From positions 33,354 to 97,353 of the IMG/VR virus record IMGVR_UViG_3300032296_001209: a stretch of DNA of 64,000 bases. The stretch is one strand, 5' to 3'. The position numbers and the translations under genes were made by a program. Below the pieces are notes generated by a model. The model searched no databases. It was not told the DNA's origin and saw only the letters and a list, made by a program, of their open reading frames with translations. The stretch comes from a virus. This document shows, one piece after another, positions 1 through 64,000 of this stretch; position 1 is the first letter of the stretch, and each line of letters opens with the position of its first letter.

Positions 1-74
1 AAGTCACCATTCTCAAAGTACTTGTAACCTTTGGCTTTCATTGCAGCCTCAATTTGTTCTCTAGTATAGCTCAT
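1..74 (-). CDS. Start of a lysis-module gene, possibly endolysin (partial)
   Basis: Only the first 24 codons are visible; the gene continues past the left edge. It starts at ATG (74) with MSYTREQIEAAMKAKGYKYF. The start resembles, from memory, short N-terminal modules of Bacteroidota phage proteins found beside lysis genes, but nothing catalytic is visible. Its position directly after a holin-like gene suggests an endolysin. The leader carries a 7-bp tandem repeat. The function is inferred from position only. Confidence 0.45.
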   Translation of the reverse strand, partial: MSYTREQIEAAMKAKGYKYFENGD

Positions 75-76
75 AA

Positions 77-97
77 TAGTTTATAGTTTATAGTTTA
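77..97. repeat. Three tandem copies of a 7-bp unit
   Basis: The heptamer TAGTTTA (plus strand) is repeated three times without interruption just upstream of the ATG at 74. A partial inverted relative (TAGTAAAC) follows at 98-105. It lies in the 37-bp gap between the holin stop and the next start, so it may affect translation initiation or simply be slippage-prone AT-rich DNA. Confidence 0.7.
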
Positions 98-111
98 TAG
101 TAAACAGTAAA

Positions 112-360
112 TTACTCCTCAGTTTTAGCTTCTGGCTTCTTCATGATTTTCTCAACAGAAGTCAAACCTAAACAACCAAATGCAAGCAATGCAACCGCAT
201 CCACCAATGGAGTAGAGGGAGCAAAGTGTGCTTCAGTAAAAGAGTTAGCATACAGAGTAGCGCAAAGAGTTAAAGTGCAGACTAAGCCACACAGGCGCTT
301 CATGGAAACGGAGCCTTTTTCATCTTTGAAAAGACCACCAATAAAGTTTAATAGTTTCAT
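112..360 (-). CDS. Putative holin (two-TM small membrane protein)
   Basis: An 82-residue protein with a short charged N-terminus (LFKDEKGSVSMKR), a hydrophobic segment at about residues 23-39, a polar linker, a second hydrophobic segment at about 52-68, and a charged tail (KKPEAKTEE). This size and two-segment layout fit phage holins, which permeabilise the inner membrane so that endolysin reaches the wall. It is the penultimate visible gene, after all virion genes and immediately before another small gene, which fits a lysis cassette. No specific holin family was recognised; another small phage membrane protein is possible. Confidence 0.6.
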   Translation of the reverse strand: MKLLNFIGGLFKDEKGSVSMKRLCGLVCTLTLCATLYANSFTEAHFAPSTPLVDAVALLAFGCLGLTSVEKIMKKPEAKTEE

Positions 361-361
361 A

Positions 362-420
362 CGGTATAAATTTTTTTACCGCAGTTGATTCGGGATGCAG
401 CCCTAGATGGTTTTTAGGGT
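362..420 (-). promoter_or_regulatory. Short hairpins in the leader before the holin
   Basis: Two small inverted repeats lie in the 82-bp gap between the giant-protein stop (443) and the holin start (360): CCCTA/TAGGG (401-405 and 415-419) and CGGTA/TACCG (362-366 and 377-381). The second abuts the holin start codon and could mask its ribosome-binding region. Neither has a T-tract in the direction of transcription, so they do not look like a normal terminator. Confidence 0.3.
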
Positions 421-442
421 ACTACATATATAATATACAAAA

Positions 443-3400
443 TTATCTCCTAATTTGGTACTCCATACCTTTCAAAGCTTTAACTGGATCAATTTGATTA
501 CCAGTAAATCCAAACAAGTATCCAAAGTCATTGAAAATTTTAGGTGCACCTTCTTTCTGCCATGAGTAAGGACCTACATCTCTTGTATAGTAGGCACGGT
601 TATCATTAGAAAGTAAGTGAAGTAAGTTAGTACCAAAATCTTTATACTTATCTACAACGGGACCTAATGTAGGTGCTCCTCCATTGTATACTAATCCTAC
701 ATATTCTTTTGGATTTAAGAAAGTAATTGTTTCTTGTCTAGTACCCATTGTTGCAACAAGTGCATGGTTTACTAACCAGCCACCAGCATTGAAGTTATCA
801 GATAATAAATCACCACTTCTTTGGCGCATCTTTTCAAATCTTTCTTCATCATCCGGATCATAGTCAAATAAGTAAGCAATGATAAGAGCCAGTAATGTAA
901 TACTAATGCCTTCAGTTACTATCTTCTTAGCAGCATATGCTTCATCATCTGTCATATACATATTACCACTAGAGGCTCTAGAAACAAAAGACTTTAAGAA
1001 TCTAGCAAATGATCTGTAATAACCTTCTGTCATATCTCCACTACGCATATTATATCTCAAAGGACTAAATCTATTTACAAACATTCTTGTAAAGAATCTT
1101 CTTAATCCTGAGAACATTCTCCATACAGCATACTTATCAAGCATTACTTTATCCATTAAAGAATAAGCACCCTGTAAGTCGTTACTCTTTTCCTGTATAG
1201 TATTACGCATTGCTTTAAACTCTGCACCACCTGGAGCATATGTTTCATCAATACCTGGTTTTAGTTTAATAATTCCCTGACCATCTTTCTCCCAAGCATC
1301 TATGTAATTGATCATATTTGTTTGGCCATTTACTGTTTGTGGTATCTTTTTAAAGATCATCATACCCGCAAACAAAGAAAGTGTACCTTCATTTTCTAAC
1401 CATTTTCTTGGAGCAGTATATACACCATTTGATATACCTTTACCTGCTCCAAACATTAAACTATCTGCTAAGTCAGTACCAAAGGATCTACCAAACTCAG
1501 TACCAAAACGTTCTTGGAATCTACCTTTGATAGGATCAAAAATCTCAACTAACTGATAGTCAATACTTTTCTCACCGGGATTATAGATATTAGCAGAGAT
1601 GTCTGTCATTATCTTTAAAGCTTTTGACTGTCCTTGTAAATAAGAACGCTTGTTAAGATACTTACCACCACCTGATTCAATGATCATTTGTGTAACAGCA
1701 CCACCAAAGTTTTTAACTGCAGATGGTAAAATGTTAAATGCAAACATTCCAAATGAAGATTGTGACTGTAAAATATCTACAGCTTTACTTAATGTAGTAG
1801 GCTCAGATAACCAACCGGCTTTTGTTTGTCCTTTAAACTCTCTTTCAATAAGAGTATTGATTGCTTCAGCTCTTACGTTCTTACCTTTCTTTGCAACAAA
1901 AGATTTAATGTTGTTAGTTACCCAATTATAACCATTTACTTTAGAGGTATCCTTAATAGAATTCTCAGAGTTATTTACAACTTTCTGTAAAGCTTGAGCA
2001 ATAGGATTTAACTCAATAAGTTTTTTCTGGTGCTCTAACGAGAACATGTATTGCAATAGAGAGTACGGTACATTTAATGATACCTGATCTATATCTAGTT
2101 TATATAATCCTTTTACAGGAATAGATGAGATCTCTTCGTCAAACATGTCAGCTCTAACTAAGTTAAACGCATCATCATAGTTGAAGCCCTGATCAAAATC
2201 ATCTTGAGATGTTGTTACAGCATCTTTAACTTGCTTAACAAAAGTCTTTACTTTCTCTGCACCTCTATTTAAACTACCGCCTACTAATTCACTCTTAAGC
2301 TTTCTGAATCTTGGAATATCTAAATATAGTCTACTATACTTAGTTTTATCTTCCTGGAAAAGAAGTGTGTACTTTGTAATAACATCAAGGACATTTGCTT
2401 TATCCGGAGAATTCTTTTGTAAATCATAATAAGCTTTATTGATATAAGAATCATCCTTTGCTCCTTCTGCTACTGTTCTTGGTAACCAGTTACCACGGTT
2501 ATCAACGTGCACCCCTACTTTACGCTCTACTTTACCGGTTGTTTTATTATACCCAGTTCTGTATTCTTTTTTAACAGCTCTTCTGTAAAAATCCATAGTA
2601 GGTATTCTATCTAAAGTAACTTCAGTAGTCTCACCTGTAGATGGATTTACATCGTTATACGTGTAAGTATTATAGTATTCTAGATCAGAAGGAATTGTTA
2701 CATTCCAAACATATAATCTTTCATATACGCGCTCATCCTTTTTAGTCTTACTGTTGTACTTTTCTGTTTCAATGTGATTAGCAAGAAACCATTCTTTAAA
2801 TTCAGGACTTGCTTTAAAGTACTTAGATAAGAATGCGGGCTTTAAAAAATTATCTGAGTTATCAGTATTAATTTCACTAATAGTAAAACCAGCAAGTTTA
2901 GCAGGATCAATAGCCTCTAGATTATTATTAAATGCAGATAAGTAATCATCAGTTGGTTCTTTAGATTGCATATCAGATAGCTGACTATATAAATTTAATA
3001 ATGTCTTCTTAGTTAATCTATCTACAGCACCTTCTCCCTTTAATTTATCTAATTCTTTAAACTCTTCTTTATCATTTATAGATGCTCTTCTGCTTTTAAT
3101 TAACTTAGCTAGTTCTATGTATCTTTCAAACTGTAGTTTACTTAGACCACTAAAGCCAGCCATGTTGTCTTTAATTTTAATCAGTTCTTTCTGTAGTTCT
3201 TTTACCCGTTTGATTCTTTCTTCAGACATTTCTGATCCAACAATTTGTCCATCAGCATTTCTAAATCCTACAGATATATCAATAAGCTCTTCCCAAAGCT
3301 CATCTTGCTTTAGTTTACTAGCTGCATCTTTTGGTAAACCATCTACTATAGCTTTAATCTTATCAAGAATAACTTTCTTTTCATCATAGAAGCTTTCTTT

Positions 3401-6001
3401 AATAGATGTTCTTGTATTAGCTTTAACCCAATCATTAACGTTATCTTCAAATTCTGTATCACTAGAGAGTAAACCCTGATCTAAAAGATCTTGTTTAAAT
3501 TGATTTAGCTTAAACTCAAATAGACCAGTGATCTCTTTATTTTCATAGAACTTACGAGACTCCTCTCTGTACTTTTTTTCTATCTTAGCCATCTCTAATT
3601 CATCACCAGTTTTTAATTTACCGGCTTCATCACGTAGTGAAGATAACTGACTATACTTCTTCCATAGAATCTTCTTTTGTTCAAAAGCCTCATCTTCTGT
3701 AAGATCTTCAAATACCCTTTGATCTACATCAGCAATATCAGCTAGGATGTTTTGCTTTCTTTGATATATGATAGAACCTAAATCAGAGTCATAGATTTTT
3801 TCTTTTGTATAAAACTCCGGTACAAACTCATCATGCATATAATCACGAGAGAATTGTCTGTACTGCTTGTTTAGTAATCTTGCTTTCTCTAAGTCTCCAA
3901 CTCTTTTAGCATCTTCTATATCAAACTGAAACTGGCTTGTTACTTTTTCAAATGCTTTAAATGGATTAAGTAATACTAACTTAGTAATGGTTTTAGGGTT
4001 ACCATTCTCATCACGTACAATAACTTCTTGCTCAGATACTAATTCTTTCATTAGTTCTGTAATGTTCTTATCAGAGTAACCGGCTTGTTTTAATGCTGGT
4101 AATAACTCTCTTAAGAAATCATCTTTATTCTTCTTAGCCTTTAACTCTACATCAGTGTAGGCATTGTCTAAGAATACTGAGAAACTAGCAATAATAGGAT
4201 CCGGTGAACTTGCAAATGATTCTACATAAGCAGATAAAGCATTAACATCACCACGCATTCCTGATAAGTAATCATCAACTGTAGCACGGTTTAATTTTAA
4301 TCTATCCCACTCTTCTTGTACCTCTCTTATTTGTTTTGGAGTAGCATTTTTAGATCTTAACTTCTCAAGCTTATTAGTAAAGTATGTATCTACATTTTTA
4401 GATAAGGGCTCAAGTTGTTCTGTTAATACTCCACCAACTCCTTTTTTATAAATCTCATTAATAAGTCTGTCAGCTTGCTCTGCTTTCTTACCCATCTTAG
4501 CAAATAAAGCAAATAATGAACTATCTGTACGTAAACCGGCATCAGTTAAACCATTAGTAGTTTCTTGAATAAACTTATTCCAGTTACGTAATAAGATGTC
4601 ATAATAGAATGTTTGATTGATAACCTCTTTAGTATCACCAAGAGCTTTCATATCTGTTAACTTATCTATTATTCTATCTAATAAGACATCTGTCTGTAGA
4701 GCGCTTCTTACACTAGCTGTAATTTGTTTCTCTCTCTTATCAACTTCATCTTTAAATTTCTTAACCTTATCATCTACTGTAGTTGTTTCAGCAACACGTA
4801 AGTTATCTACTATATCTTTAAGAATAGATCTTCCTGATTCAGTTGTAATTGTGTCTACAACATCAGAATAGTTTTGGTTTGTCCTAATTCTATTTAACTG
4901 TGATCTAGAGTTAGAAAAGAATCTATTAACTACTTGAATAAGTACATCAGTATTAACTTTATCTAGGTCGTTATACAGAGTTTGATTATTCTTTGCATAT
5001 AGTACTAGGTCTTCCGGTGTAATAATCTCTGTTGTAAGAATAAAGTTCTCTCCAACTAACATATCAGCTAACTGATTAAGTGTAGTATCTACAGATAACT
5101 TCTCAATCTTTATACCTTTACCAAATATTTTTCTGATTAACTGCTTAATAGCAAATAACAGGTTAGAGATAAATGAATTAAATCCAGGAGTAGCAGATAC
5201 TTTATTAGCTTTCTGTACAGCAGCTTGCTCTAAAGCTCTTACAAATACTTCCTGAGCAAAATTAGGGTTAGTAATATCATACTCAGGATATAGTTCAGAT
5301 ACAGTATTTACAAGTGTAGCGCCTTCTGGTGTACTAATAATCTGATTGTATAGATTATTAAACAACTCATAGTTACTTAAATATAAACTTCTAACTATAG
5401 GGTGTGCATATTCATGCAGTACGTGATTTAATTTAAACCCATTCTCAATAAGATATACAGTGTCCTGATAATAAAATGCAGGCTCACCATTCCAGGGAGA
5501 AGTTGTATCTTTTGTAATCTCTGCGGCTTGCTCAGCAGATATCATCTTATAGTTAATACCTGTCTGAGATGCTAAGTTATTAGCAAACTTAGTTGCTATC
5601 TCTTGAGCTTTTACACCCTCTTGTAACTCTACAGATGGAAACAAACTATTTAAAAAGTCTTCATCAGCAACTCTGTAATAGTCAGGACTTTCATCAGTGA
5701 TATTGTTTTTCTTTTTATACTCTTCCCAGTAATGATCAATAACAAAACTTGGAGGATTAACAAATACTCTAGCTGTACCATCCCATGTAATAAAGTCAGC
5801 CATATTGGTTCTCCAATACTGATTTAATCCTATTACTGCCTTTACAATAGATGAGGCACCGGCTCTTGTATCACCGGCAGCATTAACATAAAATGTAGTT
5901 AAACTATCTGTTGGAGATAAGAACTGTCCAACCTCTTTAGCTAAAGCTTTTTTATATGTCTTTAGTACATCATTCTGTATATCTAATCTACACTTACTCA
6001 T
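443..6001 (-). CDS. Giant virion protein with N-terminal zincin metallopeptidase motif
   Basis: About 1852 residues. I start it at the ATG at 6001, whose ATGA overlaps the upstream TGA stop, rather than at a TTG nine bases earlier. An HExxH zinc-peptidase motif (HEYAH, H196, E197, H200) lies near the N-terminus, with a plausible third ligand in EVFVRALE further on. The middle is long, charged and helix-rich. A hydrophobic segment at about residues 1693-1712 precedes an acidic stretch (DYDPDDEER). Giant proteins with Zn-protease motifs beside the virion RNA polymerase are known in crAss-like phages and are thought to be ejected cargo. A role in processing or in crossing the host envelope is inferred. 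Confidence 0.65.
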   Translation of the reverse strand: MSKCRLDIQNDVLKTYKKALAKEVGQFLSPTDSLTTFYVNAAGDTRAGASSIVKAVIGLNQYWRTNMADFITWDGTARVFVNPPSFVIDHYWEEYKKKNNITDESPDYYRVADEDFLNSLFPSVELQEGVKAQEIATKFANNLASQTGINYKMISAEQAAEITKDTTSPWNGEPAFYYQDTVYLIENGFKLNHVLHEYAHPIVRSLYLSNYELFNNLYNQIISTPEGATLVNTVSELYPEYDITNPNFAQEVFVRALEQAAVQKANKVSATPGFNSFISNLLFAIKQLIRKIFGKGIKIEKLSVDTTLNQLADMLVGENFILTTEIITPEDLVLYAKNNQTLYNDLDKVNTDVLIQVVNRFFSNSRSQLNRIRTNQNYSDVVDTITTESGRSILKDIVDNLRVAETTTVDDKVKKFKDEVDKREKQITASVRSALQTDVLLDRIIDKLTDMKALGDTKEVINQTFYYDILLRNWNKFIQETTNGLTDAGLRTDSSLFALFAKMGKKAEQADRLINEIYKKGVGGVLTEQLEPLSKNVDTYFTNKLEKLRSKNATPKQIREVQEEWDRLKLNRATVDDYLSGMRGDVNALSAYVESFASSPDPIIASFSVFLDNAYTDVELKAKKNKDDFLRELLPALKQAGYSDKNITELMKELVSEQEVIVRDENGNPKTITKLVLLNPFKAFEKVTSQFQFDIEDAKRVGDLEKARLLNKQYRQFSRDYMHDEFVPEFYTKEKIYDSDLGSIIYQRKQNILADIADVDQRVFEDLTEDEAFEQKKILWKKYSQLSSLRDEAGKLKTGDELEMAKIEKKYREESRKFYENKEITGLFEFKLNQFKQDLLDQGLLSSDTEFEDNVNDWVKANTRTSIKESFYDEKKVILDKIKAIVDGLPKDAASKLKQDELWEELIDISVGFRNADGQIVGSEMSEERIKRVKELQKELIKIKDNMAGFSGLSKLQFERYIELAKLIKSRRASINDKEEFKELDKLKGEGAVDRLTKKTLLNLYSQLSDMQSKEPTDDYLSAFNNNLEAIDPAKLAGFTISEINTDNSDNFLKPAFLSKYFKASPEFKEWFLANHIETEKYNSKTKKDERVYERLYVWNVTIPSDLEYYNTYTYNDVNPSTGETTEVTLDRIPTMDFYRRAVKKEYRTGYNKTTGKVERKVGVHVDNRGNWLPRTVAEGAKDDSYINKAYYDLQKNSPDKANVLDVITKYTLLFQEDKTKYSRLYLDIPRFRKLKSELVGGSLNRGAEKVKTFVKQVKDAVTTSQDDFDQGFNYDDAFNLVRADMFDEEISSIPVKGLYKLDIDQVSLNVPYSLLQYMFSLEHQKKLIELNPIAQALQKVVNNSENSIKDTSKVNGYNWVTNNIKSFVAKKGKNVRAEAINTLIEREFKGQTKAGWLSEPTTLSKAVDILQSQSSFGMFAFNILPSAVKNFGGAVTQMIIESGGGKYLNKRSYLQGQSKALKIMTDISANIYNPGEKSIDYQLVEIFDPIKGRFQERFGTEFGRSFGTDLADSLMFGAGKGISNGVYTAPRKWLENEGTLSLFAGMMIFKKIPQTVNGQTNMINYIDAWEKDGQGIIKLKPGIDETYAPGGAEFKAMRNTIQEKSNDLQGAYSLMDKVMLDKYAVWRMFSGLRRFFTRMFVNRFSPLRYNMRSGDMTEGYYRSFARFLKSFVSRASSGNMYMTDDEAYAAKKIVTEGISITLLALIIAYLFDYDPDDEERFEKMRQRSGDLLSDNFNAGGWLVNHALVATMGTRQETITFLNPKEYVGLVYNGGAPTLGPVVDKYKDFGTNLLHLLSNDNRAYYTRDVGPYSWQKEGAPKIFNDFGYLFGFTGNQIDPVKALKGMEYQIRR

Positions 6002-7749
6002 AATTTGCAACTATTGTATGTTTCATCTTGAACTTCAGGATATCCTATTGGGGCATATGTATTAACTGGTTCTGCATTCTCATCCGTATTAAAACTAGTA
6101 GTGCCATCAGCAAAAGAGAAATATCTATATCCAGCGTTTGTAAACTTAAATGCATTATCAATAAAGGGATCATAGTAAATTAAATCTACTATATCTTTTG
6201 ACCTACCCATTTTAACTTTAGCTTCAAAGATTTGTTTCCAGTCTTTAAAGTAGTTATCAAATATTTCAGGATAGTTACCTTCTGCAGTACGTACAAAGAA
6301 ATCAAAAGTATAAGCTATGATGTTACCTTTATCATCATACTGCTTTTTACCAGCTTCATCTAATATAGGTATAATACCTTGCACGGTTACTGTCTCTTGA
6401 TTAGCTTTATGGTCTTTACCAATAAATGCATTAGTCATCTCAAAGGTCGGATATTTTTCAGTAAAAGATTTATACCAATTTTGATCTTCTATAAATTCTT
6501 TTACTTTAGCTGTAAACTCATTTTGGTCTTTAATAAATATTCCCTTATGATGTAACCAACCATAGAACTCACTATAGTTTTCTTCTTTCTGAACAGTACC
6601 TAATTCTATAACCCCATCAATATCATGTATATCTTCATCTATAGCTCTATAGACGGTGCCATAATATCTTAATACCATAGAACCACTTAACTTATAACCC
6701 ATACTAGGATTATTAAGCATAAAGTCTATAATTGATTTAGCCTTTGCATCTTTAGATAAAGTTTGATTGTACTTTTTTATCTCTAATTGTTTAAATGCTC
6801 CTAGATTATTTTTATCAGGAACTAATAAAGAGTCACCAACTTTTTCTACACCACGTGTAAAAATATTATAATTACCTTTATAGATATCATCTACTAAATC
6901 TAATACTCTATCCTCTAGATCTTGCTGATTAAGTTTATCAAACTTATTTCTAAACAAGGACAAAAATAAATCATGAATCTTATACCATAATTTTTGTAGA
7001 GCACTGGATTGTTTATCATAAGGATTATACTTAAAACCTCGTTTTTCAAAATACTGTTTATCTATATCACCATTACCTCGCTCACTTCTAACAAATGTGG
7101 TTAAATCTCTTCCGTAAAAATCTGTAAGACCCTCAGTAATAAAATCTATAATTACTTGTTTGTGTGCAGTAAAATTAAAAGTTCTATCTGCATACATATC
7201 AACAAGATACGCTGGTAAATCACTATCTTTATCTAGATTTTCTTTAGTAAAAATATCTTCTACCTCTGTAGTATCTTCTAACTTTAATCTATAAGATCTG
7301 TATAGATCTTTATACTTAGACCAACTTTTAATATTAAACCAAAGATTGTTATAGAGCTCACTCTTCTTACCTAAAAAACTAAGCATGATGTTAGCCACTT
7401 GCTTTGGTACAATTTCTTCAGCACCATCTCTAATAGCTAAATACTTTTGTAATAAATCAAATCCAGCTAAAGGATTACCGGGAACATTATTTAATACAGC
7501 TTCAGCAACATTACCACCCTCAACTTTAATATTAAGAGCCTTTACAAAATCTAGTAATATCTTATTAGTTCCTGCAGATAATTTAGGATTAAGAGGAATA
7601 GAATTCTTTTTTCTATTTACAATATTCTTATATACAGTAGCTGGAGGATTGCCCTCAAACTTATCCCAAAGATAAGTAGCCATCTTTGTACCTTGGAATG
7701 CTTCTAACCTTTGAAAGTCAGGATCTGATTTTATAGGACAGGTTGCCAT
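5998..7749 (-). CDS. Virion-region protein with nucleotidyltransferase-like motif
   Basis: About 583 residues. The start is taken at ATG 7749, which forms a TAATG junction with the polymerase gene's stop; a TTG nine bases upstream is the alternative. Around residues 346-380 is a GS...G...DIHDIDG pattern (D376 and D378) resembling the glycine-serine and DxD motifs of DNA polymerase beta-type minimal nucleotidyltransferases. The rest was not recognised. It is translationally coupled on both sides, between the polymerase and metallopeptidase giants, so it is probably co-packaged with them. What it would modify is unknown, and the fold assignment rests on this one motif. Confidence 0.5.
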   Translation of the reverse strand: MATCPIKSDPDFQRLEAFQGTKMATYLWDKFEGNPPATVYKNIVNRKKNSIPLNPKLSAGTNKILLDFVKALNIKVEGGNVAEAVLNNVPGNPLAGFDLLQKYLAIRDGAEEIVPKQVANIMLSFLGKKSELYNNLWFNIKSWSKYKDLYRSYRLKLEDTTEVEDIFTKENLDKDSDLPAYLVDMYADRTFNFTAHKQVIIDFITEGLTDFYGRDLTTFVRSERGNGDIDKQYFEKRGFKYNPYDKQSSALQKLWYKIHDLFLSLFRNKFDKLNQQDLEDRVLDLVDDIYKGNYNIFTRGVEKVGDSLLVPDKNNLGAFKQLEIKKYNQTLSKDAKAKSIIDFMLNNPSMGYKLSGSMVLRYYGTVYRAIDEDIHDIDGVIELGTVQKEENYSEFYGWLHHKGIFIKDQNEFTAKVKEFIEDQNWYKSFTEKYPTFEMTNAFIGKDHKANQETVTVQGIIPILDEAGKKQYDDKGNIIAYTFDFFVRTAEGNYPEIFDNYFKDWKQIFEAKVKMGRSKDIVDLIYYDPFIDNAFKFTNAGYRYFSFADGTTSFNTDENAEPVNTYAPIGYPEVQDETYNSCKL

Positions 7750-10700
7750 TAGCCACAAATTTCTTTTAATATTTCACCAATTGTATCTTCATCATATCCC
7801 ATTTCTTCTAGCATTTTAGAATTAATAGCAGATGCTGGATAAATGTTACCATCAACTAAAGTTACCTCTTTTTCTTTTACAACTTGATCCTCAGTATCTG
7901 GGGCACTATCAGCATCTTCTTCAAAGACCTGATTGATAGGTTGCACAGAATAAATATACTCTTTAAATTCCGGATCTTCTGCAAACACAGGATTTTTATA
8001 CCCAAAGTTATAGTATAACTCTTTAAATAACTCCATATAAGCTGGCTTATCAATATTAGGATCATCATTTAAGATACCATATCCTTCTTTGTTAAAGAGT
8101 AATGTTTTACCAGCCTCATATAATTCTATAAGAGTAGTAACAGTATCCTCTACTAACTTCATATTGTTAGCAGTATCTGCAGCATTTAAGTATTTAGCTT
8201 TACCAACAAATGATTCAAAGATTGGTAATCCTATAGTAGTACCAGTTACTTTACTAGCATTACCTAAGTAAGTATCTGAAGCAATAACATTAGTTCCGGT
8301 ATTATCTTTTGCTTTACTATATATACCAACTAGACCTGAGTATTTATTAATCAGTCCTATAGTACGCATCTTACCATAAGAATAAGTATATACTCTAGGA
8401 GTTAATGTTGAAGATGTACCCTCTGGTAATTTAGGAACTTCATCACCCATCTTTTCAATAGTATTATCTACTACATAGTTTTTAAACCTGTACTTAGTAA
8501 TGTTATTTCTAGAGTTCTGCTCACCAAACTTTTTATAGTATCTGTATAAAGCAGTATTACCCTTATCACTTTCTAATACTTTAGTGAACTTATCAATGTT
8601 TTCTTTAATGATATCTTTAAAGTTATTACTAGATAAGATAGGAACAAATGATAAGTATGACTTATTCATACCAGACTGCATGAATCCAAAGATAGATAAC
8701 TTGTTAAAGAACTCAGAAATCTCTCTATTGATAATAGGATCAGGATTCTTTTCTACATTTACATCAGATAGTTCTTCAAACTGGATATTCATTTCTTCTA
8801 AGAAATCAGGATCTTTTGTATCACCAGTTAAACGTAAGTTTTTAATTGTTGCATTCTTAGTAGGAGTCTTAATCTGCTGCGAATCATAAACCAGGTAATC
8901 AAACAAACTATAGTCTTTATTTTCTATAGCATTCTTTACCATCTCAAACTTATCTGGGAAACTATTGGTACCAAAGAACATTGACTTCAGATTGTATACA
9001 TTATGTAAAGCATCTTGAACAAGACCTTTTTCATAGATATCATCTGAAAAAATACCTTTATCTCTAGTAGCACGTAAGTATTCTCTCTCTAAAACAAAAG
9101 CAGTATACTGTTTTTCAGAACTAAATAAAGGTATAACATCTGTACGTTTATCAGCTGGTAATTTTGCTAAACCTGTTTCTTCATACTCAGCCTTAGAATA
9201 AGTTTTATTATTATACTCCTCACGTAACTTGGCTCTATCTAAATAGATCTTACCTTCATAGTATACAGCGCTTCTTTTAAGACCTCTTACCTTCTCTACA
9301 TCAATAGAATCACTTACAGCATAACCTTTGTAATCTTTTACTGTATTGATATCTACAGATCCAATACTATTCTGAATGATAAACTGAAGAAGATCATTTC
9401 TAAATAAATCTACAAATGATTCTACATCTTTATACTCTTCACGGATGATATTATAGTTGTTGTTAATTATATCAGTTAAGTAAGTATTTATGGTATCACT
9501 TGCTCTTAATGGGAAGTAATCTTTAAATACGTTTAAGATATAATCCTGTATAAAGAATGGAGCAATAGAAGATTGATTTTCCATTCTTGTTGTAATCTCT
9601 TGAGGTAATCTATTACCCTCCTCTAATTGTTCTAATTTACTTAAACGACTCTTTGCTTGGAACAAGTTACCAGACTTCTTAGTATCAACGTTAGTAGAAG
9701 AAGAAATTTCCCGCATTACTTGTGCTTGATCCTCTACTTCTAAGAAATGTATAAAGGATAACATAGCAAGAGGACTTCTTTTCTCACCATTCTGTACAAC
9801 CTTTTTAATATTCTCATTAGAGATAGCATAAACATTATAAGCTTTAGTCATAATGTCTACTGCTGCAGTTAAAGATTTTTTAGAAGCCAATGGATTCTTC
9901 ATTGTATTTGCATTATACAATTGCTTAAGTAAGAAAGGATCCTTTATTTTTTTCTTTAACTCAAGTTTATGCTCAGGATCAAATAAACCATATTTGTTTA
10001 TTACATACTGTTTTGCTTTAAACTTTAAGAAACCAGGACCTTTAGCACTATCTCCAGAAGCATCTAATGATTTAGTGTACATACCATTTAATACTCTGTA
10101 TGCAGATATATAATCTCTAATTAAAGGTTGTGATAAGAAATAAGAAGCAGTTTCAACATCAACACCGGCTTGTAACATATACAACAATGTAGGTGTTAAC
10201 TCGTAGATAGCATTCATATCAAATACCCAAGAGTCTTTTTCAACATCCACCCATCCATTCATAAGCTGAGATATTACATCTGAGATATAAACAGCTGAAT
10301 CTTTAGAGTTAAGATCTGATAAAGATATTTTACCATCCTCTGTTTTGTTATGTTTAAATAGAATACGATTCTTAGCAGTTCTTGTCTTTCCTTTACTATC
10401 TAAGAAAGTATAAGTCTTATTTAAATATGCACCAACACGGTTAAGAAGTACTGAATATTTGTTTGATACAGCACCAATACCTAAAGTTAATTTACCAATG
10501 TTATTAGACTCATGCTTATATAAGTTATTCTGAGTCTCAAACATTCTTGTTGGAGAAATAATAAATTCAGAACTCTGGAACTCAGCTTTAGCTCTTGGAT
10601 CATATTCTCTATTATATTTTGCTAATTCATCTGCAATTGGTTTAACAATATCTGTTTCGTTAGGAGTAATAAGCTGAACAAAGTTTTCCTTAATCTCCAT

Positions 10701-13700
10701 TATACCAATCATAGACTTAATGATCTCATTCTCAATACCTCTTATAGTGGTATCATCTGTAGTCATCATAGCTTCTTTACTAAATAAATCATCTAATAAA
10801 GACTTATACTCAGAATCTGTAGTAGTATCTTTAGCAATACCTATATTAGGCATTAGAATACTTAACTTATCAATATCAAAGTCACCACCAGACTTAGCAA
10901 CTAGTTCAGTTGGAACAATTACAATAGATCCGGCTTCTGGAGGTAAGAACTCACCAACCTCCATGTATTCAATAGAGTTAAGACCTTGTACAGGAATACG
11001 TACACCGATCATTTTGATGGTTTCTCCGTTAATACTTTGCCATAATGTATCTTTTAGCATTTCATTAAGTCTAGCTAATGTATTTACTGGCTTACCATCT
11101 GTATGAATAGTAGTTAAAAGCTTTAAGAAATCACCTTGTAAAGCAATCTTTACTTGCATTGGTGTAATCTTACCGTCTACTATATCATAAAAAGCAAGAC
11201 CATTTGTACCATACTTTAATAGATCTTCTTTAGATGGATTACTAAACTTAGGATTCTCAAATCCGGAACTAGATACTTGTACTAACTGCTCACCCCTTAC
11301 AGTAGGTCTTACAATCTTTCTTTCAATGATTGCAACAAGCTGCTTCTCAATAGCATTAGAATTGATAATACTATCAAAGTCATACTTTAAACTACCATCC
11401 TCATTTACATCTAGAATATCCATCTGATGTTCAGGAACCTCTAAACGTACTAATTCTTTCTGGATAGCTTTAATTAAATCTTTCGGATCTCCTTTAATTA
11501 GTTTACCATCAGCACTAAATTCTAGGCCTACCTCTTTAAATAACTTCTGCTTATAGAACTTTACATAGTTATCAATAGCTTTCTCATATCGCTCTACAAT
11601 TGGTTTATATTCTTTCTTAAGAGGTTTACCATTAGCATAAAGGTTAGTCTCAATAATTGTACGTAACTGAGAAGACAATGTAACTTTACCTTTAAAGTAT
11701 GGAGCAATGTCTAACTGATTCTTAAAGAAGTTTAAGTTAATACCATTTATAGGATACTCACCAGAATATAATGTGCGCTTTGTAGCGTCCGTATACATAT
11801 TAGGAATAGTACCATCTTCTAATGTAATATTAGAGATCTTACTACCTGACTTATATAATGCATAAGATATACCTTGCTCAAGCAATTGCTTATGAAACTG
11901 CTCTAAGTTAGTATCCTTAATAACTGAAGGAATCAAAGGCATCAATGAAAACTTATGTAATCCAGAAACATTTAGTTTCTCTGTTTTTAAAGGACCATAA
12001 TAACTGGCTTTTAATACTGGGAAGAACTCAGATGCTTTTCTAGGATCTACAGAAGCAGGATCATTAATAATCTGGTTATACAAATCTTCTTGTATATCAG
12101 ACCATTTATTTAAAGATCTTAAGAAGTTACGATAGAAATCAAAAGTAATCCAACCCTGACCATCACCTTCAGTAATCTTTTTATAAGGTTTTAAAATCTT
12201 TTCAGCTCTATCTTCACTTACTCCAAGACTAGTTAATAACTGTTTGTAGTGACTATAGTATACTGATTCTGGTTCTACATCATCAAGAACTGTAGTTTTA
12301 ACAGCTGAATCAAATCTTAACTTTGGTAAACCTTCTTTCTCAGCATATGTATTGTTACTTGTATTATTTAAGTAATCAATAGTGTACTTATCTAAAATAC
12401 TAAAGTCTCCTGTAGAAGCAATAGCTGCATTACGTTTAGGAAACTCTTCTTTGTCATGCTTAAACTGAGAAGCATCACCATAAAATAGTTGTGTCTCAAA
12501 GTTATTAAACCATGAGTTATACGTATAAACCTCATTTACTAACTCTAATTGATCTTGAGGATTAATAGCATATATATTAGTTTTATCTAAACCTTTACCA
12601 ATTCTAGTTTCTTCAGCAATCTTATTTCTAATTTCAGGACTTAGTAATACACTTCCAGTAACAGCACTAATCTGAGTCCAGATCTTATAATTAGTTTTAA
12701 TCTGATTATCAAAATATTTACCTGAATCTTTTTTAATAGCTTTCTCTAGTTCTTCAGAGTAAACTATATCATCTATAGAATCTGCATTATCTACTAACTC
12801 GTAAAGCTTAGCTTTAGTAGGACCAGATAATACAGAATCAAAAGCCATAATCTTAGTACCATTCTTCTTAAAACTATCTACGTTTTGTAGTGAAGGAATG
12901 TTTTTAATGTACCAGATTCTTTCTAATTCAGCAGATAAGTAGTTTAAGATAATAGGCATTGCAGAATCATGTCCATATCTAGCTACATCTTTAATAGGTA
13001 GTATTAAATTATCTACTCCAGATTCACCGTAGTATTTATTCATACCAACACCATAAGAAGAACTTTTACTAGCGTGTCTAGGAAGCTCTGGTGTTTTACC
13101 TAAGATAATGGCATGTACATCAAACATAAACTTATCATACTTATTAAGTTTGTTTGTTTTAATACCTTCAACAGTAATACCATTAAAGTCTCTACGGATA
13201 CCACTTAAGTTCTCTAAACTAAGAATAACATCTTTTCTTCTATTACCATTAGCATCAAAGAGAGAGTTAATGATATAAGAATGTTTAGCATAAGGATTAT
13301 TATTAGGATGGTAAACACTTAAGTATTGAAACTCAGGATCTTGTAACATCTGATCCATAAACTCAAGTTTATTAAGACCATCAATGATCTGACTTAAAGA
13401 GTTTCTTAATGATGTTTCATACTCCATGTTACCTTCAGGATTCATGATACCAGTACTAAAATCACTAGAAGTATATCTTGCCTGCAGAGTTAAAAGTTTA
13501 CTTACATATCCCGCTTGATTACCCTGCTTAGGATCCCTAAAGAACTTAATAGGGTTAGTAATTATAGTTTTATTTTCTTTAGCTTTTTCTAAAGCTTCTA
13601 TTAAATAATCAAATGCAATATGTGTCTCCTTGCTTTTTCTATCTACTACAGCATTCTCTAGTGCTGCTCTTAAAGTAGGATTATTATCCAAATAGAAACC

Positions 13701-16700
13701 TATAGCTTTTAAAAAGTCAAATACATTATACTTATTAATTAATGAAAAGTCTTCAAGTACCTTATCTATATTTAAAATAGGTGTTGAACCTTTCTTTCTA
13801 ATTACATACTTAGATTTACTAACTAGGAACTTAGAATTAAAAGTATTAATGATCTTTGTTGTATCACTAGTAGCTCTCTGAATGTATGTAGAAACTTTAG
13901 TTGAACTAGGTTTTCCTTCCTCTTCTTCAATAGAAGTAGAAAGCCTGTGCTCTATAATAGGAGTTACTGTTTTATTAAATGTTTGAGCAAATCCTAACCA
14001 ACGTTTAAAGTTAGCATTATTAATTTGAGATTGACTTGGATCTCCCAACTTAGCAATTAACTGTGCTACTTCTGGAAAACTTTCTTGTAAGCCAATTAAC
14101 TTAGTATATATCTCATCAAAACTATTTGAGTTAATTAAGGTTTTAGATATGGTACTCCAAGCTTTACCAAACTCAACAAGCTTATTAAAACCTAATCTGT
14201 TCTTGATAGGTTCTCCGTTTGCTTTTACTTGGTATAAACTCTTAACCATATAAAGAGCTTGTTTAGAAGCTAACTCTTTTAATGATTTATCATTACCGGT
14301 ACGGTCAAAACTATCTATACTTGGATCTGACTTATCTTCTTCTGCTTCAAGAACTTTTGCTTCAAATGCTAAGTACTTAGATTTTTGTCTATGATAAGCA
14401 ATAACACCTGATTTTTCTTTACCAGAAATAACGTTATCTAATTCACCAAAGTTATTAATAGCATACTCTAAAATCCGAATATTATTTCTATCTACAGTAT
14501 CAGCACCATCAGGATCATTTTCAACTCTAGCAATTGTATCAGTTAAAATATCTTGAAAGTACTGCTTAGTATTCTTATATAAGAAATCTAATGCTCTCTT
14601 ATCACTATAAATAGCTGAAACGTTTAATCCAGTAGCATTAATAATTTCTGAAAAAGCACCATCAACTGATTCATTGATTAACCTACTATCTGATAAACTA
14701 ATACTTGGTTCTTCTTCATTTAATGGATCTATACCTCTATACAAGTTACCAAACTGCATGTTCTCTACAGAGTACGCATACTCAAATAGATTACCCAATC
14801 TTAAGTTATCATATAACTCTTTTACTAATGGTACAACAGTGGGGTCTACAATATCAGTTTGACCGGTAAAGAAAGCTTTTACAATACGCCATAATTTCTG
14901 GAAGATGCTCTCATTAGGTTTAACAAGAATTTTCTTACCATCAGATAACACATAACCTCTAAAGTCTTCAGCTAAGTATTCTTCTACTTGCTTATCTGTA
15001 GCATTAGCTAAATACTTAACTCCTTTTCTTACTGAATTATATAAGCTTTGCTTTTGATCTTGTGTTAATAGTAACTGAGAGAATGCATGCCATGCTTCAT
15101 GGTATAACGTAGTGTAATCTTTTTTACCGGCTTTTGTAAATAATGTAATACCACTAGAACTAAATAGTCCCAATGCATCTGAGTTAGTTAAAGCAATTGC
15201 TTCATTAACCGGAATCATTGTAGAAAGTTTTACTTTCTCACCATCTACCATAACCTCTAAAGATCCATACCAATCTTTAATCTTCTTAATCTCTTCAGGT
15301 GTAGTATTTACAGTTTTAAATCCGGCTCTTTTTAGACTATTATTAATATCATTAATAAGGTCCATATCAAATGTACCTTTAAAACCAGAGGGTGTAGTAT
15401 TTACATTCTGATTCTTGATAACAGTTTTAGGTTTAGCTTTTACTTTAGCTTTTGGTTTGGTTTCTTTAGTCTCTTCTTCAGCTGGTACCTCTTGTTTCTT
15501 TTCAGTTGGATACATTTCTTCTAATGCCTCTACTGTAAATTCATACTGCAGACTGGGATTAAAAGTTTTAATAGTACCATCATTACGTAATACAGTAAAT
15601 ACTACGGTATTCTGTCTTACAAAGTCATTATAGTTAACCTTACTTTTTGCAAACTTTCCTGACTTATAGTTAGGTACATCTATCTTACCATCAATGTTAT
15701 CCTTTGATATGTTTATATAAGCAGTAGCTAATTGCTCTGCTATAAAATCTTCATCAGCTAAATCCGGATTTTCAGAATCATATATCACATCCTTATCTGA
15801 ATAGATACTTAACAATGGTTTCTTAGTAGTATTATCATAACTGATATTAAAAGTACCATCATTAATATTATAGATGTTCTCTAGTATTCCAAACTTTACA
15901 GCGGTTGATACTTTAGGATCTACAATAAGCTTTGCAAGATTCTTAGCTAACTCAGCAGATGTTTTATTTGGAAATATCTGTACTAGATCACCAAACTTAT
16001 CTAACTTCAAATATGTTTTACCAAAGTTATCAAACTCTATATTACTAATAGTATCTGAAGTAACATTACTTACCTCTGTTAACTTAACAGGAGTATCAGA
16101 TAATAAGTTAAAACCAGATCTACCACCAACTATATTTAAAGGTAAAGCTAAAGTCTTATTACCTATGAAGGTCTTAATAAACTTATCTACTAACTGTACT
16201 TCTTTAGTTCTTTGATCCTCTAATTGTTTTCTTAAGACATCAGCATCTGGAATTTCTACTCCAGCTTTAGCAGCCCTAGCAATAGTTCTTTCTACAAGTT
16301 CATCTATAGGTGCAAGACTGGTTTCACCACTCTCTATAAATATAAATTCTCTTTTACCCTTATTAGTGTTAGGGGTAATGAAATCAGTTACGGGAATAAT
16401 AGCACCTTCTGCTTCATCCTGACCCTCAATGTTTGTAATATAACCTCTGCTATTTACAAAGATTTTCTTATATCCATCTTTAGTAAGTGTGGCAAAAGAT
16501 AACTGTGTAATTCTACTACCTCTAGATGTAATTATATCAGTAGGAATCATATAGATCCCTTTGATCTTGGTACCGTTAGATGCGGTTATCTCTATTTGTT
16601 CAGCACTATTTAGATTTTGTTTACTTAATCTATCTAGAATAGAACGCATAAATGCATATGTAGCAATCTTTTCAGGATCTGGATCTGCCTCACCTATTAG

Positions 16701-17192
16701 TTCACCCTCATCATTAACCTCTTCTTCTTGACCAGTGGTAACTAGACCGGTAGTATGCTTTGCTTGAAATTCTATATCATTACTTAATTCTGTTGCTTTC
16801 TCTAATTGAGAACTAACAATACCAGCTTTCTTTCTTACTTGCTCTAGTCTTTCTGGACTTAACTCTTTTACAGCAAGGTATTTTTCTACAACAGTAACAT
16901 CTTCAAAGCTATCTCTAAGATCTAAAACATCATCAGTACTAATTTGATTATCTCTAAGATGCTTACGAACATTAGGATTTTTGTTAACAATAGTAGCAAC
17001 TATTCTTGGAAGTAACTGTATATAGGTTAATCCTAAACTAGGATCATTACTGGCAGCAACTACTTGCTCATAAAATTGATTAACGTAATCTTTTAAATTA
17101 TAAGGTGTTTTGTTATCTGTAATTACAGATAAATCTTTAAAAACTTTAGCATAAAACTGCTGCTGTTGTAATGCGGATAGTGAGCAATTCAT
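7749..17192 (-). CDS. Virion RNA polymerase giant protein with HExxH metallopeptidase domain
   Basis: A 3147-residue protein. Residues 2104-2108 read DFDID inside GGDFDIDKLS, the metal-binding loop of double-psi beta-barrel RNA polymerases in the form described for the crAss-like virion polymerase of phage phi14:2. A short way upstream is RIPVQGLNS, where cellular beta-prime subunits carry a related R-x-P segment. An HEAWH zinc-peptidase motif lies at 698-702 with an acidic EEYLAEDF further on. A Lys/Glu/Pro-rich linker near residues 575-615 separates an N-terminal region. In the phi14:2 model the polymerase is packaged and ejected to transcribe early genes in the host. At over 3000 residues it is longer than the phi14:2 protein, consistent with fusion to other cargo modules. 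Confidence 0.85.
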   Translation of the reverse strand: MNCSLSALQQQQFYAKVFKDLSVITDNKTPYNLKDYVNQFYEQVVAASNDPSLGLTYIQLLPRIVATIVNKNPNVRKHLRDNQISTDDVLDLRDSFEDVTVVEKYLAVKELSPERLEQVRKKAGIVSSQLEKATELSNDIEFQAKHTTGLVTTGQEEEVNDEGELIGEADPDPEKIATYAFMRSILDRLSKQNLNSAEQIEITASNGTKIKGIYMIPTDIITSRGSRITQLSFATLTKDGYKKIFVNSRGYITNIEGQDEAEGAIIPVTDFITPNTNKGKREFIFIESGETSLAPIDELVERTIARAAKAGVEIPDADVLRKQLEDQRTKEVQLVDKFIKTFIGNKTLALPLNIVGGRSGFNLLSDTPVKLTEVSNVTSDTISNIEFDNFGKTYLKLDKFGDLVQIFPNKTSAELAKNLAKLIVDPKVSTAVKFGILENIYNINDGTFNISYDNTTKKPLLSIYSDKDVIYDSENPDLADEDFIAEQLATAYINISKDNIDGKIDVPNYKSGKFAKSKVNYNDFVRQNTVVFTVLRNDGTIKTFNPSLQYEFTVEALEEMYPTEKKQEVPAEEETKETKPKAKVKAKPKTVIKNQNVNTTPSGFKGTFDMDLINDINNSLKRAGFKTVNTTPEEIKKIKDWYGSLEVMVDGEKVKLSTMIPVNEAIALTNSDALGLFSSSGITLFTKAGKKDYTTLYHEAWHAFSQLLLTQDQKQSLYNSVRKGVKYLANATDKQVEEYLAEDFRGYVLSDGKKILVKPNESIFQKLWRIVKAFFTGQTDIVDPTVVPLVKELYDNLRLGNLFEYAYSVENMQFGNLYRGIDPLNEEEPSISLSDSRLINESVDGAFSEIINATGLNVSAIYSDKRALDFLYKNTKQYFQDILTDTIARVENDPDGADTVDRNNIRILEYAINNFGELDNVISGKEKSGVIAYHRQKSKYLAFEAKVLEAEEDKSDPSIDSFDRTGNDKSLKELASKQALYMVKSLYQVKANGEPIKNRLGFNKLVEFGKAWSTISKTLINSNSFDEIYTKLIGLQESFPEVAQLIAKLGDPSQSQINNANFKRWLGFAQTFNKTVTPIIEHRLSTSIEEEEGKPSSTKVSTYIQRATSDTTKIINTFNSKFLVSKSKYVIRKKGSTPILNIDKVLEDFSLINKYNVFDFLKAIGFYLDNNPTLRAALENAVVDRKSKETHIAFDYLIEALEKAKENKTIITNPIKFFRDPKQGNQAGYVSKLLTLQARYTSSDFSTGIMNPEGNMEYETSLRNSLSQIIDGLNKLEFMDQMLQDPEFQYLSVYHPNNNPYAKHSYIINSLFDANGNRRKDVILSLENLSGIRRDFNGITVEGIKTNKLNKYDKFMFDVHAIILGKTPELPRHASKSSSYGVGMNKYYGESGVDNLILPIKDVARYGHDSAMPIILNYLSAELERIWYIKNIPSLQNVDSFKKNGTKIMAFDSVLSGPTKAKLYELVDNADSIDDIVYSEELEKAIKKDSGKYFDNQIKTNYKIWTQISAVTGSVLLSPEIRNKIAEETRIGKGLDKTNIYAINPQDQLELVNEVYTYNSWFNNFETQLFYGDASQFKHDKEEFPKRNAAIASTGDFSILDKYTIDYLNNTSNNTYAEKEGLPKLRFDSAVKTTVLDDVEPESVYYSHYKQLLTSLGVSEDRAEKILKPYKKITEGDGQGWITFDFYRNFLRSLNKWSDIQEDLYNQIINDPASVDPRKASEFFPVLKASYYGPLKTEKLNVSGLHKFSLMPLIPSVIKDTNLEQFHKQLLEQGISYALYKSGSKISNITLEDGTIPNMYTDATKRTLYSGEYPINGINLNFFKNQLDIAPYFKGKVTLSSQLRTIIETNLYANGKPLKKEYKPIVERYEKAIDNYVKFYKQKLFKEVGLEFSADGKLIKGDPKDLIKAIQKELVRLEVPEHQMDILDVNEDGSLKYDFDSIINSNAIEKQLVAIIERKIVRPTVRGEQLVQVSSSGFENPKFSNPSKEDLLKYGTNGLAFYDIVDGKITPMQVKIALQGDFLKLLTTIHTDGKPVNTLARLNEMLKDTLWQSINGETIKMIGVRIPVQGLNSIEYMEVGEFLPPEAGSIVIVPTELVAKSGGDFDIDKLSILMPNIGIAKDTTTDSEYKSLLDDLFSKEAMMTTDDTTIRGIENEIIKSMIGIMEIKENFVQLITPNETDIVKPIADELAKYNREYDPRAKAEFQSSEFIISPTRMFETQNNLYKHESNNIGKLTLGIGAVSNKYSVLLNRVGAYLNKTYTFLDSKGKTRTAKNRILFKHNKTEDGKISLSDLNSKDSAVYISDVISQLMNGWVDVEKDSWVFDMNAIYELTPTLLYMLQAGVDVETASYFLSQPLIRDYISAYRVLNGMYTKSLDASGDSAKGPGFLKFKAKQYVINKYGLFDPEHKLELKKKIKDPFLLKQLYNANTMKNPLASKKSLTAAVDIMTKAYNVYAISNENIKKVVQNGEKRSPLAMLSFIHFLEVEDQAQVMREISSSTNVDTKKSGNLFQAKSRLSKLEQLEEGNRLPQEITTRMENQSSIAPFFIQDYILNVFKDYFPLRASDTINTYLTDIINNNYNIIREEYKDVESFVDLFRNDLLQFIIQNSIGSVDINTVKDYKGYAVSDSIDVEKVRGLKRSAVYYEGKIYLDRAKLREEYNNKTYSKAEYEETGLAKLPADKRTDVIPLFSSEKQYTAFVLEREYLRATRDKGIFSDDIYEKGLVQDALHNVYNLKSMFFGTNSFPDKFEMVKNAIENKDYSLFDYLVYDSQQIKTPTKNATIKNLRLTGDTKDPDFLEEMNIQFEELSDVNVEKNPDPIINREISEFFNKLSIFGFMQSGMNKSYLSFVPILSSNNFKDIIKENIDKFTKVLESDKGNTALYRYYKKFGEQNSRNNITKYRFKNYVVDNTIEKMGDEVPKLPEGTSSTLTPRVYTYSYGKMRTIGLINKYSGLVGIYSKAKDNTGTNVIASDTYLGNASKVTGTTIGLPIFESFVGKAKYLNAADTANNMKLVEDTVTTLIELYEAGKTLLFNKEGYGILNDDPNIDKPAYMELFKELYYNFGYKNPVFAEDPEFKEYIYSVQPINQVFEEDADSAPDTEDQVVKEKEVTLVDGNIYPASAINSKMLEEMGYDEDTIGEILKEICG

Positions 17193-17196
17193 ATTA

Positions 17197-20100
17197 TTAA
17201 CAACCTATATTATTAAAGAAATCATTATTTACATCTTTTTCAGACTTGTTATTAGTCTGATCTTCAAGTTTCTTAGTGGCTTCCTCATTATCTAAGAAGT
17301 CATCTATATTCTGTGAGTTAGTCTCAATAATCTTTTTCTCTTCTGCTGAAGGAGAAGGAACATCTTTAGTACCAACTACTACATTGGACTCTGTATCATA
17401 TAATGATTTTACCATTTTTGAGAAATCTTTCTTTAAAATTGTAATGCGTTTATTAGCATCTTTTGCCGGAGTCATACGCTCACCATACAAAGGTACTACA
17501 GTTAACTTAGTTGAAGTAACTTTCTCAACCAAACCAAACTTATTATCCCCAAATACTAATACATCTCCCACTTTAACATTCTCATACTTTACAGACTTAC
17601 TCAACTCTTGTTTACGAGACTCAATTGCTTTATTAACTGCATCAATATTAGCTGGATCTTCAGCCAGTAAATCTAAATCTAGTTCTTCTAGCATAGTATC
17701 TAACTCACCAAGTGACTTGGCTTTACTAATTGTATCTAGGATTGGTTGTAATGGATCAGTAACTACTTCAGCTTCTATAACCGGTTCTTCTTCTACAGGT
17801 TCTTCTGTTTTAACAGGTTCAGCTTTAGGTGCTTCTGCTGGTTTTGCTGGAGCTTTCTTTTCATTAAATGCTTTAACATCTGCAGCATTCTCAGGATCTT
17901 TAAAGAACTTAGTAATAATTCTTCTAGCTGAAGCTGTACGTAAGAATCTATCTAAAGGTAATTCTGATTCACCATCAGCTTCTCTAGCAGAATTCTGTTG
18001 AGTTAATGCAGATCTAATTAAACCTTGTAGCTTAACTGGTAATGTATTAAACTGTTTAACTGATTGAATTAAAGGTACACCCTCTTCTTGCTGTATCTCA
18101 TCTGATACAGCGGGTTGATCTTCTACCACTTCTTCTTCTGTAACTACTTCTTCTGCTGGAGCTTCCTCTGTTACTTCTTCAGTTACAATACCATCAAACT
18201 CGTTAATAATACTAAAGATAAGTAAAGATCTTGGATCAGTCTTATCAAACTCTCTATCTGAATTAAAATCTATAAATACAACATCTAGATCATTAATAAT
18301 AGTTTTTACAAACTCATCATAATCTTTACTTACATCTTTAGGTAAAGAAGATAGTTTTATACCATAACCTCTATCAGCTAGATACTGAATAAAATCTCTA
18401 ACCTTTACAGCATTAATAAAAGACTTTCTAGCATTTTGCATATAAGCAACTTGCTTTTCTTGTCTATATTTTTGTTGTTCTACAAGTCTATTTACATAAT
18501 CATAGAAACTCTGTGGATCATATAATGAATTCAGATTCTCTGTAAATATATTTACATCATCTGATAATGAATAGTAATCAGTTATTATATTATAAGCTTC
18601 CGCAGCTTCAGTTTTAGAGATAGTTGTACCTGCCTCTTGTGCTAAAGTATTAAAGTATTTAATAAAAGCATCTCTTAAAAATCTTTTATTTTTTAATTGT
18701 TCAGAATCAGATACATCTCCAACTTTCTCAAGATTTGTTTTATATAACTCTAATGCTTTCTTCTTAGCTTTTTTATAATTAAGAATCTTTAAAGTTTCTT
18801 TATCTGTAGAACCGGTTAATGATTTGATTTCACTATCTAATAAATCTAACTCTTGTTCAAGATTGTTAGAATTTAATAAGGGTGTAATATCTGAGTATGT
18901 TAATTTACCAATTGTACCAATAGCTGTAAGTCTATCAGTAAGCTCACCCATTCTTTTCTGGGCTTGCTCTCTACCATGTAAACTAAATACAGCAACCTTT
19001 CTTGCTTCTTCAAATGCTTTATAGTTTATTACTTCTTTAACATAAGCATCTTTAGTTTCAGGATCTGATAGATTAGTTCTTCTAAATCTATTAGGATTAA
19101 AAGGATTTTTATAATCTGAGAATTCTTTATACTGCTCTTTAACTTGTTTAGCTCTTTCAATACTAACATCTAATACCTTTAAAGCATCTTCATCAGTTAC
19201 ATCTTCAGTTAAATCAAAGGCCTCTTTTAATTCAGAACCCTTCATATCTTTTAGATTCTCTAGCTTTTGTATTAAGAGATCAAATTTACCAGATTCTAAT
19301 GCTGTATAAATACTATTAAACCGTGCCATATCTTTTAGATCATGAAAAACTTTCTCATCAAAGTTCTTCCTAGCCTCTACCATGTCTGTACCTAATCTAA
19401 CTTGCGTTAGTAGATTTTCCATATCTAAAGTTAAAACCTTCTGACCATTCTTAATAGCATCATCTAATTCAGTAACTATACTTTTAAATCTTTCTTGTTC
19501 TGCTTTATATAATTGATTATACTTTTCAGGATCATTTTTAATGTAGTTATAATAAACATTAGAACCCGCTCTTCTTGATACATTAGCTAAATTACCAGCA
19601 ATACCGGTAAGACCACCCATCAAAAATCCTGACGCAAATACTTCAAGACCTTGCATAGAAGCTTGTCTCTTAGTATTCTCATAGGCATCAGCCAAGTAAA
19701 TCATAATACCACCAGCTTCTGGGGTATCATATAATCTATCATAATAGTTCTTAGAAGCACCAGCCACAACCTCTTGAGAAATTTCCTGAATACCTTCAGA
19801 TAAGTTTCTCTTAAAGTATTGGGCTCCAAAGCTTAAATACTCTTTAGGTTTTAATAATTTCTTAGCTGCTTCTTTTGCAGTTAAAACTGTAGCACCTTCT
19901 GTACTAGCAATAATCTTTTCTCCAGTTAATGCTGATCTAGCAATAACATCATTTGTTGGAGCATTTAGCATTGCTGCTTTACCCTTAAATAAGTTATTAA
20001 AGGTGATAGCATTTGTAAGATATATAAGCGGTGTGTTAATAGCACTAGTGGTAAAACCAGCATCACCAGCTAAACTATATATCCGGTTCATCTCTTCCTG

Positions 20101-21186
20101 TTCTGGATAGTATCCGTTCTCAGAAACAAACTGATTTATCTTATCATCAATAAATTCATTCTTAACAGCACCACCTTCCATAGAAGCTTCAGCAACTGTA
20201 TAACCAACTTGCTTAAGATCTAATATAAAATCACCAACGTTTCTTACAGCATTAGCATAACCAATTACATTATCTCCAGCATTTACTGTATTCCTAATAT
20301 TTGTTAAAGTTCTTGGTACAAGCGCTTCTGCAACACTTGTAACTCCTTGACCCAGCTTGGTAGCATTTAAACCTTTAATAGAGCTATAAGCTTCCCTTGC
20401 ACCATTAGCGGTGAATAACTTACGCATGTTAGCTAAGTCTTTAGCAGCTTTAACTGTCTTAGCAGAACTAGCTGCTAGAGCTGCTGGTAAAGTAGCGCCT
20501 TCGGTTAATGCTACACTACCTGCAATTACAGCTTCAGTTAATAAATAGTCTCCAACAATACCTGCTACAAATCCAGATTGCAATAATAAATTAGAGGCAA
20601 ACTGTGTAGCACCACCTTTAGTACTACCATACTCAGCCATAATTTTAGCAAACTCATCCGCAGCTACTTCATCTGTCATTGAGAAATCACCGGTGAGCAT
20701 CTCACCCATTCCTCTGTAGCTAGACTTAACTACAGATAAACCTAGTGCCGGTACTCCTAATAAGCCTCTACCAAGATCCTCATACCAAGATCTATTTTGA
20801 TTATAGATCTCATCGTTATTAGCTAAAGGATCAAAACCTAATTTATAGAAGTTATCATTATCACTATAGTATCTATTAAAGTTAGTTTTCTGATATCCGG
20901 ATTGAAAAGTTTTAATTTTAGACTTTTCAAAGACAATATCAGATTCAGTAATAGGAGATCTTAAAACATCCTTAGTAATATCAAAAGGATTATTCTTATT
21001 ATAATTTACTTCAAATCCTCCAGTAGGAACTGCTGGTATACTTACATCTTCATTATAAGGAACTAATGGTGCACCGGGTGGTAATGAATTCATACCATCT
21101 ACAAATACCATATCTGGTCCTTGTAATGAATTAGGTATACCGGTTTCTATACCTGGAGGTGGTAAAATGTTTTCAAAATCTGCCAT
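17197..21186 (-). CDS. Large cargo/ejection protein, crAss-like
   Basis: 1329 residues starting MADFENILPPPG. The N-terminal third has proline-rich segments, then NFNRYYSDNDNFYKLGFDP, an arrangement I associate with crAss-like cargo proteins. A long hydrophobic and alanine-rich stretch (about residues 195-245) could be membrane-active helices. Later come charged helical regions and two acidic, Pro/Ala/Glu-rich linkers (EEVTEEAPAEEVVTEEEVVE; PAKPAEAPKAEPVKTEEP) before a small C-terminal domain. It sits four bases upstream of the polymerase gene. No catalytic motif was seen. A role as an internal protein ejected with the genome is inferred from its neighbours. Confidence 0.6.
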   Translation of the reverse strand: MADFENILPPPGIETGIPNSLQGPDMVFVDGMNSLPPGAPLVPYNEDVSIPAVPTGGFEVNYNKNNPFDITKDVLRSPITESDIVFEKSKIKTFQSGYQKTNFNRYYSDNDNFYKLGFDPLANNDEIYNQNRSWYEDLGRGLLGVPALGLSVVKSSYRGMGEMLTGDFSMTDEVAADEFAKIMAEYGSTKGGATQFASNLLLQSGFVAGIVGDYLLTEAVIAGSVALTEGATLPAALAASSAKTVKAAKDLANMRKLFTANGAREAYSSIKGLNATKLGQGVTSVAEALVPRTLTNIRNTVNAGDNVIGYANAVRNVGDFILDLKQVGYTVAEASMEGGAVKNEFIDDKINQFVSENGYYPEQEEMNRIYSLAGDAGFTTSAINTPLIYLTNAITFNNLFKGKAAMLNAPTNDVIARSALTGEKIIASTEGATVLTAKEAAKKLLKPKEYLSFGAQYFKRNLSEGIQEISQEVVAGASKNYYDRLYDTPEAGGIMIYLADAYENTKRQASMQGLEVFASGFLMGGLTGIAGNLANVSRRAGSNVYYNYIKNDPEKYNQLYKAEQERFKSIVTELDDAIKNGQKVLTLDMENLLTQVRLGTDMVEARKNFDEKVFHDLKDMARFNSIYTALESGKFDLLIQKLENLKDMKGSELKEAFDLTEDVTDEDALKVLDVSIERAKQVKEQYKEFSDYKNPFNPNRFRRTNLSDPETKDAYVKEVINYKAFEEARKVAVFSLHGREQAQKRMGELTDRLTAIGTIGKLTYSDITPLLNSNNLEQELDLLDSEIKSLTGSTDKETLKILNYKKAKKKALELYKTNLEKVGDVSDSEQLKNKRFLRDAFIKYFNTLAQEAGTTISKTEAAEAYNIITDYYSLSDDVNIFTENLNSLYDPQSFYDYVNRLVEQQKYRQEKQVAYMQNARKSFINAVKVRDFIQYLADRGYGIKLSSLPKDVSKDYDEFVKTIINDLDVVFIDFNSDREFDKTDPRSLLIFSIINEFDGIVTEEVTEEAPAEEVVTEEEVVEDQPAVSDEIQQEEGVPLIQSVKQFNTLPVKLQGLIRSALTQQNSAREADGESELPLDRFLRTASARRIITKFFKDPENAADVKAFNEKKAPAKPAEAPKAEPVKTEEPVEEEPVIEAEVVTDPLQPILDTISKAKSLGELDTMLEELDLDLLAEDPANIDAVNKAIESRKQELSKSVKYENVKVGDVLVFGDNKFGLVEKVTSTKLTVVPLYGERMTPAKDANKRITILKKDFSKMVKSLYDTESNVVVGTKDVPSPSAEEKKIIETNSQNIDDFLDNEEATKKLEDQTNNKSEKDVNNDFFNNIGC

Positions 21187-21194
21187 TATAATTA

Positions 21195-23762
21195 TTATTC
21201 AGTAATCTGATCAAACCTACTAAGGAGATTATTAAAGTATATAGAATTCATATTATCCTGAATAAAAGGATCTATTCTTCCAGTTGCTGAATTAAATGCT
21301 GTTCCTGATGCAGAAATACTACCGTCATTATTCTGAGTAAATGTAATATCAATATTACTAATAGGATTCTTATATCTATAAGAACCACTGTTATTTAAAA
21401 TCATTTGCCTATCAGATGTCTCTAATCTAGTAGCAATAGGATTTGTAACTATCTCTCTTGGAATAACTGCTGTAATACCTCTAGCAATAATTTTATTATA
21501 TTGATCTACGCTAATAATACCAGATTCTTTTAAAGCTTTTAATTCTTTATCAGCAGAGCTAGGTCTTACAGTTAATGAATGATAACTATTATTACCTAAA
21601 GCTCTTCCTGCATAATCATATGCAATAGCTGTTTTATCTACAGCCATCTTAGAACGCAAGTTATTAAAGTAAGCTTTCAATGCAGGTAATGATTCCATAT
21701 CTGCAAATATGCCTTGACTCTGTTCTGTAATATCAGCAGCGTTACCAGCTCCTACTTTAACTATTGGATTATTTACATCATTCATAACACCAATAAATCC
21801 AATGGTGGTTGGTGACATAAACTTCTTAGGATCTGCAACACCGGTTACATAGTTAGAAATATACTGACCATCTCCTCCTGCACCTACAGGTCTGTACCCT
21901 GCTTTATTCTGAGCTAGATTTACATATTTAGCTTTATACTCTTCAGAAACATCCGCATAGTTCTCAGCAAAATTTTCAAATGACATAGGATAACCAGAAC
22001 TAGTTAATACTTTATATGCAGAATTAACATCTCTTAATGATCCTTCTTTGCTAAACATAGCTCCTAAAATATTTGGATTAAACTCATTGCTAGCAATCAT
22101 ATTACTAACTACTACTTTATTATTACTCGCTACTACAGAAGAATTAGTATAAGCTAATTGCTTTCTATCATTTACAGCAATTAATAAAGGCGCCATTTTA
22201 TTACTCAAGTTAGGATCAGCAGCTAACATATTCTCTATTCTTTGCTGAATCTTATTAAGTCCACTCAAACCAATTTTACCTTGTTTAAGTGCAGTCATAT
22301 TAAATCCAGCACCAGATACTGCAGACTCAATAGCACTCTGTAACTTAGGATCATTAGTATTATAAATACTTTGTGCTAGTGCAGAAACACTTTTTGAGTA
22401 TTGTTGCCAGCTAGTATTAAACTCTTGTCTATCTGCAGCAAGTGGATCACCAGAAACACCAGCTTGATAGCTTGTAGAACCTGCCATAAATTGATCTTGT
22501 GCACCGGCTGCCATTGCCATCTTCTCTCTTTCAAAATCTTGTCTAATCTTTTCTTTCTTTGTCCAAGTAGAAAACTCTAAACTATTTTTAAATGCTTCAA
22601 GTCTATAAGGATCAGCCTCTCTTTTAACAGAGTAATTTTTATAGGCTTCTGTTTCAGAAGCTTTAGCTAATTGATCAGAAATAAAACTTGTAGCTTTAGA
22701 AGCTTGAAAAGCTCTACCTAATAAATCTACATCTTGTGTTTCAACAGCTGTAGTAATCTGTTTGATTCTATCTTCTAGATTAGTAACTATTTGATCACCA
22801 GTAGCTTTTTCTTTTGCTAATGCCTGATACTGCGCTTGCTCTTTTTGAGAGAGTCTATCACCCCTATTTATTCTAGACTCATATACGCTTAACTTACTAG
22901 ATGTTTCAGATACACTTTCTTTAATATCTTCTAATCTAGACATATCATTTTCTAAAGCTACGTCAGCATTATTAATATAATACTCTTGCTTAGCAGCATT
23001 AATATCACCGTTATATTTTTGATTTGCTAATGCAGTTATATCATTCATTGATCTAACATATGCATCTTCCTGAGCATAAGCTCTAACGTTAGGATCAGCT
23101 CCTAATGCCATACTTAAATACTGCCTGATTACATTTATAGACTTTGGCCCACCAGTAGTAGTAATATTATATCCACCTTTTAGTTCTTCAACAGATATGT
23201 TTTTAAAATCATCACCAATTAATTCATGAGCCATCTTTGCAATATTTACAGCTGGCACATACTTAGGTAAAGGCATTTTATATGCTTTATCTTGAGGTGC
23301 TGTTCTAAATTCCATCTGTTTATACTCTAGCGCTTGTACTCCAACTGGAGACCATTTGGCTTGTGTTTCTTCATCACCGGCAATCCTATATGCTTCTGCT
23401 TCAGTTTCACCTTGCCTTTTAGCTTTAGTAAACATGATATCATACTGCATCTTCTTGTCATCTACAAAAGGTTGAAATACCTGTTGTGCTAATTGTACAT
23501 TAGCTGGATCTGAAAGATCTAAAGATGTAATTTGTTGAATAGCTTTCTCAGAGTTCTTCAAGAAGTTATCTCTTGCTTCTCTATTATCATCTCTTGTAAG
23601 ATCAGCATATACAATACTACCATATGCACCACTTAATTTATTAAGTGCGCTATCATACCTAGCCTGTCTTGTTGCTAAAACCGTATTAAGAAAATCAAAA
23701 TTGGGTTTATAAGGCTCAGCCTTTGGTATATAATCGGTAAGACCTTGAATGTAACTAGCCAT
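21195..23762 (-). CDS. crAss-like cargo protein (C1-type)
   Basis: 855 residues starting MASYIQGLTDYIPKAEPYKP. This start, followed by a helical region with ARQARYDSALNKLSGAYGS and ITSLDLSDPANVQLAQQVF, closely resembles what I remember of the conserved internal cargo protein next to the muzzle and polymerase genes in crAss-like phages. The protein is mostly helical and Ala/Gln/Asn-rich, with no enzyme motif. A 54-bp gap upstream is the longest break in the giant-protein array and contains a possible promoter. The role in genome ejection is inferred from that family, not shown here. Confidence 0.7.
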   Translation of the reverse strand: MASYIQGLTDYIPKAEPYKPNFDFLNTVLATRQARYDSALNKLSGAYGSIVYADLTRDDNREARDNFLKNSEKAIQQITSLDLSDPANVQLAQQVFQPFVDDKKMQYDIMFTKAKRQGETEAEAYRIAGDEETQAKWSPVGVQALEYKQMEFRTAPQDKAYKMPLPKYVPAVNIAKMAHELIGDDFKNISVEELKGGYNITTTGGPKSINVIRQYLSMALGADPNVRAYAQEDAYVRSMNDITALANQKYNGDINAAKQEYYINNADVALENDMSRLEDIKESVSETSSKLSVYESRINRGDRLSQKEQAQYQALAKEKATGDQIVTNLEDRIKQITTAVETQDVDLLGRAFQASKATSFISDQLAKASETEAYKNYSVKREADPYRLEAFKNSLEFSTWTKKEKIRQDFEREKMAMAAGAQDQFMAGSTSYQAGVSGDPLAADRQEFNTSWQQYSKSVSALAQSIYNTNDPKLQSAIESAVSGAGFNMTALKQGKIGLSGLNKIQQRIENMLAADPNLSNKMAPLLIAVNDRKQLAYTNSSVVASNNKVVVSNMIASNEFNPNILGAMFSKEGSLRDVNSAYKVLTSSGYPMSFENFAENYADVSEEYKAKYVNLAQNKAGYRPVGAGGDGQYISNYVTGVADPKKFMSPTTIGFIGVMNDVNNPIVKVGAGNAADITEQSQGIFADMESLPALKAYFNNLRSKMAVDKTAIAYDYAGRALGNNSYHSLTVRPSSADKELKALKESGIISVDQYNKIIARGITAVIPREIVTNPIATRLETSDRQMILNNSGSYRYKNPISNIDITFTQNNDGSISASGTAFNSATGRIDPFIQDNMNSIYFNNLLSRFDQITE

Positions 23763-23782
23763 TATCTATATTATAAATATAA

Positions 23783-23790
23783 CAAATATA
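23783..23790 (-). promoter_or_regulatory. Possible -7 element (TATATTTG) before the cargo/polymerase genes
   Basis: The minus strand reads TATATTTG, matching the Bacteroidota housekeeping promoter element TAnnTTTG, 21 bases upstream of the ATG at 23762. No good TTTG element was found about 19 bases further upstream, so this is a weak call. It would allow the cargo and polymerase genes to be transcribed separately. Confidence 0.25.
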
Positions 23791-23816
23791 AAGTTAAACT
23801 ATTAAACCTCTAATAT

Positions 23817-26800
23817 TTAAGAGCCCTTAGTTTTCCTTCTGTTAGACATTGCAGATTGTGCTGCTAAAATATTACCACGCTCATCTACATCTATATCTCC
23901 GAATATACTTTTAACCATAGCAGCCTGAACTGTAGGATTCTTAGTATCAATTCCCATTTCAGTTAAGTATTTTGCTAAATCTTTACCCTTTTGTCCAGGT
24001 GGAAGTTTTTGAGCTGGTGTATAATAAGTTTTAAGAGCAGCAGGATCAACAAAGAAATTAGGATATAAACTGTTCATTTGATCTGTTATAAATCTATTTT
24101 CTAATGCAGCATTTACATAATCAACAGCCTCTCTTCTACCAGCTCTTCTAGCATTATCATATTGCTGATTAGTAGCAACAGTCTTATCATAGAAGTCATT
24201 AGCAGCTAATTGATTTCTAAAGTTAGCTTCATTGATTAATTGCTTATTAGCTTGCTCAAACTGATTAGCTACACCAACATTTAAGTTATTATATCTACCT
24301 AAGATATTAGCAGCATTAGCTAAACCTTTACCTTGTACTTCAGAGAACCTTGTATTGAAAGCTTGTGGTCCAGTAAACTGAGCCAAGTTTGCACCAGCAA
24401 TATTAGCCATCTCAGCATTTGCTGCTAACTCTCTATTAGGATCATAGAATGTAGGCTCCATAGGCTCTGCAGTAAACTGTGCCATTCTAGGATAGTATCT
24501 ATTGATACTAGCTAAGTCACCAACAGCAGCTGCAGTATTTAATACATCTTGAGGATAGAAACCAATAGGTGGTCTTTTTGGAACCGGTGGAGGATTTAAT
24601 TGTCCTGGCTCAAGAGGATCTCTTGGGGTATTTGGAGTATTTGGAGTCTCTGGAGTTTCATCATCAAAATAGTTTGGAACAGAATAAGTTACTCTACCAA
24701 ATTTTACATCTCTTTGATAAGGATCTTTACTATTAGGATCTTTTGGTTTAAAGTAAGCTTTACCTGTGGCTTTAATAGATTTTTCATTAACCTTATCTTG
24801 GAACCATCCTGCAGCTTTATTACCAACAGTTTCTAAATTTTTTAATCTATCTGGATCATTGTCTACAGTTTCTAAATCTTGTTTAAATTTATTAAATCCT
24901 CCTGGATATTCTTTTTCAATCCAATCACCATGTCTGTCTTGAAAATCTTTCCACTCTGCAGAACTTAAAGTTCCTTCAGTTCTAGCTGAAGCTTCAGCAC
25001 TTGGTAAATAAATACCTGTATTTTTTACACGAGGTTGATTAGCAAACTGTCCTGCAGGAATTCTGGTATAGATAACTTTATTACCTTTTCTAACTCTCTC
25101 ATCAATTGCAGTTCCAATTTCTGGAGAACCATATTGTGTAAACTTTGTATCTTCTGCGGTTCTGACTTTTCTAGTTCCTGGTATTTCATTACCTGCCTCA
25201 TCAACAAGATATTTCTGATCACCTTCATAATACAAATAAGCTTTCTTTCCTGTTGTTTTACTAGTTCTTTCTTCAATAAAAACTTTAGCATATGGATTTG
25301 GCTTTGCTACTTCTTGAGGAGTTTCTCCTGCAGTTTGATACTGTGGAATATTACCACCATATTCATAATCGCCCCATTCTGAACTTACAGGATCTGTACT
25401 GGGTTTAGCTACATTAACTTTAGGCTTTGGTGTTTGAGCAGCAGGTTTAACTTTTTGTGTTACAACCGGTTGTTTAACTGGTGCTGGGGCAATGGTATCT
25501 ACTTGTTGTTTAGCAAACGGTTGATTAAGAGTATTTAAAAACTCTTGTCTTCCTTTATCTACTCTTTCAATGTAAGATGGAATACCACTAGATTTAATAA
25601 CTAAATCAATTGCAGCTTCTGGATTATTAAATGTATAATCTTGAAATCTCTGAGGAGACATATTTTGTGAAGATACGCTATATGGTGCAGCTTGCATATT
25701 AGCTGTAGGTTTAACTTGCCATCTACCATCTTTATATTCTATATCCTGAGCTGTATATGGTGTTGTTCTATTAACTGGAACATTTGGTGTTGCTCTCTGA
25801 GTAATTCCAGTATTTGGATTACCAGCGTAGTAATTTCTTTTTAATTTTTCAAACTCTGCCATACCATCCATTCTACTAATACCATTTTGAGCTTTAGGAA
25901 TACCACCATACATAGCCATTGCCATACCTTCTTCAGGAGATGGTGGTAAGAACTGTGCTGGATCTAATCCTACTTTATCCATATATGGTACAGCAATTTG
26001 TGGAACACCTTGAGGAAATCCTTTCTGTGATTCTTGTACAAGAGCTAACTTACCTAAGTTAGAGATATAGTTATCAGCCATCATAACAGCTGTCTTTTTA
26101 CGTAAGGGATCGGTCTCAGAATATAAGCCTTCACGCAACTCTTTATTATTAAGATCAAACTTCTTAGAAATTTTAGCTGGAGTATAACCACCTTTCTTAG
26201 CAGCAAACCCAAAAGATTCTAATATAGCGGGATCTTTAATCTTCATAGCCTTTGTATCTGAATAAATAAAACTATCTGGAGTAGCTTTATCTCCAGCTAA
26301 TGGAGTACCACCTTCTGAGTGACGCTTACCACCAATCTTAAAGAACTCAGGAATTGTACTATTAGTACCTTTACGTACTAGAGTCTCTCCCTTCTCTGCT
26401 TCTAATACAGAGATAGATCTAGGATCCGGTCCTAATGTCTGACCATATTGTTCTTGTGGTTCACCTTCAGTAGCACCATTAAACATGTTCATCATGTAAG
26501 CTGAGTTACCATATAACTGATTAACAGCTTTAGCATCTTGAGTACCACCATATCCAGCTTGTGGTAAACTTGTAATTTTTACTTTTCTTTTCATTTCTCC
26601 ACCCATTTGGGCCTCTTTATTATAACCTTTAATTATAGCTTCATCCGGTCTAAAGTCTAAACCAAAACCAGGAGTATTAGTTAAGTAATCTCCTCTATTA
26701 CCAGAGTAATCTTCCGGTCTAACATTATATAAGTTATCAGCTAAAAACTGATCTCTAAAATCTTCTTCAGTACTTCTATCTTGAATCTTTCTAGCAACAG

Positions 26801-27440
26801 AACTAAATATATCTGTACCAGCTAATAACATAGGACCCACATAAGGATTACCTTTTTGATTAGGTTTTTTTGTTTTAATATCGCCAAATGGTTCTAAGCC
26901 CATTAACTTCCTAGTATCTTCAGGAATCTGATCAGTATAAGATTTTCTAATAGCATCCTTTGTACTAAGAATGCCAGACTCTAATTTAGTATTTCTAGGA
27001 TATAAGCTTAAAGAACGTCCTCCCATAGATGTAGGCAACTTACTATAATCAATAGGAGTTGTATTTTCAAAAAATAAAGGTTCTCCAACACTAGTTTTTG
27101 GTGCAAAAGATGAAGGGCGTAGACCTTGAATGCTTGGCATACCTACATTAAAAGATCCTGTAGTATTAGGATCTCCTTGATATACATCAGCATAAAATGA
27201 AGGATTAGTATTTAAATTAAACGCAGGCATTCCTACATTAAAGTTACCACTAGTATTATTAATACCAGAATAAACATCTGCAGAAATTGCTCCAGAGGTT
27301 GGTGCACTTCCAAAAGACGGATAGGGATTATTTTTTTGCCAGGTGGCTAAATAATCTGGACGTAGCACATTAGGTGCAGGTAAGTTATTAAATCCGTATT
27401 GAGCTTTAGGTAAGCTCTTAACCCTTACTTTCTTTTTCAT
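23817..27440 (-). CDS. Large virion protein with duplicated N-terminal motif
   Basis: 1207 residues. The ATG at 27440 overlaps the HNH stop as ATGA. The start, KKKVRVKSLPKAQYG, recurs at about residue 284 as KRKVKITSLPQAGYG, preceded by an internal Met, suggesting fusion or duplication of two units. Between about residues 350 and 510 is a conserved-looking block (GGKRHSEGGTPLAGDKATP...SFIYSD...GKLALVQESQKGFPQG) that I remember from crAss-like hypothetical proteins. A middle Pro-rich region and a C-terminal helical domain follow. Several GG/QxG motifs are scattered through it. No enzyme motif was seen; probably an internal or tail-associated structural protein. Confidence 0.6.
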   Translation of the reverse strand: MKKKVRVKSLPKAQYGFNNLPAPNVLRPDYLATWQKNNPYPSFGSAPTSGAISADVYSGINNTSGNFNVGMPAFNLNTNPSFYADVYQGDPNTTGSFNVGMPSIQGLRPSSFAPKTSVGEPLFFENTTPIDYSKLPTSMGGRSLSLYPRNTKLESGILSTKDAIRKSYTDQIPEDTRKLMGLEPFGDIKTKKPNQKGNPYVGPMLLAGTDIFSSVARKIQDRSTEEDFRDQFLADNLYNVRPEDYSGNRGDYLTNTPGFGLDFRPDEAIIKGYNKEAQMGGEMKRKVKITSLPQAGYGGTQDAKAVNQLYGNSAYMMNMFNGATEGEPQEQYGQTLGPDPRSISVLEAEKGETLVRKGTNSTIPEFFKIGGKRHSEGGTPLAGDKATPDSFIYSDTKAMKIKDPAILESFGFAAKKGGYTPAKISKKFDLNNKELREGLYSETDPLRKKTAVMMADNYISNLGKLALVQESQKGFPQGVPQIAVPYMDKVGLDPAQFLPPSPEEGMAMAMYGGIPKAQNGISRMDGMAEFEKLKRNYYAGNPNTGITQRATPNVPVNRTTPYTAQDIEYKDGRWQVKPTANMQAAPYSVSSQNMSPQRFQDYTFNNPEAAIDLVIKSSGIPSYIERVDKGRQEFLNTLNQPFAKQQVDTIAPAPVKQPVVTQKVKPAAQTPKPKVNVAKPSTDPVSSEWGDYEYGGNIPQYQTAGETPQEVAKPNPYAKVFIEERTSKTTGKKAYLYYEGDQKYLVDEAGNEIPGTRKVRTAEDTKFTQYGSPEIGTAIDERVRKGNKVIYTRIPAGQFANQPRVKNTGIYLPSAEASARTEGTLSSAEWKDFQDRHGDWIEKEYPGGFNKFKQDLETVDNDPDRLKNLETVGNKAAGWFQDKVNEKSIKATGKAYFKPKDPNSKDPYQRDVKFGRVTYSVPNYFDDETPETPNTPNTPRDPLEPGQLNPPPVPKRPPIGFYPQDVLNTAAAVGDLASINRYYPRMAQFTAEPMEPTFYDPNRELAANAEMANIAGANLAQFTGPQAFNTRFSEVQGKGLANAANILGRYNNLNVGVANQFEQANKQLINEANFRNQLAANDFYDKTVATNQQYDNARRAGRREAVDYVNAALENRFITDQMNSLYPNFFVDPAALKTYYTPAQKLPPGQKGKDLAKYLTEMGIDTKNPTVQAAMVKSIFGDIDVDERGNILAAQSAMSNRRKTKGS

Positions 27441-27988
27441 GTCTTATTTTTTAATATACTATCACAAAAGAAATATAATTCATCTAAAGTTAAATCTGAT
27501 TTCATTTGATTTATAGCCATGCAAACAAATTGTATATTACCTTGGATATATCCTTTTTTACTATCAATTCTATCTATACTTAAGTTAGTTAAAATTCTAC
27601 CTTTATTACTTAAATATGTCATATCAATTTGAGATAAAGCACATTTACCTTCTTGCTTATTCCATATTTCTTTTAAATAATCTAAATCAATATTAACTTC
27701 TAACTTTAAACGATTCGCTCTATCTTTTAATCCTAAAAATCTTTTATTTAATAACTGTTCAAAAGTAGAATTATTATTACTTAATAATCTTTTTTTATAC
27801 TGTGAGTGCTTACAATCCTTACATCTTCTATCTTTACCATCTCTATAAAAAATATTACTCTCTTCAGAATTATTATCAAACAAATTAATATCTTTATAGT
27901 CTTTGCATTTATAACAATACAAATTCCCTAAATCATCTTTTTGTTTAAATTTAGTTCTGTGTCTTCTTTTTTTATCAGATGTATTCAA
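27437..27988 (-). CDS. Freestanding HNH homing-type endonuclease
   Basis: 183 residues. The N-terminus has two zinc-knuckle pairs (C25xxC28 and C56xxC59). The C-terminal HNH-like core contains LSIDRIDSKKGYIQGNIQFV (137-154) followed by INQMKSDLTLDEL, typical of phage homing HNH enzymes, which cut DNA and spread their own gene. There is no in-frame ATG upstream of the motifs: the only good start is TTG at 27988, with an AAGG-like Shine-Dalgarno about 7-10 bases upstream. The start overlaps the previous gene by 14 bases and the end overlaps the next start as ATGA. It interrupts no reading frame and is not in an obvious intron. Confidence 0.8.
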   Translation of the reverse strand: MNTSDKKRRHRTKFKQKDDLGNLYCYKCKDYKDINLFDNNSEESNIFYRDGKDRRCKDCKHSQYKKRLLSNNNSTFEQLLNKRFLGLKDRANRLKLEVNIDLDYLKEIWNKQEGKCALSQIDMTYLSNKGRILTNLSIDRIDSKKGYIQGNIQFVCMAINQMKSDLTLDELYFFCDSILKNKT

Positions 27989-30374
27989 CTTTGTATCCTT
28001 TATTAATTAAATCTTGTATTTCTTCATCAGATAATTCATATTCTTCACCCATAACATAACCACCATTCTGATAATTTCTTCCACCAAATACATGAGCAAA
28101 GTTAGCTCTTTTAACTTGTGTTGCACTATAGTCCTCTTTATTTGCAAGTACCTTTCTAGCAAACTCTTGCACACCCATACCGGCTCTATTAGCTGACTCA
28201 GTAAACTTACCTTTATTAGCAGGATTAATATTTATACCACCATAAGCCATTTGAGGAGATTGGCCTTGTTGTGCTTCTTGAATAGCCTGCATAATCTTTT
28301 GAATAGCTTCTTGTTGTTCTAAAGGTGGTAAAGATTGTAACTGTGCCATAAGTTGTTCAGGATCTGTTTGAGTCATTTGTGCATACATCTGAATAGCTTG
28401 CATAACTTCATCTTGTTGACCACCCTGTTGATATACTTTACCTCCACACTCATAACAAGGTTGACCACCTTTCATCATCTGGTACATAGCATCTATATCC
28501 ATTTCACCACCATACATGTCAGTATCACCACCATACATTCTTCTACCCATTTTACGGAGTTCTTTATTTGATGGAGTTTGACCAGTGCCTAGTCTTGGAT
28601 CATTAGAATTCATGAACTCTTGATAACCTCTTTGCTTACGACCAGCTCTAATTTCAGAGGCAATAATACCAGCGGCAGTTCCAATACCTAAACCAATACC
28701 AGCTATTGTATCATTACGTTTCTTTTTCTTAGCAGCAGCTTCTGCAGCGGCAGCTTTTTGTTCTTCTGTTAAAGCTGGACCACCTTCTTGAAATCTACGG
28801 GCTTGTTGATCAAATGCAGACTTCTGTAAATTAGTACCTTGATTTAATACTTTACCAGTATTAGGATCTACAGCTTGACTAAATGTAGTTGAACTAGAAA
28901 TAGTTCCTGGTGCAGAATTAAATATCATACGTCCTGTCTGATCTACAGCTGATTGAGGATTAGAGGACTGATAATAAGAATAAATGTCATTACGTGATGG
29001 TGCTTGTTTTACACCAGCTTTATTAAATTGCTGAAGCTGTTGATTATAATATTGTTCAAATCTAGGATCATTATCAATACCAGGAGACATAAATGTATTA
29101 ATAGGGGCAGAACCATAAGTTCCTCCTTCTGCCATATTAGATAATATCTTAGCTTGTACGTAAGGAGGTAATGCTTGGAATCCAGCATTAGTTGGTTGAC
29201 CACCTTTAGCATAACCATAGTCATCTAACTTATCTAAGTTACCAGCAGCGGCAAAACGAGCACGTGCAATTTCAGGAGGCATCATCTCACCACCATTAGC
29301 CCAAGTACCAAAACGTTTGTGCCAGTATAAAGGAGAGAATGGATCTGTAGCCTTAGCTGAGTTTTTACCACCCATTCTATTCCAGAAATTATCTTTACGT
29401 TTCTTAGAACCATGCTGGCTAAAGTCTTTCATACCAACATAACCACCATGTACAATTTTATACTTATCACCCTTCTTAGCTAATACCATCCATTTCTTAC
29501 CAGCTCTATCAGATTTTCTTTTAGCACCTACTTTACTAAAGCCTCTGTTCTTATAACGCTGAGGAATACCACCCATCTTCATCTCTTCCATCTCACCCAT
29601 GTTCATATCAATATCTTCTTCCTCTTCCTCTCCTTCTTCCTCTCCTTCTTCAGAACCTTCATTGAATTGAAGATAGTCAGCAACAGAAGAAATATAATCA
29701 TCAGCTAAAGTTAATTTACTAGCTACCCAAGGCTCAACCTCTGATTCACCATTAATAAAGTTTTGCAATCTAGCAATCTTATCATTCATAGCCATTATCT
29801 GACCCATTGCCATTTCACCACCTTCATCATAATAGTTATCACGCATCATCATACCTACACCACCCATCTGCATAGCTGGCATACCCATAACATTCATAGC
29901 TAACTTTGCCATCTGCATTTTATCTTCACCATTTCCTTCTGCATTATCCATAGCAGTTCCGGCAGCCATTGCACCATTAACCATAAAATCACCAATAGCA
30001 TTCGTAGGATTGTTAGCTCTATCCTCATTCATCTTATTATAATAAGAAGCCATGTTACCATCATAGTTAGGATATTGGAATATTTGTTGTTGCTCCATAC
30101 CACCACCGGTTTGAGCTTTTCTATATCCACCACCACGGTTCTTGTAAGTCTTCACAAGCCATGCAGAACCATAAGCTGAAGGCCAGGTATCAAATTTAGC
30201 TTTAGCCTCGGATTTAACACGAGAATATAATCCAGGATTAGTGGGTACATTACCACCTTTCTTCATCTCTCTGGCTTCAGGATAAGCTTGAAAGAATGCT
30301 TCTTCTGTAGGAAACATAGAATAGAATTCTTCCTCAGAATTAACACCAGCCATTTGTAAAAATTTATCTTTCAT
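27975..30374 (-). CDS. Gly/Met-rich virion protein with repeated GG motifs
   Basis: About 799 residues from the ATG at 30374, six bases after the previous stop (a TTG 27 bases upstream is the alternative). It contains an acidic run (EEGEEEGEEEEEDIDMN), then a basic domain with KKWMVLAKKGDKYKIVHGGY and SPLYWHKRFGTW, a module I remember from crAss-like and other aquatic phage proteins as a domain of unknown function. At least ten short motifs ending in GG (for example MKKGG, YDEGG, YAKGG, YQQGG, YQNGG) punctuate the chain. One pair of CxxC-type cysteines occurs at PCYECGG. Very low-complexity sequence suggests an extended or processed internal virion protein. No enzymatic function is recognised. 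Confidence 0.55.
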   Translation of the reverse strand: MKDKFLQMAGVNSEEEFYSMFPTEEAFFQAYPEAREMKKGGNVPTNPGLYSRVKSEAKAKFDTWPSAYGSAWLVKTYKNRGGGYRKAQTGGGMEQQQIFQYPNYDGNMASYYNKMNEDRANNPTNAIGDFMVNGAMAAGTAMDNAEGNGEDKMQMAKLAMNVMGMPAMQMGGVGMMMRDNYYDEGGEMAMGQIMAMNDKIARLQNFINGESEVEPWVASKLTLADDYISSVADYLQFNEGSEEGEEEGEEEEEDIDMNMGEMEEMKMGGIPQRYKNRGFSKVGAKRKSDRAGKKWMVLAKKGDKYKIVHGGYVGMKDFSQHGSKKRKDNFWNRMGGKNSAKATDPFSPLYWHKRFGTWANGGEMMPPEIARARFAAAGNLDKLDDYGYAKGGQPTNAGFQALPPYVQAKILSNMAEGGTYGSAPINTFMSPGIDNDPRFEQYYNQQLQQFNKAGVKQAPSRNDIYSYYQSSNPQSAVDQTGRMIFNSAPGTISSSTTFSQAVDPNTGKVLNQGTNLQKSAFDQQARRFQEGGPALTEEQKAAAAEAAAKKKKRNDTIAGIGLGIGTAAGIIASEIRAGRKQRGYQEFMNSNDPRLGTGQTPSNKELRKMGRRMYGGDTDMYGGEMDIDAMYQMMKGGQPCYECGGKVYQQGGQQDEVMQAIQMYAQMTQTDPEQLMAQLQSLPPLEQQEAIQKIMQAIQEAQQGQSPQMAYGGININPANKGKFTESANRAGMGVQEFARKVLANKEDYSATQVKRANFAHVFGGRNYQNGGYVMGEEYELSDEEIQDLINKGYKVEYI

Positions 30375-30379
30375 TTTAG

Positions 30380-33300
30380 TTATTTGTATTTGTTTAGCCA
30401 ACCGGTTTGACCACCTTCTTTGCGGTATGTTGGTGTAGTATTATTTAATAGATCGTAATAGTTTTTAATTCTTCTAGTATAAACACTATCTCCTTGTGCA
30501 TCTCCTGATTTTAAAGTATTAGGTGATTGCCAGGCATAACCAATTCTTTCAGCAACACTTAAATCAGCATTACCTTTTGTTTTCATTGTAACTACCAAGC
30601 TACCATTTTTAACAGATACTTTATATTTATCTGCTGCACCTGCTGTTTTATTAAGTAATTTTTGTGCAGCTACAGGATCTGGAGAACTTAACATACCACC
30701 TTCAAAAGGAGATAGATCAATTCTTTTATTAGCTTCTTCTACAAAAAATCCATCAGCATTATATTTAGATGTATTAGATCTAAGTGCATCTTTTATAATA
30801 TTAGAATTTTTTGTAAAGCTTCTATCTTTTGGTACTTTACCTTCATTATAATATCTCTCTGAATCTTTATCTAATTTAGATAGATATATCATAGTAGCAA
30901 CAGCTGATCCAGATGGTGTCTTAATAAGTTCAGGCTTTAAAATGTTATTACCACCATCATTTAAAATATATGGTTTGCTTGCAGCCTTTTTTAATTTATC
31001 ATCTTTAAATATATTGTCAGGATTTAATTGTGTCATACCAATAGTACTACCATCAATTATACCTAATGCTCCACCGCCCTCACTTTCTTGAGCAGAAATA
31101 GCTAAAGCAACTTTAGCTAATTCATCATACTTTTCAGAACTTATATTTAAGTTACGCATTAATTCACCTTTATTATTCATTAAAGCTGAATTAAATTCTG
31201 TCATCATTTGTTTATTAAATCTAGGAGCTCTCTTTGCTGATCCTTCTGGTATTTGTGCCCAAGGTTGATTAGCTGCAGCTAAGATTTTATTAGGATTAAC
31301 ATTAGTAGGGGGGATATAATTAAGTAATATACCTTGACTTCTAAGATTATCTTGTGTATTATTTAATATAGACTTTGGTGCAGATATATTTTCTAACTCA
31401 TAACTAAGAGAACTTCCAATATTTGCTTTAGCTTCTGTTAAAGTCATATACTTCTTTAAGAAACCATCATATACTATTGGTTCTCCAGTCTCACTATATC
31501 CAGTAACCATAGTACTATGATGACTTGGTTGCATACCAAACTGTTTATTATAACCTTTACTTCTACCACTATAGCTAGAATCTTTTTTATTTGCAGGACC
31601 CCAACCAATTACAGCTCCAACAGGTATTTGTTTGTAATCAATTGGAGTTGGATTATTAATATTAAATAAATTCTTACCACCATTTGCAACAATTACACCA
31701 TGAATATCCCAGCTATCTACCGTGCCTGAACCTGAGTCTCCAGCAAAATAAGGATACTGTTTAATATCATTAGCAGTTGGTGTTCCTTTTTTACTATGTA
31801 TCTTTAAATCATTACTCCAAATGTCAGAGCTTGTAGGAATACCTTGTATTCTTCCAGGAAGCATATCATAAGCATTTCTTGTAGTCTCTAAACAATTACC
31901 CTTAGGACAATATTCTTCAACTTTATTTAAATAAGCTAAATCAGCTTTGGTAATAGTAAGATCAGCTAAGTTAACAATATCATTTTTTGCTACTACTTTT
32001 CTTACAGCAGGTCTGGTTATTGCTCTTGGAGCATTACCTATAGGAACTAAAGGTGTATCAGCAGCTACTGGTTTTGGTTTAATGGGTGCAACAGGTTTTG
32101 GTTTCTCTGTCATTACCCTTTTAAACTCTGGATCTGATTCTAAAATTTCTGAGTAAGAAGGTGTTTTAACTGAAGGAATAGCAGACTCACTCATTGCTTG
32201 TTCCATTAAATCCTCTTGATCGTAATATACCTTATCTCTTAATATTCTTTGTTTTTGTTCTGGAAGAATTACAGGACTAACATTTTTAATATTAGCTAAC
32301 TGTGCATTTGATAAAGATCCTTTTTGAGAATTTATTTCTGCTAATCTTCTAGAATTAATATTACTTAAATCCGGTCCACTTTGTAAAATACTACTTTCAT
32401 CACCAGACTTTAAATAATACTTATATGTATCATCTTCAGGATCCTGGTAGATACCATATTTCTCACTTAAAGGATTCTTATAGAAGTTAGCAATATCTAT
32501 TTTAGAATTTAATTCTGGAAGATTCTCTCCACCATCTTGATAGTTATTAAGCCAACCACCATTCTTTTGTTCTGGTAATTGGGATGCTGCAGCTGCTCCT
32601 GCTACTAATGGAGCAACAGTTCTCATAGAACCATATACAGTTCCTGGATTATTAAAATATCCAAAGGCTTTTCCTTTTTTAATTGCATCTTCCCAAAGTC
32701 CACTGGATGATTGAGATTGTGAATTAAAACCAGGTTTTACTCTACCGAGATCTAGCTCTTTAAGATATTCATTTATACTATTATATGTACCAGTACCTCT
32801 TCTAGGAAGAGCATCAGAAAATACACTTGCTGTTGTATTCCTCATGTTTAATCCAGGGATAGCTTTAAAGTATTCGGCATTTGCAATATCTTCTACTTCA
32901 CCACGCCATTGACCAGGATTTATATCTAACATCCAAGTAGATTCTCCTTGAGGAATATTTCTATTACCCATAATTCCCCAACGGTCTGCGTAGTCTTGAA
33001 AACGAGGATCTATATTACCAGCTTCATCCATAAATCCACGATCTCTTAACTGATTAAGTACAGCAGTATCTGGAGCAAGTTTTTCAATTTGAGCTGGAGT
33101 ATTAAATGTTAATGCGCCAGATGGTGATAATCCTTTAACAGAATAGTCTAATCCTGATTTATTATTTCTAGAAATAATCTCATTAAGTCTATCTAATCTA
33201 GAATTAAAAATATCTACATACTCACTATTATCCATAGGTATAGTATTTGATAAATTTAAATTCCTTGTATTAGTATTAAAACCTAAACCTAAATTTATAG

Positions 33301-35812
33301 CAGGTTCATAAGGAACTACTTCACCTGTAGGTTTTAACACTGTCTGTTCAAATTCAGATTCAGACATTTTACTTAAAACCTCTTTATCTTTAGGAGATGC
33401 ATTCTTTAATATCTCTTCTTTTGTTAATCCAGATCTATTTTTAGCAATCTTTTTAAGTTTTCTTAAATCAATAGATTCAGCAGGATTTGCAAAAAGATTT
33501 GAAACATCTAACTCACTAGCATTATTATTCATCATCCTTACCCACTCATCAAAATAAGGACGTTCTATATCTTGATTAAAATAAGAATTAAATTGTCCAG
33601 TAGTTGGATCCACTATAATTTCTGATGGTGGTGAAGCTAATTGATTAGAAACATTAGGAGTAAAATCTGGTCTTACTCCTCTAGATCTATTTCTAATCAT
33701 ATTTTGTAAAGATCCTTTACCTAGATTTTTAGCTATACCAGCACCTACTAAATTAGTGGGATCTAATATAGCATCAGCTAAGAAAGAACCTACAGGATTC
33801 TGAATATTCATTGCTTCAGATGGCATCTGTACTTTACCAGTTGCTCCATATACAGAAGCTAACTGTGGTGCACTAAACGGAGCCATTACTGTTTCCATCA
33901 TAGCAGTACCTATACCACCAGCACCAGATGCATCATTGGGTTGTTTATACCAATCTTTGCCCCCGGTTGCAGTATTTATTCTTCTAGCCCATTGCTCCAT
34001 AAAATCATCTGATCTTTCATTGTATGGATCTAGACCAATTGCTTTTTCTCCTTTATGTACATATCCTCTTAACTTATCTAACCAAGAACGTTTCTTACGT
34101 ATATCAGCACCCTGCATTCTCTCTACATCAAAAGGAACTTCACCAGCATCTTGATATATATCTAACCAGTTGGTTTGACCACCTTGTTCGTATGTACTAA
34201 ATGGTAAGTATTTGCTAAGAGCAGACATATTTTTTTGACCTTTTTTCTGACCTCTTAAATACTGAACCGCTTTATCCTGATCTGGAAATAGAGAAGTTTT
34301 TCCACGACCTAAAAAAGTATTCTCACCTTTACGTAATTGATTTATTCTATCTGCATCAAGTATCCCTTCTTCTGGGTTATACAAAAATGGAGCAGTAGAC
34401 ATAGAGTTTAAATCCGTTTGTGTTAATTTACCAGTTCGCATTCTATCAACAGCACCTTCGCCGAGCACAAAATTTAACTCGTCATTTGTTAATTTACCGG
34501 TACCCATACTCATAATTCTTGCTTCTTCGGGCATACCTTCACCAAACTGTTGATTTATTTTGTATTCAGGAAGACGATCTCTCATTATCCTTACCGGTTC
34601 TATTTCACCTTTCCAGTAATCTCTGTAGACATATGAATCTTCTCGTGGAGTTTTCAAGTTGCTTACATAAAAATCTGCACGTTGTGGATTATCTAATGCC
34701 CATCTACCAGTAACATCATCAGGCGTTGCAACATTATTAAAATTTGCATGTTCGGTTCTGTATACGTTTTTATAAGTAGGCAATGTTAGTTTACCTGCAA
34801 TTCTAGAAGTTTCTGCTACATCATCGGCGTATCTTGAAACTGCTTGCGCCGCATTTTTAACCAAAGGTTTTGCTATTTTTCCTAATCCTTTTGTTAATGG
34901 AACAACATCAAAAGCGTTTAATCCTGCATTCAATAAATCGCTTCCTGCTTCAGCAAAATCACCCTGTGCGGCATTAACAGCAGCTGATCCCGTATTACCT
35001 ACCAAATCGATAGCAGAAAATGGATATGCAGCTGGGTTAACCATGTCTAATACATAGTCTAACGGATCAGCAGAACCTTTACGTTGTTGTGCTTGTGCTA
35101 CTAATGAACTAGCGTCTCTTGCTTTTTCATAAGCAGATTTAGCTTCTCCTTGACTAACACTACCTACACGTTTAGCATACTCTGCAGCTTCTGCAGCTTT
35201 TCTATTAGCAGCAGTAACGTTTGTATTCTGATTAACTACTCTAGTATTATCAGTATAGCCAGCATTACCAGCAGGACTAGTTCTCATATAGGGCTTACCT
35301 ACATTAGGTGTCCAACCAGCCCAACCACCTGTTTGATATTCATCTAACCATCCTGTCTCACCACCATCTTCTCTACGTTTATGATTATAGTCTATGCGCT
35401 TACCAGATGTTTTCTCTCTTTTAAACTTAGCTTTTTCTGATGATGACATTTCTGATGTAGTCTTAGGAGTTGTTTCATTTACCCGTTTGCTTGGTCTGCA
35501 TGCAGGATATGGTCTACCGTCTTTATCTTTACCTGATCTACCACATGCTTTACCTGTCTTAACATCCACCCATTTTTCATCAAACCATTGTGCTAAACCA
35601 CCTTTACCCATCTGGGGTATCTCAGTTACATAGTTACCGGGGAATGTATAATCCTGACCGGGCATCATCATTTGCTGATTACCTAAATCATCTATACCTA
35701 ATACAGGATAGTTAACCCCCTTCATTGTTATATCAGAAGAGGGTATAATTGTAACCTCACCGGGATATGCCCACTGACCTAAAGGAGATATGATAGGTTT
35801 TTTTCTAGCCAT
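30380..35812 (-). CDS. Giant virion protein with wall-hydrolase-like modules
   Basis: 1810 residues starting MARKKPIISPLGQWAYPGEV, a start I recognise from crAss-like proteins. Residues about 75-145 (KWVDVKTGKACGRSGKDKDG onward) match a short module known to me as DUF5872. A stretch from VYRTEHANF to EEARIM vaguely recalls ADP-ribosyltransferases. In the last third, GNCLETTRNAY followed by IPVGAVIGWG and SHHSTMVTGY resembles an NlpC/P60 or CHAP cysteine peptidase. Further on, ALAISAQESEGGG and TIGMTQLNP resemble a lytic transglycosylase. Linkers contain WLDEYQTGG-type repeats and the C-terminus ends in one. The likely role is local digestion of host peptidoglycan during entry; module calls are by eye. 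Confidence 0.6.
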   Translation of the reverse strand: MARKKPIISPLGQWAYPGEVTIIPSSDITMKGVNYPVLGIDDLGNQQMMMPGQDYTFPGNYVTEIPQMGKGGLAQWFDEKWVDVKTGKACGRSGKDKDGRPYPACRPSKRVNETTPKTTSEMSSSEKAKFKREKTSGKRIDYNHKRREDGGETGWLDEYQTGGWAGWTPNVGKPYMRTSPAGNAGYTDNTRVVNQNTNVTAANRKAAEAAEYAKRVGSVSQGEAKSAYEKARDASSLVAQAQQRKGSADPLDYVLDMVNPAAYPFSAIDLVGNTGSAAVNAAQGDFAEAGSDLLNAGLNAFDVVPLTKGLGKIAKPLVKNAAQAVSRYADDVAETSRIAGKLTLPTYKNVYRTEHANFNNVATPDDVTGRWALDNPQRADFYVSNLKTPREDSYVYRDYWKGEIEPVRIMRDRLPEYKINQQFGEGMPEEARIMSMGTGKLTNDELNFVLGEGAVDRMRTGKLTQTDLNSMSTAPFLYNPEEGILDADRINQLRKGENTFLGRGKTSLFPDQDKAVQYLRGQKKGQKNMSALSKYLPFSTYEQGGQTNWLDIYQDAGEVPFDVERMQGADIRKKRSWLDKLRGYVHKGEKAIGLDPYNERSDDFMEQWARRINTATGGKDWYKQPNDASGAGGIGTAMMETVMAPFSAPQLASVYGATGKVQMPSEAMNIQNPVGSFLADAILDPTNLVGAGIAKNLGKGSLQNMIRNRSRGVRPDFTPNVSNQLASPPSEIIVDPTTGQFNSYFNQDIERPYFDEWVRMMNNNASELDVSNLFANPAESIDLRKLKKIAKNRSGLTKEEILKNASPKDKEVLSKMSESEFEQTVLKPTGEVVPYEPAINLGLGFNTNTRNLNLSNTIPMDNSEYVDIFNSRLDRLNEIISRNNKSGLDYSVKGLSPSGALTFNTPAQIEKLAPDTAVLNQLRDRGFMDEAGNIDPRFQDYADRWGIMGNRNIPQGESTWMLDINPGQWRGEVEDIANAEYFKAIPGLNMRNTTASVFSDALPRRGTGTYNSINEYLKELDLGRVKPGFNSQSQSSSGLWEDAIKKGKAFGYFNNPGTVYGSMRTVAPLVAGAAAASQLPEQKNGGWLNNYQDGGENLPELNSKIDIANFYKNPLSEKYGIYQDPEDDTYKYYLKSGDESSILQSGPDLSNINSRRLAEINSQKGSLSNAQLANIKNVSPVILPEQKQRILRDKVYYDQEDLMEQAMSESAIPSVKTPSYSEILESDPEFKRVMTEKPKPVAPIKPKPVAADTPLVPIGNAPRAITRPAVRKVVAKNDIVNLADLTITKADLAYLNKVEEYCPKGNCLETTRNAYDMLPGRIQGIPTSSDIWSNDLKIHSKKGTPTANDIKQYPYFAGDSGSGTVDSWDIHGVIVANGGKNLFNINNPTPIDYKQIPVGAVIGWGPANKKDSSYSGRSKGYNKQFGMQPSHHSTMVTGYSETGEPIVYDGFLKKYMTLTEAKANIGSSLSYELENISAPKSILNNTQDNLRSQGILLNYIPPTNVNPNKILAAANQPWAQIPEGSAKRAPRFNKQMMTEFNSALMNNKGELMRNLNISSEKYDELAKVALAISAQESEGGGALGIIDGSTIGMTQLNPDNIFKDDKLKKAASKPYILNDGGNNILKPELIKTPSGSAVATMIYLSKLDKDSERYYNEGKVPKDRSFTKNSNIIKDALRSNTSKYNADGFFVEEANKRIDLSPFEGGMLSSPDPVAAQKLLNKTAGAADKYKVSVKNGSLVVTMKTKGNADLSVAERIGYAWQSPNTLKSGDAQGDSVYTRRIKNYYDLLNNTTPTYRKEGGQTGWLNKYK

Positions 35813-35816
35813 TTTA

Positions 35817-38800
35817 TTACCTAAATGAAGCTAACAATTTGTTATTACTGAGCTTCAATAAGAACTTAGATGAGCCAGAAACAAGTTTTTTCAATATAAC
35901 CTTGTTAAGGTAGTGTCTAAATTTCTTTCTTTGTGTAGCTCCCTTATTATAATTTACATAAGTTGCGTTAATATTCCTAATATAACCGTTGGCTTCAGTG
36001 ACCCACATGGGTGCAAAAGTACCAGTAAATTCACCACGGTCATTAGTAATATCCCAGAACTGATTAAACCTATACTTCTGTTCTTCTTTAGAGAATAAGA
36101 TATCAATGTTATTGACATTTACTAAAGGATAGTTATTAATTAAGTAAGGATTATTCTTAGGAGATAAGTTTAATCTTAAGTCCCCAGAGATCTGTTCTGT
36201 GTTATATACAATAGCCCGGTCAAAGTTCTCATCTAACAGATGATGATAATCTAAACAGTTAGGAGAGTATCTATAGCATTCTAAGATATATTCTACTGAT
36301 CTGGTTGTTGTAACGGTTTGACCTTGGTTCTGTACATACTCTATCTCAAAAGGATAGTTAACACCATAGTAGTTACAATAAGAATCACATACTAAGTTAT
36401 GTTTCCAGATACCATTATCCTTTACTGTCATATAGTAAGTCTTACTAGACATTACTAAGTTAGGATGCCAGTCATGGAATGATATAAAAGCTTTAGCTTT
36501 AGGATCATAGCTTACTGTCCAGGATGCATCTTCAAAGTAGGTAGGATCACCTAGATCAAACTGATATCCGGGGAAGTCTACATGCCCAAACTTATTACTG
36601 AATAAATAGATTACCTTACCCTTGTACTGTGGCTTAAGTTTAAAGTCACGCTTACAGAAGAATACAATCTCGTTAATGTTATCATATGTAGTTTGACAAC
36701 CTACACCAATGATTGTATTATCTAGAATATTAGATTCTATATCTGGGAAGTCTAGTAACAAAGCATAAGGACTATACTGTGAGAACCACCACTTCATACC
36801 GGACTTAGATATATCTTGTAGTCCTTGACCATAAGAGAATACTTTACCCTGATTTTGACTCATGTAGAATAATCCGGCTGGTGTATTGATTACAGAGAAT
36901 CTATTTTGACAGCTACCGTATTCAAACTCAGGATCAGCATTTACTAAATTCTGTAATGGTTGTGCATTAAACAACTGACCATCACCAATAGATAGTTTAG
37001 TACCACCATTAAGATCTAATGTTTCCACACCCTGGAATAAAACAGGAGATTCACCACTCAACATGATAATGGCCCCGGTCTTACCAACAGAACGCATGCT
37101 AACTACTTTAGAATCAAAGTCATAGTAATTATTAGCTAAGAACTGTCTCCAGTTATCTTTACTTAATTCAAACTGTTGTTGCAAAGAATAGATTACCCTT
37201 GTATCATATGTTGTGTAACATGATGTATTAGAGGGATCATAAATCCTAGATTGTAAGTTACCCCATGATGCAAAGTTTGAGAAGTGCTTACTAATACTTA
37301 AAGCATAATCATACTTCTGATAGTTAGTATCTTTGATATATGGAGTCCGGAACATTTCCTCATAATCTGTGTAGGTAGTAAAGTCATAATGTCTCTTACC
37401 TGGATCATCTCCATAATCTCTGTATGCTAAGTTAATCTCTGATTCTACATAAAAATCCCGGATACCAGAGTTAAACAAATACATGTATGCAAATCTTACC
37501 ATGAATGCACCAGATACTTTTCTTCTATCTAAATGGTGAAAGTCATTAGGTAATGCTTGATCACCACCGAATATACCACCCAATAAATCAGCGGCATTAT
37601 ACTTAGTAGTATCCATCCAATATCTTGGATAAGGAAGCATGTTATATAATCTATAATCCCACTCAGTATTATCTGGCAGATCTTGCATCCACTGAGAGAA
37701 ATAAAAGAATGTAGATTTCTCAGTATAGCGGTTAACATACATGTCACCACCAAAGATTACAGCTGATGTTGATCTAGCATTAGGTAAATAACCAGATGTC
37801 CATAAATTAATACAACCAACCGGTACTTGTCTGATATTATCTAACTGACCATACTGATTATCATTCTTAACTTTTAATGCAGCATAGTGAGCAGATGTAA
37901 CTGAAGACTGAGTAAAGCTTTCTGGTTTTCTCCAGATATCTCTTGCTGTAACAGTTTGAGGTTCAGCAGGAGCAGTAACATCATTTAAACCATAAGAGCT
38001 AGGAGCAGGTCTTCCATTCTCTCCTCTAGCCATTTGACCAATAGTAAATAATGTATTATCTACAACTGTAGGATCTGCAATAGGAGAGTTTAAAGATACA
38101 CTTACAGTGCTTGCCCGGAACAAGTTATTAATCCGATAGCTAGTATCATAATCCTGAATAACAGGATCAATGTATAAAGACTTGATAATCTCTCTTCTTC
38201 TATTACCTACGGGTGAAGAAGCAAAGTTTCTATAGAAACCATGTGATACATATTGATAAGCAAACTGTCTTTTACCACCAGCTGCTTCTATACCTTCAAT
38301 TAAACTTTGTGTAGATGCTAACCAGTAATAACCAAATAAAATAACATACTGACCTACTGCTCCAATTAATCCAAGAACAGCACCTGTAAATGGTTGAGCT
38401 GTAGTAGCAGTTCCGGCAATTGCTGGAATACCTGCTGTAATACCAGCAGAGATAAGAAAGTCTGTAATAGGAACAGCATTTCGTGCAGCAGCAACACCTA
38501 ATGCAATACCAGCAAGGTTAGCAATGATAGCAGATGTATCTGTAATAAACTTATCTTTAGGATGATTATCTACAGGTCTAAATCTACCTTCTACATCTCC
38601 CCATACTTGACCATATACTTTTAATTCTGTAGCTGATAAGAAAGGATTCCGGAATGTGGTTTCAGGTGAGTGAAAAGAAAAGATATCTCTCTTAACTCCA
38701 TCAAACAATTGTACATCTACAGCAGCAGAATTTCCAGTATGATACTTATCATCATCCATAGTACCACCACGAGTCTGTCTTATTTTAGGTAATCTCTTTT

Positions 38801-40532
38801 TATCTCTACCTAAGAAAGAATCATGATCTAAGAAGTTGTACGGATAGTTTACGTACAATCCAGTAATATTACTATCTATAATATCATAAGACCTCATGTT
38901 ATTAATGAGACCCTTTGCAATAATAGATCTATTAGCTTCTCTTGATCCTCTTAAGATCTCATAACCAATAATACTTCTGATAAGATTACCAGCAGAATCT
39001 TTTGGAAACTCAATATTAGAGAACTCTACACCTAAAGAAACAATAGTATCATTAGTTGTATTGTAGTTAGGAATAATAATGTCATCCGGAAACTTGTGGT
39101 GTCTAATTTCTAAACCACATAAGTTATCCCATACATCTGGTTTATTATCAGGATACTTTTCAGTAGACTGCCAGTAGGCCATCTCACCTTTAAATACAAT
39201 TGTACCACCATCATCAGTAGTACCAGTTGCTGGTACTTTAGTAGCAGTGTTGTTTACTTGCCAGTTTTGTTCTGGACCAAAGTTTACGATGTGATCCAGA
39301 CCAGAGTTATTACTAAGCTCTCCGGGTTTTGATGCACGTCCTGGTATATGGTAGCTAGATGACTTAGCACCTGTGTCATAAATCCAGCGTATAAAAAAGC
39401 TATATACTTCATCTCTTAAAAATGTTGGTTTGTTTCCGCCTTTATAATAATAGTCAGCAGGATATTCTACTCCTACCCAACTAGTAGCAATCTTATTAGC
39501 TAACGGTTGGTAGTTAAAGTCTTCATAGGTAGTTGGAGCAATACGGATAAGGTATTCATTTACATTATACATACCCTGTGATTTCTCATAAGCCGGGGTA
39601 CGTAATGGTATCTGCTCCAAAGGAACTGTGGGTAATGTAGGATCTACAGCATCTAATGATACAGTACTAGTCTGAGTAGAATAGTAACCAATTCTTCTAG
39701 CTACAGCTTGCTGATTAACAAAGCCTATAACTACTAACTCAAACTCATCATACTCTGTATCTAAACCATTAATGAAAATATCTAATGACCCGTTTACATT
39801 ATCATGTGTCCACAAAGCTTGTACGTTAGAGATAGCTAAGTAATCAGATACTCTAACTCCATTAACAGAATAAGCAATTGTAGCTTGGTATGATCCATTA
39901 AGTAATGTACCTAAGCCATTACCTTTCTTTACTTGAATACAAGGGGTTTTAGCATATGCTGCTAATCTTAGTTTATCACAATCAATAGTACCAGTAGATA
40001 CTTCATCTTTACATGGACCAGGAAGAATATCTGTAGTAAGATAAGGAACACCCTGCCAGTTACCTACTGGATAAGGCCATGAGTCCTGCTTACCAATATT
40101 CATAGTGCGGGATACATTGTATCCATCATCCCAATATAACTGCCATGAACAATCAGAGTTATATTTAGATACACCAATTACCGGATACTCTTTAAAGAAA
40201 TTAAAGCACTTGTTAAAAGGATCATTGTAGATAGTATTATACTCACAAGTCTCCTCATGAAATAATCCAATCTCAGAAGCAAAGTTATTACTAGAATAAA
40301 TAGCCCAGTAACCATCACCAATATACACTGTACCAATAATAGTATATGGGGCTCTAGTACATAATATGTTACTAGGCTCATTACCCAATACTCCAACGTC
40401 TCCAGAAGGAGAGTTGTTTACAGCATTTCTAGCATGCGTCCAATAACCTTCACCTACGTATGTATCATTTACATCTTTCAGTAAACCTTTATTGTATATC
40501 TCGGTGTGTATTAAACTGGTCTTGCCATCCAT
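35817..40532 (-). CDS. Muzzle-like tail protein, crAss-like
   Basis: About 1571 residues, starting at the ATG at 40532 in a TAATG junction with the upstream gene (a TTG nine bases earlier is rejected). The beginning, MDGKTSLIHTEIYNKGLLKD followed by GYWTHARNAVNNSPSGDVG, is what I expect of the large conserved tail protein called muzzle in the phiCrAss001 structure, which forms the distal tail barrel. Most of it is beta-rich, aromatic-rich sequence. A hydrophobic Gly/Ala stretch at about residues 680-760 could line or plug the channel. It follows two ring-type genes and precedes the cargo genes, as in crAss-like phages. Confidence 0.7.
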   Translation of the reverse strand: MDGKTSLIHTEIYNKGLLKDVNDTYVGEGYWTHARNAVNNSPSGDVGVLGNEPSNILCTRAPYTIIGTVYIGDGYWAIYSSNNFASEIGLFHEETCEYNTIYNDPFNKCFNFFKEYPVIGVSKYNSDCSWQLYWDDGYNVSRTMNIGKQDSWPYPVGNWQGVPYLTTDILPGPCKDEVSTGTIDCDKLRLAAYAKTPCIQVKKGNGLGTLLNGSYQATIAYSVNGVRVSDYLAISNVQALWTHDNVNGSLDIFINGLDTEYDEFELVVIGFVNQQAVARRIGYYSTQTSTVSLDAVDPTLPTVPLEQIPLRTPAYEKSQGMYNVNEYLIRIAPTTYEDFNYQPLANKIATSWVGVEYPADYYYKGGNKPTFLRDEVYSFFIRWIYDTGAKSSSYHIPGRASKPGELSNNSGLDHIVNFGPEQNWQVNNTATKVPATGTTDDGGTIVFKGEMAYWQSTEKYPDNKPDVWDNLCGLEIRHHKFPDDIIIPNYNTTNDTIVSLGVEFSNIEFPKDSAGNLIRSIIGYEILRGSREANRSIIAKGLINNMRSYDIIDSNITGLYVNYPYNFLDHDSFLGRDKKRLPKIRQTRGGTMDDDKYHTGNSAAVDVQLFDGVKRDIFSFHSPETTFRNPFLSATELKVYGQVWGDVEGRFRPVDNHPKDKFITDTSAIIANLAGIALGVAAARNAVPITDFLISAGITAGIPAIAGTATTAQPFTGAVLGLIGAVGQYVILFGYYWLASTQSLIEGIEAAGGKRQFAYQYVSHGFYRNFASSPVGNRRREIIKSLYIDPVIQDYDTSYRINNLFRASTVSVSLNSPIADPTVVDNTLFTIGQMARGENGRPAPSSYGLNDVTAPAEPQTVTARDIWRKPESFTQSSVTSAHYAALKVKNDNQYGQLDNIRQVPVGCINLWTSGYLPNARSTSAVIFGGDMYVNRYTEKSTFFYFSQWMQDLPDNTEWDYRLYNMLPYPRYWMDTTKYNAADLLGGIFGGDQALPNDFHHLDRRKVSGAFMVRFAYMYLFNSGIRDFYVESEINLAYRDYGDDPGKRHYDFTTYTDYEEMFRTPYIKDTNYQKYDYALSISKHFSNFASWGNLQSRIYDPSNTSCYTTYDTRVIYSLQQQFELSKDNWRQFLANNYYDFDSKVVSMRSVGKTGAIIMLSGESPVLFQGVETLDLNGGTKLSIGDGQLFNAQPLQNLVNADPEFEYGSCQNRFSVINTPAGLFYMSQNQGKVFSYGQGLQDISKSGMKWWFSQYSPYALLLDFPDIESNILDNTIIGVGCQTTYDNINEIVFFCKRDFKLKPQYKGKVIYLFSNKFGHVDFPGYQFDLGDPTYFEDASWTVSYDPKAKAFISFHDWHPNLVMSSKTYYMTVKDNGIWKHNLVCDSYCNYYGVNYPFEIEYVQNQGQTVTTTRSVEYILECYRYSPNCLDYHHLLDENFDRAIVYNTEQISGDLRLNLSPKNNPYLINNYPLVNVNNIDILFSKEEQKYRFNQFWDITNDRGEFTGTFAPMWVTEANGYIRNINATYVNYNKGATQRKKFRHYLNKVILKKLVSGSSKFLLKLSNNKLLASFR

Positions 40533-41395
40533 TATCTCCAACTATTATGATTGTAACTCTTGAACATATCGTAATATTTATTGTATTGAGCCTTACGGTT
40601 CATCTCCCACATCTTATACATCTCTGCAAAGTTTGGAGTGTTAACTAATGACAAAGCATTATTACGGGCTGCTCTTAATCTCTGTTCAACTAAATTAAGT
40701 TTTTGTACTACATCCTCACCATTCATGTATAAGTTCTCAAGCAATCTCTGCTTAACAGCATACTCATAGTATTCATTTACATAAGGATTATCTAACACCA
40801 TCAAGTTACCCTCTTCATCTTCCATAGTACCCTGGTAGTTAACATATACTTTACCATGCTCTAGGTTAAGATAGATGAAGTTATTTTTAAGTTGGCCTTT
40901 GTATGGAGATTTCCAGGTAAGGTTAGGACAATCACAAGAGATAGTTTTAGAGTTATTATCTAAAGAGATAACTGTGCTAATCTCATATGTCCGGGTCTCA
41001 AACTGTGTAGTCTGGATTACTTGTAATAAATCACCACACTGTGTTAAGCATGTGTTTGTAGGAGTACAAGGATCTAATGGTCCGGGAACAAATGGTACTA
41101 CTACGTCCTCTCTATGTGTACCAGAAATAGCAGGCTGTGTAACTGTATATTCACCACACAACATAGCGTAGTTTAATACATAGAAATCATCCGGAAGTCT
41201 TACTTTGCTATTAACAATATCAAGTACAACCTCTTTAGTCATATTAATCCGGAGACCTAAATCATAATTAACTCTCTGTACAACCTTGATAAGTTGCTGT
41301 GGCTCTATCATATTCTCTAGAGCATACATAGAGAAATCAACACTTACATCTTCAAGTAATTGATTGAATGTACGGTATTTTAATTCTGTAAGCAT
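40532..41395 (-). CDS. Ring/connector protein, crAss-like (R1-type)
   Basis: 287 residues starting MLTELKYRTFNQLLEDVSVD. The N-terminal half is helical, with KVVQRVNYDLGLRINMTKE and VRLPDDFYVLNYAML, a layout typical of head-tail connector and ring proteins related to P22 gp4 and T7 tail-tube proteins. A cysteine-bearing beta insertion follows (CTPTNTCLTQCG), then a C-terminal helical region (VEQRLRAARNNALSLVN). It is coupled by TAATG overlaps both to the upstream ring-type gene and to the muzzle-like gene, implying assembly in the same complex. The exact ring position is inferred from gene order. Confidence 0.6.
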   Translation of the reverse strand: MLTELKYRTFNQLLEDVSVDFSMYALENMIEPQQLIKVVQRVNYDLGLRINMTKEVVLDIVNSKVRLPDDFYVLNYAMLCGEYTVTQPAISGTHREDVVVPFVPGPLDPCTPTNTCLTQCGDLLQVIQTTQFETRTYEISTVISLDNNSKTISCDCPNLTWKSPYKGQLKNNFIYLNLEHGKVYVNYQGTMEDEEGNLMVLDNPYVNEYYEYAVKQRLLENLYMNGEDVVQKLNLVEQRLRAARNNALSLVNTPNFAEMYKMWEMNRKAQYNKYYDMFKSYNHNSWR

Positions 41396-42051
41396 TATCT
41401 GTTAGGATTAATATTATCATCACTAAGATCTGTAGGAATAGATAACCTAGATCCCAAATCTTTAATTACCATAGCTTCAATTTCTGCTAATAAGAACTCA
41501 GGTACATTGATACCCAAATCTTGTTTTTTGGTACAAGCATTACCATCAGTTGTATCCTCTGTAAAGATTGCCTCTACTTTGATAGCATCCCAGTCAAGAT
41601 TAGGCATATACAAGTATCCGTTTAAGTACCAGAAGTATTTAAACTTGTTGTACCTAAATCCGGTTGTCTTAGTCATAGATGTAAACTGACCAGGAGTAGT
41701 TGCATATAACTCCTCAGATGCATCAATAGAGCTCACTGTACGGATCAAAGGACCCCAGTAACCCTCTAGCATGACTGGAAGCTTTTCTTTTGTTCTACGG
41801 ATAGTACAACCAGATTTAATTCCTGCACAACATGCTTCTATCTTATCTACTTCAATTAACTCTAAACAATCTAGAGTTCTCCAAATAGAATTAAACTTCA
41901 TTAATTTGTTCTGAGAGTCTTGTCTTCTCATCAGAAGCTGTGAGTATTTTACAACTACACTGTAAACATACCTATCAGTTAGGAAAGCATCTTGCCTTAC
42001 TCCTTTTACCTGATTCTTTACCCGTGATATTACGGTGCCAATAGTTACCAT
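41395..42051 (-). CDS. Ring/connector protein, crAss-like
   Basis: 218 residues starting MVTIGTVISRVKNQVKGVRQ, then DAFLTDRYVYSVVVKYSQLLMRRQDSQ. This helical start and the beta-rich middle (TGFRYNKFKYFWYLNGYLYM) fit the small ring proteins that stack below the portal in crAss-like tails. The stop overlaps the next start as TAATG. Three cysteines are clustered (ACCAGIKSGC). No enzyme motif is present. The identification rests on overall character and on position directly before the R1-type and muzzle-like genes. Confidence 0.6.
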   Translation of the reverse strand: MVTIGTVISRVKNQVKGVRQDAFLTDRYVYSVVVKYSQLLMRRQDSQNKLMKFNSIWRTLDCLELIEVDKIEACCAGIKSGCTIRRTKEKLPVMLEGYWGPLIRTVSSIDASEELYATTPGQFTSMTKTTGFRYNKFKYFWYLNGYLYMPNLDWDAIKVEAIFTEDTTDGNACTKKQDLGINVPEFLLAEIEAMVIKDLGSRLSIPTDLSDDNINPNR

Positions 42052-42056
42052 TTTTA

Positions 42057-42638
42057 TTAAAATTCAAATTCATCATATAACTTTAGCACCTCTTGATCTT
42101 GTTTTTTACCACCTTCTTTTCTCATGGCTTTAGAAAACATCTCAGACACTTTTTTATATGAATCTACAACAATGTATTTCTGCCAAGATACAGGATACTC
42201 TTTAGCTACTGATCTCTTGAATTGTCTAATAGCTTGGAAACCCCATAACTCACGGTTTGCAAACTTATACTTGGTCTGATAGTTTGTATAGAAAATCTTA
42301 GCTAACTTAGAATCTGATTCTAGATTCCTGTTCTTTATCTCTTTACCGTATTTAACTGATAGACCATAATTTACATTAGTGTCCCGGTTAAATGTACAGG
42401 TACCTATGAACAGATATCCCAGACTTTCTGGTAACTCAACTCCATCCCTATACGCAATTACCTCTTTCCAAATATTTTCATTAAATGTCATCACTATCTT
42501 CTTGATAGTTTTGTCATCTAATGTAGAAAACTCAGGATGCTTCTCTTTGAACTCTTCCAGGAAATCTTTTGACAAGATTCTTTTGGGTTTTATTCTCAGC
42601 CTTGAAGCATGTAAATCAGGTGCTTTATATCCTCTCAT
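42057..42638 (-). CDS. Conserved small protein of the connector cluster, unknown
   Basis: 193 residues starting MRGYKAPDLHASRLRIKPKR. It is rich in Lys, Arg and aromatic residues and mixed alpha/beta. A central block (ELPESLGYLFIGTCTFNRDT) is followed by a basic helical region (NRELWGFQAIRQFKRSVAKEYPVSWQKYIV). I do not recognise a named family. The basic character and position just before ring genes suggest a DNA- or connector-associated structural protein, but a small nucleic-acid-binding protein unrelated to the virion is equally possible. Confidence 0.45.
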   Translation of the reverse strand: MRGYKAPDLHASRLRIKPKRILSKDFLEEFKEKHPEFSTLDDKTIKKIVMTFNENIWKEVIAYRDGVELPESLGYLFIGTCTFNRDTNVNYGLSVKYGKEIKNRNLESDSKLAKIFYTNYQTKYKFANRELWGFQAIRQFKRSVAKEYPVSWQKYIVVDSYKKVSEMFSKAMRKEGGKKQDQEVLKLYDEFEF

Positions 42639-42677
42639 ACCTTGACTACATTAATAAGATACAAAATTTAATCCAGA

Positions 42678-43886
42678 TTAAATACAGTTATAAACAAACT
42701 CTCCAATCTTACCATTTTCATAGTCATGAACCTCAATAAGGGCAGCTCTCTTACTACCAATAAACTTATTATGGTAGTGCCAGTAGTCTGTTTTAGATAG
42801 ACTAGGAATGATCTTAATAGAGAAACCGGTGACTTCATCCTCTGTAATATACTCTACAGTTTTCTTCTTGTGATAGTGCCCGGTATACAAAGTTCTAAAT
42901 TTAGTATTACCCCAGGGCTCTGAGAATTCAGTAGCATAAACTAGTAATGAGTTCTTAGTATTTACATCCCCATGCTCAAATGCAAAGAAGTTATTATTAA
43001 ACGTAAGTACTTTTCTCTCTGCATAATCAGCATGCCATACTATACCATCCTCTTGTACAGCTTTAGAGAGAGCGTGTACTAGATGATAAGATGATAGTCT
43101 ATCATGATTACCCGGTATAAACATTATATGTAATGTCTCACACCTCTCCTTTAAAAAACGAATGCCCCGGTATAGGGCATCAAAAGCTTCAGCATATACT
43201 TTGTAGGCTTTATCAGAGTTCTCTACTGGAGTACCTGATGTAGTAGTACCACTAAATGTATCCATGTTTAATATATCACCACCTACAACGTACACTAGAT
43301 CATCTATAAAGTAATTATTAGATACACTCTCTGTTAATTGTTCTAGTGATGCAAAGTACTGTTCTATGATATCATCATTACCATCCTTACCAATATGCAT
43401 ATCTTGCATAGATAGTACACAGCTTACATACCGGTGCCTCTTTTGCTTTTTTATTACTACTGGTTTATAATCTGGTTTAAAGTTTTCTATGATGTCTTTT
43501 AGATAATCTTCTTTAGTCTTTACTACTTTAGTTACTAAAGCTGATACTAACCACTTGTCACTCTTTTCTTTATTCCAGTATTGAGATAACTTCCATTCTG
43601 TAGTATCTATACCCAAGATATCTATAATCTCTTCAGGGGTTTTAGGATTAACTGATACTAACTTCTCTATCTTACCTGTGCCTCTTTCTAAATCATAGGA
43701 CTCAGAATTAACTCTTTCTGTATTATGTTCAGAATTATATTTTAATTTTTTAGATTTAAATCCCAGGGACTTCTTAATCTTTAAATATTCATCTAATGTA
43801 ATACCAATTCTTCTTGCACACTCAATATTAGATAGCTTCCATCCTTTACTTTTAGCTACCTTATCTTTTAATTCTTGTGAATACAT
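42678..43886 (-). CDS. Calcineurin-like metallophosphoesterase with HTH-like N-terminus
   Basis: 402 residues. The phosphoesterase motifs appear in order: DxH (D162, H164 in DMHIGK), GGD (202-204), GNHD (259-262), FEHGD (H305) and GHYH (336-339), which together bind two metal ions and hydrolyse phosphate esters. Residues 1-50 (WKLSNIECARRIGITLDEYL) look like a helix-turn-helix, suggesting nucleic acid as substrate or target. It lies after a terminator and a promoter-like element, and upstream of the connector genes. It could be a DNA or RNA phosphoesterase or a nucleotide phosphatase; the sequence does not decide. Confidence 0.85.
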   Translation of the reverse strand: MYSQELKDKVAKSKGWKLSNIECARRIGITLDEYLKIKKSLGFKSKKLKYNSEHNTERVNSESYDLERGTGKIEKLVSVNPKTPEEIIDILGIDTTEWKLSQYWNKEKSDKWLVSALVTKVVKTKEDYLKDIIENFKPDYKPVVIKKQKRHRYVSCVLSMQDMHIGKDGNDDIIEQYFASLEQLTESVSNNYFIDDLVYVVGGDILNMDTFSGTTTSGTPVENSDKAYKVYAEAFDALYRGIRFLKERCETLHIMFIPGNHDRLSSYHLVHALSKAVQEDGIVWHADYAERKVLTFNNNFFAFEHGDVNTKNSLLVYATEFSEPWGNTKFRTLYTGHYHKKKTVEYITEDEVTGFSIKIIPSLSKTDYWHYHNKFIGSKRAALIEVHDYENGKIGEFVYNCI

Positions 43887-43902
43887 GTGGTAATTGTTTT
43901 AT

Positions 43903-43931
43903 CAAATGTAGTAAAAATAGTTTATAATCAA
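43903..43931 (-). promoter_or_regulatory. Bacteroidota-type promoter before the phosphoesterase gene
   Basis: On the minus strand TTG (43931-43929) is followed after 18 bases by TACATTTG (43910-43903), close to the Bacteroidota consensus TTTG-N19-TAnnTTTG. It lies between the cassette terminator and the ATG at 43886. The predicted leader is short. This would restart transcription for the connector genes using the host polymerase. Confidence 0.4.
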
Positions 43932-43937
43932 GTTATT

Positions 43938-43969
43938 ATAAAATAAACCCCGGCTTTTTACACCGGGGT
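43938..43969 (-). terminator. Intrinsic terminator after the sulfation cassette
   Basis: A 7-bp perfect stem ACCCCGG/CCGGGGT (43947-43953 and 43963-43969) with a 9-base loop is followed on the minus strand by TTTATTTTAT. It lies downstream of the last cassette gene (stop at 44056) and upstream of the phosphoesterase promoter, separating the two units. Confidence 0.7.
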
Positions 43970-44055
43970 CTAATCAGAGGGATAAACCAACAAACCCTCT
44001 TAGTACTTATACAATATTAATATACTGTAGATGGTTTAATAAAACAAGTAAAATC

Positions 44056-44262
44056 TTATTTTCTGCCTAGTTTAATATACTTAAACCAAACACGCTCGTG
44101 TAAATAATAAAGGATCATCTTAGTAATGACTTCTACACTACCTATCTTTAATCCTAGAGTAAAGTTTCCGGTAATAAGCCAGCTAAGAATTATAGTATCT
44201 ATAGTACCTACAATCCTCCAGGTTACAGTCTTAAGTATGTGTCTTAACTTGTCATTACTCAT
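44056..44262 (-). CDS. DUF2061-like small membrane protein
   Basis: 68 residues. It shows TWRIVGTIDTIILSWLITGN, a glycine-containing hydrophobic middle (LKIGSVEVITKMILYYLHER) and a C-terminal VWFKYIKLGRK, the pattern of the DUF2061 family of predicted inner-membrane proteins. The start overlaps the nucleotidyltransferase stop as ATGA. I faintly recall DUF2061 genes occurring near APS kinases, which would fit here, but that association should be checked. It may anchor the cassette enzymes at the membrane. It is the last gene before the terminator. Confidence 0.7.
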   Translation of the reverse strand: MSNDKLRHILKTVTWRIVGTIDTIILSWLITGNFTLGLKIGSVEVITKMILYYLHERVWFKYIKLGRK

Positions 44263-44606
44263 AACCCCATTTCCTTCCTGATTTTAGTAGCTGAGATAGC
44301 CTGGATTTCTGCAGGAGCTTGAATCTGCTCTACTTTATATCCAACATCTCTACCATAGTATACACCTTCAATATCAGGTAATACCATAACTTTAAGCATA
44401 CCGGCTTGAACATGATGTAACAGTTTCTCACCAATATTCCTAACTACCTCATCAGGCTCAAAAGGATTCTTCTCATCTTTAGGTACATCGCGTACACATA
44501 CTAGTACGGGAATACCCTCATTGATCTTTTGCTCAAACAAGAAAATATGACCATCATGTAATGGCTGATATCTTCCAATGAACATTGCATATTTTTTAGC
44601 TTCCAT
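44259..44606 (-). CDS. Small HxGH nucleotidyltransferase
   Basis: 115 residues. GRYQPLHDGH (11-20) is the HxGH nucleotide-binding motif of the cytidylyltransferase/NMNAT/ATP-sulfurylase superfamily, and ISATKIR (104-110) is the matching C-terminal motif. These enzymes transfer a nucleotidyl group from an NTP and release pyrophosphate. The length is near the minimum for the fold. The motif looks closer to NadM or cytidylyltransferases than to classical ATP sulfurylase. Its 11-bp overlap with the APS kinase gene makes involvement in sulfate or sugar-nucleotide activation plausible. The true substrate cannot be read from sequence. Confidence 0.8.
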   Translation of the reverse strand: MEAKKYAMFIGRYQPLHDGHIFLFEQKINEGIPVLVCVRDVPKDEKNPFEPDEVVRNIGEKLLHHVQAGMLKVMVLPDIEGVYYGRDVGYKVEQIQAPAEIQAISATKIRKEMGL

Positions 44607-45057
44607 ATGTTTTATATATATTAATTACTTTGTTAACTGAATCTTTCTCACTTACCCCAGATGTATTAATCTCTAAATCTACTTTTGTAGGTTCTTCAAA
44701 ATCAATAACATGGAAGTTTTCTCTACCCCGTTTTTCTTCTACATCATACTTTAGATATACCCAAAGTACTCTATCACCATACTGCTCTAAGTATCTCCGG
44801 CATTCTTCATAAGGATAAACAAAAGCCATAAGAACAACATCATTTAATGATTGCTCATAGTGGGCAATATCAGAGGCAAGATTAAGATTCTTAATCCTAC
44901 CTCCTCTTGAATAATCTTTATTAGAGAATACATTACGGAACTTATCACCATCCATATAGTGAACCTTGTTCTTTGTATTTTTCTTAAGCCATCCAAAGAA
45001 CTCTTTACATAAGGTAGTCTTACCAGATGTAGGTTGGCCAAAAAATACAACTATCAT
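44596..45057 (-). CDS. Adenylylsulfate (APS) kinase-like P-loop enzyme
   Basis: 153 residues. The Walker A motif GQPTSGKTT (7-15) is followed by YMDGDKFRN (35-42) and SNKDYSRGGRIKNLNLASDI, the order seen in APS kinases (CysC), where DGDxxR contacts APS. A later YVYPYEECRR-like segment also fits. The enzyme would phosphorylate APS to PAPS, the donor used by sulfotransferases. At 153 residues it is shorter than typical CysC (about 180-200), and the loop residues differ, so a related small kinase is possible. It overlaps the sulfotransferase stop as ATGA, supporting joint function. Confidence 0.75.
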   Translation of the reverse strand: MIVVFFGQPTSGKTTLCKEFFGWLKKNTKNKVHYMDGDKFRNVFSNKDYSRGGRIKNLNLASDIAHYEQSLNDVVLMAFVYPYEECRRYLEQYGDRVLWVYLKYDVEEKRGRENFHVIDFEEPTKVDLEINTSGVSEKDSVNKVINIYKTYGS

Positions 45058-45872
45058 TTTGTATATCTAAAGTAATCGTTATACCACTTAAAGTTTGTCC
45101 AGATCCAATCTGTTACATCTTTACCTAAGATAGCTTTTGCTTGAGAAGGTACTGGCTCAACTTTAGTCCGGATAGTATGATCACCATAAATACCATATAC
45201 AGCATCATCCTCTTGAGTAATTTGTTGAATATCATCAAAGTCATGCTTGTATGCTGGTACACCTAAGTATTCATAAATCCTATCCATAGTCATCTGAGGA
45301 TATAAACACAAATCCTCAAACTTAACGAAGTGGATATGCTTATCATTACCTTGTCTGATAATCTCATTAAGACGCTCAATTGCCATACCTACAGGTTGAC
45401 TAGCTAACCATTGGTCTACACGCTTAGGTGTAGTAGTTCCGGTCATCTGTGCATGATTTACAATAGGATCATTTAAATGCTGGCTCTTACGGAAGTTCTT
45501 CTCCATTGAGCATATGATATCCCGCATATCTCTAACCATACAGATAATCTTTGGTTCCGGATATGCAAAGTTTAGCATATCATAATGTACTGCCCAACCT
45601 CTAGACTTATCTACTACATACTTCTTGTCAGTAATGGCTGTAAAGAAACCTGTCATTCCGGCATTACAAAATGCTTGGAAACCTTTCTTCATAGTCTCAC
45701 TGTCCTGAGCTTTAAACTCTGGAGACTCTGTGTAGTTAGCTCTAGCTGCATAGATTAACTCTAATACACCACTTGTAGGTGTAGTATAAAAATCCGGATT
45801 CTGGCCTAGAATATTCTGGAGTAATGTACTACCAGATCTAGGTAAACTTGAATTAAAAAATATCTTTTCCAT
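45054..45872 (-). CDS. PAPS-dependent sulfotransferase
   Basis: 272 residues. The 5'-phosphosulfate loop LPRSGSTLL (10-18) starts the protein after a short beta strand, and the 3'-phosphate-binding region CMVRDMRDIICSMEKNF (111-127) has R114 and S122 in the expected places. The family moves sulfate from PAPS to hydroxyl or amino groups of sugars, proteins or lipids. It is coupled by TAATG to the upstream glycosyltransferase and by ATGA to the APS kinase. A Cys-less middle region and C-terminal FKWYNDYFRYTK are unremarkable. The acceptor is unknown: a glycan made by the neighbouring GT9-type enzyme is the simplest guess. Confidence 0.88.
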   Translation of the reverse strand: MEKIFFNSSLPRSGSTLLQNILGQNPDFYTTPTSGVLELIYAARANYTESPEFKAQDSETMKKGFQAFCNAGMTGFFTAITDKKYVVDKSRGWAVHYDMLNFAYPEPKIICMVRDMRDIICSMEKNFRKSQHLNDPIVNHAQMTGTTTPKRVDQWLASQPVGMAIERLNEIIRQGNDKHIHFVKFEDLCLYPQMTMDRIYEYLGVPAYKHDFDDIQQITQEDDAVYGIYGDHTIRTKVEPVPSQAKAILGKDVTDWIWTNFKWYNDYFRYTK

Positions 45873-46750
45873 TAGTTGATTTCCTCCAATGCTTTAATAA
45901 TATCTTCAGTATTAAAGATATCTCTTTCACTATGATATGGAAACTCTAACGGGTCACCAATAATATTAAACTTACCTAAGTAAGAATGTCTCAACTCCGG
46001 CTTCTTGGTAAAGTTATTAGCTCTGATGTTCTTATGAATATCATAACCAAATACACCCTCACTATTACCAATCCAGCAAACTACAGATGGTAAGTGTAAT
46101 GCAGCACATGCATGGTTAGCAAAAGAATCAATTAACAATCTCTTACTACTCATCATTAATAATACACACATAGATCTGAAGTTATCACTTACCTGTATTG
46201 TATTATTTAATACCGGCTGATCATCTCTACGGATATGTACTACTTGATAATCTTTAGAGAAATGATCTACTACTTCCTGAGCTACATGCTGAGGCAGATC
46301 TCTTGCCCAACTGTACTTTAATTCCTGATTAGGAGCACCCCCATTAGTTTGGATAACAAATAATGGTTTGTCACTTTGATACTTCTGTGAGAAGAAAGTC
46401 ATTTCCCGGCTAGTTAGGTACAGTTTAGGAAACTCTCCATTGTACTGATAACCAAACATTTTAGACCAGGTTTTAAGAAGATGCTCACTCATTTGTACAT
46501 GAGCTGCTTCTACGTAAGGATTGTGTGCATGAATTTTTACATCTTTACCCTCAATGTATTCTTCATAGAAATACTGTTGCTGACCAAAAGCATAAGCTCG
46601 GTCAACCCAGGGATTATCTAAGAATACTTCTGGATAACCTGATACAACAATTAACTTGTCATCAGGATGATGGTGCTTAATGCACTCACACACAGCGGTG
46701 GCCATGATACACTTACCAAGACCACCGTCAATTTGAAAAATAATGTTCAT
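45872..46750 (-). CDS. GT9-like (heptosyltransferase-type) glycosyltransferase
   Basis: About 292 residues from ATG 46750; a TTG at 46774 would add eight residues but lies inside a hairpin. The N-terminus MNIIFQIDGGLGKCIMATAV has the GG-LGK loop found where GT9 enzymes have G-x-LGD. The C-terminal half has LLIDSFANHACAALHLPSVV followed by CWIGNS, matching the GT9 nucleotide-sugar-binding region. GT9 enzymes add heptose or related sugars. The gene is the first of the accessory cassette, immediately after the long fibre, so the fibre or the host envelope could be the acceptor. The exact sugar is not predictable. Confidence 0.75.
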   Translation of the reverse strand: MNIIFQIDGGLGKCIMATAVCECIKHHHPDDKLIVVSGYPEVFLDNPWVDRAYAFGQQQYFYEEYIEGKDVKIHAHNPYVEAAHVQMSEHLLKTWSKMFGYQYNGEFPKLYLTSREMTFFSQKYQSDKPLFVIQTNGGAPNQELKYSWARDLPQHVAQEVVDHFSKDYQVVHIRRDDQPVLNNTIQVSDNFRSMCVLLMMSSKRLLIDSFANHACAALHLPSVVCWIGNSEGVFGYDIHKNIRANNFTKKPELRHSYLGKFNIIGDPLEFPYHSERDIFNTEDIIKALEEIN

Positions 46751-46754
46751 AATA

Positions 46755-46785
46755 TATCTATATATGCAAAGCAAATATATAGATA
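46755..46785. promoter_or_regulatory. 11-bp-arm inverted repeat between fibre and cassette
   Basis: Arms TATCTATATAT (46755-46765) and ATATATAGATA (46775-46785) are perfect complements around the 9-base loop GCAAAGCAA. It fills the 43-bp gap between the fibre stop (46794) and the glycosyltransferase start (46750). There is no long T-tract, so an operator, an mRNA-processing hairpin or a weak attenuator fits better than a classical terminator. Confidence 0.6.
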
Positions 46786-46793
46786 ATTATTTA

Positions 46794-49700
46794 TTACCTT
46801 ATATAAGTAATTGAAAATTTAGCTACTACTTTAATATTTACAGTTCCACCACCAGCAAATGTTGGTGCAGTAAAAGTGGTTTTTATATTTTGAGAAGGAC
46901 CCACTGAATAAGTCATTTGTGCACTACTCATACTTGGATCTTCCATAGGAATATCACTTACCGGAGAACCACTTAAAATATTTAATAAACCACCACTACT
47001 AGATTTTCTAACACCAATTTGTTGACTTTGAGTTTTAGTATCTGTAATACTAACTCCTGTTACAGTACCTGTAGTACCATTAATACTAGCTACATAATCA
47101 ACTCTAATATGCCATGCAGAAGTAGGAGTACTTGCACCAGGTATAATTAAATTAGTAACTCCAGTTCCATCTAATGATAAATCAAATGTTCCACCAGATG
47201 GAATATTAATAGCATCTGCATATGGAGTTAAATATGTAATATACTTACCTACTGTAAATTGATTTTGATGATTAGCTATTCCACAAGCTCCTAAAACTAC
47301 TGTACTTGTTGCTGTTGCAGAACTACTATGTCCTAAAATAAATGAACCATAACCACTTACTGTATTTCTTGCACCTACAGCACTACCAAAAGTACTATTT
47401 ACATTATTACCTGCACCTATAGCACTTGTTCCATCAGCAGTTCCAACATAATTACCACTACCTAATATAGAACCCCAATAAGCATACGCATTTATACAAT
47501 TACAAAGTCCTCCAGCAATAATTGAACCATTTCCTTCTGCTTTATTACATAAACCTCCACCTACTGTTTGATATGAAAATAAACTATAATTACCAGTACC
47601 TGGATTCCAAACACAGTTACCAGCACCACCAGAAATGGTGCTGCCATATGAAGCAGCATAATTTCCACATCCTCCTCCGACCATTGAGAAAACTCCCGTG
47701 GCGCAATTCAATGCACCACCCATTACATTTGACCAAGAACCCGTTGCCTTGTTTGCACAACCTCCACTTACATTTGAGAATATACCAAACGCACAATTGT
47801 AGCCCCCACCAACTACACTTGATTGGCTACAACCGACCAAGTTTTTAACACCTCCATAAATACCACTATTAATAGTTGTTGACCCATATGCACTTCCAGT
47901 TAAGCAATTGGCTTGACCACCTACAATTACGGAATTTATTTTTCCGAATAATGTACAATCATTACAAATGATATTATTTGAACCGCCAAATATTTCGGAA
48001 CACCTTAACGCATTGATATTGCATCTACCGCCAAATATTTGTGTAAAATAGTCAAGTGTGCAATTACCGCACCCTCCAATTAAGTGCATACTAGTAATAC
48101 CCGAACCACTTGGAGTGCAGTTGGGGCCTATTATAATTGTATTAGTTGTTGGGGTACTTGCAACACATCCCCCACCAATTACAATGCTATCTCCGCAACT
48201 TGTGCCTCCACCGATTACAAGACCACACGCAGCATTACCGCCTCCTATTGCAACCGCACCATCTCCCGATGCCGTACTTCCATAAAAGCCACCAATTGCA
48301 AATGACCCAATACCCGAAGCAACGGAATTTCTTCCTATTGCAAGAGAACAAGCCCCCGAAGCAACACTTCCGCAAATACCCGATATACTATTGTAACCAC
48401 TTGCCGTATTTCCCCTTCCTCCAAGAATGAAAGAATTGCAACAAGAAGATAAATTTCCAATACCTCCAAGTACCATTGAACCATAACCCGTTGCTCGGTT
48501 TCCGCAACCGCCTCCTACCATTGAGAATACTGCCGTGGCGCAATTGCCTAAACCGCCACCAACAAAAGAAAAACAGTTGGTTGCTTGGTTTTGTTGTCCT
48601 CCTACAACTACCGACACACAAGCACTTGATGTATGATTTCTACCACCACCAATAAAAGCGTATGAACCCGATGCCGTATTTTGACGACCACCACCTACAA
48701 ATGTGCCGTTATTGTTTGTACAATTAAATACGCCACTTCCTATAGCCGAGTAACTACCACTTGCGGTGTTATTTGTTCCTGCACCAATGAAAGCGGATGT
48801 TTGTAAAGTGCGATTAGAAAATCCCGCGCCTATAAAACCATTTGTAACACAAGCGATATTGTTGTTTCCTCCACCAATAAATGAACAAGCCCCAACCGCG
48901 CAATTTGAAAACCCGCCAACTACTGCACTAAATCCACCAATGGCTTGGTTACATTGACCGCCTCCAACAAATGACCAAGATGAAGATGCATGGTTACTTA
49001 AACCTCCTGCTACTGCACTAAATGGTGCACCAGCACTATTACTTCTACCTCCAGCTACAGTAGTATGACTTGCTGTAGCGCTATTACTTTCTCCACCACC
49101 AACAAATGACCAGGATGAAGTTGAATTATTTGCTATACCACCTACAACTGCTGCACCATATCCTAGTGAATTATTTCCTATGCCACCTACAACAGCCGCA
49201 CCATATCCTCCACTTGCAGTGTTTCCACATCCTCCACCTACAAAAGAACAACAAACTGATGCTGTATTTCTTAATCCACCACCTACAAATGAACCATTTG
49301 CATTGGCTATATTTCCACAACCACCTACTACTGCTGAACAAACACCACTAGCAGTGTTAAAATCACCTCCTACAATAACGGATGCTTGAGCTGTAGCATC
49401 ATTTCTACAACCACCACCAATAAAACTTCTAGTACCTGTAGTTGTATTTCTACAACCCGTAAATACTCCTGAACTCCTACCATTTGCAGTGTTATAATAT
49501 CCCGAAACTGTTGCCACCGCACCCGCACAATTCCCGTAACCTCCACTCACAGTTCCATAATCAGCACTTACAGAATTTCTTACACCTCCTAAAATAATAC
49601 TATTACCACCGCTAATTGTATTATTTACACCTCCAAAAATATTTTTACCATTAGATGTAAATTGACCTAATAGATTAGTTGTATTACCAGCACCACCCAT

Positions 49701-50066
49701 AATAGTACTATAATTTGATAATGCACAGTTATTTAAACCACTAACAAAATTAAATACACCAAGTGCAATATTATTTGCACCTCCTACAATAACACTGTTA
49801 TTACCACTTGCTACTTGAATAGCTGATGTTCTTGAAAGTTGTAAGTCAACAGCATATGTACCACGAGCATTACCTCCTACTGCTGTTGCATCAGGGCATG
49901 CAGCAATAATAGCTCCGGTGCCTTTTGGCTTAAGAGCAAAGTTGATATTAGGATCTGCACCAATTACTTCAATGAAAGCAGTTGCTTGTATAGCACTACA
50001 TGTGCCATCAATAAAGCTTGTTAGTCCACCTCCACCTAATGAGAAAAATTTACCGTATCTAGCCAT
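46794..50066 (-). CDS. Long YadA-like repeat fibre/adhesin
   Basis: 1090 residues. After an N-terminal region (LGGGGLTSFIDGTCSAIQ) and a short block shared with paralogues (GTYAVDLQLSRTSAIQVASG), residues about 88-930 are tandem 15-residue repeats of the type S-x-V-x-G-G-x-x-N-x-A-S-G-x-x, the pattern of YadA-head left-handed beta rolls, which trimerise. About 45 cysteines, nearly all in repeats, are unusual. The C-terminal ~150 residues (WHIRVDY...TTFTAPTFAGGGTVNIKV) match the C-terminal beta domain of the other fibre genes. The likely role is receptor binding on the virion surface. Codon style changes inside the gene. Confidence 0.8.
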   Translation of the reverse strand: MARYGKFFSLGGGGLTSFIDGTCSAIQATAFIEVIGADPNINFALKPKGTGAIIAACPDATAVGGNARGTYAVDLQLSRTSAIQVASGNNSVIVGGANNIALGVFNFVSGLNNCALSNYSTIMGGAGNTTNLLGQFTSNGKNIFGGVNNTISGGNSIILGGVRNSVSADYGTVSGGYGNCAGAVATVSGYYNTANGRSSGVFTGCRNTTTGTRSFIGGGCRNDATAQASVIVGGDFNTASGVCSAVVGGCGNIANANGSFVGGGLRNTASVCCSFVGGGCGNTASGGYGAAVVGGIGNNSLGYGAAVVGGIANNSTSSWSFVGGGESNSATASHTTVAGGRSNSAGAPFSAVAGGLSNHASSSWSFVGGGQCNQAIGGFSAVVGGFSNCAVGACSFIGGGNNNIACVTNGFIGAGFSNRTLQTSAFIGAGTNNTASGSYSAIGSGVFNCTNNNGTFVGGGRQNTASGSYAFIGGGRNHTSSACVSVVVGGQQNQATNCFSFVGGGLGNCATAVFSMVGGGCGNRATGYGSMVLGGIGNLSSCCNSFILGGRGNTASGYNSISGICGSVASGACSLAIGRNSVASGIGSFAIGGFYGSTASGDGAVAIGGGNAACGLVIGGGTSCGDSIVIGGGCVASTPTTNTIIIGPNCTPSGSGITSMHLIGGCGNCTLDYFTQIFGGRCNINALRCSEIFGGSNNIICNDCTLFGKINSVIVGGQANCLTGSAYGSTTINSGIYGGVKNLVGCSQSSVVGGGYNCAFGIFSNVSGGCANKATGSWSNVMGGALNCATGVFSMVGGGCGNYAASYGSTISGGAGNCVWNPGTGNYSLFSYQTVGGGLCNKAEGNGSIIAGGLCNCINAYAYWGSILGSGNYVGTADGTSAIGAGNNVNSTFGSAVGARNTVSGYGSFILGHSSSATATSTVVLGACGIANHQNQFTVGKYITYLTPYADAINIPSGGTFDLSLDGTGVTNLIIPGASTPTSAWHIRVDYVASINGTTGTVTGVSITDTKTQSQQIGVRKSSSGGLLNILSGSPVSDIPMEDPSMSSAQMTYSVGPSQNIKTTFTAPTFAGGGTVNIKVVAKFSITYIR
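47270..49805 (-). repeat. 45-bp tandem repeats coding the beta-roll of the long fibre
   Basis: The coding sequence is a long, degenerate tandem array with a 45-bp (15-codon) period. Consecutive protein units align, for example SFVGGGCGNTASGGY, GAAVVGGIGNNSLGY, WSFVGGGESNSATAS. DNA identity between most units is modest, but some distant units are nearly identical, such as those at about 47675-47715 and 48505-48545, indicating internal duplication. Confidence 0.85.
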
Positions 50067-50069
50067 GAC

Positions 50070-50372
50070 TTATTTACTTACAACGTAAGACAATGTACCA
50101 GTTCCTGATACAGAGATTGATCCTGGATCTACTACATCAATAGTAAGCCCGGCTTTATCTGGAATTACAATTGCTGCACCACCATTAGTGGATACGTTTA
50201 CATTAGCACCAGTAGTATTAATGATAGTTACATATACCGCTGACTCTGAAATCAACGGGGTTAAAGCACCACTTAAAGCTACTGTACGGGTAATATCATT
50301 ACCACGTCTTACTGCATTGTATAATCTCTCAATGAGAGAACGGGTCCAAACTTCAAAACTTTTAGTTAACAT
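50070..50372 (-). CDS. Small beta-rich virion protein
   Basis: 100 residues starting MLTKSFEVWTRSLIERLYNA. A short amphipathic helix is followed by alternating hydrophobic strands (YVTIINTTGANVNVSTNGGA...SISVSGTGTLSYVV), like a small beta-sandwich with a head-binding helix. It sits three bases upstream of the long fibre, so it may be an adaptor or capping subunit of the appendage. No family was recognised. Confidence 0.5.
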   Translation of the reverse strand: MLTKSFEVWTRSLIERLYNAVRRGNDITRTVALSGALTPLISESAVYVTIINTTGANVNVSTNGGAAIVIPDKAGLTIDVVDPGSISVSGTGTLSYVVSK

Positions 50373-50392
50373 CGTTTTATTATTTTAAATTA

Positions 50393-50839
50393 TTATGGGG
50401 TACAGGGTGATCCTGTAATTACTGTTAATCCACCTGTATTAGTATAAGGTCCACCAAAGCCATTACTTAAACACAAAGGTCCTTCTGTATCACCATTAGG
50501 TACACTGATAGTAACTGTATTAGTTGGATCACTACATAGTCTGTAGATTAATGGTTGTGCACTACCGGTTGAATTAGTAAATGTATACTCTTGGCAATCA
50601 TTAGCATCTGACTGCACTTCATTACCGGCAGCATATACACCATCACCACAGTAAGATTGTACTTCTACATCATATGTAACACCACTAGTTAATCCAGTAA
50701 TACTAAATTCTTCAGGTGATAATCCTGTAGTAGGTACTATTAATTCTGTAAAACTAATAGCAGTACTTTCTTTATACCGGATTTTATATTGAACCGGTAC
50801 AGGGGATGGAGGATTGAAGGTTATAAATAAAGTGCTCAT
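50393..50839 (-). CDS. Fibronectin-III-like appendage protein
   Basis: 148 residues. The first ~75 residues (VPVQYKIRYKEST...SITGLTSGVTYDVEVQSYCG) show the fibronectin type III pattern, with the Y-x-I-x-Y strand and the GLxxGxxYxVxV turn. A second beta-rich segment with NTVTISVPNG follows. Its ATG overlaps the stop of the preceding FN3-like gene as ATGA. FN3 domains in phages usually bind carbohydrate or act as spacers in tail and head appendages; that role is inferred. Confidence 0.6.
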   Translation of the reverse strand: MSTLFITFNPPSPVPVQYKIRYKESTAISFTELIVPTTGLSPEEFSITGLTSGVTYDVEVQSYCGDGVYAAGNEVQSDANDCQEYTFTNSTGSAQPLIYRLCSDPTNTVTISVPNGDTEGPLCLSNGFGGPYTNTGGLTVITGSPCTP

Positions 50840-51369
50840 GCAGTTAATGTTTTAAAGCTTAGTGTAATAGAAGTACAACAATCAACAGAAGATGATGTAC
50901 TTGTTTTAATTCTTACATAGTAAGTTGTATTAGCTAGTAAGTTAATGATAGTCCATTGGGTGTAAGTGCTAGCTAATGCTACTTGTACAACACCGGTTGC
51001 AAAAGTAGGACTAGTGCTGTACTCCAATTTTACCGCAGTAATAGCAGCGGGTGCTCCTGGATATGACCAGAATACTGTACCCTCTGTTACTTTAATATCC
51101 AAGATTTCAAAGTCTTTAATACTCTGACAAACAGCTGTAGGATCAAAGCAAGTTGGGTCTGTAAGATACAAAGCCAACTTCTTGATTACTACATCTAATC
51201 TGTCTCCGGTATTAATTCCAATATCATAGATATTATTTCCGGTATATGATACACACTCAAACGCGGTTATCTCTTCACAAGGTTCTGTATTGTTACATAC
51301 AGTAGTTACTGGAGAGGTTAAAGCGGTTTCAGTGCATCCGCAGGGTGTTGATATACAATTGCAGCTCAT
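50836..51369 (-). CDS. Appendage protein with Cys-rich N-terminus and FN3-like domain
   Basis: 177 residues. The N-terminus is cysteine-rich (CNCISTPCGC). It is followed by ECVSYTGNNIYDIGINTGDR and LDVVIKKLALYL, a block that also occurs at the start of the next-upstream 506-residue protein, where it reads CVSWQGPDIPCIGLCKGDTV. The C-terminal half (VKLEYSTSPTF...WTIINLLANTTYYVRI) has the strand pattern of a fibronectin III domain. The shared block probably docks these proteins to one another or to a common partner. It is one of three coupled appendage genes. Confidence 0.55.
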   Translation of the reverse strand: MSCNCISTPCGCTETALTSPVTTVCNNTEPCEEITAFECVSYTGNNIYDIGINTGDRLDVVIKKLALYLTDPTCFDPTAVCQSIKDFEILDIKVTEGTVFWSYPGAPAAITAVKLEYSTSPTFATGVVQVALASTYTQWTIINLLANTTYYVRIKTSTSSSVDCCTSITLSFKTLTA

Positions 51370-51371
51370 GA

Positions 51372-52892
51372 TTAGTTAATTAAGTATGCTTCTACACTAG
51401 TTGGTGATACACATCCGGTGCTTACAATTGAGATCAATTGCTTAGGACAAGTGCGTACAACAGTTGGTATACCATCTGGAGGTGTATTAATAATTTGTAC
51501 TTCAAAGTAGTAGTTACCCAAACTTAATCCAGTTACTGCTCCAGTTACAGGGTTAGGTAACAATGTTGCTGCGTTAGTATCTGAAGTAGATACCAATGCT
51601 AAAGTAGCATCATATATATTTAATCTGTAAGAAGTAGTTGCGCTGGTAGAGAAAATATTCGGGAATGAGTATTGGATCTCACCAATGCTGAACATGAAAC
51701 TAGAGGTAAGAGTTACAGTAGGACAACCTACAGTGTTAACTACATCAAAAGCAACTCTATTCTGACAAGTTAAATCGCTTGTAGAATTAAAGAAGCAGTA
51801 GTTTACCGCTACACTAAAGTCTTCTGCTAATACCAATGAAGAACTAGAGAGATCAAAATCCGCAGATGTAGACCCGTCTATAATACTAGCAATGTTATTA
51901 AAGGTGTAAGTAGCGCTGTTACCACTAGTATCTGTGATAGTAATAGTAGAAGTAGGTGTAGGGCATTGTACAAACTGAGTAGGTATAACACTTCCGGGGC
52001 TTGCAAAAATACTTAAAGTACTTCCATCAAGTACACCAAAGAATCCTAAGTCAATATCAGCACATGTCTTAGTGCAGCAATCTTGTAACTGAGTTACTAA
52101 ACCACGCATATCACAGATAGCAATCCACATGTTGTTGATTGTATCTGCTAATGTACTTACTGTTACTTTCCAATCAGGGTAGGCAGAAGCCATTGTACCG
52201 GGTAAAGATAATGCCGGCTCATTTGTAATATTACAGAATGGTACAATCTCAGCAGCTAACTCAGCAGGAGTGCCGGTAACTGCTTCTAGATCACACAACT
52301 CTTGTTCTACTGTAGCAAGGATAGCAGCTAATGTAGCTGTACCAGTTCCTAAGCATACGTATGTAGAGTTTAAAGGGGCATAAGTAGTAGGTAGTGTAAG
52401 TAGAGTATTATTAATGTTTGTAATACTTGTACCATATCCGCTAACTACACTTGATAAATTTGTTACTGAAGTTTCTAAATCACAGAACTCTGTACCAATT
52501 AACTCTGCGTATTCTACTACACCTAATGTAGTACTTCCGGCTTCAGCTTGTAAACAAGGGGCCACATCACAGGTTAAACTAATTGGTGAAGGAATAACAA
52601 TGTCATCTACAATAGTATAGAGATCACATAGCTTATCTACAACGTACTGAATTAAATCATTATAGTTTGTATATGAGAAGTCTCCTCCTCCTAAACATGC
52701 AACATTTACAGAGACTTCAGCAGCCCTTGTATCAATATCACATAACAACTCTCCAAGTTTAGCTACTACGTCAGTAACCGTATCTCCTTTACATAATCCA
52801 ATACATGGAATATCCGGGCCTTGCCAAGATACACAGTTTGAAGATATTACACTACATGGTGTACTTTTATTGTTTGATCCTACAGGTAACAT
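51372..52892 (-). CDS. Cys-rich appendage protein with repeated docking blocks
   Basis: 506 residues with more than 20 cysteines. The N-terminal half repeats a unit ending in ELCDLE or KLCDLY (GELLCDIDT, DKLCDLYTI, EFCDLETSV, QELCDLEAV), a pattern of amphipathic helices each carrying one cysteine, suggesting a coiled or stacked trimer. The C-terminal half is beta-rich and ends in an Ig/FN3-like strand pattern. It is first in its transcription unit, preceded by the TAGTGTA motif, a 16-bp palindrome and a terminator. Probably a tail or head appendage structural protein; no named family was recognised. Confidence 0.5.
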   Translation of the reverse strand: MLPVGSNNKSTPCSVISSNCVSWQGPDIPCIGLCKGDTVTDVVAKLGELLCDIDTRAAEVSVNVACLGGGDFSYTNYNDLIQYVVDKLCDLYTIVDDIVIPSPISLTCDVAPCLQAEAGSTTLGVVEYAELIGTEFCDLETSVTNLSSVVSGYGTSITNINNTLLTLPTTYAPLNSTYVCLGTGTATLAAILATVEQELCDLEAVTGTPAELAAEIVPFCNITNEPALSLPGTMASAYPDWKVTVSTLADTINNMWIAICDMRGLVTQLQDCCTKTCADIDLGFFGVLDGSTLSIFASPGSVIPTQFVQCPTPTSTITITDTSGNSATYTFNNIASIIDGSTSADFDLSSSSLVLAEDFSVAVNYCFFNSTSDLTCQNRVAFDVVNTVGCPTVTLTSSFMFSIGEIQYSFPNIFSTSATTSYRLNIYDATLALVSTSDTNAATLLPNPVTGAVTGLSLGNYYFEVQIINTPPDGIPTVVRTCPKQLISIVSTGCVSPTSVEAYLIN

Positions 52893-52904
52893 GATTGTAT
52901 AGAA

Positions 52905-52937
52905 ATATAGTGTCCACTTAATATAGTGTACACTATA
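52905..52937 (-). promoter_or_regulatory. Candidate phage promoter/operator with 16-bp palindrome
   Basis: A perfect 16-bp palindrome TATAGTGTACACTATA spans 52922-52937, and ATATAGTGT is also directly repeated at 52905 and 52921, exactly 16 bases apart. The minus strand carries TATATTATAGTGTA, like the leaders of the genes at 53345 and 55768. It lies 13-45 bases upstream of the ATG at 52892 and after a terminator. Confidence 0.5.
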
Positions 52938-52976
52938 ATATAAGCAAAGTTATAAAAAAATCAAACTATTAAGTAA

Positions 52977-53012
52977 TAAAAATACCCCGCCACAAATAAT
53001 GTAACGGGGTAT
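52977..53012 (-). terminator. Intrinsic terminator after the 104-residue protein gene
   Basis: An 8-bp perfect stem ATACCCCG/CGGGGTAT (52982-52989 and 53005-53012) with a 15-base loop is followed on the minus strand by TTTTTATTA. It lies 19 bases past the stop at 53031. The T-tract is short, so termination may be partial. Confidence 0.65.
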
Positions 53013-53030
53013 CTATTAGATAATAGATGA

Positions 53031-53345
53031 TTAAGCTGACTGTGTACTCAAAATAGTAACAGTACCTTCTCCGGTAACTGTTTCAATTTCAGTGATACAT
53101 TTGTCATGAATCAAAGTCATCAAACCGTCTCCCCAGAATTCTTCTACTGTCAAGTTAGTAGAAACACGTGAAGGCAAGCTAGGCAAATTTAAAGATTGCT
53201 TACCAGCAAGCCAGTCCTCTTGAGACTTGAAGTAGCTGATGTTTACCCAGTTGTCATTAATCAAATAAATGTTCAAGAACGCAAATGCGCTTGACACTTC
53301 AAAGCCCTCGGCTGTAGTAAGTGTCGTGTTGATAGAAAGTGCCAT
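53031..53345 (-). CDS. Small, probably abundant structural protein
   Basis: 104 residues starting MALSINTTLTTAEGFEVSSA. A strand-rich chain with NWVNISYFKSQEDWLAGKQS and one cysteine. Its codons (many ending in C or G, such as AAC, AAG and AGC) resemble those of the capsid gene rather than the AT-ending codons of its neighbours, a sign of strong expression. It stands alone between a candidate promoter and a terminator. A head-decoration or other high-copy virion protein is the best guess; no family was recognised. Confidence 0.55.
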   Translation of the reverse strand: MALSINTTLTTAEGFEVSSAFAFLNIYLINDNWVNISYFKSQEDWLAGKQSLNLPSLPSRVSTNLTVEEFWGDGLMTLIHDKCITEIETVTGEGTVTILSTQSA

Positions 53346-53365
53346 AATTGGTATTATTAAGTTAT

Positions 53366-53386
53366 ATTACACTACAATATACAAAA
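53366..53386 (-). promoter_or_regulatory. TAGTGTA-type candidate promoter
   Basis: The minus strand reads TATATTGTAGTGTAATATAA, with the TAGTGTA core at 53374-53368, ending 22 bases before the ATG at 53345. The same core precedes the genes at 52892 and 55768. Bases around it are otherwise AT-rich, so chance cannot be excluded from one site alone. Confidence 0.4.
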
Positions 53387-53405
53387 TAATTTTGTTATTC
53401 TATAG

Positions 53406-53603
53406 TTATAATAATAAAATATCTAAATCTAAAAGAGCATTCATATCACACAACTCTTTGTTGTAGATATCTAGTTCCCAGTTTTCATCACAGCATGTTG
53501 CAATGCCGTATTTCATTCTTTTAAATTGTGTGTAGATAGCCTCTGCAAACTTTACGTTTGTTGATTCTGATCCACAGTTGTAACAACTGCTGCATGCTTC
53601 CAT
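53406..53603 (-). CDS. Small Cys-containing protein
   Basis: 65 residues: CxxCxxC at the start (CSSCYNC), a helical middle (VKFAEAIYTQFKRMKYG), then CCDENWELDIYNKELCDMNA. The spacing of cysteines allows one zinc site. It overlaps the upstream zinc-ribbon gene by 52 bases, which is more than usual here, so one of the two might be mis-called, but both have ATG starts and protein-like composition. No function is recognised. Confidence 0.5.
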   Translation of the reverse strand: MEACSSCYNCGSESTNVKFAEAIYTQFKRMKYGIATCCDENWELDIYNKELCDMNALLDLDILLL

Positions 53604-53746
53604 TCTAATTGTTTTTTAAGTGTTTGTTCATAACTAGTTACACAACTAGTACATACTCTTGTGCCATTGCTGGCTGATCTTACTTGACAACCACAGGATA
53701 ACTGGGTGCCGCAGTTTGGACATTTCATATTAGATTTAACTCCCAT
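53552..53746 (-). CDS. Small zinc-ribbon protein
   Basis: 64 residues. CPNCGTQLSCGC and VCTSCVTSYEQ give two CxxC pairs, a typical treble-clef or zinc-ribbon arrangement, followed by a basic/Gln-rich tail. It starts six bases after the 182-residue gene. Such tiny zinc proteins in phages can be transcription or assembly factors; nothing here distinguishes these. It overlaps the following small gene by 52 bases in another frame. Confidence 0.55.
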   Translation of the reverse strand: MGVKSNMKCPNCGTQLSCGCQVRSASNGTRVCTSCVTSYEQTLKKQLEWKHAAVVTTVDQNQQT

Positions 53747-53752
53747 ATTGGT

Positions 53753-54301
53753 TTAATTGCAATACGTGCAGGAGAGTTTGTCAAGTTGTGCAAGGGCATA
53801 ATTGTAAATAGCCATGCCCTGGTCTGCATTATGACAATACTCTACTTTAGCTTTTGCTCCATCCAACATAGTACGGAGAAGTCTTAATCTAGTTAGCTTC
53901 TCTCTTTCTGGTTGAACGGGCTCACATCCGGATAAATTAATATTACAGAATATGTTATAATATTTATTTACAGCGGCTGTAATGCGAAGATAATTATATT
54001 CTACAAATACTTTGTCATTGGGTGCTACACTGTAGCGGATTACATAAATACCATCAGGTAATGATGTAGGAATAGTATCACAGTTTGTTGTTTGAATACC
54101 TAAAGCACATGCTGTAACTAATGTCTCTCCACCTTGTACCATAGTTACAGATACTGGCTCAGTAAATCCGGGAACTAAAATTTGTAAAGTAGGACAGGCT
54201 ACAGCCAATTCTGTACTGTAAATACTGGTATCTACAACTCTCAATACATTTAAATTAAGTGTATCAGGAATATCTAAACTAAGGATGTGTTTGTTTGCCA
54301 T
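53753..54301 (-). CDS. Structural protein next to the capsid gene, unknown
   Basis: 182 residues starting MANKHILSLDIPDTLNLNVL. The N-terminal two thirds are beta-rich (ELAVACPTLQILVPGFTEPV, GIYVIRYSVAPNDKVFVEYN), like an Ig-type domain. The last third is helical (EKLTRLRLLRTMLDGAKAKV...GMAIYNYALAQLDKL). The first gene after the capsid terminator, it may be an auxiliary head or adaptor protein. I have the impression that crAss-like phages carry such a gene, but cannot name it. Confidence 0.5.
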   Translation of the reverse strand: MANKHILSLDIPDTLNLNVLRVVDTSIYSTELAVACPTLQILVPGFTEPVSVTMVQGGETLVTACALGIQTTNCDTIPTSLPDGIYVIRYSVAPNDKVFVEYNYLRITAAVNKYYNIFCNINLSGCEPVQPEREKLTRLRLLRTMLDGAKAKVEYCHNADQGMAIYNYALAQLDKLSCTYCN

Positions 54302-54343
54302 AATTGTAAAGGTAGAGTTAACTACTCATATATAATTTAATCA

Positions 54344-54357
54344 TTATTTGCAAATAA
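54344..54357. promoter_or_regulatory. 14-bp perfect palindrome beyond the capsid terminator
   Basis: TTATTTGCAAATAA is a perfect palindrome partly overlapping the terminator's T-tract on the minus strand, 43 bases before the next ATG (54301). It may bind a dimeric regulator, or extend the terminator structure. Confidence 0.35.
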
Positions 54358-54391
54358 AAAAAGGGGAAGATTTCTCCTCCCCTTCTTTTTT
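54355..54391 (-). terminator. Intrinsic terminator after the major capsid gene
   Basis: A 10-bp stem with one mismatch (AAGGGGAAGA, 54361-54370, against TCCTCCCCTT, 54375-54384) around a 4-base loop is followed on the minus strand by eight Ts. It begins 16 bases after the capsid stop (54407). The opposite strand also ends in a T-run, so it could work in both directions. Confidence 0.8.
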
Positions 54392-54406
54392 ATGATACGC
54401 TCTGAA

Positions 54407-55768
54407 TTATTTCAATTCAGTCAAAGCAACAGGGTTGCCAGCAGCAGTCAAAATAGCAGCAATATCACCAGCAAAATCAGAGGCAGCAGCACTTGCATAA
54501 GTCAAGTTAGCAGCAGCTACACCAGCTACAGATAAAGTAGAAGTAGTAGCAACCAACTCCAATACATACTGATCATTATCAAAAGTACCACTAGGGTTGT
54601 TGAAACGAGGTACACTGTGTTGTACATAGAAACGTCCGTAAGTACCAGTACGTTGAATAACATCCAAAGGAGCTCCACCCAAAGTGATTTCACGGATACG
54701 TGGATCATCATTCCAGTTGTTTTGACGGTAGCGCTCAGACAAGATCAAGTCACGTACTACAGTTTCTCCAAAGCCTTCACCTTGAATACCCAATACAGGA
54801 CCTAAAATAGCAGTAGCAGGGTCATTGGCAGCACCAGAACCACGCTTAACACACAAACCTTGGAATACACAAGGATCACCAGTTTCATCTACTTCAGAAG
54901 CATAGATCTGAATAGGCTCTTTTTCAAAGTAATCAGTAGGCTCAAAAGAACAATCTCCAAAACGGGTATCAACATAAGCACCAGCCAAAATCAAACCAGC
55001 ACATACATCAGCAGCAGCAACACCAGCAGGAGTTACATAAGTATCCCAATCAGAGGTAGAAATAACAGAACCGTTGATAGTTACGTTACCACCATTCTTG
55101 CTCCAATAAGACCAAACACTAGTTGAAGGGTTTTTGATCTGTACTACAGGTAATACAAAAGGAGAGAGGATAGGGTTAGCATCATCGTAAGGAGTGGTTT
55201 GAGTACCAGCAATTTGCTTAGCCCAACCAATCATTACCAACGCAGGATCTACTTCATTAGGAGTAGTGCTAGAGCAACATCCAGTGTAGTAAGATAATAC
55301 TTGGTAAGCATTGTGATTCAAGAAACGCAAAGCTGGGCTTCCTTTGATATCAATACGCAAGTAGTAAGTTTCACCACACAAGAAGTTAGGACAAGCACAA
55401 TTGTAAGGAGCAGCTGCAGTAGTAGCAGTTTGACCTACATAGGTAACAGCTTGGCTAGCACTCTTAGGAGCAGAGTAGAAGAATCCGCTAACATACTTAG
55501 GGTTGATAGCTTTAGACTTCATACTCTCAGCATAACCACCGTGGAAAGGTCCTACTTTATCAGTAGCGGGAGTTAAGCTAGAGCTAGCAATGATGAAAGG
55601 ACTAGTAGATGCAACACCTGCTAAGTTAGCAAAGGTCTTAGCATCATACAAACCAAATTTACCCAAATTAGCTGAACTAGAAGTCAACTGTGAGTAGGTA
55701 GTTCCAGCGGCAGTCTGATAGATACCGATTGAAGGAAATACCTTTTTGAAGGCGTGATTAAAATACAT
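54407..55768 (-). CDS. Probable major capsid protein
   Basis: 453 residues starting MYFNHAFKKVFPSIGIYQTA. Evidence: size near that of crAss-like HK97-fold capsid proteins (about 490), C-ending 'highly expressed' codons, its own strong terminator, and a C-terminal block (RDLILSERYRQNNWNDDPRI, then RTGTYGRFYVQHSVPR) that fits the conserved P-domain/axial region of such proteins. Nine cysteines, including CACPNFLC and GCC, are more than usual. The preceding gene is helical and ferritin-like. A TAGTGTA-type element lies in its leader. I did not recognise a specific homologue, so another abundant shell protein remains possible. Confidence 0.75.
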   Translation of the reverse strand: MYFNHAFKKVFPSIGIYQTAAGTTYSQLTSSSANLGKFGLYDAKTFANLAGVASTSPFIIASSSLTPATDKVGPFHGGYAESMKSKAINPKYVSGFFYSAPKSASQAVTYVGQTATTAAAPYNCACPNFLCGETYYLRIDIKGSPALRFLNHNAYQVLSYYTGCCSSTTPNEVDPALVMIGWAKQIAGTQTTPYDDANPILSPFVLPVVQIKNPSTSVWSYWSKNGGNVTINGSVISTSDWDTYVTPAGVAAADVCAGLILAGAYVDTRFGDCSFEPTDYFEKEPIQIYASEVDETGDPCVFQGLCVKRGSGAANDPATAILGPVLGIQGEGFGETVVRDLILSERYRQNNWNDDPRIREITLGGAPLDVIQRTGTYGRFYVQHSVPRFNNPSGTFDNDQYVLELVATTSTLSVAGVAAANLTYASAAASDFAGDIAAILTAAGNPVALTELK

Positions 55769-55799
55769 AATTTTTTATTTTTTATTGTTATACAAATAG

Positions 55800-55820
55800 A
55801 TACACTATTATTATAATGAA
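55800..55820 (-). promoter_or_regulatory. TAGTGTA-type candidate promoter of the capsid gene
   Basis: The minus strand reads TATAATAATAGTGTATC with the TAGTGTA core at 55807-55801, ending 32 bases before the capsid ATG. It is the third copy of the motif seen before the genes at 53345 and 52892, all strongly expressed or first in a unit. Confidence 0.45.
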
Positions 55821-56225
55821 TTATTTCAAGAAAAGCAACTTATATTTTGTAGAATTTATTAAAGCTTTAATTTCATCCATAGTATTAATGATACTTGAGC
55901 AAGTCATCATACCTTGTACATAACCTATTTTATCATATAATACCCGCAAATATTTAATTGCTTCATCTGTAGTTTTAATAGCCGGAATAGACATCTGATC
56001 AGGATATGGTAAAAGCATTTCTTCTTTACCTTGATACTGTTCAGCTAAACCATCAGCTACCTCTACAATACTATCATAGAACTCACCCATAGTTACATGA
56101 GCAGAATAGCTAGTACTTAATAGATGAGCAACATGCACCTTTGTAGATGTATGTAGCATCTCATAAATAAGTTCTGCCATTGCTTTATGAGCACCGGTAG
56201 AAGGACGTTGTAATTTTTGTATCAT
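55821..56225 (-). CDS. Ferritin/Dps-like helical protein (DUF5856-like)
   Basis: 134 residues, almost entirely helical, with HKAMAELIYEMLHTSTKVHV, HLLSTSYSAHVTMGEFYDSI, DGLAEQYQGKE and IKYLRVLYDKI, the four-helix pattern of Dps/ferritin-like proteins and, as I recall, of the phage DUF5856 family. Histidines and glutamates (H13, E18, H32, H39, H48, E52) could bind metal, though the classical ferroxidase spacing is not obvious. Located between a connector-type gene and the capsid gene, it may be a virion component or a DNA-protecting protein. Confidence 0.6.
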   Translation of the reverse strand: MIQKLQRPSTGAHKAMAELIYEMLHTSTKVHVAHLLSTSYSAHVTMGEFYDSIVEVADGLAEQYQGKEEMLLPYPDQMSIPAIKTTDEAIKYLRVLYDKIGYVQGMMTCSSIINTMDEIKALINSTKYKLLFLK

Positions 56226-56227
56226 GA

Positions 56228-56929
56228 TTAATTATTTCTATCAGCATTTTGAGAACCACGTGCAAACTGATTTACAGACTCAATATCACCGGCAAGAATA
56301 CTTACAGCTTCATCAATGAGTAACTCTGTAATATCATCTTTAAACTCACATGTAACATCAGCAAGGGAAAGATTACCTGTATATGGATCAATAGAGTTTA
56401 TAATCTGGATATACCGGGGTCTTCTGTAATAGGTAAGAGTAGCATTTACAACATCAAATTCATTTGCTGTGTAAATCCGGATCTTATTACCCATAATAGT
56501 ACAGAAGGTTTCTCCCCATTCATAACTAGGTTTTCTAAAGTCATCATCCAATAACTCATCTACGTTAGCTTCTTCAGCTAAGTATACAGTCATACTATCA
56601 GCTTTGCAACAATCTGTTTTAGCATAAGTGCTTACACGCTTATACTCTAAGTAATCAGCAGGTAGATCTGTGGTTTCATAGTACATAGTAAGCTGTGTAC
56701 CGGCTAAAGGAATTTGAGTTAACAATAACTGTAAATCATCTATCCTTCTTTTAGAACCCTCATCACCTTCTCTGTACTGGTTACCACCGTGTAATTGTCT
56801 CCTAACCCATTCAATCTGGGCTTTGTTAAAAGCTTCAATAATCTGCCAGGCCTCTAGATTATCATAATCATTAGAGTCTAGCTTATTAAGCCTTTGCTTA
56901 ACTTTTAGTTGTAGTATAGAGTTATTCAT
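56228..56929 (-). CDS. Connector/ring-type structural protein
   Basis: 233 residues starting MNNSILQLKVKQRLNKLDSN. A helical N-terminus (AWQIIEAFNKAQIEWVRRQL) is followed by beta-rich sequence with LPADYLEYKRVSTYAKTDCC and a C-terminal helix (ITELLIDEAVSILAGDIESV). This pattern is shared by head-tail connector proteins of the P22 gp4/T7 gp11 type and by crAss-like ring proteins. It is in the capsid-proximal cluster, away from the two other ring-type genes at 40532-42051. No enzyme motif is present. Confidence 0.55.
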   Translation of the reverse strand: MNNSILQLKVKQRLNKLDSNDYDNLEAWQIIEAFNKAQIEWVRRQLHGGNQYREGDEGSKRRIDDLQLLLTQIPLAGTQLTMYYETTDLPADYLEYKRVSTYAKTDCCKADSMTVYLAEEANVDELLDDDFRKPSYEWGETFCTIMGNKIRIYTANEFDVVNATLTYYRRPRYIQIINSIDPYTGNLSLADVTCEFKDDITELLIDEAVSILAGDIESVNQFARGSQNADRNN

Positions 56930-56938
56930 AATAGGTAG

Positions 56939-56967
56939 TAGGGGGATTATTAGTCCCCCTATTTTTT
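56939..56967 (+). terminator. Terminator-like hairpin facing against transcription
   Basis: An 8-bp perfect stem TAGGGGGA/TCCCCCTA (56939-56946 and 56954-56961) with a 7-base loop is followed by TTTTTT on the plus strand. All genes here are on the minus strand, where no T-tract follows, so it would stop antisense transcription or act as an mRNA hairpin ahead of the ATG at 56929. Confidence 0.55.
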
Positions 56968-57109
56968 ACTTCTTTTTCTTAACCACAGTTTTCTTAACCA
57001 TACCACCCATTTTCATGTAACCACCCATCATAGATGATTCACGTCCGGTTGGGCTACCCTTTGGTACAGGTTTAGAGAAATTAGGTTTACTTGCTTTTTT
57101 AGTTGCCAT
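56966..57109 (-). CDS. Small basic GG-motif protein
   Basis: 47 residues: MATKKASKPNFSKPVPKG at the start, then MMGGYMKMGGMVKKTVVK and a Lys-rich end. It begins seven bases after the upstream stop and ends beside the hairpin. The MGG/KMGG repeats are the same kind of motif seen in the large virion proteins at 23817-35812. Its strong positive charge suggests DNA binding or packaging in the head. No family was recognised; given its length, coding status rests on position, ATG and motif similarity. Confidence 0.6.
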   Translation of the reverse strand: MATKKASKPNFSKPVPKGSPTGRESSMMGGYMKMGGMVKKTVVKKKK

Positions 57110-57116
57110 GATAGTA

Positions 57117-58127
57117 TTATTTCCAGTGTTGTTCTACTTTATTAATAATTGCATCAGCTACATCTTGATTAAGAGGATTCTTCAAGAACTCTACTACATC
57201 ACTAGATGTCTTACCTAACATAGTACTACTTGCTAAATGATAGACAAATCCATCTGACTTAGTAACAATGTACTTATAAGTACCGGCATCTCTTACAATA
57301 GCCCGCAATTTTAAAGTGGTCAAATCATTCTCAGCAACATCTAAGAATCTCTCTGCACACTTCTTCTTATCTCTTTCTACACTTTCCCCGTTAATATATT
57401 TATCCATGTTATCATAGATAATATCATTAGGTGTAGACTTCTTATACTGTGTAGCATCAATATCAATGATCTTAGCAACATAGAACAACTTAGTTTGATT
57501 CTTATCAAACATCTTCTGTAATTCAGAAAGAGCTTTGTTCCGGGTTTTCTTAGTCTCAGTTTTGATAGTAACAGTTTCTTCCATCTTATCTAGATAGAAC
57601 TTAGGGGGTTTAGACATCTTTCTAGCCTCATCATATGACTTAGCTACAATACTAAAACCATGTGCTTCAATAGCATATAGTTTAATAAGATCATAAGGAT
57701 CTGTAGCAGGCTCTAAATAAAGTGGATCATTACCCACCCTAATTACAATCTTGCTCCAGAAATCATCATTATCTGGTCTAAGTAATTTAATTTTGTTCCA
57801 GAATTCTGCATCATCAGGATTAACAACATTAGCTGCTAATTCTTTTTCTAACTGAGATACTACCTTCCGGATCTCTTTAATCTTAGCCTCTCTATCTACA
57901 TCTGGTAAGAACTTCACTTCAGGAGCAAACTCATTAAGTCCAGTAAGATAACGCTTAATACCGTTAATCTCTAGACAAGCTAGTTGCTCTTCATGGAATA
58001 CACCATCAAAAAGAGAGAGACCATAAGACTCTAATCCCATGTTACTCACATTAGGATCAAAGTAAGATTTAATACTTAAGGAACCCTTTTTGTTTTGGGG
58101 ATACCTGTCTACAATTGTTACACTCAT
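57117..58127 (-). CDS. Structural protein upstream of the capsid cluster, unknown
   Basis: 336 residues starting MSVTIVDRYPQNKKGSLSIK. It is charged, with helical segments such as AKIKEIRKVVSQLEKELAAN and KTRNKALSELQKMFDKNQT, and a C-terminal domain with YKYIVTKSDGFVYHL and TSSDVVEFLKNPLNQDVADA. No catalytic motif or named family was recognised. Its place between the fibre cluster and the small basic protein, connector and capsid genes suggests a head-associated virion protein or assembly factor. Confidence 0.5.
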   Translation of the reverse strand: MSVTIVDRYPQNKKGSLSIKSYFDPNVSNMGLESYGLSLFDGVFHEEQLACLEINGIKRYLTGLNEFAPEVKFLPDVDREAKIKEIRKVVSQLEKELAANVVNPDDAEFWNKIKLLRPDNDDFWSKIVIRVGNDPLYLEPATDPYDLIKLYAIEAHGFSIVAKSYDEARKMSKPPKFYLDKMEETVTIKTETKKTRNKALSELQKMFDKNQTKLFYVAKIIDIDATQYKKSTPNDIIYDNMDKYINGESVERDKKKCAERFLDVAENDLTTLKLRAIVRDAGTYKYIVTKSDGFVYHLASSTMLGKTSSDVVEFLKNPLNQDVADAIINKVEQHWK

Positions 58128-58171
58128 TGGTTTATGTTATTTGGTTGGTTTTTATTTTTCAAATATAGTTA

Positions 58172-58732
58172 TTATGGTACGTACTTTATAGCATTTCCCG
58201 CTGCGGGATCATACCATAAAGAACCTGAAGCTAATCCAGCAGAACTATTTGGTAAACTAGTAATACCTAGTTTTAAAATATTTACTAGACCATCCTCTCT
58301 AAATGTTACAACATCACTTAAATTAACACCATCTACGTAGGTTCTGATACCACCTACAACAGTAGTACTACCAACCGGATTAGAGGCAAAGTTTAAGTTT
58401 ACTTGCTGAGATGAAGGAACTCTAGTGATATTAAAACGGTTAGTTGCAGTACCATCTTCAATATCCAAATACATTGCACTAATATCATCTGTAGTAATGC
58501 GTAATGGACTTGTAAACTGAGCTGAGTTAATAGATAATTTAAGACTAGTTAAATTACCATATGCATCTACTATTGGTGTAAGAGTTGCGGTTAACGGACC
58601 TGTTGTTGCTAGTTTTAAACTATCTGCTAAAAAATCAACAATAGAATTAATGTGACCAAATTTAGCCAATGACATATCAGCATCGGTGTTTAAATATGGA
58701 TCAGGAGACAGGGGGACAAATTTATTTATCAT
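58172..58732 (-). CDS. Appendage protein sharing an N-terminal block with a fibre paralogue
   Basis: 186 residues. Its start (KFVPLSPDPYL...AKFGHINSIVDFL) closely parallels the 192-residue protein at 60694 (KFVVLNPDRWV...ARFGHLNRIVDYI), so both probably use it to attach to the same virion site. The rest is beta-strand-rich and ends in SAGLASGSLWYDPAAGNAIK, a motif common at phage fibre tips. It lacks the YadA-like repeats. The leader AATAAATAAATAAA before ATG also occurs before the 192-residue gene. Confidence 0.6.
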   Translation of the reverse strand: MINKFVPLSPDPYLNTDADMSLAKFGHINSIVDFLADSLKLATTGPLTATLTPIVDAYGNLTSLKLSINSAQFTSPLRITTDDISAMYLDIEDGTATNRFNITRVPSSQQVNLNFASNPVGSTTVVGGIRTYVDGVNLSDVVTFREDGLVNILKLGITSLPNSSAGLASGSLWYDPAAGNAIKYVP

Positions 58733-58744
58733 TTTATTTATTTA

Positions 58745-59746
58745 TTATACGGGGTTTGACATATCTTGTAACATCTGAACTCTAGCTGCTACACGATAAT
58801 TAGAGGAATATCCAGCTCTAAACTTTACAGTAATTGAGTTGGGATATAAAGAAGAGATAGCATAAAGCATAGAAGATGAGCTTAATGCAGCATCTCCGGC
58901 TTTAGCAATATTAGTAGATGATACACTAAAAATAGTACCACCGGCACTGTTTGCCCGGTTTACCATCACTGTATCTTCACCAGTAATAACTCTATTATTT
59001 ACTAAATCTACAGCAACCCAGTTAACAGTAAGTGACCACACCAAAGGTACGGGAACACCTGTAACTGCATTAAGATCGTGTAACATAGTTAAGTCTTTTC
59101 CTAAGTTAGGAATATTAACCATGTCACCATTTGTCTGTAATTGACCATGTGCTGTAGTAGTTGCTGGTCCTTCATAGAACATAGTGATAACAGAAGCTTG
59201 TACCGCTTTTAATAAACCAATGGCTTCATAAAAACGTGATACTCTTACTTGCTCACCTTCATGAACAGGCCATGCAAATCCACCACTAAGAACAGCGCTA
59301 TAAGGAGCTTGTGCATCACCATCTGTAGCATCAGTACCAACATAAGCGGTTTGACAGTTAAGAATAGTACCATGTCTGTTTAGGTCATTAAGAAAATTAA
59401 TATATTCACCAAAAACAAAATGATAACTTCCTTTAACTTGATTGTACTTACCGCCTATAAATGATGTAAACGCATTTAATTTATTTGAGTATCCAAACAC
59501 AAATGAATTAGCACTATCACACTCATTATATGCACCAATAACCATACTTGCTTCACCAGAAACTATATTGTTAAATCCTCCTAAAATAGATGAATATTGT
59601 CCAGTAGCTTTATTCTCACTACCACCAATTAATACAGAGGCATAACCACTAGCAACCATATCAGAAGCAGTTCTTCCAAAATTAAAATCTATTGCATAGT
59701 CACCACGAGGGTCACCTATATTTGGGGTAAGTACGTAATTTGGCAT
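58745..59746 (-). CDS. Short YadA-like repeat fibre paralogue
   Basis: 333 residues. It has the shared block GDPRGDYAIDFNFGRTASDM, about six 15-residue repeats (YASVLIGGSENKATG, YSSILGGFNNIVSGE...), an insert, and the C-terminal domain (WSLTVNWVAVD...SITVKFRAGYSSNYRVAARV). Compared with the long fibre it keeps both ends but far fewer repeats, and has only two cysteines. It is likely a short surface adhesin or head fibre. Adjacent to the similar 313-residue gene, with a one-base gap. Confidence 0.7.
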   Translation of the reverse strand: MPNYVLTPNIGDPRGDYAIDFNFGRTASDMVASGYASVLIGGSENKATGQYSSILGGFNNIVSGEASMVIGAYNECDSANSFVFGYSNKLNAFTSFIGGKYNQVKGSYHFVFGEYINFLNDLNRHGTILNCQTAYVGTDATDGDAQAPYSAVLSGGFAWPVHEGEQVRVSRFYEAIGLLKAVQASVITMFYEGPATTTAHGQLQTNGDMVNIPNLGKDLTMLHDLNAVTGVPVPLVWSLTVNWVAVDLVNNRVITGEDTVMVNRANSAGGTIFSVSSTNIAKAGDAALSSSSMLYAISSLYPNSITVKFRAGYSSNYRVAARVQMLQDMSNPV

Positions 59747-59747
59747 A

Positions 59748-60689
59748 TTAGTTAGATTTTAATTCTGTAATTGTAAGTTTTGCTGAACCACGGAAAGTAG
59801 TAGAACCAAGTGAAGAACCACCTGTAGGAATTATAGTTACTGACATATCATTAGCTGTATTGTAAGCTGCATTCCAAACAGAAGTCATAGACAAATCACC
59901 CACCTTACTAAGGTTAGTAGAGGTAACTAATCTAACTACACCACCAACTTTGTGAACAACTACTAAGTCTTTACCAACAACTACTTGACTTGTGGTAGCA
60001 TTAATAAGCATCCACTCAGATACAACTTGCCATACTTTGTTAGCACTATTCATAATCAACTGATTAGTTACTCCTGGAGTTAAACCATCTAAAGTAAACT
60101 GAATAGAACTATAAGCTCCTGGAGATTGTACAACTTCACGGAATACCAATAACTCACTTACTTGGAAATTACCACCCACACCATACTGAGAACGGGGATT
60201 AGTAACCAATTGACCAGGTAAATAAGTAGCTCCACCAGCTCCACCAATAATAGTAGAGTAAGGAGCAGTTACTGCAGTTCCAGATGATGCTGAGTTAAAT
60301 ACTGCACTATTAATAGCATTTAATAAATTACCGCTACCAATAGCAACTGAAGATGCACTAGAAACTACATTCTCTAAACCTAATGCAGCTGATCCTGAAC
60401 CAATGGCTTGGTTACCGGCACCAATTGCAAATGATGATTCACCAGCGGCAATATTACCACTACCACCACTTACTGAAAATGCGGCACTACTAGTATTACC
60501 AATACCACCCATCACAGCAGAATTAACTCCACTAGCTTCATTATTAGCACCACCAACAATCATTGAAGCAGTACCTGATGCTACTTGATCAGCTAAGACC
60601 CTAGTTAATTGTAAGTCTATAGAGTTAGTACCTCTAGGATCACCATTCTTTACGGTACCATCACCGATTTGTAATGAAAAATTTGACAT
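59748..60689 (-). CDS. Short YadA-like repeat fibre paralogue, Cys-free
   Basis: 313 residues with GDPRGTNSIDLQLTRVLADQ near the start, then about six 15-residue repeats (TASMIVGGANNEASG, VNSAVMGGIGNTSSA, FSVSGGSGNIAAGES, SFAIGAGNQAIGSGS), a linker, and the shared C-terminal beta domain (KVWQVVSEWMLI...STTFRGSAKLTITEL). There are no cysteines, unlike the long fibres. It is the clearest compact example of the module order in this family. A virion adhesin role is inferred from the repeat type and its neighbours. Confidence 0.7.
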   Translation of the reverse strand: MSNFSLQIGDGTVKNGDPRGTNSIDLQLTRVLADQVASGTASMIVGGANNEASGVNSAVMGGIGNTSSAAFSVSGGSGNIAAGESSFAIGAGNQAIGSGSAALGLENVVSSASSVAIGSGNLLNAINSAVFNSASSGTAVTAPYSTIIGGAGGATYLPGQLVTNPRSQYGVGGNFQVSELLVFREVVQSPGAYSSIQFTLDGLTPGVTNQLIMNSANKVWQVVSEWMLINATTSQVVVGKDLVVVHKVGGVVRLVTSTNLSKVGDLSMTSVWNAAYNTANDMSVTIIPTGGSSLGSTTFRGSAKLTITELKSN

Positions 60690-60693
60690 AGTT

Positions 60694-61272
60694 TTAGAAT
60701 GTTAATTCAGTGAAATATACATCTGCTCTTAATTTAAAACCAGTTCCGCTAGCAGTACTAGGAGCTTTAAATTGAATACGGAAATCTTGAGATGCACCTG
60801 CAGTAAATAATACTTGTGAAGTTTGCATGCTAGAATCAGCTACAACAGTAGCTCCGTTAATACCTACTACAGAAGCAGTACCATTTACACGCTTAAACAA
60901 TACAACATATTTACCTAAGAAAGAATCTCCTAATGATACAGTACCACCGGCTGTAGAACATACAGCGGTAAAGTCTACAGTAACAGACCAAGCACAGTTA
61001 TTACTAATAGGTACTAAGTAGTTAGTAGCTCCTACTAAGAAAGAAGTTTCAGGAATTAATAACAAAACTGGATCAGTTTCTCTAAACAATTCTGCAGTAG
61101 CACCACTACTCAAACTAATAGTACGTAACATTTTTTCCTCAACGTGCTCATTGATATAATCAACAATCCGGTTTAAGTGACCAAAACGTGCTTGAGTACT
61201 ATCAGCAGCAGTTTTACCTACACCAGTAACCCATCTATCAGGGTTTAACACAACAAATTTTCCTATTGCCAT
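60694..61272 (-). CDS. Appendage protein: docking block plus fibre C-terminal domain
   Basis: 192 residues. It combines the N-terminal block shared with the 186-residue protein (ARFGHLNRIVDYINEHV) and the C-terminal beta domain of the fibre family (CAWSVTVDFTAVC...FRIQFKAPSTASGTGFKLRA), with no YadA-like repeats between them. It is therefore a natural link between the two groups and may be a base or cap for the fibres. Its leader is a run of AAATAAAATAAAATAAA-type sequence before the ATG. Confidence 0.65.
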   Translation of the reverse strand: MAIGKFVVLNPDRWVTGVGKTAADSTQARFGHLNRIVDYINEHVEEKMLRTISLSSGATAELFRETDPVLLLIPETSFLVGATNYLVPISNNCAWSVTVDFTAVCSTAGGTVSLGDSFLGKYVVLFKRVNGTASVVGINGATVVADSSMQTSQVLFTAGASQDFRIQFKAPSTASGTGFKLRADVYFTELTF

Positions 61273-61308
61273 TTTATTTATTTATTATTTTTTATTTTAT
61301 TTTATATT

Positions 61309-64000
61309 TTATCCTTGTATTATTTCAGAAAGTTCAAACTTAACACTAGCTCTTATTCTTAAAGAACCACCACCAGTAAATGTTGGAGTTGTAATAGTAG
61401 TTAAAATTTCTTGTGAAGGTCCAAAAGTAAATGCAAAACCACCTGTATTTAAGTTAGCATTATTAGCTGCTTTATTATCTGTAATTGCAGTAACAAATCC
61501 TCCAACTCCACTCTTATAACCAAATTCTGCAGTTCCAAATAATGTATCACCTGTAACAATACCATTTACACCACCAACTATCGTAGCTACGTGTAAAATA
61601 TATTTTGCTGTTACATGCCATACTTTATTACTTACAGGTTTTAATAAATTTGTAGGATTATTACCAGGATAAATATTAAATGTCTGACCAGTAGTATATT
61701 GATCACTACCAGGTACCGCTAAATTATAAGCTAATAAATCACTAAATTGAATTACACCAGGACTATAAGAAACTCCTGAAACATGATACTCAGCACCATA
61801 AGAAAATTGTCCAGGAAAAACAGCACATCCAGCCAAACCCAAGGCAGTTGAATAGTTATTTGATGCAAGACTATAAAATCCTCCCGCAATTGAATAGTTA
61901 TTTGATGCAACATTACACGCACCTCCTAAAATAATACCATAATTTCCTGATACTAAATTACATATACCACCAGTAATGGTACCACTTTGAATACCTGTAG
62001 AAGTATTAAGAAATCCACCACTAATTGTATTATTATAGTAGTTATATCCTCCAGCATTATTCTGGCATCCACCAGAAATTAATGTATTACCACCTTGAAC
62101 AGTGTTACAAAATCCACCACCAATAAAATTAGGACTAGAACCAGCATCATTACTAAGAACTCTATTACAAATACCTCCACCAATAAATGCTCCACCTTGT
62201 GATGAAACTATTGAATTACAAAATCCACCAACAATAGTTCCGCAAGGAGTATTAGAAGTATTACATACACCCCCACCTATAAAAGAACCATATCCTGATG
62301 CAATGTTTCCACAACCACCTACCACACTTGAGAATACAGCGGTTGCTTTATTGACCGAACCACCTAAAATTGATGACCAATCCGATGTAGCGCAATTACC
62401 ACAAAAGCAATTTCCTCCACCTCCACCATAAGCATCACCACCACCACCTACTATTGAACCCGCCCCACACGCTTTATTCCATCTACCACCTAATACTACA
62501 CTTCTATAACCTGATGCACTATTATTTCTACCACCTATTACAGCACTATCCCCGTTAGATGAGGAATTATATGTTCCGCCTACTACTACCGAGTATCCAC
62601 CCGAAGCAGTATTATTTAAACCTCCTCCAACAGTTGCATATGAATTTGAAGCATTATTTGAAACTCCCCCCGCCACTACTGGTGAGACCGCACTAACAGT
62701 ATTGTTTTGACCTCCACCTATTACTGAATGTCTATTACTACTTACAGTATTACCTTGACCTCCTCCAATTACGGATGCACAACCACTACTAAGAGAATTA
62801 CATATGCCCGCACCAATAAATCCATGCGGTGAACTCCAGCTCACATAGTTGCAAATACCGGTTACGATTGCTCCTGTTTGAGCAATATTATTTAAACCGC
62901 TACCTATAAAGACATATCCACTGTTATTCCATTTAGAAACATAGTTACCTGAACCAGATCCAATGAATGAATTTTGTACACCGCAAACTATGTTTCCTGA
63001 TCCGGATACAATCACAGATCTTGATGATGAACCGTATGTAGCATCATCAATAATAAAGTTACCACATCCACCTACTATATTTGAAAATACTGAAGTAGCG
63101 CAGTTTTGTTGACCTCCTACTACTGATGACCAAGAGTTAGTTGCTTGGTTACCACAACCGCCACCGACAATAGAAAAACCACCACTTGCGGTGTTACCTT
63201 GACCACCACCTACAAAAGAACAACCACCACTTGTGGTATTTAAATAACCTCCCGATAATGTTGAATATTGTGCAGTTACACAATTTCTTGAACCCCCACC
63301 TAGAGAAGCATAATTTGCACTTGCTAAATTATTAACCCCACCTACTATTGCAGATAAATTACCACTTGCAATGTTTGATTGACCTCCCGATATTATTCCA
63401 AAAGACGCAGAAACAGTATTCTGTAAACCTGCACCAATAAAACCATATACTCCATTATTTGTATTTAACGTTCCACCTACAATTGCATTTTCCCCTGCCG
63501 TTAATATACTATTGCTATTACCACCTCCTATAAAAGATTGTAAAGTATTTGCCCTATTGCTTTGTCCTCCTACTACAACCGCTTGAGTACCTTGTGCCGT
63601 ATTTAAACTACCACCAGCTACTACTGAATCACTTCCGGTTGCAAGATTATTAGTACCACTTCCTATAAATGATTTTTGACCACTCGCGCAGTTTGAAAAA
63701 CCGCCAACTACACCGCTATATGCACCAAGGGCGCGGTTTTGTTCACCACCACCTACTATTGCAACACAAGCGGTTGCTTGGTTACATACGCCACCACTAA
63801 CACTTGAACGATTCCCACTTGCCGTGTTTGAATTACCACTTCCTACAAAAGAAGCACTACCACTTGCAATATTATTAGTACCATTTCCAATGGCGGTATA
63901 CATACCACTTGATGTATTACTCTTACCACCTAAAACGGATGAATATCGCGCACTTGCCGTATTCATTGCACCCGCTACTACAAGTGCATCAAAATCACCA
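61309..64000 (-). CDS. Long YadA-like repeat fibre/adhesin (partial at window edge)
   Basis: The reading frame is open to the right edge. An internal ATG at 63966 gives 885 residues, but upstream codons continue the repeat (GDFDALVVAGA), so the true start is outside the window. Nearly the whole visible part is 15-residue beta-roll repeats (YSSVLGGKSNTSSGM, ASFVGSGNSNTASGN), Cys-rich like the other long fibre. The end has the shared C-terminal domain (KVWHVTAKYIL...TTPTFTGGGSLRIRA). It is a second long receptor-binding fibre or a recent duplicate. Codon style changes along the gene. Confidence 0.8.
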   Translation of the reverse strand, partial: GDFDALVVAGAMNTASARYSSVLGGKSNTSSGMYTAIGNGTNNIASGSASFVGSGNSNTASGNRSSVSGGVCNQATACVAIVGGGEQNRALGAYSGVVGGFSNCASGQKSFIGSGTNNLATGSDSVVAGGSLNTAQGTQAVVVGGQSNRANTLQSFIGGGNSNSILTAGENAIVGGTLNTNNGVYGFIGAGLQNTVSASFGIISGGQSNIASGNLSAIVGGVNNLASANYASLGGGSRNCVTAQYSTLSGGYLNTTSGGCSFVGGGQGNTASGGFSIVGGGCGNQATNSWSSVVGGQQNCATSVFSNIVGGCGNFIIDDATYGSSSRSVIVSGSGNIVCGVQNSFIGSGSGNYVSKWNNSGYVFIGSGLNNIAQTGAIVTGICNYVSWSSPHGFIGAGICNSLSSGCASVIGGGQGNTVSSNRHSVIGGGQNNTVSAVSPVVAGGVSNNASNSYATVGGGLNNTASGGYSVVVGGTYNSSSNGDSAVIGGRNNSASGYRSVVLGGRWNKACGAGSIVGGGGDAYGGGGGNCFCGNCATSDWSSILGGSVNKATAVFSSVVGGCGNIASGYGSFIGGGVCNTSNTPCGTIVGGFCNSIVSSQGGAFIGGGICNRVLSNDAGSSPNFIGGGFCNTVQGGNTLISGGCQNNAGGYNYYNNTISGGFLNTSTGIQSGTITGGICNLVSGNYGIILGGACNVASNNYSIAGGFYSLASNNYSTALGLAGCAVFPGQFSYGAEYHVSGVSYSPGVIQFSDLLAYNLAVPGSDQYTTGQTFNIYPGNNPTNLLKPVSNKVWHVTAKYILHVATIVGGVNGIVTGDTLFGTAEFGYKSGVGGFVTAITDNKAANNANLNTGGFAFTFGPSQEILTTITTPTFTGGGSLRIRASVKFELSEIIQG
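61835..64000 (-). repeat. 45-bp tandem repeats coding the beta-roll of the second long fibre
   Basis: Degenerate 45-bp (15-codon) repeats continue to the window edge. Units share the form x-x-V-x-G-G-x-x-N-x-A-S-G-x-x. A unit pair near 63687-63720 resembles one near 48898-48931 in the other long fibre at the DNA level (by eye about 27 of 32 bases), suggesting common ancestry of the segments. Confidence 0.8.

Follow-up and report, generated by a model that had tools for sequence, protein, structure and literature searches.

The window analysed here is a stretch of 64,000 nucleotides of viral DNA (positions 33,354 to 97,353 of the IMG/VR record IMGVR_UViG_3300032296_001209, which holds 97,353 bases). 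Judged by its sequence, the phage appears to be crAss-like, a label given on the strength of crAss ring proteins 1 and 2 (40532-42051). On the minus strand, five tightly packed genes run from 46774 down to 44056. The run is headed by a 300-aa gene (45872..46774) without a Pfam match, which by eye resembles a GT9-like glycosyltransferase. It is followed by a sulfotransferase that is expected to use PAPS (45054..45872; PF13469, E 4.2e-22, and PF00685, E 4e-15) and by an APS-kinase-family kinase of 153 aa with a shortened lid (44596..45057; PF01583 APS_kinase, E 4.5e-10, above the cut-off). The fourth gene encodes a minimal HxGH nucleotidyltransferase (NTase) of 115 aa (44259..44606; PF01467, E 3.8e-5, above the cut-off), proposed here to be an APS-forming enzyme with ATP sulfurylase activity. 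A small DUF2061 membrane protein closes the run (44056..44262; PF09834, E 1.2e-23). The reading frames of the kinase and the NTase overlap by 11 nt; overlaps of 4 nt link the sulfotransferase to the kinase and the NTase to DUF2061. The original prediction of a 115-residue HxGH nucleotidyltransferase overlapping an APS kinase was borne out, with the gene on the minus strand.

The plus-strand frame at the place of the NTase is crowded with stops. In one scan, a relative of the NTase was encoded by 360 of 374 pattern-matched viral stretches, with motifs and gene order kept, and for this reason the frame is regarded as a real gene and not a chance one. Sat, CysD and CysN were not detected across the whole 97-kb virus record, the single CysN match being the kinase itself. 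Upstream of the glycosyltransferase-like and sulfotransferase genes, the minus strand of the window encodes a protein of 1090 aa (46794-50066) with many short GG-rich N/S/G repeats and without a Pfam match. It is probably a virion fibre or adhesin, and the sugar and sulfate genes could have it as their substrate.

The window kinase scores 40.2 bits against PF01583 (cut-off 21.1) and 35.9 bits against the apsK equivalog TIGR00455, below its cut-off of 138.7. Its AlphaFold2 model has a pLDDT of 95.5, and the top 50 Foldseek matches of this model are all APS kinases or chains bearing an APS kinase; the PDB sequence matches are likewise APS kinases only. The signature GxxxxGK, DGD, R, R, N is conserved. 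The DGD motif (residues 36-38; 44944..44952, minus strand) is followed by R41, R54 and N57; in the kinase alignment G12, K13, D38, R41 and R54 are invariant, while D36, G37 and N57 are kept in at least 90% of the sequences. The lid is shorter than that of canonical CysC, which makes substrate specificity less certain for the phage kinase than for the CysC fusions described below.

Three motifs characterize the NTase family in an alignment of 77 diverse members. GRYQPLHDGH (residues 11-20; 44547..44576, minus strand) is the predicted nucleotide- and pyrophosphate-binding HxGH loop, in which G11, R12, Q14, H17 and H20 are invariant. The family-specific GRDVGY (residues 85-90; 44337..44354, minus strand) has invariant G85, R86, G89 and Y90. 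ISATKIR (residues 104-110; 44277..44297, minus strand) would be the counterpart of ISxTxxR or SGTxxR; S105 and R110 are invariant here, and I104, A106, T107 and I109 are kept in at least 90% of the members. R39 and P48 complete the set of invariant positions. Nearly all members have SATxxR, and SGTxxR occurs in locus L074 and in the haloarchaeal fusions.

The AlphaFold2 model of the NTase (pLDDT 93.5, three core strands assigned) has a nucleotidyltransferase fold. In the fold comparison suggested by the original prediction, phosphopantetheine and NMN adenylyltransferases (PPAT and NMNAT) lead the Foldseek matches in the PDB (1ej2, TM 0.73 on the query), and ATP sulfurylase is absent from the top 50. 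The resemblance of GRYQPLHDGH to NadM noticed earlier also held in sequence searches. A profile search of PDB sequences retrieved NadM-type NMNAT chains at E about 1e-11, in matches confined to the N-terminal half, and hhalign gave 99.2% with NMNAT versus 84% with Sat. NMNATs are the nearest solved relatives, but the NTase does not fall within their family. It scores 22.4 bits against the NadM equivalog TIGR01527, whose cut-off is 181.2. The GRxVGY-type motif is present in 77 of 77 NTase family members and in none of 35 viral NMNATs. The distance from HxGH to ISxTxxR has a median of 83 residues (range 79-85) in the NTase family versus 122 (115-124) in the viral NMNATs, so that about 40 residues are missing. 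A loose NxxxW pattern, its position not considered, was found in 31 of the 35 NMNAT controls and in 20 of the 77 family members. With a C-terminal half that differs in this way and scores well short of the NMNAT equivalog cut-offs, the NTase constitutes a family of its own, one which by descent probably branched, we infer, from within the NMNAT/PPAT part of the superfamily. In a survey of mainly open-access journal papers on phage APS kinases with sulfotransferases, DUF2061, crAss-like sulfotransferases, new ATP sulfurylases and SAR11 sulfate assimilation, none appeared to describe this family.

The activation of sulfate is usually ascribed to two families of enzymes, Sat and CysDN. With Sat (PF01747) the NTase shares the HxGH nucleotidyltransferase superfamily and would share the reaction; the order of motifs HxxH, GRD and S[GA]TxxR may correspond as well. 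Read along the sequence, GRxQPxHxGH, GRxVGY and ISATKIR of the NTase would parallel QTRNxPHxGH, GRDHAG and ISGTKIR of Sat, and GR[DG]VGY, judged by its place in the order of motifs, may correspond to GRDHAG. The HXXH motif of Sat is matched by the invariant H17 and H20. Sat is considerably larger, with roughly 340-570 aa versus 115 aa, and has a PUA-like N-terminal domain that the NTase lacks; its GRDHAG is replaced by GRxVGY, and its QXRN by an invariant GRxQ. The QXRN loop for sulfate and the alpha-phosphate and SGTxxR are ATP sulfurylase motifs (PMC3779200). Membership of the NTase in the Sat family was rejected, as the Pfam scan matched PF01467 only, leaving PF01747 (ATP-sulfurylase) unmatched, and QXRN is absent. 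The NTase would instead be an independent minimal APS-forming family. CysDN would share the reaction and the place in the operon beside CysH, but it consists of a PP-loop ATP pyrophosphatase and a GTPase unrelated to the NTase fold. Joining of the two activities in one chain is familiar from Sat, which is also fused to APS kinase in the fungal and Aquifex ATPS-APSK enzymes, and human PAPSS1 (APSK-ATPS) has the APS kinase N-terminal, as do the NTase fusions. A phage form of such a fusion seems to be present in PHROG 10255, where residues 5-127 match the window kinase and the C-terminal residues 134-229 the window NTase. This group is named "kinase" (category "other") without a specific function, and differs from the window, in which the two are separate overlapping genes.

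The viral neighbourhood set included 119 NTase loci with enough flank, or 29 after dereplication. A kinase of the APS kinase family was fused to the NTase or lay within 4 kb in 119 of 119 loci (29/29 dereplicated), a count obtained with a kinase model built partly from the test loci and hence biased towards them. The Pfam tally over two genes on each side of the 29 dereplicated loci, which is the unbiased check, showed APS_kinase in 24 proteins, with three further loci being fusions; it also showed DUF2061 in 17 proteins and sulfotransferases of three Pfam families. Relatives of the window sulfotransferase were present at 58 of the 119 loci, DUF2061 at 47 (18 of the 29), and relatives of the glycosyltransferase-like 300-aa gene near 24. 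A canonical full-length CysC adjoins the NTase in five viral loci (L192, L213, L219, L226 and L233), three of which (L213, L226 and L233) have sulfotransferases as well. In two viral loci (L213:7042-7989 and L219:7051-7998) CysC continues into an additional C-terminal domain, about 110 aa long, with a HAD-hydrolase-like look. Kinase-NTase fusions of Stenotrophomonas and Clavibacter phages (L082, L083 and L084) are annotated as kinase or hypothetical protein, and no relative of the window sulfotransferase was recognised near them.

As a control, viral NadM-type NMNATs were fetched likewise with an alignment as the query. At the 35 control loci no APS kinase, sulfotransferase or DUF2061 was found, and 21 NAMPT genes were counted over 27 loci. 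Neither NAMPT nor NAPRTase was among the 25 commonest neighbour families of the 29 NTase loci. DUF2061 was also considered as a possible marker for sulfate genes in general and rejected, since a scan around 20 high-scoring DUF2061 genes from Pseudomonadota found no cys genes; it therefore counts only as a gene recurring beside the kinase-NTase pair.

The family is also found in cellular organisms. A full canonical CysC is fused to the NTase, in the order kinase-NTase, in Acidobacteria (L090), Nomurabacteria (L089) and haloarchaea (L275 and L276). On haloarchaeal plasmids, the CysC-NTase fusion, which is annotated just as cysC, is preceded by a sulfotransferase one or two genes upstream. On four of these plasmids (L275, L276, L277 and L279) a YqcI/YcgG family gene is found near the sulfotransferase and the fusion. 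The NTase was rejected as a chromosomal trait of Bacteroidota, being present in 1 of 395 genomes, namely one that had been used to define the group; it is thus of no help with the phage host.

In Pelagibacterales chromosomes, the kinase is within 4 kb of the NTase in 53 of 61 loci. Five Pelagibacterales-like genomes possess the operon CbiX-CobA-CysI-CysH-DUF2061-kinase-NTase (L155:3202-8339 and L259-L262; the contig of L261 stops inside CobA), which looks like a complete sulfate assimilation operon, though cultured SAR11 are described as lacking the pathway. Beyond CysH cross-hits and hits at the level of elongation factors, none of the five genomes yielded CysD or CysN, and in four of them Sat was not found either; these are incomplete assemblies of 0.7-1.1 Mb, and the absence is for this reason not proof. 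The fifth genome (G039) has a Sat-like gene, sited in a surface-polysaccharide cluster. Of 20 other CysH-bearing alphaproteobacterial loci, 7 had a neighbouring CysD, and neither the NTase nor DUF2061 was seen at any of the 20. A PF13469 sulfotransferase was present in 10 of the 15 NTase-bearing Pelagibacterales-like genomes tested. Typical Pelagibacter has the kinase-NTase pair while CysH is absent, which counts against the supply of APS by the NTase. Ca. Pelagibacter ubique has been reported to lack cysDN, cysHIJ and sat (Smith et al., PMC5069961), and the strain table of the same paper lists cysC and cysQ for HTCC1062. With cysC kept and both sat and cysDN missing, Ca. Pelagibacter is left with an APS kinase that lacks a supply of APS. 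Other arrangements were seen in this group. In some Pelagibacter (L158:725-3273) the kinase stands apart from the NTase, right after genes that look like EgtB and EgtD of ergothioneine biosynthesis. SAR11-type genomes also have Sat-like genes of about 340-354 aa beside a pyruvate-kinase-like gene in surface-polysaccharide clusters (L281:355-2857 and L282:4581-6925), and these may serve something besides sulfate assimilation.

The affinity to archaeal NMNATs, which are the nearest PDB matches by sequence and fold and have GRxQPxHxGH in common with the NTase (NadM/NadR type: TIGR01527, MTH150, MJ0541), could indicate an NMN or NaMN adenylyltransferase. The kinase would then be of the ribosylnicotinamide type and the pair would serve NAD salvage, and NadR too couples an NMNAT to a P-loop kinase. 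Such a function, the NAD-type product weighed in the original prediction, is judged improbable on motifs, spacing, family cut-offs and neighbours: the score lies far below the TIGR01527 cut-off, GRxVGY separates the two groups without exception, the NTase is shorter between HxGH and ISxTxxR, and the gene neighbours are wholly different, NAMPT being frequent at the control loci and, with NAPRTase, missing from the commonest NTase neighbours. NAD salvage would also leave the CysH-CysI and sulfotransferase neighbours unexplained, and the partner kinase matches APS kinases.

The length of the NTase is close to that of glycerol-3-phosphate cytidylyltransferase (chains of 129-132 aa), and a glycosyltransferase-like gene is sometimes nearby. 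By analogy with the CDP-amidate chemistry of the Campylobacter capsule, the NTase might be a cytidylyl- or adenylyltransferase that activates a small anion other than sulfate, or a phosphorylated metabolite, with sugar phosphates, glycerol phosphate and phosphoramidate-like compounds as candidates, and the nucleotide product of which would be phosphorylated by a kinase whose specificity may have drifted with its shortened lid. This is considered unlikely, as the fusion to full-length canonical CysC, CysH/CysI and the sulfotransferases all point to PAPS, and the Pfam neighbour tally shows no other recurring enzyme from a pathway to nucleotide sugars or phosphoramidates. There is little probability, too, that the NTase is a non-catalytic or regulatory partner holding the APS kinase, which would receive APS from a host ATP sulfurylase. 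Its very small size and the three core strands assigned in the predicted model would suit such a role, and the phage hosts may have Sat or CysDN, which could also feed the phage kinase. However, both HxGH histidines and the Ser and Arg of ISxTxxR are invariant in the 77 diverse sequences, a conservation that would argue for catalysis, and the NTase is part of operons in genomes where the searches detected no ATP sulfurylase.

The supply of APS by the NTase to the overlapping kinase, as originally proposed, is the reading best supported by genome context. It relies on the adjacency or fusion to APS kinase, with canonical CysC among the partners, seen across viruses, bacteria and archaea; on the linkage to sulfotransferases in viruses and haloarchaea; on the CysI-CysH operon in genomes without detected CysDN and mostly without Sat; and on the fact that the NAD-synthesis neighbours of viral NMNATs were not seen around the NTase. 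The NTase is accordingly likely to be a third, minimal ATP sulfurylase beside Sat and CysDN, making APS for its coupled kinase. The first rank of NMNAT and PPAT in sequence and fold searches and the lack of conservation of Sat QXRN count against this assignment. The reaction itself, the arginines that would bind sulfate and the product that would be sulfated are predicted from context. In the proposed mechanism, ATP would be set against the HxGH loop and the start of the ISATKIR helix, and sulfate would attack its alpha-phosphate by HxGH/ISxTxxR chemistry, giving APS and pyrophosphate. APS would be passed to the overlapping APS kinase and converted into PAPS. The adjacent sulfotransferase would then use PAPS to modify a molecule of the phage or of its host, perhaps a glycan. 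The ATP sulfurylase reaction at equilibrium strongly favours ATP and sulfate, and the kinase step would draw the unfavourable formation of APS forward. Strict coupling to APS kinase is therefore to be expected, which fits the overlaps and the strictness of the pairing as well as the many fusions.

More broadly, there is a fairly good chance that PAPS synthesis in many aquatic phages, SAR11 and haloarchaea is served by an ATP sulfurylase family of some 115 residues that is distant from Sat and has no relation to CysDN, and that this family and APS kinase make up a very small PAPS synthase activating sulfate in organisms thought to be unable to do so. The novelty would lie in the enzyme family, the formation of APS being a known reaction. 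If this holds, many phages would have a complete sulfation kit of ATP sulfurylase, APS kinase and sulfotransferase, and not a stray cysC, and the NTase and kinase would provide a very small and easily expressed source of PAPS. Genome-based predictions of PAPS production and sulfate assimilation would change as well, given that searches for sat and cysDN would miss the family. For Ca. Pelagibacter, the small partner enzyme would solve the puzzle of an APS kinase lacking a source of APS.
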